A stretch of 33,968 nucleotides of DNA from Rhodococcus oryzae (GTDB lineage Bacteria > Actinomycetota > Actinomycetes > Mycobacteriales > Mycobacteriaceae), in assembly GCF_005049235.1 (NCBI RefSeq), contig NZ_SUMD01000021.1, forward strand, positions 1 through 33,968. Direction: 5' to 3'. Positions 1 through 33,968 of the stretch are shown here, one piece after another. Position numbers and translations under genes: made by a program. How positions within the stretch are numbered: position 1 is the stretch's first letter; every line of letters starts with the position of its first letter. The notes beneath the pieces were generated by a model that did no database searches, was not told the origin of the DNA, and saw only the letters and a list, made by a program, of their open reading frames with translations.

Positions 1-1
1 G

Positions 2-124
2 GACATCAACATGCCCTTCGGCGGAGCCGGCGGCAAAGGCACCGGCTGGGGCCGCATCGGCGGCAAACACACCCTCCTCGACATGTCCGACCTCCGCACC
101 GGCGTCATCCACCTGGGCCGCTGA
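2..124 (+). CDS. C-terminal end of an aldehyde dehydrogenase family protein (partial)
   Basis: The window opens inside a reading frame that gives 40 residues and stops with TGA at 122-124. The tail reads MPFGGAGGKGTGWGRIGGKH, then a hydrophobic-acidic stretch ending in HLGR. The PFGG...G.GR.GG pattern followed by a short beta segment is the usual end of the NAD(P)-dependent aldehyde dehydrogenase superfamily, where it forms the last part of the catalytic domain and the oligomerisation strand. It lies 41 nt upstream of an FAD oxidase, with a second aldehyde dehydrogenase further on. That suggests a catabolic operon in which oxidase-made aldehydes are oxidised to acids. The catalytic Cys and Glu lie outside the window, so the substrate cannot be guessed. 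Confidence 0.65.
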   Translation, partial: DINMPFGGAGGKGTGWGRIGGKHTLLDMSDLRTGVIHLGR

Positions 125-165
125 CCCCCAGCACGGATCTCACACGCAAGAAGAAAGGCCTCCGC

Positions 166-1563
166 ATGCCCACCACCAGCCCGTCGACGTTGAGCGGGGT
201 GAGCCAGTCGCCGTACTGGTTCGACGTGACGTCCGCTCCGGCACCCCTCCCGGCGCTCGATGCAACCATCTCGACCGATCTGCTGGTGGTGGGCGGCGGG
301 TACACCGGCCTGTGGACAGCGCTCCTGGCCAAGGAGGCCGACCCCGATCAGCGTGTGGTGCTGGTCGAGGGCAGCACGGTCGGGCACGCCGCGAGCGGGC
401 GGAACGGTGGCTTCTGCTCTCCGAGCATCACCCATGGGCTCGCAAACGGGGTGCAGCGCTGGCCTTCCGAGGCGGCGACGCTGCATCAGATGGGCCTGGA
501 GAACCTGGCCGGGATCGAGGACACCCTCGAGCGGTACGGGATCGATGCCGACTACAGCCGTCCCGGCAAGGTCAGCTTCGCCCGGACCCCATGGGAACTC
601 GAGGGTCTCCGTAAGTACTCGGAGATGAGCGGGAAGTACGGCGAACAGTCACGGTTCATCCCGACGTCGGAGGTCGGCGAGTGGACGACCTCGCCCGCCT
701 ATCTCGGTGGCCTCTACCTGCCCGACTACTCCCTCGTCGACCCCTACAAGCTGGTCCTCGGCCTGCGCCGAGCATGCCTCGAACTCGGCGTGGAGATCTA
801 CGAGAACACCCCGGTCTCTTCGCTCGACCGCGGTTCCGACGGTGACGTCGCGGCCACCACCCCGATGGGCCGGATCGACGCGGCGAGGGTCGCGTTGGGA
901 ACCAACGCGTTCAAGCCGCTGCTACGACGTCTGTCGACCACCGCGATCCCGGTCTACGACTATGCCCTCGTCACCGAACCGTTGTCGGACAACGACTTCG
1001 AGGCGATCGGCTGGACGCAGGAGTTCGGGCTCACGGACGCCAGCAACCAGTTCCACTATTACCGCAAGACCGCGGACAACCGCATCCTGTGGGGTGGCTA
1101 CGACGCGATCTACCACTACGGATCGCGCCGGGACGCGGAGCTGCTCGACCGGCCGCAGACCTATGCCCGCCTCGCCGAGAACTTCAGTGCCACCTACCCC
1201 CAGCTGTCGCATGTCCGGTTCAGCCATGCGTGGGGTGGGGTCATCGACTCGTCCACGCGCTTCTGCCTCACCTCCGGCAGCGCCTTCGGCGGGCGCGTCG
1301 CCTACGCGATCGGGTTCACCGGCCTCGGTGTCACCGCAACCCGGTTCGGCGCCCAGATCATGCTCGACCGGCTGTCCGGCGAGAAGACGCCCCGAACCGA
1401 ACTGGCGATGACTCGGCGACAGGCGATCCCCTTCCCCCCGGAACCGGTGCGCTACCTCGGCGTGCAGGCGACACGATGGTCCATGGCCCGCGAGGACGAG
1501 CGCGGCACCCGCAACCTATGGCTGAAACTGCTCGACAAGCTCGGCCTGGGATTCGACTCCTGA
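166..1563 (+). CDS. FAD-dependent amine oxidoreductase (DAO family, PuuB-like)
   Basis: A 465-residue flavoprotein of the D-amino-acid-oxidase/glycine-oxidase fold. Residues about 39-50 (LLVVGGGYTGLW) form the GxGxxG dinucleotide-binding loop. About 30 residues on, ASGRNGGFCSPS is the flavin-contact motif typical of gamma-glutamylputrescine oxidase and related amine oxidases. A C-terminal GFTGLGVTATRFGAQIM segment closes the FAD domain. The ATG at 166 has AGAAAGG upstream. The gene is followed after 22 nt by a cupin gene and then an aldehyde dehydrogenase, as in routes where an amine is oxidised to an aldehyde with release of ammonia and hydrogen peroxide. The amine is not determined by the sequence; polyamines or gamma-glutamylated amines are plausible by family. 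No signal peptide is seen, so it should be cytoplasmic. Confidence 0.85.
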   Translation: MPTTSPSTLSGVSQSPYWFDVTSAPAPLPALDATISTDLLVVGGGYTGLWTALLAKEADPDQRVVLVEGSTVGHAASGRNGGFCSPSITHGLANGVQRWPSEAATLHQMGLENLAGIEDTLERYGIDADYSRPGKVSFARTPWELEGLRKYSEMSGKYGEQSRFIPTSEVGEWTTSPAYLGGLYLPDYSLVDPYKLVLGLRRACLELGVEIYENTPVSSLDRGSDGDVAATTPMGRIDAARVALGTNAFKPLLRRLSTTAIPVYDYALVTEPLSDNDFEAIGWTQEFGLTDASNQFHYYRKTADNRILWGGYDAIYHYGSRRDAELLDRPQTYARLAENFSATYPQLSHVRFSHAWGGVIDSSTRFCLTSGSAFGGRVAYAIGFTGLGVTATRFGAQIMLDRLSGEKTPRTELAMTRRQAIPFPPEPVRYLGVQATRWSMAREDERGTRNLWLKLLDKLGLGFDS

Positions 1564-1585
1564 ACCAATCCACAGAAGGCCAACC

Positions 1586-1945
1586 ATGACACCCACAGAT
1601 CTGGGCGCCTGGGCGCTGGAGCAGAGCTTCAACCCCGGTTCGCTGACACTCGATCACACGGCACTGGCGACTGAACTCGTCATCGACGGGACGCCGACCA
1701 CCGCGCACCGGAAGCTGACCACCCTCTCGGACCTCACGATCGGGGTGTGGGAGCACACCCCGGGGACCTCCCGCGATGTGGAGGCCGACGAGGTCTTCGT
1801 CGTTCTCGCCGGTGATGCCACCATCACCTTCGACGACGGCTCTCCCGCGATCGATCTCTACCCCGGAGCGCTGGTCCGGCTGCTGGCCGGACAACGCACC
1901 GTGTGGACCGTCCGCGATACCCTCCGCAAGGTCTACATCACCTGA
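1586..1945 (+). CDS. Small cupin-domain protein
   Basis: A 119-residue single-domain protein preceded by AGAAGG and ATG. The second half carries the beta-barrel signature of the small cupins related to EutQ and DUF861: GVWEHTPGTSRDVEADEVFVVLAGDA, then DLYPGALVRLLAGQRTVW. The usual metal-binding His residues are only partly present (E in ADEVFVV and a lone H in EHTPG). It may bind metal weakly, or act as a stability or dosage partner rather than an enzyme. Cupins of this type often sit beside PuuB-like oxidases and aldehyde dehydrogenases in polyamine or amino-sugar catabolic operons, as here. A specific reaction cannot be assigned. Confidence 0.8.
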   Translation: MTPTDLGAWALEQSFNPGSLTLDHTALATELVIDGTPTTAHRKLTTLSDLTIGVWEHTPGTSRDVEADEVFVVLAGDATITFDDGSPAIDLYPGALVRLLAGQRTVWTVRDTLRKVYIT

Positions 1946-2022
1946 ACCTCGGTGTGACGCCGACGATTTCGAGGATCGAGGTCACCGTCCGCCCGGACCC
2001 ACCACGACGAAAGTTGATCAGG

Positions 2023-3498
2023 ATGCATCAGTACATCGACGGCAGCCGCCGAGACGGCACCTCCGGTCGCACCCAACGCGTGATCGACCCCTCGACCGGC
2101 GAGGAGATCGCCACTGTCGCGCTCGCCAGTGCAGAGGACGTCGACCTGGCCGTCGCAGCGGCACGTCGCGCGTTCGGAGCCTGGTCCCGCACCACACCCG
2201 CGGAACGGTCCGCCCTCCTGCTCCGGACGGCCGAGGTCCTTCGCGAGCGGCAGGACGAACTCGCAGAACTGGAGAGCCGCCAGTGCGGCAAACCGATTCG
2301 TCTCGCCCGCGAGTTCGACGTCCCCGGATCGATCGACAACGTCGAGTTCTTCGCCGGGGCGGCACGCATACTCGAGGGCAAGGCCACCGGCGAGTACTCC
2401 CCCACCCACACCTCGAGCATCCGACGCGAGCCGCTCGGTGTCGTCGGATCGATCGCGCCGTGGAACTACCCGCTGCAGATGGCGGTCTGGAAGATCTTCC
2501 CGGCGATCGCCGCAGGCAACACCGTTGTCCTCAAGCCCGCCGAGATCACGCCCCTGACCGCGCTGGTCCTCGCCGAGGCCCTGACCACCGCGGGCGTTCC
2601 GGACGGCGTTGTCAACATCGTCGTCGGCGATGGCCGGGAGGCGGGCGCGGCGCTGGCTCGGCACACCGATGTCGACATGATCTCGTTCACCGGCTCGACC
2701 GCGGTGGGTCGGTCCGTCATGGAGGCCGCCACCTCCAACGCCAAGCGTGTCCATCTCGAACTGGGCGGCAAGGCCCCCTTCGTGGTCTTCGACGACGCCG
2801 ATCTCGAAGCAGCCGTCCACGGCGCGGTGGCCGGCAGCCTGATCAACGGCGGACAGGACTGCACGGCGGCGACCCGGGCGATCGTCCACGAATCGATCAT
2901 CGACCGGTTCGTCGCCGGTGTCGCCGAGCTGTACGAGTCGGTGACCCTCGGGCCGACCGCGGAGGACGCGACGGACATGGGGCCGCTGAGCTCGTTCGCG
3001 CATCGCGACAAGGTCGCTGCGATGGTCGAGCGTGCGCGCGGCTACGCGACGATCGTCACCGGTGGCCGCGCAGGCGAGGGCAACTTGGCCGCGGGCGCCT
3101 ACTACCACCCGACGCTCGTCGTCGGCGCTGGCACCGACAGCGAGATCTACCGCGACGAGGTATTCGGTCCCGTCCTGACAGTGACGCCGTTCCGCGATGA
3201 CGACGAGGCCATCGCGCTGGCCAACGACACCCCGTACGGGCTGGCCGCGTCGGCATGGACCAACGACCTGCACCGCGGCCTCCGCGCCACCCGGGAGATC
3301 GTGGCCGGCTGTGTCTGGGTCAACGACCACATCCCCATCATCAGCGAGATGCCTCACGGCGGGGTCAAGCAGTCCGGATTCGGGAAGGACATGTCCTCGT
3401 ACTCGTTCGAGGAGTACACCTCGATCAAGCACGTCATGTTCGACCTCTCCCGCGAACCGCGGAAGGATTGGCACCGGACGATCTTCCGGATCGACTAG
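2023..3498 (+). CDS. Aldehyde dehydrogenase (gamma-aminobutyraldehyde/betaine aldehyde type)
   Basis: A full-length NAD(P)-dependent aldehyde dehydrogenase of 491 residues from the ATG at 2023, where MHQYIDG matches normal N-termini of the family. An in-frame TTG at 2014 is an alternative start with GACGAAAG upstream, and a longer frame from 1903 would overlap the cupin gene. The cofactor region APWNYPLQMA...KPAEITP, the FTGSTAVG nucleotide loop, the general base Glu246 in LELGGK and the nucleophile Cys280 in NGGQDCTAATR are all present. The GGQDCTA context resembles gamma-aminobutyraldehyde dehydrogenases (PatD/Prr). Together with the upstream FAD oxidase this supports oxidation of an amine-derived aldehyde to its acid. 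A strong bidirectional terminator follows. The substrate is inferred, not shown. Confidence 0.88.
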   Translation: MHQYIDGSRRDGTSGRTQRVIDPSTGEEIATVALASAEDVDLAVAAARRAFGAWSRTTPAERSALLLRTAEVLRERQDELAELESRQCGKPIRLAREFDVPGSIDNVEFFAGAARILEGKATGEYSPTHTSSIRREPLGVVGSIAPWNYPLQMAVWKIFPAIAAGNTVVLKPAEITPLTALVLAEALTTAGVPDGVVNIVVGDGREAGAALARHTDVDMISFTGSTAVGRSVMEAATSNAKRVHLELGGKAPFVVFDDADLEAAVHGAVAGSLINGGQDCTAATRAIVHESIIDRFVAGVAELYESVTLGPTAEDATDMGPLSSFAHRDKVAAMVERARGYATIVTGGRAGEGNLAAGAYYHPTLVVGAGTDSEIYRDEVFGPVLTVTPFRDDDEAIALANDTPYGLAASAWTNDLHRGLRATREIVAGCVWVNDHIPIISEMPHGGVKQSGFGKDMSSYSFEEYTSIKHVMFDLSREPRKDWHRTIFRID

Positions 3499-3509
3499 TC
3501 ACCTGCACG

Positions 3510-3560
3510 ACGACATCGGCGGGCCTGCACCTCTGTGAGGTGTAGGCCCGCCGATGTCGT
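3510..3560. terminator. Bidirectional intrinsic terminator between aldehyde dehydrogenase and serS
   Basis: A long inverted repeat: arms 3510-3533 and 3537-3560 pair over 24 positions with a single G-T mismatch around a 3-nt loop (TGT). It lies between the converging aldehyde dehydrogenase (stop 3498) and serS (stop 3577), so it can end transcription from both sides. There is no long U tract, as is common in actinobacteria. Confidence 0.85.
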
Positions 3561-3576
3561 TCGCGACCGGGTGGCG

Positions 3577-4833
3577 TCAGGGACGCAGGACGTCCGTGCC
3601 CACGAAAGGCTGCAGCGCGACGGGCACGGTGACGCTGCCGTCGGCCTGCTGATGGTTCTCCAGGATCGCGACGATCCAGCGGGTGGTCGCCAGCGTGCCG
3701 TTGAGGGTCGCGGCGGTCTGCGGCTTGCCGTTCTCGTCCCGGTAGCGGGTGCCGAGCCTGCGGGCCTGGAAGGTCGTGCAGTTCGAGGTCGACGACAGCT
3801 CGCGGTAGGCCTGCTGGGTCGGAACCCATGCCTCGCAGTCGAACTTGCGCGCCGCGGACGAACCGAGGTCGCCGCCCGCGACGTCGATCACCCGGTACGG
3901 CACCTCGATGGCCGCGAGCATCTCGCGCTCCCAGGCGAGCAGCCGCTGATGCTCGGCGTCGGCATCCTCCGGCTTGCAGTAGGTGAACATCTCCACCTTG
4001 TCGAACTGGTGCACGCGGATGATGCCGCGGGTGTCCTTGCCGTGGCTGCCCGCCTCACGGCGGAAGCAGGACGACCAGCCCGCGTACCGCTTCGGCCCCT
4101 CGCTCAGGTCGATGATCTCGCTGGAGTGGTATCCGGCGAGCGGGACCTCGGAGGTGCCGACGAGGTACAGGTCGTCCTGCTCCAGGTGGTACACCTCCTC
4201 GGAGTGCTGGCCGAGGAACCCGGTGCCCTGCATGATCTCCGGCCGCACCAGCACCGGCGGGATCATCAGGGTGAAGCCGTTCGCGGTCGCCTTCTGCGCG
4301 GCCAGCTGTAGCAGGCCGAGCTGCAGCAGCGCGCCGTAGCCGGTCATGAAGTAGAAGCGCGCGCCGGACACCTTGGCGCCGCGCTCCATGTCGATCAGGC
4401 CGAGCGACTCGCTGAGCTCGAGATGATCCTTGGGCTCGAAGTCGAAGGACGGGAGCTCGCCGACGGTGTCGAGGGTGATGAAGTCGTCCTCGCCGCCCGC
4501 CGGTGCACCCTCCTGCACGATGTTCGAGATGGCGCGGGCCGCGGCATCGAGCGCGGCGTCCGCCTCGTGCTGCGCGGCCTCCGCGTCCTTGACCTTCTGA
4601 GCCAGTTCCTTCGACCCGGCGAGCAGCGCGGGCCGCTCCTCCGCGGAGGCCTGCCCGACCTTCTTGCCGAGCGCCTTCTGCTCCGCCCGGAGGTTGTCGC
4701 CGGCCAGCACCGCGGCGCGGCGGGCCTCGTCGGCCGCCAGCAGCGCGTCGACCAGGGCCGGGTCCTCGCCCCTGGTGCGCTGTGACTCGCGGACGACGTC
4801 GGGATTCTCGCGCAGGAACTTGAGGTCAATCAC
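3577..4833 (-). CDS. serS: Seryl-tRNA synthetase
   Basis: Charges tRNA-Ser with serine in the cytoplasm and also supplies Ser-tRNA-Sec where that exists. From the GTG at 4833 the protein is 418 residues and begins [18 protein letters not shown], the standard SerS N-terminus; the upstream in-frame extension to 5070 is basic and non-conserved and is rejected. The N-terminal third is the tRNA-binding coiled-coil arm rich in Ala, Lys and Glu. Class II motif 2 is seen in the stretch with [17 protein letters not shown], and motif 3 in [13 protein letters not shown]. The gene corresponds to Rv3834c in M. tuberculosis and diverges from the septum-formation gene. A TAAGGT hexamer 8 nt before the GTG suggests a leaderless or very short leader. 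Confidence 0.97.
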
Positions 4834-4841
4834 GACCACAA

Positions 4842-4847
4842 ACCTTA
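4842..4847 (-). promoter_or_regulatory. Putative -10 element of serS
   Basis: TAAGGT on the minus strand, 8 nt before the GTG at 4833. This is the spacing expected for a transcript starting at or next to the start codon. No clear -35 is visible. Confidence 0.45.
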
Positions 4848-4925
4848 CTTGGTACGTGGGCACGGCCCTCAACGCGTGCAGGGGAAGGTTCGGCATCGGC
4901 GCGACCAACGGGCATGATGGACGAG

Positions 4926-6047
4926 ATGTCCGACGAACACGCCAACGAACGCGACGCCTCCGGGCGGGGCGACGACGCGCGCCTCGACACCGAGGCGACC
5001 CGCGACTCGGGCACCCCTTCGGCGGACAAGCCCGGACACCATCTGTCGGCGACCATGACCCGGCGCGCACTGGCCGCGATCGCGCTCGGCGCGATCATCG
5101 CCGCCATCGCGACCGCGGTCTTCTCCGGAGGCTTCAAGAGCGAGAACGACCTCAGCACGCACGCCAACACCGGCGGCCCGATGTCGACCGGCGCGGTGTC
5201 GGGCAGCGCGTTCGGCACCGCCCATGCGGGCGACTGTCTGACCTGGACCGAGGACGACGCCAGCGACCTGGAGAAGGTGGACTGCTCTTCAGAGCACCTG
5301 TTCGAGGTCGCCTCCGAGGTGGACCTGAGCAACTTCCCCGGCACCGAGTTCGGCCCCGGATCGAAGTTCCCGGGCGTGCTCCGGTTCTCCCAGCTCCGCG
5401 ACGAGCACTGCACCCCCGCGGTCAACGAGTACCTCGGTGCCAAGTTCGATCCGAACGGCAAGTTCAGCGTCGGCCTGATCAACCCCGGGGTCGCAGGCTG
5501 GGCGGCCGGGGAACGCACGCTGCGCTGCGGTCTGCAGTACTCGGGTACGACCGGCAACCCGCAACCGATCTACGGGACGGTGGCCGGGCAGGACCAGTCG
5601 AAGACCTGGGACGCAGGCACCTGCATCGGCATCAACCAGAACGTCCCCACGGACCCGGTCCCCTGCACGGACCCGCACGCCTTCGAGGTGATCTCGCTGG
5701 TCGACCTCGGCGCCAAGTTCACTGGCGGCTTCCCGGACATCCCGGACCAGGACAAATACCTCGAGGAGACGTGCACGCAGGCGTCGAACGAGTTCCTCGG
5801 CTCGCCGGACGCGCTGCGGAACAAGACCCTCACCCTGTTCTGGGACAACATCGATCTGACCAGCTGGCTGGCGGGCAGCCGGAAGGTCACCTGCTCGGTC
5901 GGCAAGGAGCTCGACACCGGCGGGTTCGCCTCGATCGTCAACTCGGCCAAGGGCGACATCTTGATCAACGGTGCCCCGCCGATTCCGCCGCCGCCGGTTC
6001 CCGAGGGCCGTTCGCTGCCCGTTCCGCTGCCGGGCGCGGGCAATTGA
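4926..6047 (+). CDS. Septum-formation family membrane-anchored protein
   Basis: A bitopic protein of 373 residues from the ATG at 4926; ATGs at 4914 and 4917 are possible, but [10 protein letters not shown] looks like a natural start. A charged cytoplasmic tail precedes one transmembrane helix ([21 protein letters not shown]). Outside the membrane are two copies of a Cys-containing unit: the first starts [20 protein letters not shown] and contains SSEHLFEVA, the second starts [11 protein letters not shown] and contains DPHAFEVIS. This matches the family named Septum formation (Pfam), represented by Rv3835, whose molecular function is unknown. The paired Cys residues suggest disulphides in the cell envelope. 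The tail after the domain is proline-rich ([16 protein letters not shown]). It almost abuts the metallopeptidase gene (1 nt gap), as in mycobacteria. Confidence 0.85.
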
Positions 6048-6048
6048 C

Positions 6049-6399
6049 GTGACCGTGCAGATGACCGAGGCCCGCTTCGAGGAGCTGGTCTCCGAGGCGC
6101 TTGACCTCATCCCGGCCGAACTCGCCCGCGCGATTGACAACGTCGTGGTGCTGGTGGAGGACCGCGATCCCGAGGAACCCGGACTGCTCGGGCTCTATCA
6201 CGGCATCGCGCTGACCGAACGCGACAGCCACTACGGCGGTTCGCTGCCGGACACCATCACCATCTACCGCGAGGCCCTCCTCGACGTCTGCGATTCCGAG
6301 GAACAGGTGATCGAGGAAGTCGCGATCACGGTGATCCATGAGGTCGCGCACTATTTCGGCATCGAGGAAGAGCGCCTGCACCAGCTCGGCTGGGGGTAG
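6049..6399 (+). CDS. Small zincin-type metallopeptidase (Rv3836 family)
   Basis: A short conserved actinobacterial protein with a minimal zinc-protease motif near the C-terminus: HEVAHYFGIEEERLHQLGW, i.e. HExxH plus a downstream Glu/His ligand region. The GTG at 6049 gives 116 residues (VTVQMTEARFEELV...) and aligns with the usual four to five residues before the conserved FEELVSDAL segment. An ATG at 6061 would give 112. It starts 1 nt after the stop of the septum-formation gene, so the two are translationally coupled. Family members are annotated as metallopeptidase or possibly acetylase-like; no substrate is known to me. No signal peptide or membrane segment is seen, so a cytoplasmic role is likely. 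Confidence 0.85.
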   Translation: MTVQMTEARFEELVSEALDLIPAELARAIDNVVVLVEDRDPEEPGLLGLYHGIALTERDSHYGGSLPDTITIYREALLDVCDSEEQVIEEVAITVIHEVAHYFGIEEERLHQLGWG

Positions 6400-6530
6400 C
6401 GGGCGCGGTCGGCGAAATTGGTGGGAACCGGTCGGGCGCGCGCCGCGTCCAACCTCTTGACGACCAATCTCGGTGTCTGCGGATCGCCCCGCGGGCCCCG
6501 CTCCGCCGAGCCCTCAAGGAGGCCGCGACC

Positions 6531-6839
6531 ATGTCAGGCCATGTGTATGTCGCTCCCGAAGCCCTGATCTCCGCCGCGACGCAGCTCGATGCCCTCGCGG
6601 CGCGCCTGGAGGCCACGGTCCGGGTCAACGCGCCTGCGCTGCACCTGGCGCCCGCGGGCACCGAAGAGGTCTCGGTCATGGTCGCCAACTCGTTCAACTC
6701 GGTCGCCGACAGCTTCCTGCCGTCCGCCGCCACCGGCGTCGCCGAGCTGCGGGTCGCCGCCGAAACCCTGCGCAAGCACGCCGCCGAGTACGAGAACCAG
6801 GACCATTCCCTTGGCGCCTCGCTCGCCGCGGGCATGTGA
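6531..6839 (+). CDS. PE-family protein (type VII secretion substrate)
   Basis: A 102-residue, all-helical protein with the PE-domain pattern: VAPEALISAATQLDALAARL, a central loop, then a second helix rich in Ala, Val and Asn. Near the C-terminus residues 87-91 read YENQD, an exact YxxxD/E signal, which in established T7SS work directs PE/PPE and Esx pairs to the secretion machinery. AAGGAGG lies 8 nt before the ATG. It is followed after 32 nt by a PPE-like gene and then an EspG-like gene, so the expected partner is the PPE protein. There is no C-terminal extension after the PE domain, as in the simplest PE proteins. No ESX core genes (eccB-E, mycP, esxA/B) are in this window, so the cognate system is unknown. 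Confidence 0.82.
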   Translation: MSGHVYVAPEALISAATQLDALAARLEATVRVNAPALHLAPAGTEEVSVMVANSFNSVADSFLPSAATGVAELRVAAETLRKHAAEYENQDHSLGASLAAGM

Positions 6840-6871
6840 GCGTCCGACACCGGATCTGAGGAGACACCGAT

Positions 6872-8113
6872 ATGACCATGGGATTCACCGGCGTCGTCTG
6901 GATGCCTCGCGGGGCCACCTGGAACTCGACCGCCCTCAACGCGGGAGTCGGGCCTGTACAGCTGTCCGCGGCGGGCGTCGCCTGGACGAACATCTCGGCC
7001 GGCCTGCTGGACGCGTCCGCGACCATGACCAAGGTGATGGGTGAGCTGCGGGTGGGCTGGGAGGGGCTCGCCTCCGATGCCGCCCTCGCCAAGCTCATCC
7101 CGTTCACCGCCTGGACCGAGGAGTCCACGGCGATGGCGACGACGACGGCGGCCAAGGCGGCCGCCGCGGCCAGCACACACTCGGTGGCCCGGATCACCAT
7201 GCCGAGCCTGCCCGAGATCGCGGCCGTCAAGACCGCGAAGGTGGTGGCGCACACCGTCGGGGGCTCGCTGGCCGGTGCAGGCGCCGCCGCGGAGGCCGCC
7301 GACCGGGCGATGGATCTGCGGGCGGCGCTGGTCATGGAGAGTTACGAGGCCGCCTCGACCGCGGTCTCGGTGCCGCAGAGCTTCACCCCGCCGCCGCCGT
7401 TGGCGACCGGCGCGCAGGCCCCTGGCGCGGGCACGCAGGAGGCGGTGCCCACGAACAAGGACGACATCGACTGGCGGACCAACCCGGCGGGCGCAGCGAT
7501 GGCCGCGGTGATGGCGCAGGCGCAGAACCCGGCCGTGGTCAGCGCCGCCTCGCAGGCCGGCTCGATCGCAGGCGCCGGATTCAGCACCGTCACCTCGACC
7601 GCGACCTCGCTCGCTCCCGCCGCGGTGTCCGCGATCACCGGCGGTGGCTCCGGCCAGTCGTTCGGCGGCTTCGCCGCGAGTCCGACGGCGGGTGCCGGCA
7701 CGGGCGGCCGTTCGGGCTCGGGGTCGGGGTCGGGCGCCACCCGCACCATGACCTCGGCCGGTGGCATGGGCCGCGGCGGCGCGGGCGGCTTCGGCGGCGG
7801 TGGCGCCGGGCGCGCCACGCTGCCCGAGGGTTGGGGACGCGGCGCCGGTGGCGGCCTCGGCGGCGGGGTCACGGGTGTGCCGGGCGCCTCGGAGGTGTTC
7901 GCGTCCGGAACCGCACGCGCGGAGGCGGCCATGGCGGCCGGTCCGCGCGGTGGCCAGCTCGGCGCCCCGATGATGGGCGGCGCGGCAGGCGGCGGGCAGG
8001 ACGACGAGGAACACCACACCCCCGCATACCTGAAGAACTTCGAGCACTTCAGCGACGGCCGCGTCGTCATCCCCGCGGTCCTCGGCGCGGATCCCCAGGA
8101 GTACGAGCGGTGA
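6872..8113 (+). CDS. PPE-like protein with Gly/Ala-rich C-terminal half
   Basis: A 413-residue protein preceded by GAGGAGA and ATG. The N-terminal about 170 residues are helical and PPE-like: WxG at residues 63-65 (VGWEGLASDAA), then a long Ala-rich helix that would pair with the upstream PE protein. The literal Pro-Pro-Glu near the N-terminus is absent (WMPRG occurs instead), as in many non-mycobacterial members. From about residue 170 it becomes low complexity: Pro-rich, then Gly/Ala/Ser-rich repeats (GGMGRGGAGGFGGGGAGRA). A conserved-looking tail closes it, TPAYLKNFEHFSDGRVVIPAV, resembling the PPVIG-type tails of Nocardia/Rhodococcus homologues as I recall them. Its stop overlaps the GTG of the EspG gene. 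Expected fate is export as a PE-PPE heterodimer. Confidence 0.8.
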   Translation: MTMGFTGVVWMPRGATWNSTALNAGVGPVQLSAAGVAWTNISAGLLDASATMTKVMGELRVGWEGLASDAALAKLIPFTAWTEESTAMATTTAAKAAAAASTHSVARITMPSLPEIAAVKTAKVVAHTVGGSLAGAGAAAEAADRAMDLRAALVMESYEAASTAVSVPQSFTPPPPLATGAQAPGAGTQEAVPTNKDDIDWRTNPAGAAMAAVMAQAQNPAVVSAASQAGSIAGAGFSTVTSTATSLAPAAVSAITGGGSGQSFGGFAASPTAGAGTGGRSGSGSGSGATRTMTSAGGMGRGGAGGFGGGGAGRATLPEGWGRGAGGGLGGGVTGVPGASEVFASGTARAEAAMAAGPRGGQLGAPMMGGAAGGGQDDEEHHTPAYLKNFEHFSDGRVVIPAVLGADPQEYER

Positions 8114-8937
8114 TCGACTCGGGCACCCTTTCCGCGCCGTCCCGGTTGGAGTCGGTCACGCTCGGCCTCGACGAGCTGGACCTGCTGGTCAACGTCCTCG
8201 GCATCGACGAGCTGCCGGTGGTGTTGAACGCGACGGCACGGTTCGACTCGGTGGCCGCGAGGGACGCCGCCTTCGACACCGCCCGGGTGTCCCTCGCCGA
8301 GCGCGGGCTCCTCGAGGCGGGCGCGGTGCACCCGGACGTCGCCGAATGGCTGCAGGTGCTGGCTCGTCCGTACTGGGAGGTGGCGCTGCGGTGGTATGTG
8401 CCTTCGGATGGTCGCTCCGCAGGCTCCGCTCCTGCCGAGGAGATCTCCCGGCTCTGCCTCGCCCACGGACCGACCGGATCGGTGCTCGCCCTCCGCGGGC
8501 CCGACTCGTATGTGCTGCAGCGCGCGGAGCATCCCGCCGGGGAACTGATGCTCGACGCGATCGGACGGCAGGCGCCGGTCGACCTCGGAGTGATCAACGC
8601 GCCGACCGAGCAGCTGGTCGCCGCGTTGGCGGACTGCGCCGACGCCAGGTCCACCGCGCGACGGCTTGCCGCGCTCGGAGTCGCCGACCAGGATGTCGTG
8701 ACGGTCTCCGCCGCGCTGGCCTGCTGCCGGGAGCGCGCCGAGATCGTCGCGATCCGGCACGGCGACGGCAAGGTCGAACCGATCGGCGGTCCCGTGACGG
8801 TGTTCGACACCGACAGGGGCCGGATCGTCGGCACCTCGAGCGTCTCGGCCGACGGGGTGGCCTGGTCCACCCTGAGCGCGGGCAGCGATGCGCGGTTCCG
8901 TCAGGCCATCGACGTTCTGGTCGGCGCCGTCAGCTGA
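8110..8937 (+). CDS. espG: EspG-family ESX secretion-associated chaperone
   Basis: A 275-residue cytoplasmic protein starting with GTG at 8110, which overlaps the TGA of the PPE gene by 4 nt and implies translational coupling. The sequence fits the EspG fold: an early LGLDELDLLVNVLGIDELPVVL segment, a central beta-rich part (RPYWEVALRWYV, GSVLALRGPDSYVLQ), and a C-terminal sheet ending in DARFRQAIDVLVGAV. Established role of the family: it binds the tip of a specific PPE protein in a PE-PPE pair, keeps it soluble and delivers it to the ESX channel. Gene order PE-PPE-EspG in one operon makes the neighbour its probable client. No membrane segment or signal peptide is visible. A terminator follows directly. 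Confidence 0.83.
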   Translation: MIDSGTLSAPSRLESVTLGLDELDLLVNVLGIDELPVVLNATARFDSVAARDAAFDTARVSLAERGLLEAGAVHPDVAEWLQVLARPYWEVALRWYVPSDGRSAGSAPAEEISRLCLAHGPTGSVLALRGPDSYVLQRAEHPAGELMLDAIGRQAPVDLGVINAPTEQLVAALADCADARSTARRLAALGVADQDVVTVSAALACCRERAEIVAIRHGDGKVEPIGGPVTVFDTDRGRIVGTSSVSADGVAWSTLSAGSDARFRQAIDVLVGAVS

Positions 8938-8975
8938 CGGGTTCCGGCGAATACCGGCCCACTGCAACAGAAACC

Positions 8976-9010
8976 CGCATGCGCCCCGCCGATTCGGCGG
9001 GGCGCATGCG
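8976..9010. terminator. Bidirectional terminator between espG and FMN reductase gene
   Basis: Perfect 15-bp inverted repeat, arms 8976-8990 and 8996-9010 around GATTC, extendable by one pair. It abuts the stop codon of the minus-strand gene at 9011 and serves two converging operons. Confidence 0.85.
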
Positions 9011-9592
9011 TCAGGCCGCCTCGGCGTAGGGCCGGGCCTCGCGTGCCGAGCGCAGGGCTGACCCCCACCATTCGAGCTGTTCGAGCATGTTCGCGCCCGC
9101 CGAGTGGCTGATCGCCGGGTCGACCGGCCTGCCACCGTCGAACACCGACGCTGCGCCATGGAAGCTGACGCTGTCGCGCACGCTCGTTGCGTGGAGTTCG
9201 GCGAAGACGAGGCGCAACTGCTCGACGGCGCGCAGCCCGCCGCCCTGGCCGCCGTACGACACGAATCCGACCGGCTTGGCCCGCCACTCCTCACGGAACA
9301 GATCGATGGCGTTCTTCAACACCGCGGGAAAGCTGTGGTTGTACTCGGGGGTGACGACGACGAAGGCGTCGGCCACGTCGAGACGCGCCCCGAGGGCCGC
9401 GACCGACGCACTCGGCTGGGCACCCCAGGCCGGGTGCGCCACAGGCAATTCGATGTCTGCGAGGTCGACGACGTCGAGGTCCATCGCCGAGACCGACGAG
9501 GCGAGGCCGGTGAACCAGCTCGTCACCGTCGGACCGAAGCGGCCGTCGCGGGTGCTGCCGGTGATGACGACGAGGCGAAGGGGTCGGGTCAT
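9011..9592 (-). CDS. NADPH-dependent FMN reductase family protein
   Basis: A 193-residue flavodoxin-like reductase. The N-terminus LRLVVITGSTRDGRFGPTV carries the phosphate-binding GSxR loop. VTPEYNHSFPAVLKNAID is the family's central motif, contacting FMN and the substrate. FVSYGGQGGGLRAVEQLR is the third FMN loop. Members reduce FMN, quinones, azo dyes or metals with NAD(P)H. GGAGA precedes the ATG. The gene starts 2 nt after the stop of the MFS exporter gene, so both form one operon read away from the TetR gene. This pairing of a quinone/flavin reductase with an efflux pump fits a response to an electrophile or quinone-like drug (inference). The natural substrate is unknown. Confidence 0.88.
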   Translation of the reverse strand: MTRPLRLVVITGSTRDGRFGPTVTSWFTGLASSVSAMDLDVVDLADIELPVAHPAWGAQPSASVAALGARLDVADAFVVVTPEYNHSFPAVLKNAIDLFREEWRAKPVGFVSYGGQGGGLRAVEQLRLVFAELHATSVRDSVSFHGAASVFDGGRPVDPAISHSAGANMLEQLEWWGSALRSAREARPYAEAA

Positions 9593-9594
9593 GA

Positions 9595-11079
9595 TCAGTT
9601 CTCCTTGGTGGGATGGGACGGGGCGGGACGGAGCAGCACGGCGACGGTCGCGGCGGATGCCGCACAGAGAGCCGCGATGCCGACGAGGGTGAATCGCCAG
9701 ACGGTGGTGAGTGAGTCGGCGAGCAGGGCGGGATCGGGGCCACTCAGGTTTCCGGATGAAACCTGTTGCGCCAGAGCGTTATCACCGAGGGACACGCTCA
9801 GGAGCGAGACCATCACTGCGCCGACCAGCGCCAGGAGGACGGCATTGGAACCGCCTCGCACAGTGTTGAGCAGGCCCGAGGCCATGCCGACCCGATCCGG
9901 TGGCACGAGCGCCATGGCCCTCGCATCGATGATGCCGATGGCCAGGCCTGCGCCTACGCCAATGGTGACGAGGGGACCGAGGAGCCCCGCGGCGGAGATC
10001 CCCGGGTGCAGCACCAGCAGCCAGGCATTGCCGAGGGCCATCGCGGCCAACGCCGTGGTGATCACCAGGCGCGGCGACGCCCCGCCGTTGACCAGTCGGG
10101 CACCGAGCGAGGGGACCGCGATGATCGGGACCGTGAGCATCAGCATCACCGCACCGGCGCGGCCCGGCGAGATGCCGTTCACGCCCTGAAGGTAGGTCGG
10201 CAGCGTGACGAGCACGGCCGTCGAGCCGAGGGCGAGGCTGGCGCAGGCCAGGCACCAAGCGGCAAATTGCTTGTCCCGCAACAGATCGAGATCAAGCAGG
10301 GGGTGCGCCGCTCGCTTCTCGATCAGGACGAATGCGATCAGCAACACCACGCCCGCCGCGAACTGGGCCAGAAGCAGGGGGCTGAGGGAGGCCGCGCCGG
10401 GCAGCTGCGTGATCGCGAGCATGACGAGCCCGAGGCCGGCGATGAACGTGACCGCGCCACGCCAATCGATGCGTACGTCCGCGTCCGACCGGGACTCGCT
10501 CGCGAAGGCGGTGCCGATGAGTATCACCGATCCGAGGATCGCGAAGACAGAAAACGTTGCCCGCCAGCCGAGTCCGCCGATCAGCAGGCCCGCGATGGTA
10601 GGACCGACGGCCAGGCCGACGCCCGCCGCCGTGCCGACGGCAGCGAAGGCCCGCGTCCTGGCCGGCCCGTCGAAGGTGGCGGCGAGCAGCGCGCCCCCAG
10701 CCGCCATGATCCCGGCGGCGCCGACCCCGGAGACGGTGCGCGCCACGTCGACGATCCAGATGTTCGGCGCGGCGGCCACCGAGGCGGTCCCGGCGACGTA
10801 GACGAGTGCGCCGACACGCAGCACCCGGCGCCTGCCGAGCAGGTCTGCCAGTGACCCCGCGACGAGCATGAAGCACGCGGCCGAGAGGAAGTAGCCCGTG
10901 ACAACCCACTGCAGGGGGCCGCCGGAGGCGTTCAGATCGGCACCGATCTCGGGCAGGGCAACGGTCGTCCCCGACATCAACATCGGCCCGATGACGGCGC
11001 CCAGCAGAACGACGCCGAGCGTGATCCGTCCGCCGGTGGGCTCGAGGACTTCCCGGGAGGCTTCGCGTGTCGTGGTCAT
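9595..11079 (-). CDS. MFS multidrug efflux transporter (DHA2/EmrB-QacA type, 14 TM)
   Basis: A 494-residue polytopic membrane protein. The first helix region is GVVLLGAVIGPMLMSGTTVALPEIGADLN. It is followed by the signature WVVTGYFLSAACFMLVAGSLADLLGRRRV, the loop 2-3 motif A (GxLaDrxGrRrvl) of drug:H+ antiporters. VSGVGAAGIMAAGGALLAATF fits motif C of the exporter class. About 14 hydrophobic stretches support the DHA2 group. The gene is first in an operon with the FMN reductase and is transcribed divergently from a TetR gene, with two operator-like palindromes in the 68-bp gap. Drug or toxic-metabolite export regulated by that TetR is the likely role; the substrate is not evident. A TACCTT -10 with TTTACA 17 bp upstream puts the transcript start close to the ATG at 11079. 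Confidence 0.88.
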   Translation of the reverse strand: MTTTREASREVLEPTGGRITLGVVLLGAVIGPMLMSGTTVALPEIGADLNASGGPLQWVVTGYFLSAACFMLVAGSLADLLGRRRVLRVGALVYVAGTASVAAAPNIWIVDVARTVSGVGAAGIMAAGGALLAATFDGPARTRAFAAVGTAAGVGLAVGPTIAGLLIGGLGWRATFSVFAILGSVILIGTAFASESRSDADVRIDWRGAVTFIAGLGLVMLAITQLPGAASLSPLLLAQFAAGVVLLIAFVLIEKRAAHPLLDLDLLRDKQFAAWCLACASLALGSTAVLVTLPTYLQGVNGISPGRAGAVMLMLTVPIIAVPSLGARLVNGGASPRLVITTALAAMALGNAWLLVLHPGISAAGLLGPLVTIGVGAGLAIGIIDARAMALVPPDRVGMASGLLNTVRGGSNAVLLALVGAVMVSLLSVSLGDNALAQQVSSGNLSGPDPALLADSLTTVWRFTLVGIAALCAASAATVAVLLRPAPSHPTKEN

Positions 11080-11086
11080 AGCGGCA

Positions 11087-11130
11087 AAGGTACAACGATC
11101 GTTGCACTATGTAAAACGGTCGTTGTAAAT
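11087..11130. promoter_or_regulatory. Divergent promoters of the MFS operon and tetR
   Basis: Leftward: TTTACA at 11115-11110 and TACCTT at 11092-11087 on the minus strand, 17-bp spacer, placing the start near the ATG at 11079. Rightward: TTGCAC at 11102-11107 and GTAAAT at 11125-11130, 17-bp spacer. Both promoters overlap the two operator-like palindromes, so one repressor could close both. Confidence 0.5.
11093..11124. promoter_or_regulatory. Twin TetR operator-like palindromes
   Basis: CAACGATCGTTG at 11093-11104 is a perfect 12-bp palindrome. AACGGTCGTT at 11115-11124 repeats the AACG-NN-CGTT arms. Their centres are 21 bp apart (two helical turns), in the gap between the MFS gene and the divergent tetR gene. 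Confidence 0.7.
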
Positions 11131-11147
11131 TTGCTAGGATCAGCAGC

Positions 11148-11825
11148 ATGAGCAGCCCAGACGCGACGGGCCCCCGACCCAGGGGCGGGTCCACCGAGAA
11201 GCGCAACGCGATCCTGCGGGCGGCACGCAAGGTGTTCGGCCGCGACGGCTACGCGCGGGCGAGCATCGACACGATCGCGGCCGAGGCCGGCGTCTCCACC
11301 CGGACTCTGTACAACCATTTCGGCGGCAAGGAGGCGCTGTTCACCGAGACCGTCACCGACAGCGCCACCGGGGTCTCCGCGGCCCACATCGCGACGGTGG
11401 GCCGACACCTCGACAACGTCACCGACCTACAGGAAGACCTCGTCGCCCTCGGGTTCGATCTGGTGATCAGCCCAGTACAGGCGGAGTTCGCAGACCATTT
11501 CGCGATGGTCCGACAGATCAACTCGGAGGCGGCGCACTTCCCCCAGGCGTCGCTGGAGGCCTGGCAGGAGGCGGGTCCCCGGCGCGTCCATCGTGAGTTG
11601 GCAAGGGGTTTCGAGCGGCTTCAGACGCAGGGCCTACTGCGCCCGGCCCGATCCGAGCGCATGGCGCAGCACTTCCTGGCCCTGGTCGGCACCGAGGTGC
11701 AGCAGCGCTCCGCCAGCGGTTCCGCTCCATTCGACGACGCCGAGATACGTGACATCGTCGAGGACGGTGTCCGAGCATTTCTCGGCGGCTATCTGCCGCA
11801 GGACCGCGGCGCGTCCGCCGAGTAG
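11148..11825 (+). CDS. TetR/AcrR-family transcriptional regulator
   Basis: A 225-residue repressor-type protein. The N-terminal DNA-binding domain is KRNAILRAARKVFGRDGY followed by the helix-turn-helix TIAAEAGVSTRTLYNHFGGKEALF, a close match to the TetR consensus. The rest is a helical ligand-binding and dimerisation domain, with the C-terminal part resembling the AefR-like group (VGTEVQQRSASG). AGGA lies 8 nt before the ATG. It is divergent from the MFS/FMN-reductase operon and shares a 68-bp control region with two palindromes, so auto-repression and control of the exporter are likely. The inducer is unknown. The downstream CPBP gene lies 127 nt on with its own Shine-Dalgarno and is probably separate. 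Confidence 0.93.
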   Translation: MSSPDATGPRPRGGSTEKRNAILRAARKVFGRDGYARASIDTIAAEAGVSTRTLYNHFGGKEALFTETVTDSATGVSAAHIATVGRHLDNVTDLQEDLVALGFDLVISPVQAEFADHFAMVRQINSEAAHFPQASLEAWQEAGPRRVHRELARGFERLQTQGLLRPARSERMAQHFLALVGTEVQQRSASGSAPFDDAEIRDIVEDGVRAFLGGYLPQDRGASAE

Positions 11826-11952
11826 CCGGTGGCCGCTGGCGCGTTTGCCCATCGTTCCGGAATTGGTGTACGGCCGTTCATCTCCCAGTGCCACCGTTCA
11901 CGAAGATCGGGAGCCGGCCGCGTTCTCGCCGCCTGAGGAGAGGGATGCAGCA

Positions 11953-12798
11953 GTGACCATTTCCGACACCGGTCGCGAACTCCAACCCGGAGCACGGCAA
12001 CCGATGACGAATGGTCGGCGATTAGGGCTCGCGGTCGCGCTGATGGCGGCATGGCCGACCGTGGCATACGGCTTCGGCGCGCTTCCGTTGCCGGTCCTGC
12101 AGCCGCAGTGGTTCCCGCACCTCGGGGTGCTGGTGACAAATGCGCTGGCCGGAACCGTGGTTCTCGCGGGCGCCTGGAGCCTCGGACTGATCGGCCCCCA
12201 GGCGGGTAACGACAGAGGCCTCGGCAGGGCAGGGATTCGCGCGGGTTCGGGCCCGCGCAGCCACCTGTGGTTGCTGCCCTTGCTGGCCATCGCATTGTCT
12301 TATGCATTCATTGGCAAGGGCTCGACTCCGGGAATCACAGGGACACTCGGCTATCTGGCCAGTGCTGCGGTGGGCCTGCTCGCGGTCGGGGTGTCCGAGG
12401 AGTTGGCGTCCAGGGGGATTCCCCTCGGCCTGGCCGCACCGTCGGGCAAGTGGCGCAGCGTGCTCACCGTGGCCCTGATCTTCGGCCTCTGGCACGTCGG
12501 CAACTTCCTCTTCTTCGGGCAATCACTCGATGAGACCGCGTGGCAGGTGCTGGTGAGTGCCGTGTACGGGTTCGTCCTCGGGGCCGGCAGGCTGGTCGTC
12601 GGCTCGATCTGGCCCCTGGCCTTCTTGCACGGGCTGAACGACTGGATGCAACTGAACTCGCCTGGTGCGGCGCCCTTTTGGTATCAGGTGACCGTCATGG
12701 TGTTCGAAGTGATCTGGGGAACCGTGATGCTGACGGTTGCCGTCAGATCGCCCGTGATCACAGGCGAGTCTTCCCGCAGGGCTGAAACTCAGGCTTGA
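11953..12798 (+). CDS. CPBP-family intramembrane metalloprotease
   Basis: A polytopic membrane protein of 281 residues. The chosen GTG at 11953 has GGAGAGGG about 8 nt upstream; a longer frame reaching back into tetR is rejected. Several hydrophobic helices (LALVAALMAAWPTVAYGFG-like start, LLPLLAIALSYAFI) precede the catalytic set of the CPBP/Abi family: VSEELASRGIPLGL (EExxxR), FGLWHVGNF (HxxxN-like) and LHGLNDW (third motif). Eukaryotic relatives cleave prenylated proteins; bacterial members are linked to bacteriocin immunity, protein-sorting or stress signalling, but a substrate cannot be inferred. The 127-nt region before it shows no clear operator. The next gene has its own LexA-controlled promoter. 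Confidence 0.85.
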   Translation: MTISDTGRELQPGARQPMTNGRRLGLAVALMAAWPTVAYGFGALPLPVLQPQWFPHLGVLVTNALAGTVVLAGAWSLGLIGPQAGNDRGLGRAGIRAGSGPRSHLWLLPLLAIALSYAFIGKGSTPGITGTLGYLASAAVGLLAVGVSEELASRGIPLGLAAPSGKWRSVLTVALIFGLWHVGNFLFFGQSLDETAWQVLVSAVYGFVLGAGRLVVGSIWPLAFLHGLNDWMQLNSPGAAPFWYQVTVMVFEVIWGTVMLTVAVRSPVITGESSRRAETQA

Positions 12799-12819
12799 TT
12801 GGCAATAGCGCTCGAACCC

Positions 12820-12848
12820 TTGCGGTAGAACGTATGTTCGATTAGACT
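12820..12848 (+). promoter_or_regulatory. Promoter of the DUF222-HNH gene
   Basis: TTGCGG at 12820-12825, a 17-bp spacer, and TAGACT at 12843-12848. The predicted start falls on or next to the ATG at 12855, giving a leaderless mRNA. The LexA box fills the spacer. Confidence 0.65.
12828..12841 (+). promoter_or_regulatory. LexA (SOS) box
   Basis: GAACGTATGTTCGA at 12828-12841 matches the actinobacterial/Gram-positive SOS core GAAC-N4-GTTC with the preferred GA flank on the right. It lies between the -35 and -10 of the HNH gene, so LexA binding would block RNA polymerase. Extra TCGAAC half-sites occur at 12812-12817 and 12849-12854. Confidence 0.75.
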
Positions 12849-12854
12849 TCGAAC

Positions 12855-14243
12855 ATGGATCTCGACGAGATGCTCACCGCGCCACAGGATGTGGCCGCGT
12901 GGCAGCTCGCCGACGCCGAACTCCTTCAGCTGATTCCCGAACTCTCGCTGCGGATGCGGCAGCTCGAGGCACTGCGCGTGCGCCTGATGCATCAGGTCGA
13001 TCAACGGTGCGTGGCCGAACAGGTCGGGGCCTCGTCCCCCGGCAACTGGCTCGCCGGCGCGACCACCATGACGCCCGGCCAGGCGAACAAGATCGTCAGA
13101 CTCGGACGGGAACTGGCCAAGCATCCGGAGGTAGCCGCCGCGTTCGACGCCGGAGAAACCGATTACGACCAGATCCGGGTGATCGTCGAACTCCTGAACA
13201 AGGTGCCCGACGGTGACGCCCCCGCCCGCTCCGACAACACCGCGACTGATACCGACAGTGACGCTTCCGGTGACGGTGATGCTGAGAATGTGTTCGACAT
13301 CGTCGGAACCGACGCCACCCGAACCGAGGCCTGCGCCCGCTACCTGCTCTACGCAGCCCGCACCGAAGACTCCACGGTCCTCGCCCGCCGAGCCAAGGCA
13401 CTCGAACTGATCCTCAACGGCGACAAGAAGAACCCCGACTCCGAGAACGCGGAACTCAACGAATTCCACGCCTCGCCCGGACTCGGGGGCCGCGTCCACC
13501 TCAAGGGACACCTCGACGCCGCCTCCGGCGAAGCCCTGCTGACTGCCTTGTCCGCGCTGTCCAAACCGCGCCCCGGAGCCGACAACCGCGACGGACAAAC
13601 CAGCAAAGACCAACGCAAACCAGCCCAACGCCGAGCCGACGCCCTCACCCACATCGTGCGCTCATATCTGGACTCCGCGCAGGCGCCCGTCGAAGGCGGC
13701 GAACGACCCCACATCAACGTCTTCGTCGACGCCGACGACCTCGCCGCCACCACCGACCAGCACCACCATCACGAAAAGGGCCATCACCGCGGTCGTCGGC
13801 GCGGGCCGGCTTGGATGCCCTGGTTGGGGCCGATCTCCCTCGATCTCGCCGCCCAGATCTCCTGCGACGCCGACATCACCCCCATCACCATGGACTCCGA
13901 CGGCAACCCGATCGACGTCGGACGCACCACGCGCCTGATCCCCCGCAAACTCCGCCGCGCCCTCAACTCCCGTGACTGCGGCTGCGCCTTCCCCGGCTGC
14001 GGACGGCCCGCCGCCTGGACCGAAGGCCACCATATTCAGCACTGGTCCAACGGCGGACCAACCAACCTGTCAAACCTGGTACTGCTCTGCCGCTTCCACC
14101 ACACCACCATCCACCGCGGCGACTGGACCGTATCGATCGGCGACGACGGCCACCCCTGGTTCACCCCACCCACCTGGATCGACCCCCAACGAAAACCCAT
14201 GCCGGCACACAACCGGCGCAACCAACTCCCCTTCGCCGCCTAG
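12855..14243 (+). CDS. DUF222 / HNH endonuclease-signature protein (13E12 family)
   Basis: A 462-residue protein with the two-part layout of the 13E12 repeat family. An N-terminal helical DUF222 domain runs over about residues 1-300 (LQLIPELSLRMRQLEALRVRLM...). A C-terminal HNH nuclease motif follows at about 370-420: CGCAFPGCGRPAAWTEGHH, then a second Cys/His set in LVLLCRFHHTTIHRG. The CxxxxxxC and CxxHH pattern suggests a structural zinc plus a metal-dependent nuclease centre. A His-rich linker (DQHHHHEKGHHRGRRRG) precedes the HNH part. The ATG at 12855 sits 6 nt after a TAGACT -10, and a LexA box is in the promoter. Established for M. tuberculosis: several 13E12 genes are LexA-regulated. 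The cellular target is unknown. Internal acidic repeats (DNTATDTDSDASGDGDAENV) lie around residue 130. Confidence 0.85.
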   Translation: MDLDEMLTAPQDVAAWQLADAELLQLIPELSLRMRQLEALRVRLMHQVDQRCVAEQVGASSPGNWLAGATTMTPGQANKIVRLGRELAKHPEVAAAFDAGETDYDQIRVIVELLNKVPDGDAPARSDNTATDTDSDASGDGDAENVFDIVGTDATRTEACARYLLYAARTEDSTVLARRAKALELILNGDKKNPDSENAELNEFHASPGLGGRVHLKGHLDAASGEALLTALSALSKPRPGADNRDGQTSKDQRKPAQRRADALTHIVRSYLDSAQAPVEGGERPHINVFVDADDLAATTDQHHHHEKGHHRGRRRGPAWMPWLGPISLDLAAQISCDADITPITMDSDGNPIDVGRTTRLIPRKLRRALNSRDCGCAFPGCGRPAAWTEGHHIQHWSNGGPTNLSNLVLLCRFHHTTIHRGDWTVSIGDDGHPWFTPPTWIDPQRKPMPAHNRRNQLPFAA

Positions 14244-14254
14244 TGGCAAACCCA

Positions 14255-14305
14255 CAGGGCACCGCCCGACACCACCCAGAAATGGGAGGCGTCGGCGGTG
14301 CCCTG
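14255..14305 (+). terminator. Terminator after the HNH gene
   Basis: Perfect 12-bp arms 14255-14266 and 14294-14305 (CAGGGCACCGCC and its complement). Further pairing inside the loop around CCCA-gaaa-TGGG forms a long imperfect hairpin just after the stop at 14243. It separates the SOS gene from the next gene. Confidence 0.75.
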
Positions 14306-14389
14306 CGCCGTGAACAAGTTCCTGCCTGCCCTCGACATCCGGGAGTACGGATGTTATTGATGAAGAGGCCGCGAAATCAGGGGAGCACA

Positions 14390-15193
14390 ATGGTCACACC
14401 ATTGAGCCGCGCGGGATCAGGCGAGCCTGTGCTGCTTTTGCACGGTTTCACGTTGTCCCATCACGGGTGGCACGGCGTGGTGGACAATCTCTCCAGTGAT
14501 TTCGATGTGCTTGCACTGACGATGCCTGGTCATTGGGGCGGCCCTCGACTCCGACTTCGCGACCTCGGGGTCCGGGGCATCGCCGATGGAATCGAGCGCG
14601 AGCTCGACGCCATCGGCTGGGACACCTGCCACATTTCGGGCAATTCGCTCGGCGGGCTAGTGGGGTTCGAGCTCGAACGCCGCGGTCGCGCAAGGTCTCT
14701 CGCCCCGATCAATCCCGGTGGAGGATGGAAGAGATTCTCCTACACCGAGTTTCGCCTGGGAACTGAAGTATCCCTGAAGTACCCACTGGCCGTGACCTCG
14801 CGACTGCTCGGCGATCGGGCCGCGACTCGTGGCTTCTTTCAACGCCCGATCCTTCGCAAATGCAGTCGGGATATGTCGAACGTCAGCCCCGAGGACGCGG
14901 CCGATGTCATCCGCGCGGTGTCCCACTGCCCGGTCTACATGCCGATCCAGTTGGCATTCCTGCGCGACGGGCCCCTTACCGGACTCGAAAACGTCTCAGT
15001 GCCTACCTCATTGATCTTGTCGGAATTCGACACCTTCCTCACACGCGCGACCTGCATGCAGCGGCTGATCGATGAACTCCCCGACCACGTCGAGGAAGTC
15101 ACCCTCCCGGGCGTCGGCCACATTCCGATGCTCGAGAATCCCGAGATCGTGGCCGATGCGCTCCGGACGCATCTATACAAGGCTACGAGGTGA
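14390..15193 (+). CDS. Alpha/beta hydrolase
   Basis: A 267-residue alpha/beta-hydrolase-fold protein. The ATG at 14390 has GGGGAG 5 nt upstream and is preferred over a longer frame from 14243. LLLHGFTLSHHGW holds the oxyanion-hole HG, ISGNSLGGLVGFE is the nucleophile elbow (Ser in GNSLGG), LSEFDTFL supplies the likely Asp, and GVGHIPMLE holds the catalytic His. A lid region lies around the Trp/Lys/Arg-rich middle (GGGWKRFSYTEF). The protein has no signal peptide. Substrate is unknown; esterase, lactonase and C-C hydrolase roles are all possible. It stands alone between two terminators. Confidence 0.88.
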   Translation: MVTPLSRAGSGEPVLLLHGFTLSHHGWHGVVDNLSSDFDVLALTMPGHWGGPRLRLRDLGVRGIADGIERELDAIGWDTCHISGNSLGGLVGFELERRGRARSLAPINPGGGWKRFSYTEFRLGTEVSLKYPLAVTSRLLGDRAATRGFFQRPILRKCSRDMSNVSPEDAADVIRAVSHCPVYMPIQLAFLRDGPLTGLENVSVPTSLILSEFDTFLTRATCMQRLIDELPDHVEEVTLPGVGHIPMLENPEIVADALRTHLYKATR

Positions 15194-15252
15194 ATCCCGA
15201 TCGGCCACATCACCGACCGGTCGACACGGCGCCGCGCCCCACCCCAACGCCA

Positions 15253-15283
15253 CGGGGCGCCGCCGTGATTCGGTGGCGCCCCG
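15253..15283. terminator. Terminator between alpha/beta hydrolase and lipase genes
   Basis: CGGGGCGCC and GGCGCCCCG arms (15253-15261 and 15275-15283), with three further inner pairs (CCG/CGG) around TGATT. It sits in the 131-nt gap between converging genes. No other feature was seen in that gap. Confidence 0.75.
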
Positions 15284-15324
15284 CTCGGTTACGTTCCAAG
15301 CAATGCGTTGCGGCGATCGGTTAC

Positions 15325-16491
15325 CTAGCAGGAGCTCCCCATGCATGGCTTCTCGCCGGCGAACAGCTTCGCGATGAACGGGGTGCTGTCCGGCACCGAG
15401 GCGGCCACCGTGCCGCCGTGATCGGTCGGGTAGGTGCGGAACGCGAACTCCACCCCGTTCGCGGTCAGATCGGCGACCAGCTTCAGCGTCAGCGGGATCG
15501 GGACGTCCATGTCCTGCTGACCCTGTGCGATGAGCAGCGGGCGGTCATACCCGCTCGTGGGCACGGTGAGGATCGAGCGGACCGCGTCCATGAACTCGGG
15601 GGTGTCCACCGAGCGCGAGAGCAGCTGCCCGATCCCGACGTCGGCGTACTTGGTGCGCGCGTCGACATAGCAGATCGAGGTCTCCACATCGGCGAGAATG
15701 CTGCGACCGAGGGGGCTGAGGTAGGAGTCGATGTCGACGTCCGGCCGTGCCGCCCGGAGCCCGTCGAGCACGTTGGCGATGTACACCGTGGTGCCCTTGA
15801 GCGGCAGCTTCGGGAACGCCGGGCCGCCCAGCGGCAGCGCCATCTCGATATTCGAGGGCGCACCGGTCGTCACCGCCCCTCGGTAGTCCAGCTCCGGGGC
15901 ATAGCGGGTGGCGATGTTCGCGGTGAACAGCGTCGCGTGACCGCCCTGCGACTGCCCGGTGGCGACCCACTTCGTCGACAGCTCGGGCGTGACCGCGCGG
16001 GCGGCCCGCACCATGTCGATCACGCTGTGCGCGGCCGAGCGCCCGTCCAGGTAGGGATGCACGCCGGGGGTACCGAGCCCGACATAGTCGGTCGCCACCA
16101 CCGCGTAGCCCTGGGCCAGCCAATGGCCGAGATGGGTCAACGCACGCTCGGTCGGCGGATTGACGCTGGGCGCGCACTGGTCCGCGACCCCGGTGGTGCC
16201 GTGCGCGTAGGAGATGACGGGCCAACCGCCCTCGGGTGGCGTCCCCTCGGGCAGGTAGACGGCTCCGGTGCTGAGCATCGGCTTGTCCTGCGGGCCCTTG
16301 GACCAGTACGTCAGCAGCGACGACGACGCGGTGCCGGGCAGCCAGCGATCACGCGGCAGTTCCTCGCTGCTCACGACGGAGCCCGGGGCCTCGGCCTCGC
16401 CGGCGACGGCCGCGGCCGGCGACACGGCCCACGTGGCGGCGACCAGAGTCACGCCCGCAGCCACAAGGGCGGTACGAAGTCGGTGGGTCAT
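15325..16491 (-). CDS. Secreted lipase (LIP/secretory-lipase family)
   Basis: A 388-residue exported alpha/beta hydrolase. The ATG at 16491 has AGGAGA upstream and begins a clear signal peptide, MTHRLRTALVAAGVTLVAAT followed by a small-residue cleavage region (PAAAVAGEAEA). The mature part has YAHGTTGVADQCAPS (the family's conserved HG plus Cys), DYVGLGTPGVHPYL, the nucleophile elbow ATGQSQGGHA, and a late QGQQDMDVPIPL (Asp) and PTDHGGTV (His) giving the catalytic triad. Two closing Cys (KPCMGSSC) may form a disulphide. Members hydrolyse acylglycerols or other esters outside the cell. The promoter (TTGACC-18-TATGGT) overlaps a TetR-type palindrome at the end of the adjacent tetR gene, suggesting control by that regulator. 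Confidence 0.88.
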   Translation of the reverse strand: MTHRLRTALVAAGVTLVAATWAVSPAAAVAGEAEAPGSVVSSEELPRDRWLPGTASSSLLTYWSKGPQDKPMLSTGAVYLPEGTPPEGGWPVISYAHGTTGVADQCAPSVNPPTERALTHLGHWLAQGYAVVATDYVGLGTPGVHPYLDGRSAAHSVIDMVRAARAVTPELSTKWVATGQSQGGHATLFTANIATRYAPELDYRGAVTTGAPSNIEMALPLGGPAFPKLPLKGTTVYIANVLDGLRAARPDVDIDSYLSPLGRSILADVETSICYVDARTKYADVGIGQLLSRSVDTPEFMDAVRSILTVPTSGYDRPLLIAQGQQDMDVPIPLTLKLVADLTANGVEFAFRTYPTDHGGTVAASVPDSTPFIAKLFAGEKPCMGSSC

Positions 16492-16543
16492 CACTCTCTC
16501 CTCACGGCAGTGCGCCCGGTCACATTCAGCGCCGGGCACACAG

Positions 16544-16573
16544 ACCATAAAGTTAGACCTACCGATCGGTCAA
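16544..16573 (-). promoter_or_regulatory. Promoter of the lipase gene
   Basis: Minus-strand TTGACC at 16573-16568 and TATGGT at 16549-16544, 18-bp spacer. It starts inside the last codons of the upstream tetR gene and leaves a leader of roughly 45 nt with a good Shine-Dalgarno. Confidence 0.6.
16561..16570. promoter_or_regulatory. TetR-type operator palindrome
   Basis: ACCGATCGGT, a perfect 10-bp palindrome overlapping both the lipase -35 element and the stop codon of tetR. It is a plausible operator for the adjacent regulator. Confidence 0.5.
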
Positions 16574-17178
16574 GCAATCTTCCAGCCGCGGACCCGCGCA
16601 TCGAGATCGTCGACGAGGAACGCGAATGCCCGGTCCACCCGCGGGCGGTCACCGGTGGCGAGCAGGTCCATCGACAGGCCCCTGATCTGGGCGAGGATCA
16701 GGGTGGCCAGCTGCGGCACCTGCGCGTCCGGGCAGCCGGCCCCGCGCAGGCCGTGCTCGAGGACGGCCAGCCACTGGCCGACGAAGTGCTCGAGAAAGCG
16801 CTCGTGCCCTGCCGGATCGAGCAGGGCCTGCACGTAGATCTCGAGCATCACCCGGAACCGCGGCAGCGTCTCGGGCGCCGTCCGCGCGTCCCACCAGGCG
16901 GTGAGCAGGGCGATCGGATCGGCACCCGACTCGGCCAGCAACTCCGCGGGGATCGACTCCCCCCGCATCCCCTCGATCACCTCGGCGAGCAGGTTCTCCT
17001 TGCTGCCGAAGTGGTGCAGCAGCGACGCATGCGACACCCCGACCGCCTTCGCCAGCGGGCGCATCGACAACTCCCCGACCCCATTGGCGATCACGTACTC
17101 GGTCACCGCCGCGAGCAGCTCGTCCCGCCGGCCGGCGTACCGCAGGGTGCGCTTGTCCACACGATCGGACTCGGGCAC
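16570..17178 (-). CDS. TetR-family transcriptional regulator
   Basis: A 202-residue regulator from the GTG at 17178, which is 4 nt after the phosphoglycerate mutase stop; a longer frame overlapping that gene is rejected. The N-terminal HTH is RRDELLAAVTEYVIANGVGELSMRPLAKAVGVSHASLLHHFGSKE, here recognised by the LAKAVGVSHASLLHHFGSKE core. The C-terminal ligand domain includes LLTAWWDARTAPETLPRF and ends RVRGWKIA. It lies directly upstream of the lipase gene in the same direction, and the likely operator overlaps its own stop codon. The regulator may respond to an acyl or steroid-like compound handled by the lipase (inference). It may be co-transcribed with pheA and gpm. Confidence 0.9.
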   Translation of the reverse strand: MPESDRVDKRTLRYAGRRDELLAAVTEYVIANGVGELSMRPLAKAVGVSHASLLHHFGSKENLLAEVIEGMRGESIPAELLAESGADPIALLTAWWDARTAPETLPRFRVMLEIYVQALLDPAGHERFLEHFVGQWLAVLEHGLRGAGCPDAQVPQLATLILAQIRGLSMDLLATGDRPRVDRAFAFLVDDLDARVRGWKIA

Positions 17179-17182
17179 CGCG

Positions 17183-17866
17183 TCAGCCCATCGGGTCGTC
17201 GGGCCCGGCGCTGGCGAAGGGTTCGAAGGGCGGCACCAGCAACCCCCACCGCACGCATCGCCAGCCACCGTCCGCGGTGGGCACCAGCTCCACGGTCTGG
17301 GTGTTGTCCAGGTGCGTGTTCGCGGAGAAGACGCCGTTGATGCCCGCGAGGTGCGCCGCGACCAGGCGGATCGCGGCGCCGTGGCTGACCACCAGCACGT
17401 CGCCCGAACCCGGCTCGGCGGCGTCGTCCACCGAATCCTCGAGGAACTCCTCGCGCAACGAACTCAGCACCGGCACGTAGCGCTCGAGGATGTCGTACCC
17501 GGACTCACCGCCCGGCACCCGCACACCGAGGTCCCCGGCGTGCCAGGAGTGGTAGACCTTCATGAACAGCTCGTGCGACTCGCGGTCCGAGCGGTCCTCC
17601 AACTCCCCGGCCTGCGCCTCGTGGATGCCCTCACGCACCTGAGTCGCGATGCCCGATTCCCGCTCGACGAACTGAGCGGTCTGCCTCGCCCGCAACGCAG
17701 GCGAGGCCACCAGGGCGCGCGGCACCCTTCCTGCCACCGAGAGCCCGAAGGCCTGGGCCTGACTCTCCCCGAACTCGGTGAGCCGGGCCCCCGGCAGCCG
17801 GGTGTCCAGCCGCCGCTCGACGTTCGCCTCGGTCTGGCCGTGGCGAACCAGGATCAGCTTGCCCAT
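17183..17866 (-). CDS. Histidine-phosphatase/phosphoglycerate mutase family protein
   Basis: A 227-residue branch-1 histidine phosphatase. The ATG at 17866 has GGAGGTGA upstream and starts MGKLILVRHGQTEANVERRL with the RHG motif (phospho-acceptor His9). LTEFGESQAQA, SPALRARQTA and the second catalytic His in VVSHGAAIRL follow. The family includes cofactor-dependent phosphoglycerate mutases and broad small-molecule phosphatases. At this size, and next to pheA, the Rv3837c type is meant, whose true substrate is uncertain. The Shine-Dalgarno lies inside the end of pheA, 4 nt apart, so translation is coupled. Confidence 0.9.
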   Translation of the reverse strand: MGKLILVRHGQTEANVERRLDTRLPGARLTEFGESQAQAFGLSVAGRVPRALVASPALRARQTAQFVERESGIATQVREGIHEAQAGELEDRSDRESHELFMKVYHSWHAGDLGVRVPGGESGYDILERYVPVLSSLREEFLEDSVDDAAEPGSGDVLVVSHGAAIRLVAAHLAGINGVFSANTHLDNTQTVELVPTADGGWRCVRWGLLVPPFEPFASAGPDDPMG

Positions 17867-17870
17867 GCCG

Positions 17871-18788
17871 TCACCTCCCGTCCGATTCGCCGGACCGTAT
17901 CCGGCGCAACCACTCTGTCGCCTCCTCGTCCGACGGCGGCCGCACCCCGCCGGGGGTCGCGGCAGGCCACGAACCGAGGAAACGCACGTCGTGCTTGCGA
18001 TGCAGGGCCTTGAGCGCCTCGGCCACCGCGGTGTCCTCGAGGTGCCCGATGCAGTCCAGGAAGAACCTGTACGTGCCGAACTCGATACGGGTCGGCCGGG
18101 ATTCGATCCGGGTGAGATCGATTCCGCGGGTGGAGAACTCCGCCATCGCACTCACGAGGGAACCGGGTTCGTTGTTGAGCTGCAGAACCACCGCGGTGCG
18201 GTCAGCGCCGGTGGCCGCGGGAACCGGAGCCGGGCGCGTCACGAGGACGAAACGCGTTCGCGCGCCGTCGAAGTCGGCCACCGAATCGGCGAGAACGCTG
18301 AGCCCCAGTCGTTCACCGGCCAGCGCGGTGGACACAGCGGCATCGGCGATCCCCGCCGCGACATCCTCCGCCGCACCGGCATTGGAGGACGCAGACTGGA
18401 CCACGGCGTCCGGGAGCTTGCGCTCGATCCACATGCGCACCTGCGCGCCCGCGACGGGGTACGCGCGGATGGTGCGCACCTGGTCGAGGGTGGTCCCGGC
18501 GCGACCGAGGATCGTAAAACTCACGTCCAGTTCGGTTTCCGCGACGATCTGTAGCCGCTCGTCGGACGCCAGCGCGTCGAGGGTCGGGGGCACCGGCCCC
18601 TCGACCGAGCTCTCGATCGGGACGACAGCGCCGTCGACGCGACCCTCCCGGACGAGCGCGAGCGCGGCAGGCGGGCTGGGGGCGGACACTCGCTCCACCG
18701 GACCGTCGAAGGCCCCACCCGATTCCATCTGGGCGAGGGCCATCTCGGTGAACGTTCCGGACGGTCCGAAGTAGGCGATACGAGGCAC
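17871..18788 (-). CDS. pheA: Prephenate dehydratase with C-terminal ACT domain
   Basis: A 305-residue monofunctional enzyme converting prephenate to phenylpyruvate in phenylalanine synthesis (cytoplasm). The start is GTG at 18788 (MPRIAYFGPSGTFTEMAL). The catalytic domain shows VPIESSVEG (substrate-binding), the Thr in the conserved TRF motif (GARTRFVLV), and an N-terminal GPSGTFTE. The ACT domain near residues 195-275 shows LNNEPGSLVSAMAEF and LTRIESRPT, the sites for allosteric phenylalanine binding, so feedback inhibition is expected. It corresponds to Rv3838c. A TAACCT hexamer lies 6 nt before the GTG, indicating a leaderless transcript. Confidence 0.95.
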   Translation of the reverse strand: MPRIAYFGPSGTFTEMALAQMESGGAFDGPVERVSAPSPPAALALVREGRVDGAVVPIESSVEGPVPPTLDALASDERLQIVAETELDVSFTILGRAGTTLDQVRTIRAYPVAGAQVRMWIERKLPDAVVQSASSNAGAAEDVAAGIADAAVSTALAGERLGLSVLADSVADFDGARTRFVLVTRPAPVPAATGADRTAVVLQLNNEPGSLVSAMAEFSTRGIDLTRIESRPTRIEFGTYRFFLDCIGHLEDTAVAEALKALHRKHDVRFLGSWPAATPGGVRPPSDEEATEWLRRIRSGESDGR

Positions 18789-18794
18789 ACGACA

Positions 18795-18800
18795 AGGTTA
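18795..18800 (-). promoter_or_regulatory. Putative -10 element of pheA
   Basis: TAACCT on the minus strand, 6 nt before the GTG at 18788. The pheA-gpm-tetR operon would start here as a leaderless mRNA. Confidence 0.5.
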
Positions 18801-18827
18801 CTCACCTGCCGCGATACGAGCCGGGGT

Positions 18828-19568
18828 TCAGGGCGCAGCGGTGGCCGTGATTCCGTGTGCCGCCAGGTGACGCTCCGCCTCCTCGGCGTCGTCGACCTCG
18901 ATGCTCAGCAGCACCGTGCGAAGCGCCTCGGCGGCGTCCTGGTTCAGCCCGGCGACCCGGCTCGGGTCCGGGGTGACGAACGCGGTCCGGACGTCGTCCC
19001 CGCGCAGGGCCGCAACCGTGGCCGCGAGGATCGCCAGCGCCTCCGCCCCTGAGGTCGCCCTGGCCACGAAGCCCGCATCGGAGTGCGCGAGGACGGCCAG
19101 GAAGTCGGCCACCTCGTCGGGGCTCGGACCCGCGCGCAGTCCGGGATGCGCGCCCGCGTCGGCGATCCGAGTGGCGACCTCGGCCGCCCAGCCGGCCTCC
19201 GAGTCGTCGTCGGGGGCGACGAACACCGCCAGGGGTGCCGACAGCGGGTGTGGGTTCGACTCCCCTGGTTGCGTCAGCTCGATGGCGTCATCGAGCTGTT
19301 CCAGGCTGCAGTCGAGGTCGAAGCGTGCGACCGCGGGCCCGTCCGACGCGAGGGTGTCGGGCGCGACGTCGAGCGACACGACGACGGAATCGCCCGAGCC
19401 CGAGCCCGAGCCGAGTGCGCTCGCCGCCAGCACCGGGGGACCGAAGATCGCGCCGAGGCGCCTGCGCGACACCGCGGCCGCGTCCGGGCACCGCTGCGAG
19501 AGCAGGCCCGCGAAGGGCGGCTGCCGGTCGTTCGGCGTCGGCGAATGAAGGGTGAGCAGGGTGGACAC
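18828..19568 (-). CDS. Conserved actinobacterial protein of unknown function
   Basis: A 246-residue protein starting with GTG at 19568 (MSTLLTLHSPTPND). I do not recognise a family. It is acidic and Ala-rich, with no signal peptide and no transmembrane helix. The C-terminal part has alternating hydrophobic and acidic runs (LRTVLLSIEVDDAEEAERHLAAHGI) that could be an alpha/beta fold. A short GSGSGSG linker sits near residue 55, between an N-terminal segment and the rest. Its start region has TACGGT 7 nt upstream (leaderless). It reads toward pheA with 39 nt between, and it diverges from the DUF2470 gene. Absence of a counterpart at this site in M. tuberculosis (from memory) marks it as lineage-specific. 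Confidence 0.65.
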   Translation of the reverse strand: MSTLLTLHSPTPNDRQPPFAGLLSQRCPDAAAVSRRRLGAIFGPPVLAASALGSGSGSGDSVVVSLDVAPDTLASDGPAVARFDLDCSLEQLDDAIELTQPGESNPHPLSAPLAVFVAPDDDSEAGWAAEVATRIADAGAHPGLRAGPSPDEVADFLAVLAHSDAGFVARATSGAEALAILAATVAALRGDDVRTAFVTPDPSRVAGLNQDAAEALRTVLLSIEVDDAEEAERHLAAHGITATAAP

Positions 19569-19575
19569 GGCCCCA

Positions 19576-19581
19576 ACCGTA
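19576..19581 (-). promoter_or_regulatory. Putative -10 element of the unknown gene
   Basis: TACGGT on the minus strand, 7 nt before the GTG at 19568, with no Shine-Dalgarno in between. Confidence 0.4.
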
Positions 19582-19627
19582 GTCGCCGCGTACGGAGATC
19601 TTGCGGGCCATCAGGTCCTGCCGTAAC

Positions 19628-19646
19628 TTAGGCATGGCTAACCTAC
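19628..19646 (+). promoter_or_regulatory. IdeR/DtxR iron box
   Basis: TTAGGCATGGCTAACCTAC matches 15 of 19 positions of the consensus iron box (TTAGGTTAGGCTAACCTAA), with the right half intact. A likely -10 (TAACCT, 19639-19644) lies inside it, so iron-loaded IdeR should repress the DUF2470 gene. The homologous Rv3839 is known as an IdeR-repressed gene in M. tuberculosis. Confidence 0.85.
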
Positions 19647-19692
19647 TGTGATCGGCATCTCCGTTGCCCCGACCGAACGAAGCGAGCGCCAC

Positions 19693-20463
19693 ATGACTGC
19701 TGCCACAACCACCCAGGGTCCGTCGACCGCGGAGCGGGTCCGCAGCGCCTGCGCCCGAGCCCAGCAGGCGGTGCTGGCCATCGACGGCAGCGATCCTGTC
19801 GAGGTCTCCGTTCAGCACCTGCGGGCCTGCGGCGACGTCGTGCTCACCGTCCGCACCGACTCGGTGGCCACCGCACTGACCTGGCAGGCGGGGCGAGCCG
19901 GGCTGCCAGCGGTGCTCGAGCTCACCGACCTGACCCCGCTCTCCCTGCGGGAACCGGTGCGGTCGCTGGTCTGGCTGCGCGGCGCCCTGCACCCGGTGCC
20001 CGCCGAGGCCTCCCGCGCGCTGGCGGCCGCCGTCGCCGACGAGCGCCCGGACCCCGCGTTGCTCGACGTCGGGCACACCACCACGCTGCTGCGACTGATC
20101 CTTGACTCGGCGGTCGTGGCCGATTCGCACGGCGCGGAGCCGGTGCCGGTGGACGCGCTGCTCGCCGCCCGCCCCGACCCGTTCTGGGAGGTCGAGGGCC
20201 CCTGGCTCGAACACCTGGAGTCCGACCACGGCGAACTCGTCGACCAGCTCGCCGGCCGACTGCCGCGGGCGCTGCGGACCGGCCGCGTCCGGCCGCTCGG
20301 CATCGACCGTTACGGCATCCGGCTGCGTATCGAGGGCGAGACGGGCGACAGCGACGTCCGGATGGCCTTCGCCCAGCCGGTGGACGACGTGTCCGAGCTG
20401 AGCCGCGCCCTGCGCCTGCTCGTGGGCTGCCCTTTCGTGAACGGTCTGCGCGCCCAACGCTGA
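19693..20463 (+). CDS. DUF2470-domain protein, iron-box controlled (Rv3839-like)
   Basis: A protein of 256 residues from the ATG at 19693; upstream in-frame codons to 19648 lie in the iron box and are not used. An N-terminal helix is followed by an about 140-residue region with LVWLRGALHPVPAEASR and by a C-terminal DUF2470 unit: ESDHGELVDQLAGRLP, then PLGIDRYGIRLR and DVRMAFAQPVDDVSELSRAL. DUF2470 is best known as the C-terminal domain of HugZ/HutZ-type haem-utilisation proteins, so a link to haem or iron handling is reasonable. The FMN-binding split barrel of those enzymes is not evident here. The mapped IdeR box implies induction in iron starvation. It is followed by a CPBP gene after 22 nt. 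Confidence 0.8.
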   Translation: MTAATTTQGPSTAERVRSACARAQQAVLAIDGSDPVEVSVQHLRACGDVVLTVRTDSVATALTWQAGRAGLPAVLELTDLTPLSLREPVRSLVWLRGALHPVPAEASRALAAAVADERPDPALLDVGHTTTLLRLILDSAVVADSHGAEPVPVDALLAARPDPFWEVEGPWLEHLESDHGELVDQLAGRLPRALRTGRVRPLGIDRYGIRLRIEGETGDSDVRMAFAQPVDDVSELSRALRLLVGCPFVNGLRAQR

Positions 20464-20472
20464 CGCGCGGCA

Positions 20473-20478
20473 TACCCT
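20473..20478 (+). promoter_or_regulatory. Putative -10 element of the second CPBP gene
   Basis: TACCCT, 7 nt before the GTG at 20486. It would give a leaderless transcript even though the gene follows the DUF2470 gene closely. Confidence 0.4.
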
Positions 20479-20485
20479 CACCGGT

Positions 20486-21295
20486 GTGACCCGGTTCGAC
20501 GCCTGGCTCCGGCCTACCCCGCCCCCGCAGACCGAACCGCCGCTCGACGCCGCTGGCCGTCGCGCACTGTGGCTCGAGATCACCATCGTGCTGCTGGTCA
20601 CCTTCGGGCTCAGCGGGCTGTCCGGCATCCTCTCGCTCATCGAGGACGCGCTCGCGCCCGGCGGACTCGCCGACCAGACGGTGGCACTGAACGCCTCCCG
20701 ATCCGAGCACGGCTGGATCGACCTCGGCCGCCAGCTGCTCGGCATCGTCAGGCTCTGCGCCTGGTCCGCGCTCGGCCTGTACCTGCTCTGGCGCAGCGGC
20801 CTCGGCCCCGCGAAGATCGGGCTCGGCCGGCCGCGAGCCCGCGCCGACGTGCTGCCGGGCGTGGGACTGGCCGCGCTGATCGGACTGCCCGGACTCGCCC
20901 TCTACCTGGTCGCCAACGCCGTCGGCGCGAACCTGACCGTGCTGCCGAGCACCATCGAGGAGCACTGGTGGCGGCTGCCCGCGTTGCTGCTGTGGGCGCT
21001 CGCGAACTCCGGCGCCGAGGAGGTGCTGGTCGTCGCGTACCTGATCTCGCGGCTGCGCAGGCTCGGCTGGGGCGAGAACTCGTCGCTGCTGGCCTCCTCG
21101 CTGCTGCGCGGCAGCTACCACCTCTATCAGGGCCTCGGCGGCGGCATCGGCAACGTCGCGATGGGCCTCGTCCTTGGCCGGTACTGGCAGCGGACCAACC
21201 GGCTGTGGCCGCTGATCGTCGCGCACTGGCTGATCGACGCGGTCGCCTTCGTCGGGTACACCGCCCTACGTGGCCACGTCTCCTGGCTGCCCTGA
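20486..21295 (+). CDS. CPBP-family intramembrane metalloprotease
   Basis: A 269-residue polytopic membrane protein starting at a GTG (VTRFDAWLRPTPPP...). A proline-rich start is followed by ITIVLLVTFGLSGLSGIL and four or more further hydrophobic helices. The catalytic region reads ANSGAEEVLVVAYLISRLRRLGW (EE pair), then LLRGSYHLYQGLGGGIGNVAMG (H motif) and LIVAHWLIDAVAFVG (third motif), a subtype common in mycobacteria with RGSYH in place of the usual FxxxH. It lies 22 nt after the DUF2470 gene and 16 nt before the LCP gene. A role beside envelope assembly is possible, but the substrate is unknown. Confidence 0.85.
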   Translation: MTRFDAWLRPTPPPQTEPPLDAAGRRALWLEITIVLLVTFGLSGLSGILSLIEDALAPGGLADQTVALNASRSEHGWIDLGRQLLGIVRLCAWSALGLYLLWRSGLGPAKIGLGRPRARADVLPGVGLAALIGLPGLALYLVANAVGANLTVLPSTIEEHWWRLPALLLWALANSGAEEVLVVAYLISRLRRLGWGENSSLLASSLLRGSYHLYQGLGGGIGNVAMGLVLGRYWQRTNRLWPLIVAHWLIDAVAFVGYTALRGHVSWLP

Positions 21296-21299
21296 CCAG

Positions 21300-21305
21300 T
21301 AGAGT
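21300..21305 (+). promoter_or_regulatory. Putative -10 element of the LCP gene
   Basis: TAGAGT, 6 nt before the GTG at 21312, partly inside the gap after the CPBP stop. Confidence 0.45.
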
Positions 21306-21311
21306 CGAGCC

Positions 21312-22814
21312 GTGAACGGCGAGGATCCCCAGTACCGCGACCCCCGCGATCCGCGGCAGGGTCGCGGTGTGCCGCCGCGCGGACCGCAACCCCAGCAGGG
21401 CCGTCCGGTGCCCCCACAGCAGGGCCGTCCGGTCCCGCCCCAACAGGGCCGTCCGATTCCCCCGCAGCAGGGCCGTCCGCTACCGCCGCGGCAGGGCCAG
21501 CCGATGCCTCCGCGGCGTGTGCCGCCGCCCCAGGGCCAGGGCAGGCCGATGCCCCCCGGCCCCGAGGGCACCCAGGTGATCCGCCGCGACGGTCGCCGAG
21601 CCGAGCCGACGCAGGGCGCGCGTGCCTGGTCGCAGGCTCCCGAGCCGTCGCCACAACACGGTGTCCGCCCGGGCGCGACGGAGCCGACCAGGGCCCACCG
21701 CCCCCAGGGCGGGTCGCCCTACGCACCGCCCCAGAAACCGGAGCCGTACGCCGACCCGTACCGCAGGCAGGCCGACCGCGTCGGCCCTCCGGTCCAGCCG
21801 CCCCGCCGAACCGGTCCAGCGGCGCCTCCCCCGCAGCCGCCCCGGCCGGCGAAGACACGCCGGAAGGCGAACTGGGGCCGCCGAATCGGGCTCGTCCTTG
21901 CGGCACTGCTGGTCCTCGTCGGCGGCTCCGTCGTCTACCTGGACCGCGGGCTGAACCGCATCGACGCGCTCGCCGACTACCCCGGCCGGATCGGCGACAC
22001 CCCGGGCACCAACTGGCTGCTGGTCGGATCCGACAGCCGCACCGGGCTCACCCCGGAGCAGGAGCAGGAGCTGGCCACCGGCGGCGAGCTCGACTCCAAG
22101 CGAACCGACACGATCATCATCGTGCACATCCCCAAGAGCGGGAAGTCCACGATGGTCTCCATCCCGCGCGACTCATACGTGACCATCCCCGGCTGGGGCA
22201 AGGACAAGATCAACTCCTCGTTCTCCGGTGAGGACGGCGGTCCCCAGCTGCTGGTGCAGACCGTCGAGGAGGCGACCGGGCTGCGGATGGACCACTATGT
22301 GGAGATCGGGTTCGGCGGGTTCGCCGGCATCGTCGACGCCCTCGGCGGCATCAACATCTGCGTGCCATATCCCATCGACGACCCACTCGCCGGCATCAAC
22401 CTGCAGCCCGGCTGCCAGGACCTGACCGGCGCCCAGGCGCTCGGCTTCGTGCGGACCCGGGCCACCCCCCTCGCCGACCTCGACCGGATGAAGAACCAGC
22501 GCGCGTTCATGTCGGCGCTGTTGGACAAGTCGACCAGCATCGGCACCCTGATCAACCCATTCCGGCTCTGGCCAATGGCGACGAAGACCGCGGAGTCGGT
22601 GCAGGTGGACGAGGACGACCACCTGTGGAACCTCGCGGGGCTGGCCTGGGCGATGCGAGGCGGCCCGATCGCCACCACCGTCCCGATCGCCGGCTTTGAG
22701 GACGTCGACGCAGGCAACGTGCTGATCTGGGACCGCGAACGCGCCTCCGAGTTCTTCGGCGCGCTTGCCGAGGATCGGCCAATCCCGGAGTCCCTGATCA
22801 CGACCGGTCCCTGA
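21312..22814 (+). CDS. LCP-family (LytR-CpsA-Psr) cell-wall glycopolymer ligase
   Basis: A 500-residue type II membrane protein starting at a GTG. The first about 190 residues are a cytoplasmic proline/glutamine/arginine-rich tail. One transmembrane helix follows (IGLVLAALLVLVGGSVVYLD, about 195-215), then the LCP domain outside the cell: NWLLVGSDSR, KRTDTIIIVHIP, STMVSIPRDSYVTI, LGGINICVPYPIDDP and LGFVRTRATPLADLDRMKNQR, with the conserved Arg/Asp residues that bind the pyrophosphate lipid donor. In mycobacteria and corynebacteria LCP proteins ligate arabinogalactan to peptidoglycan. No LytR_C domain follows. It occupies the place of the short Rv3840. The N-terminal tail contains five near-identical 8-residue repeats. 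Confidence 0.92.
   Translation: MNGEDPQYRDPRDPRQGRGVPPRGPQPQQGRPVPPQQGRPVPPQQGRPIPPQQGRPLPPRQGQPMPPRRVPPPQGQGRPMPPGPEGTQVIRRDGRRAEPTQGARAWSQAPEPSPQHGVRPGATEPTRAHRPQGGSPYAPPQKPEPYADPYRRQADRVGPPVQPPRRTGPAAPPPQPPRPAKTRRKANWGRRIGLVLAALLVLVGGSVVYLDRGLNRIDALADYPGRIGDTPGTNWLLVGSDSRTGLTPEQEQELATGGELDSKRTDTIIIVHIPKSGKSTMVSIPRDSYVTIPGWGKDKINSSFSGEDGGPQLLVQTVEEATGLRMDHYVEIGFGGFAGIVDALGGINICVPYPIDDPLAGINLQPGCQDLTGAQALGFVRTRATPLADLDRMKNQRAFMSALLDKSTSIGTLINPFRLWPMATKTAESVQVDEDDHLWNLAGLAWAMRGGPIATTVPIAGFEDVDAGNVLIWDRERASEFFGALAEDRPIPESLITTGP
21393..21512 (+). repeat. Five tandem 24-bp repeats in the LCP N-terminal tail
   Basis: Five in-frame 24-bp units starting at 21393, 21417, 21441, 21465 and 21489, encoding (Q/R)QG(R/Q)P(V/I/L/M)PP. 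The first four share the core AGGGCCGTCCG. Each keeps the frame, so copy-number change would only lengthen or shorten the cytoplasmic tail. Confidence 0.9.
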
Positions 22815-22850
22815 GCGGGTCGCGCAGCCCTGCGGACAGGTCCGCGCCGG

Positions 22851-22856
22851 TAATCT
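22851..22856 (+). promoter_or_regulatory. Putative -10 element of the first ferritin gene
   Basis: TAATCT, 8 nt before the ATG at 22865, giving a leader of about 0-3 nt. A GC-rich palindrome (GCGGACAGGTCCGC, 22832-22845) lies just upstream, in the spacer. Confidence 0.45.
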
Positions 22857-22864
22857 TCACGACC

Positions 22865-23410
22865 ATGACCAACTCCCGGCAGCGCAGCGAGTTCCACGAC
22901 CTCCTCAGCGAACAGGTGCGCAACGAGTTCACCGCCTCGCAGCAGTACATCGCGGTCGCGGTGTTCTTCGACGGGTACGACCTCCCGCAGCTGGCGGCGC
23001 GCTTCTACGGGCAGGCCAACGAAGAACGCAACCACGCGATGATGATGATCCAGTACCTCATCGACAACGACCTGGAGGTCGCGATCCCCGGGATCGACGC
23101 CGTGGTCACCGAATTCGACTCGGTGCGCGCGCCCGTCGAGTTGGCGCTCGAGCAGGAGCGGCAGGTCACCGACCAGATCACCAAGCTCGCCCGCACCGCC
23201 CGCGACACCGGCGACTATCTCGGCGAGCAGTTCATGCAGTGGTTCCTCAAGGAGCAGGTCGAGGAGGTCGCCTCCATGACCACCCTGCTCACCATCGTCG
23301 ACCGGGCGGGCGAGAACCTGTTCGCCATCGAGGATTTCGTCGCGCGGGAGATGAAGTCGCCGGTGGCGGCCGATTCAGGCGCTCCGAAACCTGCAGGCGG
23401 CGCCATTTAG
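22865..23410 (+). CDS. bfrB: Ferritin (BfrB-like iron storage protein)
   Basis: A 181-residue non-haem ferritin. Helix A carries VRNEFTASQQYIAVAVFF (Glu21, Tyr28); helix B carries NEERNHAMMMIQY with the ferroxidase ExxH (Glu54, His57). The later helix has GEQFMQWFLKEQVEEVASM, supplying further ferroxidase ligands, and the family's C-terminal tail ends GGAI. It stores ferric iron as a mineral core in a 24-mer and protects from Fenton chemistry. It lies where bfrB (Rv3841) is in M. tuberculosis, after the LCP gene. A second ferritin follows after 98 nt. The two proteins share most residues, and a 72-bp stretch is identical in DNA. Its own upstream region shows no iron box. Confidence 0.93.
   Translation: MTNSRQRSEFHDLLSEQVRNEFTASQQYIAVAVFFDGYDLPQLAARFYGQANEERNHAMMMIQYLIDNDLEVAIPGIDAVVTEFDSVRAPVELALEQERQVTDQITKLARTARDTGDYLGEQFMQWFLKEQVEEVASMTTLLTIVDRAGENLFAIEDFVAREMKSPVAADSGAPKPAGGAI
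23219..23290 (+). repeat. 72-bp block identical to a block in the second ferritin gene
   Basis: Identical base for base to 23869-23940 in the paralogue downstream, spanning GEQFMQWFLKEQVEEVASM and neighbours. Flanking regions differ at many third positions. Confidence 0.9.
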
Positions 23411-23461
23411 GCTCGGCTCAATTAGGTTTCACTCAATTAGGGAATACTCCCCTCAATAAGG
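23407..23461 (+). promoter_or_regulatory. Tandem TTAGG half-site repeats between the ferritin genes (possible IdeR array)
   Basis: TTAGG occurs at 23407-23411, 23422-23426 and 23437-23441, each 15 bp apart, and a variant (CAATAAGG) follows at 23454-23461. Three overlapping 19-bp windows match the iron-box consensus at 12 or 13 of 19 positions. In M. tuberculosis, IdeR activates bfrB from several tandem boxes upstream, so this array may activate the second ferritin. Site quality is moderate. Confidence 0.55.
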
Positions 23462-23471
23462 CTCGACTTGG

Positions 23472-23500
23472 ATGACATGCGGCCTGACCAGCTATATCGT
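23472..23500 (+). promoter_or_regulatory. Promoter of the second ferritin gene
   Basis: ATGACA at 23472-23477, a 17-bp spacer and TATCGT at 23495-23500. The start would be within about 2 nt of the ATG at 23509. Confidence 0.5.
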
Positions 23501-23508
23501 TTCGCCGC

Positions 23509-24057
23509 ATGAGCGATTCCGCAGATACTCAACGGACCAAATTCCATGCGCTCCTGCACGATCAGATTCGCAACGAGTTCAACGCCTCGCATCAGTACAT
23601 CGCTACGGCGGTCTTTTTCGACAACGCGGATCTGCCCCAGCTGGCCAAGCATTTCTATTCGCAGGCCGTCGAGGAACGCAACCACGCGATGATGATCGTC
23701 CAGTACTTCCTGGATCGGGACATGACCGTGGAACTGAGTGGCGTCGACGCGTCGAAGTCCTACTTCGAGAACACCCGCGAACCGATCGCGCTGGCCCTCA
23801 AGCAGGAGCAGGTGGTGACCGAGCAGATCATCCAGCTCGCGAGCACCGCCCGCGAGGAGGGTGATTACCTCGGCGAGCAGTTCATGCAGTGGTTCCTCAA
23901 GGAGCAGGTCGAGGAGGTCGCCTCCATGACCACCCTGCTCGCCATCGCCGATCGGGCAGGCGACAACCTCTTCCACCTCGAGGACTTCGTGGCCCGCGAG
24001 ATGAACAGCGTGGGCGACACCTCGGGTGCGCCGCCCGCCGCGGGCGGGTCGATCTAG
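23509..24057 (+). CDS. Second ferritin paralogue
   Basis: A 182-residue ferritin, the sister of the gene at 22865. It keeps IRNEFNASHQYIATAVFF, EERNHAMMIVQYFLDRD with the ExxH ligand set, and GEQFMQWFLKEQVEEVASM, so ferroxidase activity is expected. The N-terminus MSDSADTQRTKFHALLH differs from the sister, and codon choice outside the shared block has drifted. It has its own leaderless-type promoter with TTAGG repeats upstream, so it may be the more iron-responsive copy (inference). The two chains could form mixed 24-mers or serve different iron states. A terminator follows. Confidence 0.92.
   Translation: MSDSADTQRTKFHALLHDQIRNEFNASHQYIATAVFFDNADLPQLAKHFYSQAVEERNHAMMIVQYFLDRDMTVELSGVDASKSYFENTREPIALALKQEQVVTEQIIQLASTAREEGDYLGEQFMQWFLKEQVEEVASMTTLLAIADRAGDNLFHLEDFVAREMNSVGDTSGAPPAAGGSI
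23869..23940 (+). repeat. 72-bp block identical to a block in the first ferritin gene
   Basis: Second copy of the block at 23219-23290, in the same reading frame and orientation, with mismatches beginning at both edges. Confidence 0.9.
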
Positions 24058-24082
24058 ACCCGGTCTAGCCGGACGCAGCATC

Positions 24083-24118
24083 GCGGCCGAGGGTGTGGCC
24101 GCACACACCCTCGGCCGC
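24083..24118. terminator. Bidirectional terminator between ferritin and mocR genes
   Basis: Perfect 15-bp arms 24083-24097 and 24104-24118 (GCGGCCGAGGGTGTG and its complement) around GCCGCA, followed by TTTGCGTTTC. It lies between converging genes. Confidence 0.88.
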
Positions 24119-24126
24119 TTTGCGTT

Positions 24127-25527
24127 TCAGCGGAGTCGGGCGGCGACACCCAGCGCCCGGCACAGCGCCTCCAGCGCCCCGGCGAAGGCGTGCTCAGCGG
24201 GGGCCCCGTACCCGACCACCAGGCCGTCCCGCGGGGCGTCGCGCGCATCGGGGTGCCGGAAGGTCGACAGTGCGCCCACCGCAAGGCCTTCCGCGGCAGC
24301 GGCCGACAGGACCCGCGCCTCGGCGCCCGGCGGCAGCTCCAGCACCGCGTGCAGACCCGCCGCGATGCCCGTGACCCGGACTGCGGGAGCCCGATCTACG
24401 AGGGTGGCCACCAACTGGTCGCGGCGCCGGTGATAGCGGCCGCGCATCAGCCGGATCTGGCGGTCGTATCGACCCGAGACGATGAAGTCCGCGAGCGTCA
24501 GCTGATCGGGCACGCTGACCCAGCGCTCCCAGATGCCCTTGACCTCCAGCACGGGGTCGACGAGGCGGTCGGGCAACGCCATCCAGCCGAGGCGCAGCGC
24601 GGGCGAGAGGCTCTTGCTCACCGAGCCCAGGTACACCACCCGTTCGGGGTCCAGATCCTGCATCGCCCCGACCGGCTGGCGGTCGTACCGGAACTCGCCG
24701 TCGTAGTCATCCTCGAGGATCAGCCCTCCCGACCGGCTCGCCCAATCGACCGCCGCCGCACGGCGTTCCGGGTGTAGCGGCCCACCGATCGGGAACTGGT
24801 GGGCGGGCGTGAGCAGCGCGGCGGCCGCCCCCGACCGCGCGAGCTCGCCGATCAGCGCGCCGTCCGAGTCGACGGACAGCGGCACCGTGCGCACCCCCGC
24901 CGCACCGAGCAGCTCCCGGTGCACGTGCAGGCCATGTCCCTCGACCGCGACGGCCCCACCCAGCAGCGGGGCGAGCAGGGTCAGAGCGTGCGCGGTGCCC
25001 GCGCAGACGACGATGCGGTCCGGGTCCGCGCGCACGCCGCGGGCGCGGGCCAAATAGTCCGCGAGGGCGTTTCGCAGCTCCGGCCGCCCCCTCGGATCGC
25101 CGGGGCCGAAGGCGTCGCTCGGGGCCGCCGTCAGGGCGCGCCGCGCGGAGGCCAGCCACGCGGTCCTCGGAAACGAGGCGGCATCCGGGGAACCCGGCAT
25201 CAGGTTGTGCACGGGCCGGACCGGCGGGGCGGGCCGCGGCGTCCTGGGGTCGGCAGCGGGCGCGGCCCTCGGGGCCACCCGGGTGCCCGAGCCCCGGCGG
25301 GCGGTCAGCCAGCCCTCCGCGACCAGCTCGGCGTACGCGTCCGCGACGGTGTTCCGCGCGATGCCGAGATCCGCGGCCAGCGTGCGCGAGGGCGGTAGCA
25401 GTGCACCCGGCGCCAACCGTCCGGAGCGGATGTCCTCCCGGAGGGTGGCCATCAGCGACGAGCGGAGGCCGCCGCGACTGCGGAGGTCGAGGTGTAGATC
25501 CAATCCAGAATTGGCCCATGATTCCAC
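24127..25527 (-). CDS. MocR/PdxR-type GntR-aminotransferase fusion regulator
   Basis: A 466-residue regulator starting at a GTG (25527). The N-terminal winged helix (GGLRSSLMATLREDIRSGRL, PPSRTLAADLGIARNTVADAY) is the GntR fold. It is joined by a Pro-rich linker to a full fold-type I aminotransferase-like domain, with DDYDGEFRYD (Asp for the pyridine nitrogen) and VVYLGSVSKSLSPALRLGW (the Lys that binds PLP). Such proteins use PLP or a PLP adduct as effector and control vitamin B6, GABA or other amine genes. It is divergent from an AhpD-like gene; the 50-bp gap and the first codons hold direct TTGGNCCA-like repeats, so it probably controls that operon. Confidence 0.9.
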   Translation of the reverse strand: MESWANSGLDLHLDLRSRGGLRSSLMATLREDIRSGRLAPGALLPPSRTLAADLGIARNTVADAYAELVAEGWLTARRGSGTRVAPRAAPAADPRTPRPAPPVRPVHNLMPGSPDAASFPRTAWLASARRALTAAPSDAFGPGDPRGRPELRNALADYLARARGVRADPDRIVVCAGTAHALTLLAPLLGGAVAVEGHGLHVHRELLGAAGVRTVPLSVDSDGALIGELARSGAAAALLTPAHQFPIGGPLHPERRAAAVDWASRSGGLILEDDYDGEFRYDRQPVGAMQDLDPERVVYLGSVSKSLSPALRLGWMALPDRLVDPVLEVKGIWERWVSVPDQLTLADFIVSGRYDRQIRLMRGRYHRRRDQLVATLVDRAPAVRVTGIAAGLHAVLELPPGAEARVLSAAAAEGLAVGALSTFRHPDARDAPRDGLVVGYGAPAEHAFAGALEALCRALGVAARLR

Positions 25528-25564
25528 CCCTGAATTGAACCACTCATTCGGTCCATTACCCGCC

Positions 25565-25570
25565 TAGAGT
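25565..25570 (+). promoter_or_regulatory. Putative -10 element of the AhpD-like gene
   Basis: TAGAGT, 7 nt before the ATG at 25578, with no Shine-Dalgarno visible. Confidence 0.45.
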
Positions 25571-25577
25571 CATTCCC

Positions 25578-26036
25578 ATGACGACAACCGAGACAGCACA
25601 GCGGGTCAACATCTTCAAGCAGTCCCCCGAGGTCTACCAGGCGATGATCGCTCTCGACGCCGCCGCCAAGAAGGGCCTCGACCCGGTCCTCGTCGAGCTC
25701 GTGCTCACCCGTGCCTCACAGATCAACCACTGCGCCTGGTGCCTGGACATGCACACCCAGGACGCCCGCAAGGTCGGCATCAGCGAGCAGAAGCTCTACC
25801 TGCTCAATGCCTGGGAGGAGGTGCCTGGCCTGTACACCGAGCGCGAGCGCGCCGCCCTGGCCCTCACCGAGGCGGTCACCGTGCTGACCGACGGCTTCGT
25901 TCCGGACGAGGTGTACGCGCGGGCCGCCGAGCAATTCGAGGAGCGGGAGCTGTCCCAGCTGATCGCCGTCATCTTCACCATCAACTCGTGGAACCGGATC
26001 GCGGTCAGCACCCGCCGCGTCCCGCCGATCCGCTGA
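25578..26036 (+). CDS. AhpD-like carboxymuconolactone decarboxylase-family protein
   Basis: A 152-residue helical protein of the AhpD-like superfamily. The core HCAWCLDMHTQDA holds the CxxC pair (Cys52, Cys55) and His59 of the redox centre used in AhpD-type peroxide or thiol reactions. INSWNRIAVSTR near the end is the family tail. Members with this layout are often beside MocR-type regulators and oxidoreductases and are thought to help in oxidative or reactive-species defence. Its operon partner is the quinone oxidoreductase 27 nt downstream. A trimer or hexamer is expected by family. Confidence 0.88.
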   Translation: MTTTETAQRVNIFKQSPEVYQAMIALDAAAKKGLDPVLVELVLTRASQINHCAWCLDMHTQDARKVGISEQKLYLLNAWEEVPGLYTERERAALALTEAVTVLTDGFVPDEVYARAAEQFEERELSQLIAVIFTINSWNRIAVSTRRVPPIR

Positions 26037-26063
26037 GCGCACGCCCCTGAGAGGAATCGAGAA

Positions 26064-27002
26064 GTGAAAGCTGTTCGGATCCAGGAGAACCGAGGCGCGG
26101 ACAACCCGGAAGCGCTCGTCCTCGAGGAGGCGCCGTACCCGCAGGCCGCGACCGGCGACGTGATAGTCCGGGTACGCTCCGCCTCCTTCGTCCCGGACGA
26201 ACTCGACTGGCCGGGGACCTGGACGGACCGGGCAGGCCGTGACCGGACCCCGAGCATCCCAGCCCACGAGGTCGCCGGTGTCGTCAGCGAGATCCCCCAC
26301 GGCACCACCGGATTCGAGATCGGCGACCGGGTGTTCGGCCTGACCGACTGGCATCGCGACGGCGCCGCCGCCGAGTTCGTGGCCGTGGAGGCCCGCAACC
26401 TGGCCACGATTCCCGAGTCGATCGGATTCCGGGAGGCCGCCGCACTCCCCCTGGCGGGCCTCACCGCCTGGCAGGGACTCTTCCGGCACGGCGGGCTGAC
26501 CTACGGCGATGCGTCTGGGCGGACGGTCGTGGTGCACGGCGGCGCAGGCGGCACCGGCTCGCTGGTGGTCCAGCTCGCTCATGCCGCGGGGGCGCGGGTC
26601 ATCGCGACCGGCCGGGCGGCGGGCGAGGAGCAGGCCCGCGGTCACGGCGCGGACGACTACGTGACGCTCGACTCCGGCGGCCTCGACGAGACCCGGTTCG
26701 GTCCGGTGGATCTGGTGTTCGACACGATCGGCGGGGAGGTCCTGGCCCGGTCGGCCGCGCTCGTGCGGCCCGGCGGCACGCTGGTGTCGATCACGGCGCC
26801 GCCCCCGGTCGCGCCGGTCGACGGTCGCGCGGTCTTCTTCATCGTCGAGCCCGACCGACACGAACTCGGGGAACTCGCGCGGCTGGCCGAGCAGGGAGTA
26901 CTACGCCCCCACGTCGGCGCCGCCTATCCGCTCGCCGAGGCGCGGACCGCCTTTCTCGCCAAGCGACGGGGGATCCCCGGCAAGGTCGTCCTCGACGTCT
27001 GA
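26064..27002 (+). CDS. Zinc-independent quinone oxidoreductase (MDR family)
   Basis: A 312-residue medium-chain dehydrogenase/reductase. The GTG at 26064 has GAGGAA upstream. The N-terminal catalytic fold has SIPAHEVAGVVSEI and GDRVFGLTDW; the Rossmann part has VVHGGAGGTGSLVVQLAHAAGARV (AxGxxG-like NADPH loop) and LVFDTIGGEVLARS. The structural and catalytic zinc Cys clusters are missing, so it belongs to the quinone reductase/NADPH-dependent alkenal reductase branch. It would reduce quinones or reactive carbonyls with NADPH. Sharing an operon with the AhpD-like protein suggests a joint role in electrophile or oxidative stress. Confidence 0.88.
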   Translation: MKAVRIQENRGADNPEALVLEEAPYPQAATGDVIVRVRSASFVPDELDWPGTWTDRAGRDRTPSIPAHEVAGVVSEIPHGTTGFEIGDRVFGLTDWHRDGAAAEFVAVEARNLATIPESIGFREAAALPLAGLTAWQGLFRHGGLTYGDASGRTVVVHGGAGGTGSLVVQLAHAAGARVIATGRAAGEEQARGHGADDYVTLDSGGLDETRFGPVDLVFDTIGGEVLARSAALVRPGGTLVSITAPPPVAPVDGRAVFFIVEPDRHELGELARLAEQGVLRPHVGAAYPLAEARTAFLAKRRGIPGKVVLDV

Positions 27003-27007
27003 GGAAT

Positions 27008-27077
27008 GCGGCTGCGCCGCCCGTGAGCGCTTGACGAGTCCCTGGACTCCATGAGCACGCACGGGCGGCGCAGCCGC
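27008..27077. terminator. Large bidirectional terminator
   Basis: Perfect 18-bp arms 27008-27025 and 27060-27077 enclose a 34-nt loop with its own perfect 6-bp hairpin (GAGTCC-CT-GGACTC, 27036-27049). It sits between converging genes ending at 27002 and 27084. Confidence 0.9.
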
Positions 27078-27083
27078 CTCTGA

Positions 27084-28022
27084 TCAGCGGAGTGTGACCT
27101 GGCGGGCGCGCAGACCGTCGCGCGAGCGCAGCTCATCGGAGGTGAGGGGCGCGTCGACGGCCAGCGCGTCGGCCAGCCGCAGCCCGAGCTCGGCCGTCGC
27201 GGGCGCCCACTCCTGGGCGTGCCGCTCGGGGTCGAGATCGAACACCGGCACCAGCAGCCCGTGGGTACGGAACGAACCGGCGTACCGCGACCCCTCGCCG
27301 AGGTGCAGTCCACCGGCCGCATGCACGCGGGCCAGGGCCAGCATCAGCTGGTCCTCGTCCTCGGGCCGCACCCAGCGCAGGTGCGCCTTCTCCCCGGCGT
27401 CGACCCACCACGCGGCGACGATGCCCTCGCCGTCGAGGCGGGCGGACGGCATGATCACCGAGTTGGCCTGCTCGACGGTGGCGGCGACCTCCGGGGCGGG
27501 CGTGACGCCCTCCGGGATCCACCAGTTGAAGTCCTGGTACACGCTGATCTCGAGCAGCGTGTCCGCCTCGATCACGTCGCCGAGGCGCGGTCCGCCCGGC
27601 TGTGCGTCGGTCGCGGCGAGGGACTGCCCCGGCTCCGCGGTGGCGGCCCAGTTGACGGCGGCGGCCAGATCGGCCGAGAGATCGGCGGACTGGCCGGGCA
27701 CCTGCAGGCCGACGAAGCCGGTGGCTGCGGCGGCGGTGCCGCCAGATTTCGCGGCCGTTTCGTCGCGGACGAGGCCCGCCACCGCGCCGGGCAGCACGGT
27801 CGCGGCCACGACCGTGCGCTCGCCGCCGGTCAGCGGCAGCGTCGCCGTCGCGGACGGGACGAACTCGCGCATCGCGACGAGATCACACTCGGCTGCCAGT
27901 CCCTCGAAGGGGCGCGGCACCGCGGCGGCCGCGGCGCTCTCCTGGGCAGCGCGGCGCTCGGCGAGCTTCGCCGCGCGGTTGCTGCCGGGCTTCGGACCAC
28001 TGTTTCTTTTGCTCTTACCCAC
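27084..28022 (-). CDS. DUF5926-family protein
   Basis: A 312-residue soluble protein from the GTG at 28022 (VGKSKRNSGPKPGSNRAAKLAERRAAQ). A basic, Lys/Arg-rich N-terminus is followed by a long acidic/neutral body (LVAMREFVPSATATLPL...). A conserved-looking central segment reads VYQDFNWWIPEGVTP, then HLRWVRPEDEDQLMLALARVHAA and a tail with LTSDELRSRDGLRARQVTLR. I recall the family as DUF5926, sometimes mislabelled topoisomerase; its function is unknown. The basic start could bind nucleic acid (inference). A TAGGTT hexamer 7 nt upstream marks a leaderless start, although the glpQ gene ends only 23 nt before it. Confidence 0.75.
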   Translation of the reverse strand: MGKSKRNSGPKPGSNRAAKLAERRAAQESAAAAAVPRPFEGLAAECDLVAMREFVPSATATLPLTGGERTVVAATVLPGAVAGLVRDETAAKSGGTAAAATGFVGLQVPGQSADLSADLAAAVNWAATAEPGQSLAATDAQPGGPRLGDVIEADTLLEISVYQDFNWWIPEGVTPAPEVAATVEQANSVIMPSARLDGEGIVAAWWVDAGEKAHLRWVRPEDEDQLMLALARVHAAGGLHLGEGSRYAGSFRTHGLLVPVFDLDPERHAQEWAPATAELGLRLADALAVDAPLTSDELRSRDGLRARQVTLR

Positions 28023-28029
28023 GTCGGGA

Positions 28030-28035
28030 AACCTA
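28030..28035 (-). promoter_or_regulatory. Putative -10 element of the DUF5926 gene
   Basis: TAGGTT on the minus strand, 7 nt before the GTG at 28022, in the 23-nt gap after glpQ. Confidence 0.4.
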
Positions 28036-28045
28036 CACGTCGCGG

Positions 28046-28795
28046 CTACTGAGCGAGCCACTCCTTGGTCCGGCCCGGATGGTTGGTGGCGATCCAGCCG
28101 ACACCGAGCTCCCGGCACAGCTGCACGTCGTCGAAGTCGTCGACCGTCCAGCAGTACGTGGCCCTGCCCGCCGCGGCCGCCCGGTTCACGATCTCGGGGT
28201 GCTCGCGCAGCGACTTGATGGACGGGCCGACCGCGGTGGCGCCCACGGTGGTCGCCGCGCCGCCACCCAGGTATCGGGACGACTCCCCGAGCAGCACCGT
28301 GGGCAGCAGCGGCGCCGACCGCCGGATCCGCCAGACCGCGGCCGCCGAGAACGACATGATGACGGCACGGGAGTGGTCCGCGGACGGGGGTGCGGACAAC
28401 CCGAACCGGGACAGCTCCGCGAGCACCTTGCTCTCCACCAGCCCGCCGAATCGGACCGGGTGCTTGGTCTCGATGAAGAGCTTGGTCGGGCGGCTCGTGT
28501 GGTCGAGAACCAACGTGATCAGCTGGGCAAGGGTGAGAACCGGCTCCCCGTTGGCACCGAACTCGAGCTCGTTGAGGTGCTTGAGCGTCATCTCGCTGAC
28601 CAGCCCGGTGCCCGTGGACGTGCGGTCGACGCGCCGGTCGTGCACGCACACCAGATGCCCGTCCCGGGTCAGCCGAACGTCGCATTCCAGCCCGTCGGCG
28701 CCCTGGTCGAGGGCCAGCTCGTACGCGGCGAGGGTGTGTTCGGGCAGGGCGGCGGATGCGCCGCGGTGCGCGACGACGCGGGGCTCGGGGGTCAC
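28046..28795 (-). CDS. glpQ: Glycerophosphodiester phosphodiesterase
   Basis: A 249-residue enzyme splitting glycerophosphodiesters into glycerol 3-phosphate and an alcohol, recycling lipid head groups. The GTG at 28795 overlaps the stop of the DUF4328 gene (GTGA). The N-terminus VVAHRGASAALPEHTLAAYELALDQGADGLECDVRLTRDG is given here only as its keys: HRG, the EHT pair, and ExD; then VCVHD with the second catalytic His. The barrel continues to CWTVDDFDDVQLCRELGVG and TNHPGRT, the usual closing motif. No signal peptide, so it is cytoplasmic, unlike periplasmic GlpQ of enterics. It corresponds to glpQ1 (Rv3842c). Confidence 0.93.
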   Translation of the reverse strand: MTPEPRVVAHRGASAALPEHTLAAYELALDQGADGLECDVRLTRDGHLVCVHDRRVDRTSTGTGLVSEMTLKHLNELEFGANGEPVLTLAQLITLVLDHTSRPTKLFIETKHPVRFGGLVESKVLAELSRFGLSAPPSADHSRAVIMSFSAAAVWRIRRSAPLLPTVLLGESSRYLGGGAATTVGATAVGPSIKSLREHPEIVNRAAAAGRATYCWTVDDFDDVQLCRELGVGWIATNHPGRTKEWLAQ

Positions 28796-29823
28796 GGCGC
28801 CCCCGCTTCCACGCGCTCCGGGGTCCGGGCGGGTTCGGCAATCCCGGCGGGCTCGGTAGCCTCGGCAGTCCCGGCGGGTGCGGCGGGTGCGGCGGGCTTG
28901 GCCGACTCGGGTACCGCGACGAGCCAGCGGGTCAGCTCGCGCTGCTTCCCGGTCGGGCTCAGACCCTCGACGCGGTGGATGACCAACAGCGTCAGCACCG
29001 CGACCGCGACCGCGACCAGATCGGTGACCGCCGCGAGCAGCACCCCGTCGGCCTGCGCCTGCAGCGAGTCCAGCCCGCGCCACCACAGATTCACCACGAA
29101 CAGCACACCGCCGCACGCCCAGGTGACCCACCACACCCGGAACAGCTTGCGTGTCTGCGGGTCCGGCTCGTCCAGCTCGGTCAGGAACACCCCCGGCATG
29201 GCCAGGTTCACCACCGGGACCAGGCAGCCGAGGGCGAGCGTCGACGGGCGGCGCGGGTCGACGTGTCCGCTACGGGCGAAGGCGCGTCGCCGGGCCCCCA
29301 CCAGCCAGGCGACGGTGGCCACGGCGGCGCACACTGCGACGATCGGGGCGAGCAGACCGGCCGCGGAGACCAGCCCGTCGGACACCGCGAGCAGCCCCGG
29401 CCCGATCAGCGTGCTCCGGTTCCGCAGCAGCAGCCCGTAGCGGAACAGTTCGGCGAGCGCGGCCAGCGCGAACAGCGCCGCCGTCGCGCTCAGCAGGGCG
29501 GGAGCCAGCTCGGCGAGCTGCTCACGACGCCCGGCCACCGGTTCCCGGTCGGGAGCGGGGGGCACGTCGTGCAGGCCCCATCGGGGCATCTCGCGGTAGG
29601 ACGGCGGGCCCGGTTGGGCCGGGGTCCGGGCCGGGCGGACCCGGCTCGTCGCCGCCCCTGGCCGTCGGGCGACCCATCGGAAGTTGCGCAGGTTCGGCGG
29701 TTCCGGGCGCGCCGGATCCGTCGGTGAGAGCAGCACGCCGTGGCACCGCGGGCACCACTGCGCCGGGCCCCCGACAACCGGCCATCGGGCGGCGCAGCGG
29801 GCACAGACCTGAACGGTGCTCAT
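28792..29823 (-). CDS. Zinc-ribbon and DUF4328 membrane protein (Rv3843c-like)
   Basis: A 343-residue protein with an N-terminal zinc ribbon (CARCAARWPVV and WCPRCHGVLL, two CxxC knuckles), a Pro/Arg linker, and about five or six transmembrane helices. Examples are PALLSATAALFALAALAELF, LLAPIVAVCAAVATVAWLVGA and LLAAVTDLVAVAVAVLTLLVI. The conserved LGCLVPVVNLAMPGVFLTELD and WWVTWACGGVLFVVNLWW stretches fit DUF4328. The C-terminus is Ala/Pro/Glu-rich. Function is unknown. Its stop overlaps the start of glpQ by 4 nt, so the two proteins are probably made together and may serve membrane lipid turnover (inference). Confidence 0.85.
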   Translation of the reverse strand: MSTVQVCARCAARWPVVGGPAQWCPRCHGVLLSPTDPARPEPPNLRNFRWVARRPGAATSRVRPARTPAQPGPPSYREMPRWGLHDVPPAPDREPVAGRREQLAELAPALLSATAALFALAALAELFRYGLLLRNRSTLIGPGLLAVSDGLVSAAGLLAPIVAVCAAVATVAWLVGARRRAFARSGHVDPRRPSTLALGCLVPVVNLAMPGVFLTELDEPDPQTRKLFRVWWVTWACGGVLFVVNLWWRGLDSLQAQADGVLLAAVTDLVAVAVAVLTLLVIHRVEGLSPTGKQRELTRWLVAVPESAKPAAPAAPAGTAEATEPAGIAEPARTPERVEAGAP

Positions 29824-30168
29824 CTAGTAGATCTTTGCCGACCCGCCGCCGTCGGCGGTCAACGGCCGGCCACATTTCTGCCAGGCCACCATCCCGTCGA
29901 CGACGTTGACCGCGTCGAACCCGACCTGGTTGAGGTATTCGACCACCCGCTGCGACCGCCCGCCGGAACGGCACACCACGTACACCTCTGCGTCCATGTC
30001 GATCTCCGCCATCCGCGCGGGCACGTCGACCATCGGGATGTGCAGGGCACCGGGCGCATGCCCGTCCGCCCACTCCTCGTCCTCGCGCACGTCCAGCAGG
30101 ATCACCGAGTCGGACAGCTCGGCCGGTACCTCCGCAGCGGGCACCGAGGGCACATCACCAAAGCTCAC
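29824..30168 (-). CDS. Rhodanese-like domain protein
   Basis: A 114-residue single rhodanese domain from the GTG at 30168 (VSFGDVPSV). The domain shows LLDVREDEEWADGHAPGALHIP and the active-site loop VVCRSGGRS, with the persulphide-forming Cys66, then VVDGMVAWQKCGRPL. It would carry sulfur or handle thiol persulphides; a specific partner is not visible. Its stop is directly next to the start of the DUF4328 gene, so these genes are likely one operon. It diverges from the LLM oxidoreductase across 123 nt in which I see no clear operator. Confidence 0.9.
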   Translation of the reverse strand: MSFGDVPSVPAAEVPAELSDSVILLDVREDEEWADGHAPGALHIPMVDVPARMAEIDMDAEVYVVCRSGGRSQRVVEYLNQVGFDAVNVVDGMVAWQKCGRPLTADGGGSAKIY

Positions 30169-30291
30169 GCCATCGATACTGTCACGTTCCGCGGCGGCTC
30201 GTCGGCGGAGGCGGGAACGGTTCCCGGCGCGCGGGGGGTGCCCGCGTTGTGGTGCATGCGCGCCCGCGCCGGATACGGCAGGCTGGCACGC

Positions 30292-31221
30292 ATGGAGCTG
30301 AGAATCTTCACCGAACCGCAGCAGGGCGCCACCTACGGGCAGTTGCTGCGCGTCGCGCAGGCCGCCGAGGACCTCGGCTACGGCGCCTTCTTCCGATCCG
30401 ACCACTACCTGGCGATGAACTCCGACGGGTTGCCCGGCCCCACCGACGCCTGGATCACCCTTGCCGGCCTCGCCCGCGAGACGTCCACGATCCGGCTCGG
30501 CACGCTGGTCACCTCCGCGACCTTCCGCTACCCGGGGCCGCTGGCGATCAGCGTGGCCCAGGTGGACGCGATGAGCGAGGGCCGGGTGGAGTTCGGCATC
30601 GGCGCCGGCTGGTACGAGGAGGAGCACCTCGCCTACGGCATCCCCTTCCCGTCACTGAAGGAGCGTTTCGACCGGCTCGAGGAGTCGCTGGCGGTGATCA
30701 CCGGCATGTGGGAGACGCCGGTCGGCGGGTCCTTCTCGTTCGACGGCGCGCACCACCGCATCGAGGATTCGCCTGCGCTGCCGAAGCCGTTCCACCACGC
30801 CGGGCCGCCGATCATCATGGGCGGCATGGGCAAGCGCCGCACCCCCGAGCTGGCGGCCCGCTACGCCGACGAGTTCAACCTGCCGTTCGTCTCCCTCGAC
30901 GGCACCGCCACCCAGTTCGAGCGGGTGCGCCAGGCCTGCCGCGTGATCGACCGCGACCCCGCCGAGCTCACCTACTCCAATGCGCTGGTGCTCTGCTGCG
31001 GCCGCACCGAGAGCGAGCTCGCCGCCCGCGCGGCGCGCATCGGGCGGGAGGTCGCCGAACTGCGGGAGAACGGTGCGGCCGGTTCACCCGCCGAGCTCGT
31101 CGACAAGATCGGCCGGTACGGCGAGCTCGGCGCGAGCCGCATCTATCTGCAGACCCTCGACCTCGAGGACCTCGACCACCTGGAGCTGGTCGCGAACGAG
31201 GTCATGCCGCAGCTCGGCTGA
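30292..31221 (+). CDS. LLM-class F420-dependent oxidoreductase
   Basis: A 309-residue TIM-barrel flavin/F420 enzyme. The ATG at 30292 is used (MELRIFTEPQQG); the long upstream extension lies over the rhodanese gene and is rejected. Motifs are VAQAAEDLGYGAFFRSDHYL, LAGLARETSTIRLGTLVT, DAMSEGRVEFGIGAGWYEEEHLAYG and IIMGGMGKRRTPELAARYADEFN, as in F420-dependent members of the luciferase-like family. F420 use is likely because actinobacteria of this group make that cofactor. The substrate is unknown. It converges on msrA with only 10 nt between stop codons. Confidence 0.88.
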   Translation: MELRIFTEPQQGATYGQLLRVAQAAEDLGYGAFFRSDHYLAMNSDGLPGPTDAWITLAGLARETSTIRLGTLVTSATFRYPGPLAISVAQVDAMSEGRVEFGIGAGWYEEEHLAYGIPFPSLKERFDRLEESLAVITGMWETPVGGSFSFDGAHHRIEDSPALPKPFHHAGPPIIMGGMGKRRTPELAARYADEFNLPFVSLDGTATQFERVRQACRVIDRDPAELTYSNALVLCCGRTESELAARAARIGREVAELRENGAAGSPAELVDKIGRYGELGASRIYLQTLDLEDLDHLELVANEVMPQLG

Positions 31222-31231
31222 GGGCGGCGGG

Positions 31232-31942
31232 TCAGCTCGGCGGCAGGATGTCCTTCTGTGCAGGCACCTCGTCCTGCTTCAGCAGGCCGACCGGGCAGCT
31301 GACGCCCGTGGCATGCACCGGGCAGTAGCCGCCGGGGTTCTTGGCGAGGTACTGCTGGTGATAGTCCTCGGCGTAGTAGAACTCGCGGAGCGGGGCGATC
31401 TCGGTGGTGATCGCCCCGTACCCGGCGTCGGCCAAGCGGACCGCGAACGTCTCCGCGGTGGCGTGTGCGATCGACTGCTGCGCGTCGTCGGTGGTGTAGA
31501 TCGCCGAGCGGTACTGGGAGCCGTGGTCGTTGCCCTGCCGCAGGCCCTGCGTGGGGTCGTGGTTCTCCCAGAACTGCTGCAGCACGCTCGCGTAGCTGAT
31601 GACCGCCGGATCGAAGACGACGAGCACCACCTCGGTGTGCCCGGTCCGGCCCGAGCAGACTTCCTCGTACGTGGGGTTGAGGGTGAACCCGCCCGCGTAT
31701 CCGGCCGCGGTGCTGTACACCCCGTCGAGCTGCCAGTACTCCTTCTCGGCGCCCCAGAAGCAGCCCATGCCGACGACCGCGGTCTGCATGCCCTCCGGGA
31801 ACGGCGGGGTCAGCGGGTGCCCGTTGACGTAGTGGGCGTCGGGAACCCTCAGCGGCTGGGTTCGGCCGGGCAGCGCCTCGTCGGCGCTCACGATCGCTGT
31901 TTTCGCCGCCGTGCGGCCGAGGATGTCGTCGTACCAGGACAT
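31232..31942 (-). CDS. msrA: Peptide methionine sulfoxide reductase A
   Basis: Reduces the S-epimer of methionine sulfoxide in proteins. The 236-residue protein has the catalytic [13 protein letters not shown] (Cys61), [19 protein letters not shown] and [23 protein letters not shown], with resolving Cys residues near the end. An about 50-residue N-terminal extension ([20 protein letters not shown], then a GRTQPLRVP stretch) is longer than in the minimal enzyme but common in actinobacteria. TAGCAT lies 6 nt before the ATG, indicating a leaderless mRNA. The electron donor is presumably thioredoxin or mycothiol-linked. Confidence 0.95.
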
Positions 31943-31948
31943 GATCCG

Positions 31949-31954
31949 ATGCTA
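31949..31954 (-). promoter_or_regulatory. Putative -10 element of msrA
   Basis: TAGCAT on the minus strand, 6 nt before the ATG at 31942. Confidence 0.45.
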
Positions 31955-32067
31955 CGCGCGGCCGCAGCGCCGGCGGTTCCGTCGTCGTTGCGCGGGCTCG
32001 GAGGCCGCACGCCTCGGTAAGCTCGCCGGTGCAGTTGGGGGGCCGACCGTCGTCGCAGGAGGCGTAG

Positions 32068-32511
32068 ATGTCACCTCAGGAACCCGAGGGCGATGCGCAG
32101 GGATCGCCGTTCCCGCCGCCGTTCAAGTGGGACGCCACGCGGCCGGCCCCGAAACCCGCGCGGCAGCGATCCGAGGGGCCTCGCCCCGAGCCGCCGGTTG
32201 TCGTGGCAGAGCCGCCTGTTTCGCCGAGGCCGACCGAGGCAGTGATCCCGAGGCCGACAGCGCGGGCGGTCCCGAGGCCAACTGAGACAGCACTCTCAAC
32301 ACCGGTGTCCGCGCCGATCCCAGAACCCGCGACCCCGTCGGCCGACACCGAGCTCGGTGCGACACCGGTCAGCCCGCCCTGGCTCGCACCGGAACCCGCC
32401 GCCGGGCACGACCGACAGTCCGCGCCCGGGCCTCAGTCGGTCGTCCTCGCGGTACTGATCGGTGTGGTGGTCCTGGTGGTCCTCGGCGTCGTCGCGTTCG
32501 TCGTGCTCTGA
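32068..32511 (+). CDS. Proline-rich tail-anchored membrane protein of unknown function
   Basis: A 147-residue protein with a strong GGAGG before the ATG. The first about 120 residues are low-complexity and Pro/Ala/Arg/Glu-rich, with a repeated PRPT unit (SPRPTEAVIPRPTARAVPRP). The last about 22 residues are a single hydrophobic helix ([20 protein letters not shown]) ending at the C-terminus, so the chain is tail-anchored with its bulk in the cytoplasm. I recognise no domain. Its last 79 nt overlap the 3' end of the convergent acyltransferase gene, and the membrane helix is encoded exactly in that overlap. Confidence 0.7.
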   Translation: MSPQEPEGDAQGSPFPPPFKWDATRPAPKPARQRSEGPRPEPPVVVAEPPVSPRPTEAVIPRPTARAVPRPTETALSTPVSAPIPEPATPSADTELGATPVSPPWLAPEPAAGHDRQSAPGPQSVVLAVLIGVVVLVVLGVVAFVVL

Positions 32512-33617
32512 GCGGACCGCCCGAAGCGGTGTGACTGCGCGCCGATCCATCGGCTCGAGGGCACCTCGACGAACCGGTACAGCAGCTCCGCCGCCCCTGC
32601 CGTCACCAGCAGGAAGGCGAGCACCGCGCCCGTCCGGCCCAGGTGGCCGACGGTGTTCTCGTACACCCGGTACAGGATCAGCGTGTGCAGCAGGTAGATC
32701 GCGTAGCTGCGGGTCGCGGTCCAGCGCACGACACTGAGCCGACCGAGGTAGCCGTCGTACCGCACCAGCGCCAGCACCACGCAGGTGACCACGAACATCG
32801 TCCACAGGTAGCGGTCCCCCGCCCAGTAGACGTGGCTGTCGGTGGCCAGGCGCACCACCTCGGCCTGCGCCATGGTCGCGACGATGATCCAGCGCCAGTT
32901 CGCCAACCGCGCCCAGCCCAGGTAGATGATCTGGCCCATGAACACCGCTGGCAGGGTCGCGGCGACCTTGGACAGCATCGGCACCGCGTACGGCTGCGGC
33001 ACGTACAGGTTGTAGAGCAGCACCGCACTGCACACCGCCGCGCCCGCGAGGGGTACCGCGATCGGGATCGTCCTCAGCAGCGGCCGCGCGGCGACGCAGT
33101 ACAGGTAGAAGAGCACCTGCACGACCAGGGTCCAGGTCACCCCGAGCACCGCGACCTCCGGCGTGAGGAAGAACCCGCCGAGCACGAAGCTGAGCGCCGC
33201 CTCGGAGTTCGAGATCCCGTCCTGGCCGCTGAACATCCCGTTGATGCCCAGACGCACCAGGACGATGGCGACCAGGATCGCCACCCACAGCGCGGGCAGC
33301 AGCCGGCCGACCCGGTTGAAGAGGAACCGACCGGGGGTGTGCCGGGTGGCCGACGCGGTGAGCATCAGCCCCGTGAGCATCATGAAGATCGCAACACCGA
33401 GGAACGAAAGGTGCTGGTTGAGTCCGCCACCGGCCACCAGCACCGTGTAGACGCCGTCGATCAGCCACCAGCCGGAGCCGAGGTCGTCGATCAGGTAGTA
33501 CGAGATGTGCGAATAGATGACGGCGAGCACCGCGATCGCGCGGAGGAGATTGGCTCCGCCGAACTCGATCCGAGGCGGCGATGACGCGCGCACGGAATCG
33601 TGTTGCAGTCGGAGCAC
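32433..33617 (-). CDS. Acyltransferase family 3 membrane protein (OafA/YrhL type)
   Basis: A 394-residue polytopic membrane protein from the second GTG (33617), which has TAATAT 6 nt before it; a GTG at 33620 is possible. The start [20 protein letters not shown] holds the family's conserved Arg and His. About ten helices follow, with [20 protein letters not shown] and [19 protein letters not shown] typical of the Acyl_transf_3 fold. Members O-acetylate or succinylate cell-surface glycans or lipids. The last about 26 residues are a Thr/Arg-rich low-complexity tail that lies in the overlap with the proline-rich protein gene. Substrate is unknown; envelope glycan or mycolate-related lipid is plausible. 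Confidence 0.88.
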
Positions 33618-33623
33618 CACCCA

Positions 33624-33629
33624 ATATTA
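33624..33629 (-). promoter_or_regulatory. Putative -10 element of the acyltransferase gene
   Basis: TAATAT on the minus strand, 6 nt before the GTG at 33617, in an AT-rich patch (33621-33641) that stands out from the GC-rich surroundings. Confidence 0.5.
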
Positions 33630-33803
33630 AGGTTTTGTTTACCGACCGGACGAACCGGTGTCGGAATTCGGGGCGTTCGGCGACCAGCCCTGGACGCGTC
33701 GCTCGCATCCGCGCCCGCCTGGTCGCAAATCTTGCGGACGGTGTACGAATGAGATTGGGTTATGCCCGAGAAGGATCGACCCAAAATCGAACTTGGTACA
33801 CGC

Positions 33804-33819
33804 CGGGCGTGCGCGCCCG
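33804..33819 (+). other. Small hairpin in the sodA leader
   Basis: CGGGCG-TGCG-CGCCCG, a 6-bp stem with a tetraloop, one nucleotide before the AAGGAAGGGA Shine-Dalgarno. Also in the 194-nt region before sodA: an inverted pair TTGGGT (33755-33760) and ACCCAA (33779-33784). No clear -10/-35 was found there. Confidence 0.5.
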
Positions 33820-33835
33820 TAAGGAAGGGACCCTC

Positions 33836-33968
33836 GTGTCTGTCTACTCGCTGCCTGAACTGCCCTACGACTACGCCGCCCTCGAGCCGCACATCTCCGG
33901 CAAGATCATGGAGCTGCACCACGACAAGCACCACGCCGCCTACGTCGCAGGCGCCAACGCCGCCCTCG
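33836..33968 (+). CDS. sodA: Superoxide dismutase (Fe/Mn), N-terminal part
   Basis: The window ends inside this gene. The GTG at 33836 follows AAGGAAGGGA and starts [22 protein letters not shown], written here as its keys [10 protein letters not shown] and [21 protein letters not shown] carries the first metal ligand His28, with gateway residues His32 and Tyr36 by alignment with known Fe/Mn enzymes. It turns superoxide into oxygen and hydrogen peroxide; mycobacterial and nocardial homologues are abundant and partly exported without a signal peptide. Metal choice cannot be judged from the visible 44 residues. Its place matches Rv3846 at the end of the conserved gene block. Confidence 0.95.

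Follow-up and report, generated by a model that had tools for sequence, protein, structure and literature searches.

The stretch of DNA analyzed here (the window) is one whole contig of 33,968 bases from Rhodococcus oryzae (assembly GCF_005049235.1, contig NZ_SUMD01000021.1, positions 1-33,968, forward strand; contig C14 in our labeling). It carries a cassette of three genes, encoding a PE protein, a PPE protein, and an EspG chaperone, together with the following features:

3577-5070, - strand: serS (seryl-tRNA synthetase; Pfam PF00587 and PF02403; start possibly further in), landmark of the site
4914-6047, + strand: gene for a Septum_form protein (PF13845, 277 bits), landmark
5971-6399, + strand: gene for a Zincin_1 metallopeptidase (PF06262, 107.6 bits; start possibly further in), directly upstream of PE
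6531-6839, + strand: PE gene, ATG start, 102 amino acids
6872-8113, + strand: PPE gene, ATG start, 413 amino acids
6872-7396, + strand: N-terminal helical domain of PPE (PF00823), including WEG and MPSLPEIAAVK
7646-7999, + strand: Gly-rich linker of PPE, residues about 259-376, of low identity with many gaps, fast-changing
8000-8110, + strand: closing tail of PPE, residues 377-413, from alignment A1 and a tail-model search
8110-8937, + strand: EspG chaperone gene, GTG start, 275 amino acids, overlapping PPE by 4 nt
8976-9010, no strand: perfect 17-nt inverted repeat with a loop of 1 nt, located between the EspG gene and the convergent gene for FMN reductase, probably a transcription terminator
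17871-18788, - strand: pheA (prephenate dehydratase; PF00800, 143.8 bits), landmark on the other side of the site

Scanning the window with Rfam and for tRNA genes returned no matches.

The first-pass annotation had read the three genes as a PE protein with a YxxxD signal, a PPE-like protein with WxG, and an EspG chaperone overlapping it by 4 nt, and the Pfam profile scores upheld each of these assignments. The PE protein matched PF00934 with 58.5 bits (cut-off 22), the PPE protein matched PF00823 with 88.6 bits over positions 2-160 of the 165 in this N-terminal domain profile (cut-off 26), and EspG matched PF14011 with 169.7 bits (cut-off 27); in NCBIfam, none of the three scored over a cut-off. 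Because all three proteins pass curated Pfam cut-offs and one PE is found in each of the six genomes of the genus (6/6), a chance set of open reading frames was excluded and the set is confirmed as real.

The YxxxD signal of the PE protein (YENQD) occupies residues 87-91, after the helical hairpin. YxxxD/E was found at the equivalent position in all 21 PEs of the cassette kind, the set used for PE and PPE motif counts, which includes two PEs lying off the site but on its contig (37 kb away in L082 and 20 kb away in L103). The PE of Nocardia farcinica has HxxxD (HVAED) instead. A PE search of the R. oryzae genome detected this one PE only. The control of the PE search gives a signal in Escherichia coli.

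In the PPE protein, the WxG motif corresponds to WEG at residues 63-65 of the helical hairpin. It is shared by 15 of the 18 PPEs of the cassette kind, the other three having methionine or leucine for tryptophan. Residues 110-120 (MPSLPEIAAVK) fall in a stretch that is largely conserved among these PPEs and that we take as the putative EspG-binding tip; the profile aligns the protein with PPE4 and PPE15 of the solved trimers 6uuj and 5xfs. Near the N terminus, a literal Pro-Pro-Glu is absent, with PRGAT occupying the place of SPPEV in PPE4, and the protein is filed in the family by its domain rather than by the motif. The absence of this motif, the Gly-rich part, and the distinct closing segment had all been noted in the first reading and were borne out.

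The closing segment yielded a new detail, as the alignment points to a conserved tail of about 30 residues with the consensus D-x-E-H-x-T-P-x-Y-L-K-x-F-E-H-F-x-D-G-R-x-V-I-P-S-V-I-G-A-D. Compared with the window, tail codons were mostly identical or changed synonymously, while codon differences in the linker were mostly non-synonymous, the closest pair excepted. A tail-model search of the six genus genomes found the tail convincingly, besides the cassette PPEs, only in seven PPE-like proteins. Alignment A1 contains the second PPE of the same genome (L012) and the cassette PPEs, and their matches in this search therefore arise by construction; it omits degenerate or cut tails (L083, L096, L097, L100, L103, L104, and L109) and duplicates (L007 and L078).

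The PPE and EspG genes meet at GTGA, which forms the 4-nt overlap. An NTGA overlap was scored by script rule in 15 of the 17 listed cassettes with EspG, or 16 when L078 is included on the letters at its junction, in a list that does not contain L111; in the L083 cassette, EspG was not seen adjoining PPE. The PDB sequence relatives of EspG are EspG1, EspG3, and EspG5. A low-confidence predicted model (mean pLDDT 53, built from 5 sequences) gave 18 PDB matches in Foldseek at E ≤ 0.001, all of them EspG, with TM scores of about 0.3-0.45. The genome holds two further EspG genes and one further PPE-like gene over the cut-off. A fourth EspG match, on contig C28, was set aside, as it scores below the cut-off and corresponds to a LysM/lectin protein.

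Whole-genome searches gave one EccB and one EccE match in all, both on contig C1, away from the cassette on C14. EccE lies beside EccB in a cluster (L011) that brings together eccB, mycP, eccD, eccC, an Rv3446c-like gene assigned by position only (it has no Pfam match), and a WXG100 pair, in a gene order that we take to resemble that of Mycobacterium tuberculosis ESX-4. By gene content and order, L011 is classed as an ESX-4-type cluster. Thus, the search for the ESX type of the genome, which the first-pass annotation had proposed, led to one ESX-4-type cluster on another contig. The earlier remark that the window has no ESX core component also holds, a Pfam scan of 34 of its reading frames (a few spurious; some short frames lay outside the scan) having returned none, but it carries little weight because the window is an entire contig. 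In ESX-1/2/3/5 or ESX-4EVOL, pe, ppe, and espG lie inside the ESX cluster; here the cassette and the only EccB are on separate contigs. A second ESX was excluded as an explanation of the cassette by the single EccB, and a minimal ESX-4 without EccE by the EccE beside it.

The proposal that a minimal cassette of client and dedicated chaperone relies on a distant ESX remains the best-fitting reading, given the single EccB elsewhere and the conservation of the cassette; "minimal" is not quite right because EccE is part of the ESX-4 cluster and there are the additional EspG and PPE-like genes. We consider the cassette likely to be a free-standing type VII client set with its own EspG chaperone, exported by the remote ESX-4. 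PE and PPE would pair as a helical bundle, the 4-nt overlap would allow EspG to be made in step with PPE, and EspG would cap the PPE tip in the cytoplasm. By way of YxxxD of PE and WxG of PPE, EccC of the only ESX in the genome would then receive the pair, and the ESX-4-type machine (EccB, EccC, EccD, EccE, and MycP, on the other contig) would export it, with the PPE tail probably acting as a docking or co-export signal during or after export. For mycobacteria, PMC10597459 describes that EspG5 stabilizes a PPE and is required for export.

The surroundings of the cassette were compared using PE flanks from 32 genomes, which represent 25 of the 26 PE-bearing genera (all but g15). It adjoins serS-Septum_form-Zincin_1 in 12 of these 25 genera, and the carriers of this site form one group in the tree (support 93/99) with repeated losses, five of them required within the group if the cassette was gained once. 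Four genomes inside the group (G006, G016, G035, and G054) have no PE yet contain EccB and EccE. Among the 24 sites listed as empty, the entry means "not seen" only for L163 and L177 (contig ends), L167 and L168 (only Septum_form found), and L172 (no pheA seen). Parts, order, overlap, and export motifs of the cassette are largely kept across genera. The PE, PPE, and EspG distances correlate beyond the SerRS background (partial r 0.71-0.83), and the values with or between the two neighbor genes are somewhat lower (0.62-0.69), which supports co-inheritance and hardly separates the cassette from its neighbors. The cassette is therefore not a stray; it is kept at the same housekeeping site in related bacteria.

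In several genera, related cassettes are found beside ESX clusters, and two genomes of genus g22 (probably Nocardia) have both the solitary and the ESX-linked kind (L097/L098 and L109/L110). Three EspGs from the serS site (g18, g21, and g24) fall apart from the rest in the EspG tree; the trees of this set are unrooted quick searches with 14 open branches each. A recent arrival from a plasmid was rejected on the shared-site tree and the plasmid-record searches. The module might also have moved from a plasmid ESX to the serS site earlier than has been proposed, a history that concerns origin only and is compatible with the client reading. In favor of it, PMC4791881 traces espG, pe, and ppe back to ESX systems on plasmids, EspG relatives occur in plasmid records from Nocardia, Mycolicibacterium, and Mycobacterium, and there are the ESX-linked cassettes just described. 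We nonetheless regard this origin as possible but somewhat unlikely, as the PPE domain matched 1 of 72,556 plasmid records, a 2.66-Mb record of N. farcinica that has serS and pheA around the match and looks chromosomal.

Next, the distribution of the components was surveyed in 301 genomes, an evenly drawn sample of the family; the co-occurrence counts are uncorrected for kinship. A PE match was present in 219 genomes from 26 of 31 genera, 28 of them in genus g29, whose many PE genes suggest Mycobacterium, and 191 in 25 other genera. EccB was found in 289 and EccE in 258 of the 301 genomes, and 215 of the 219 PE-bearing genomes contained EccB and likewise 215 EccE. EccB was not found in four PE-bearing genomes, and neither EccB nor EccE in three, G018, G105 (rated 100% complete), and G251. 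An EccB may have been missed, as G229 has EccE but no EccB match. Exactly one EccB was detected in 133 of the 219 PE-bearing genomes, exactly one PE plus one EccB in 130/301, and one EccB with no PE in 49/301. These copy numbers rest on the scoring of at most 16 candidates for PE and 5 for EccB in each genome, and where a small genome (e.g., in genus g3) has two EccB matches, they may represent one gene in pieces. Therefore, PE-PPE-EspG is widespread in single-ESX bacteria.

The one-to-one pairing of PE and EccB in 130 genomes would also be expected if the PE-PPE pair were itself part of the ESX-4 export route, either as the outer-membrane passage or as an obligatory co-substrate of the two WXG100 proteins. 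There are precedents for such a role: PMC10597459 and PMC9765416 describe that the PE/PPE proteins of the ESX-5 cluster are needed for Esx secretion and that PPE proteins occur in the outer membrane, and report a similar dependence for ESX-1. Against it, the 49 single-EccB genomes without PE include relatives inside the cassette group, where the machine is kept without PE. Because of these genomes, and of G006, G016, G035, and G054, ESX-4 does not need the cassette, and we judge this role unlikely.

That the cassette stands alone, and that a single gain entails five losses, would agree with the decay of an ESX-1/3-like cluster that lost its machinery and left the cassette behind as a remnant kept by chance. 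This appears very improbable, as the three frames are open, the motifs and gene overlap are conserved across genera, the site is common to a dozen genera, and the codon pattern of tail and linker bears signs of purifying selection. Export, or action in the cytoplasm, without any ESX would suit G018, G105, and G251, but with EccB in 215/219 PE-bearing genomes and conserved export motifs, we give this hardly any credence.

The cassette has close counterparts in mycobacteria. PE5-PPE4-EspG3 of ESX-3 and PE25-PPE41-EspG5 and PE8-PPE15-EspG5 of ESX-5 comprise the same three families with YxxxD and WxG motifs. In contrast to these modules, the R. oryzae cassette has a single PE, lies far from the ESX, and has espG overlapping ppe; its PPE has no literal PPE motif and a different closing tail, and the genome has one EccB. 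Outside mycobacteria, PMC4791881 describes ESX-4 relatives with pe, ppe, and espG (ESX-4EVOL) in Nocardia, Tsukamurella, and Segniliparus, where these genes lie inside the ESX cluster, whereas the R. oryzae cassette stands alone at the serS site. The PPE tail has a parallel in PPE68 of ESX-1, which in the account of PMC9765416 likewise bears a short conserved acidic C-terminal tail; another substrate, EspE, depends on this charged tail for its secretion. The likeness is one of description, and the R. oryzae tail adds YLK-FEHF-DGR-VIPSVIG.

For three Rhodococcus species, PMC4791881 gives a single ESX type, apparently ESX-4 in its table, and it dates the acquisition of pe, ppe, and espG to a time after the divergence of Rhodococcus. 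A 2025 review (PMC12209268) presents PE/PPE proteins as exclusive to mycobacteria and the ancestral ESX-4 as being without pe/ppe. The 219/301 PE-bearing genomes contradict a confinement to mycobacteria or a gain after the Rhodococcus split. Tentatively, with the odds somewhat against the proposal as a whole, we suggest that ESX-4, regarded as the ESX form that started out lacking PE, PPE, and chaperone, has in a large group around Rhodococcus and Nocardia a dedicated PE-PPE-EspG client kept through the history of the group at a housekeeping site, that PE-PPE-EspG secretion predates mycobacterial ESX-1/3, and that the PPE tail (DxEHxTPxYL ... FEHFxDGRxVIPSVIG), common to a second, often EspG-linked PPE-like protein of the same genomes, could serve at the C terminus as an address for export through ESX-4 or for its outer-membrane step. 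A non-pathogenic organism that has a single ESX, a single PE, and one closely matching PPE with its chaperone would be a simple setting for studying the handover of PE-PPE by EspG to EccC, the possible export of folded pairs by ESX-4, and the role of PPE at the outer membrane.

A PPE of 394 amino acids was noted in 2013 in Nocardia brasiliensis, with orthologs in Rhodococcus (PMC3670865). That report lists PPE genes singly, without EspG, a shared site, or an ESX link in its description of them, and its table of PE/PPE/PGRS counts per genome gives 0 for N. farcinica IFM 10152 and 4 for "equi ATCC 33707". Likened by description only, the N. brasiliensis protein is perhaps of the same lineage as the R. 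oryzae PPE.

The cassette comprises three genes lying head to tail between 6531 and 8937 (PE, PPE, EspG). Their assignment to these families by the first-pass annotation was borne out by Pfam, with all scores above the cut-offs:

PE: first gene of the cassette, 102 aa; Pfam 58.5 bits, cut-off 22
PPE: starts 32 nt after PE, 413 aa; Pfam 88.6 bits, cut-off 26
EspG: GTG start, 275 aa, 4-nt overlap with PPE; Pfam 169.7 bits, cut-off 27
8976-9010: perfect 17-nt inverted repeat after the cassette, facing a convergent FMN reductase gene

The finer details proposed from the sequence also held. The PE carries the YENQD signal at residues 87-91, the WxG motif of the PPE reads WEG (residues 63-65), the overlap consists of the letters GTGA, and this PPE has no literal PPE motif. 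The Gly-rich part and the distinct closing segment correspond to a variable linker and a conserved tail (residues 377-407), respectively. Within the Gly-rich part, window positions 7820-7834 encode a further short motif of the form LPEGW or LPEGV, which was found in 11 of 42 PPE frames, both those at the site described below and those elsewhere. On its upstream side the cassette is flanked by serS and by the genes for the Septum_form and Zincin_1 proteins, with pheA farther off on the opposite side. The window is the whole of contig C14 in a 5.37-Mb genome of 31 contigs, and it also holds two ferritin-like genes in tandem (22865-24057). The closest named relative found was Rhodococcus maanshanensis NBRC 100610 (EspG 91%). 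Together, the cassette is real, conserved, and ordinary-looking, at an unexpected place.

Sequence around the PE genes was retrieved for the window's genome and 32 others, the latter covering 25 of the 26 PE-bearing genera (labeled g1, g6, and so on). The cassette directly adjoins Zincin_1–Septum_form–serS in 12 of the 25 (g1, g6, g10, g16, g18, g20, g21, g22, g23, g24, g26, and g28), and the same holds for Rhodococcus records L009 and L010. It is displaced on the same contig by 20 kb in g27 (G031) and by 37 kb in one g1 genome (G005). In the remaining 12 genera PE lies elsewhere, mostly next to WXG100 genes or an ESX cluster, and the Zincin_1–pheA interval held no cassette in the 12 stretches with both ends readable (L162, L164, L165, L166, L169, L170, L171, L173, L174, L175, L176, and L178). 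Two g22 genomes (G026 and G067), probably Nocardia, combine a serS-site cassette with one of the other kind. In Nocardia farcinica NCTC 11134 the serS-site cassette lies, together with serS and pheA, on a 2.66-Mb record deposited as "plasmid 2" (L193, NZ_LN868939.1 615251-632018), which looks like part of the chromosome. One stretch (L083, G010:C10, 8991-11057) shows a serS-site PE and PPE with no adjoining EspG; its PPE tail is degenerate, with the VPPVIGE end alone kept.

A site tree was built from SerRS, Septum_form, Zincin_1, and PheA. In it, a single group of 26 rows took in all 21 carriers, with support (93/99) slightly short of the starred level; the site is empty in the other five rows. 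Four of these lack any PE (G006, G016, G035, and G054), and in the fifth, G029, a PE is located next to its ESX. The PPE tree grouped 18 same-site PPEs (SH-aLRT 86), branching much like the species, with three outlying ones (g18, g21, and g24) outside. The EspG tree united 14 of 17 same-site EspGs with one from an end-cut Rhodococcus record (99, starred), and again g18, g21, and g24 fell outside, on long branches. Cassette presence requires at least six changes on the tree. On this unrooted tree, which does not formally separate gains from losses, the simplest reading would be one arrival in the ancestor of the carrier group, vertical inheritance, and five losses.

The putative export signals are largely conserved across genera. 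YxxxD/E stands at the same position in 21/21 PEs of the serS-site kind, including the two displaced ones; the N. farcinica PE has HVAED. Of the 19 PEs located elsewhere, YxxxD/E is found in 11, F replaces Y in four, and neither form occurs in four. WxG is present in 15 of 18 PPEs of the serS-site kind, the rest having M or L for W. By our script's rule, 15 of 17 cassettes of this kind show the 4-nt PPE/EspG overlap; the exceptions are L078, whose junction letters equal those of the window, and L096, which differs. Elsewhere, 12 of 16 cassettes overlap by 4 nt; the two of g29, taken for Mycobacterium going by its many PE genes, have no such overlap.

The genes had been proposed to form a client with a dedicated chaperone, perhaps served by a distant ESX system, and the genome indeed holds a candidate. 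Its single EccB gene lies in a cluster on contig C1:

C1 ESX cluster: eccE (+), eccB (-), mycP (+), eccD (+), eccC (-, 1333 aa), a 463-aa gene, two WXG100 genes

By gene order this is an ESX-4-type cluster, as in M. tuberculosis, plus EccE; the 463-aa gene, at the Rv3446c position, had no Pfam match. In one sample of 301 family genomes, with kinship ignored in all figures, PE was present in 219 (26/31 genera), EccB in 289, and EccE in 258. PE accompanied exactly one EccB in 133 genomes and two or more in 82, and 130 had exactly one of each; EccB was not found in four of the 219 PE-bearing genomes (G018, G105, G229, and G251). Genomes without PE had one EccB (49), two or more (25), or no EccB (8). 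EccE occurred in 215/219 genomes with PE and in 43/82 without. Thus, PE is nearly always found with ESX and ESX often without PE, which is a client-like pattern. G105, rated 100% complete, has one PE and neither EccB nor EccE was found in it. An order-wide sample had PE in 124/397 genomes, with only weak scores beyond the family (best E about 1e-10).

The cassette matters chiefly because it runs counter to the view that PE/PPE are confined to mycobacteria and offers ESX-4 a PE-PPE client to test. PE and PPE are reported as not found outside Mycobacterium (PMC1660551) or are called exclusive to mycobacteria (PMC12209268). One study places the entry of pe, ppe, and espG into plasmid ESX after the divergence of Corynebacterium and Rhodococcus, and marks three Rhodococcus species with a single ESX type (PMC4791881); others describe some ESX-4 systems without EspG (PMC11217815) and a set of three PPE genes from Nocardia brasiliensis, of which one has orthologues in Rhodococcus, Mycobacterium, and further Nocardia (PMC3670865). 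Judged by title and abstract start, none of the matches listed, from a search with subscription journals mostly outside its scope, described a stand-alone PE-PPE-EspG cassette, the serS site, or the tail. The passages of PMC3388012 examined do not address such a cassette, and a term search of PMC7028111 gave no match.

As a working model, PPE and EspG would be made together, with EspG shielding the PPE tip; the PE-PPE pair would display YxxxD and WxG to the EccC of the ESX-4-type system for export, the PPE tail acting at a later step. Members of solved trimers are among the sequence relatives of EspG and PPE; PE had no PDB match beyond a weak one (PE8, E 0.03). The EspG fold predicted from five sequences was poor (mean pLDDT 53); even so, each of the 18 PDB structures matched at E <= 0.001 is an EspG.

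The tail is conserved, in contrast to the linker. Of the 31 tail codons compared between the window and its sister genome G003, 17 are identical, 8 differ synonymously, and 6 differ non-synonymously; the corresponding figures for the linker are 19, 24, and 63, plus 12 gaps. Eight tail positions (Y, L, G, R, V, P, V, and G) are invariant in 15 aligned rows. A shorter P-x-V-I/L-G ending lies within the last 60 residues of 31/36 uncut PPEs outside g29, including 18/18 of the serS-site kind, and in 0/2 of g29 (the count includes both L007 and L078, which are duplicates, and excludes four cut PPEs); the N. farcinica PPE ends without the P. By analogy, the tail may act like that of ESX-1 PPE68, a conserved charged segment that is required for export of another substrate (PMC9765416).

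A tail model run against the six genomes of the genus hit 14 places at E <= 1: six cassette PPEs, one chance-level match (E 0.08), and seven PPE-like proteins of a second group, matched at their C-termini (E 3e-9 or better). Pfam PPE exceeds the cut-off in three of these seven. An EspG with a 4-nt overlap follows four (the genome's own on C23 plus three), and the homology search turned up none next to the other three.

The whole genome has one PE, two PPEs, and three EspGs over the cut-off, the EspGs being that of the cassette, one paired with the PPE-like gene on C23, and a lone one on C10. The C23 pair (L012, G000:C23:281000-297000) lies downstream of a WXG100-TNT gene. There, 1282-8373 encodes a WXG100-like protein with a C-terminal tuberculosis-necrotizing-toxin-like domain, then small genes (one SseB-like), and next the PPE-like gene, ending in a tail of this kind and overlapped by EspG by 4 nt; this is a possible second ESX-4 client locus. 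The lone EspG (L013, G000:C10, about 7800-8570) may be all that is left of a lost pair: in G003 (L188, 4971-7015), the gene upstream of a PPE-like/EspG pair has an end resembling that of the gene upstream of the lone EspG.
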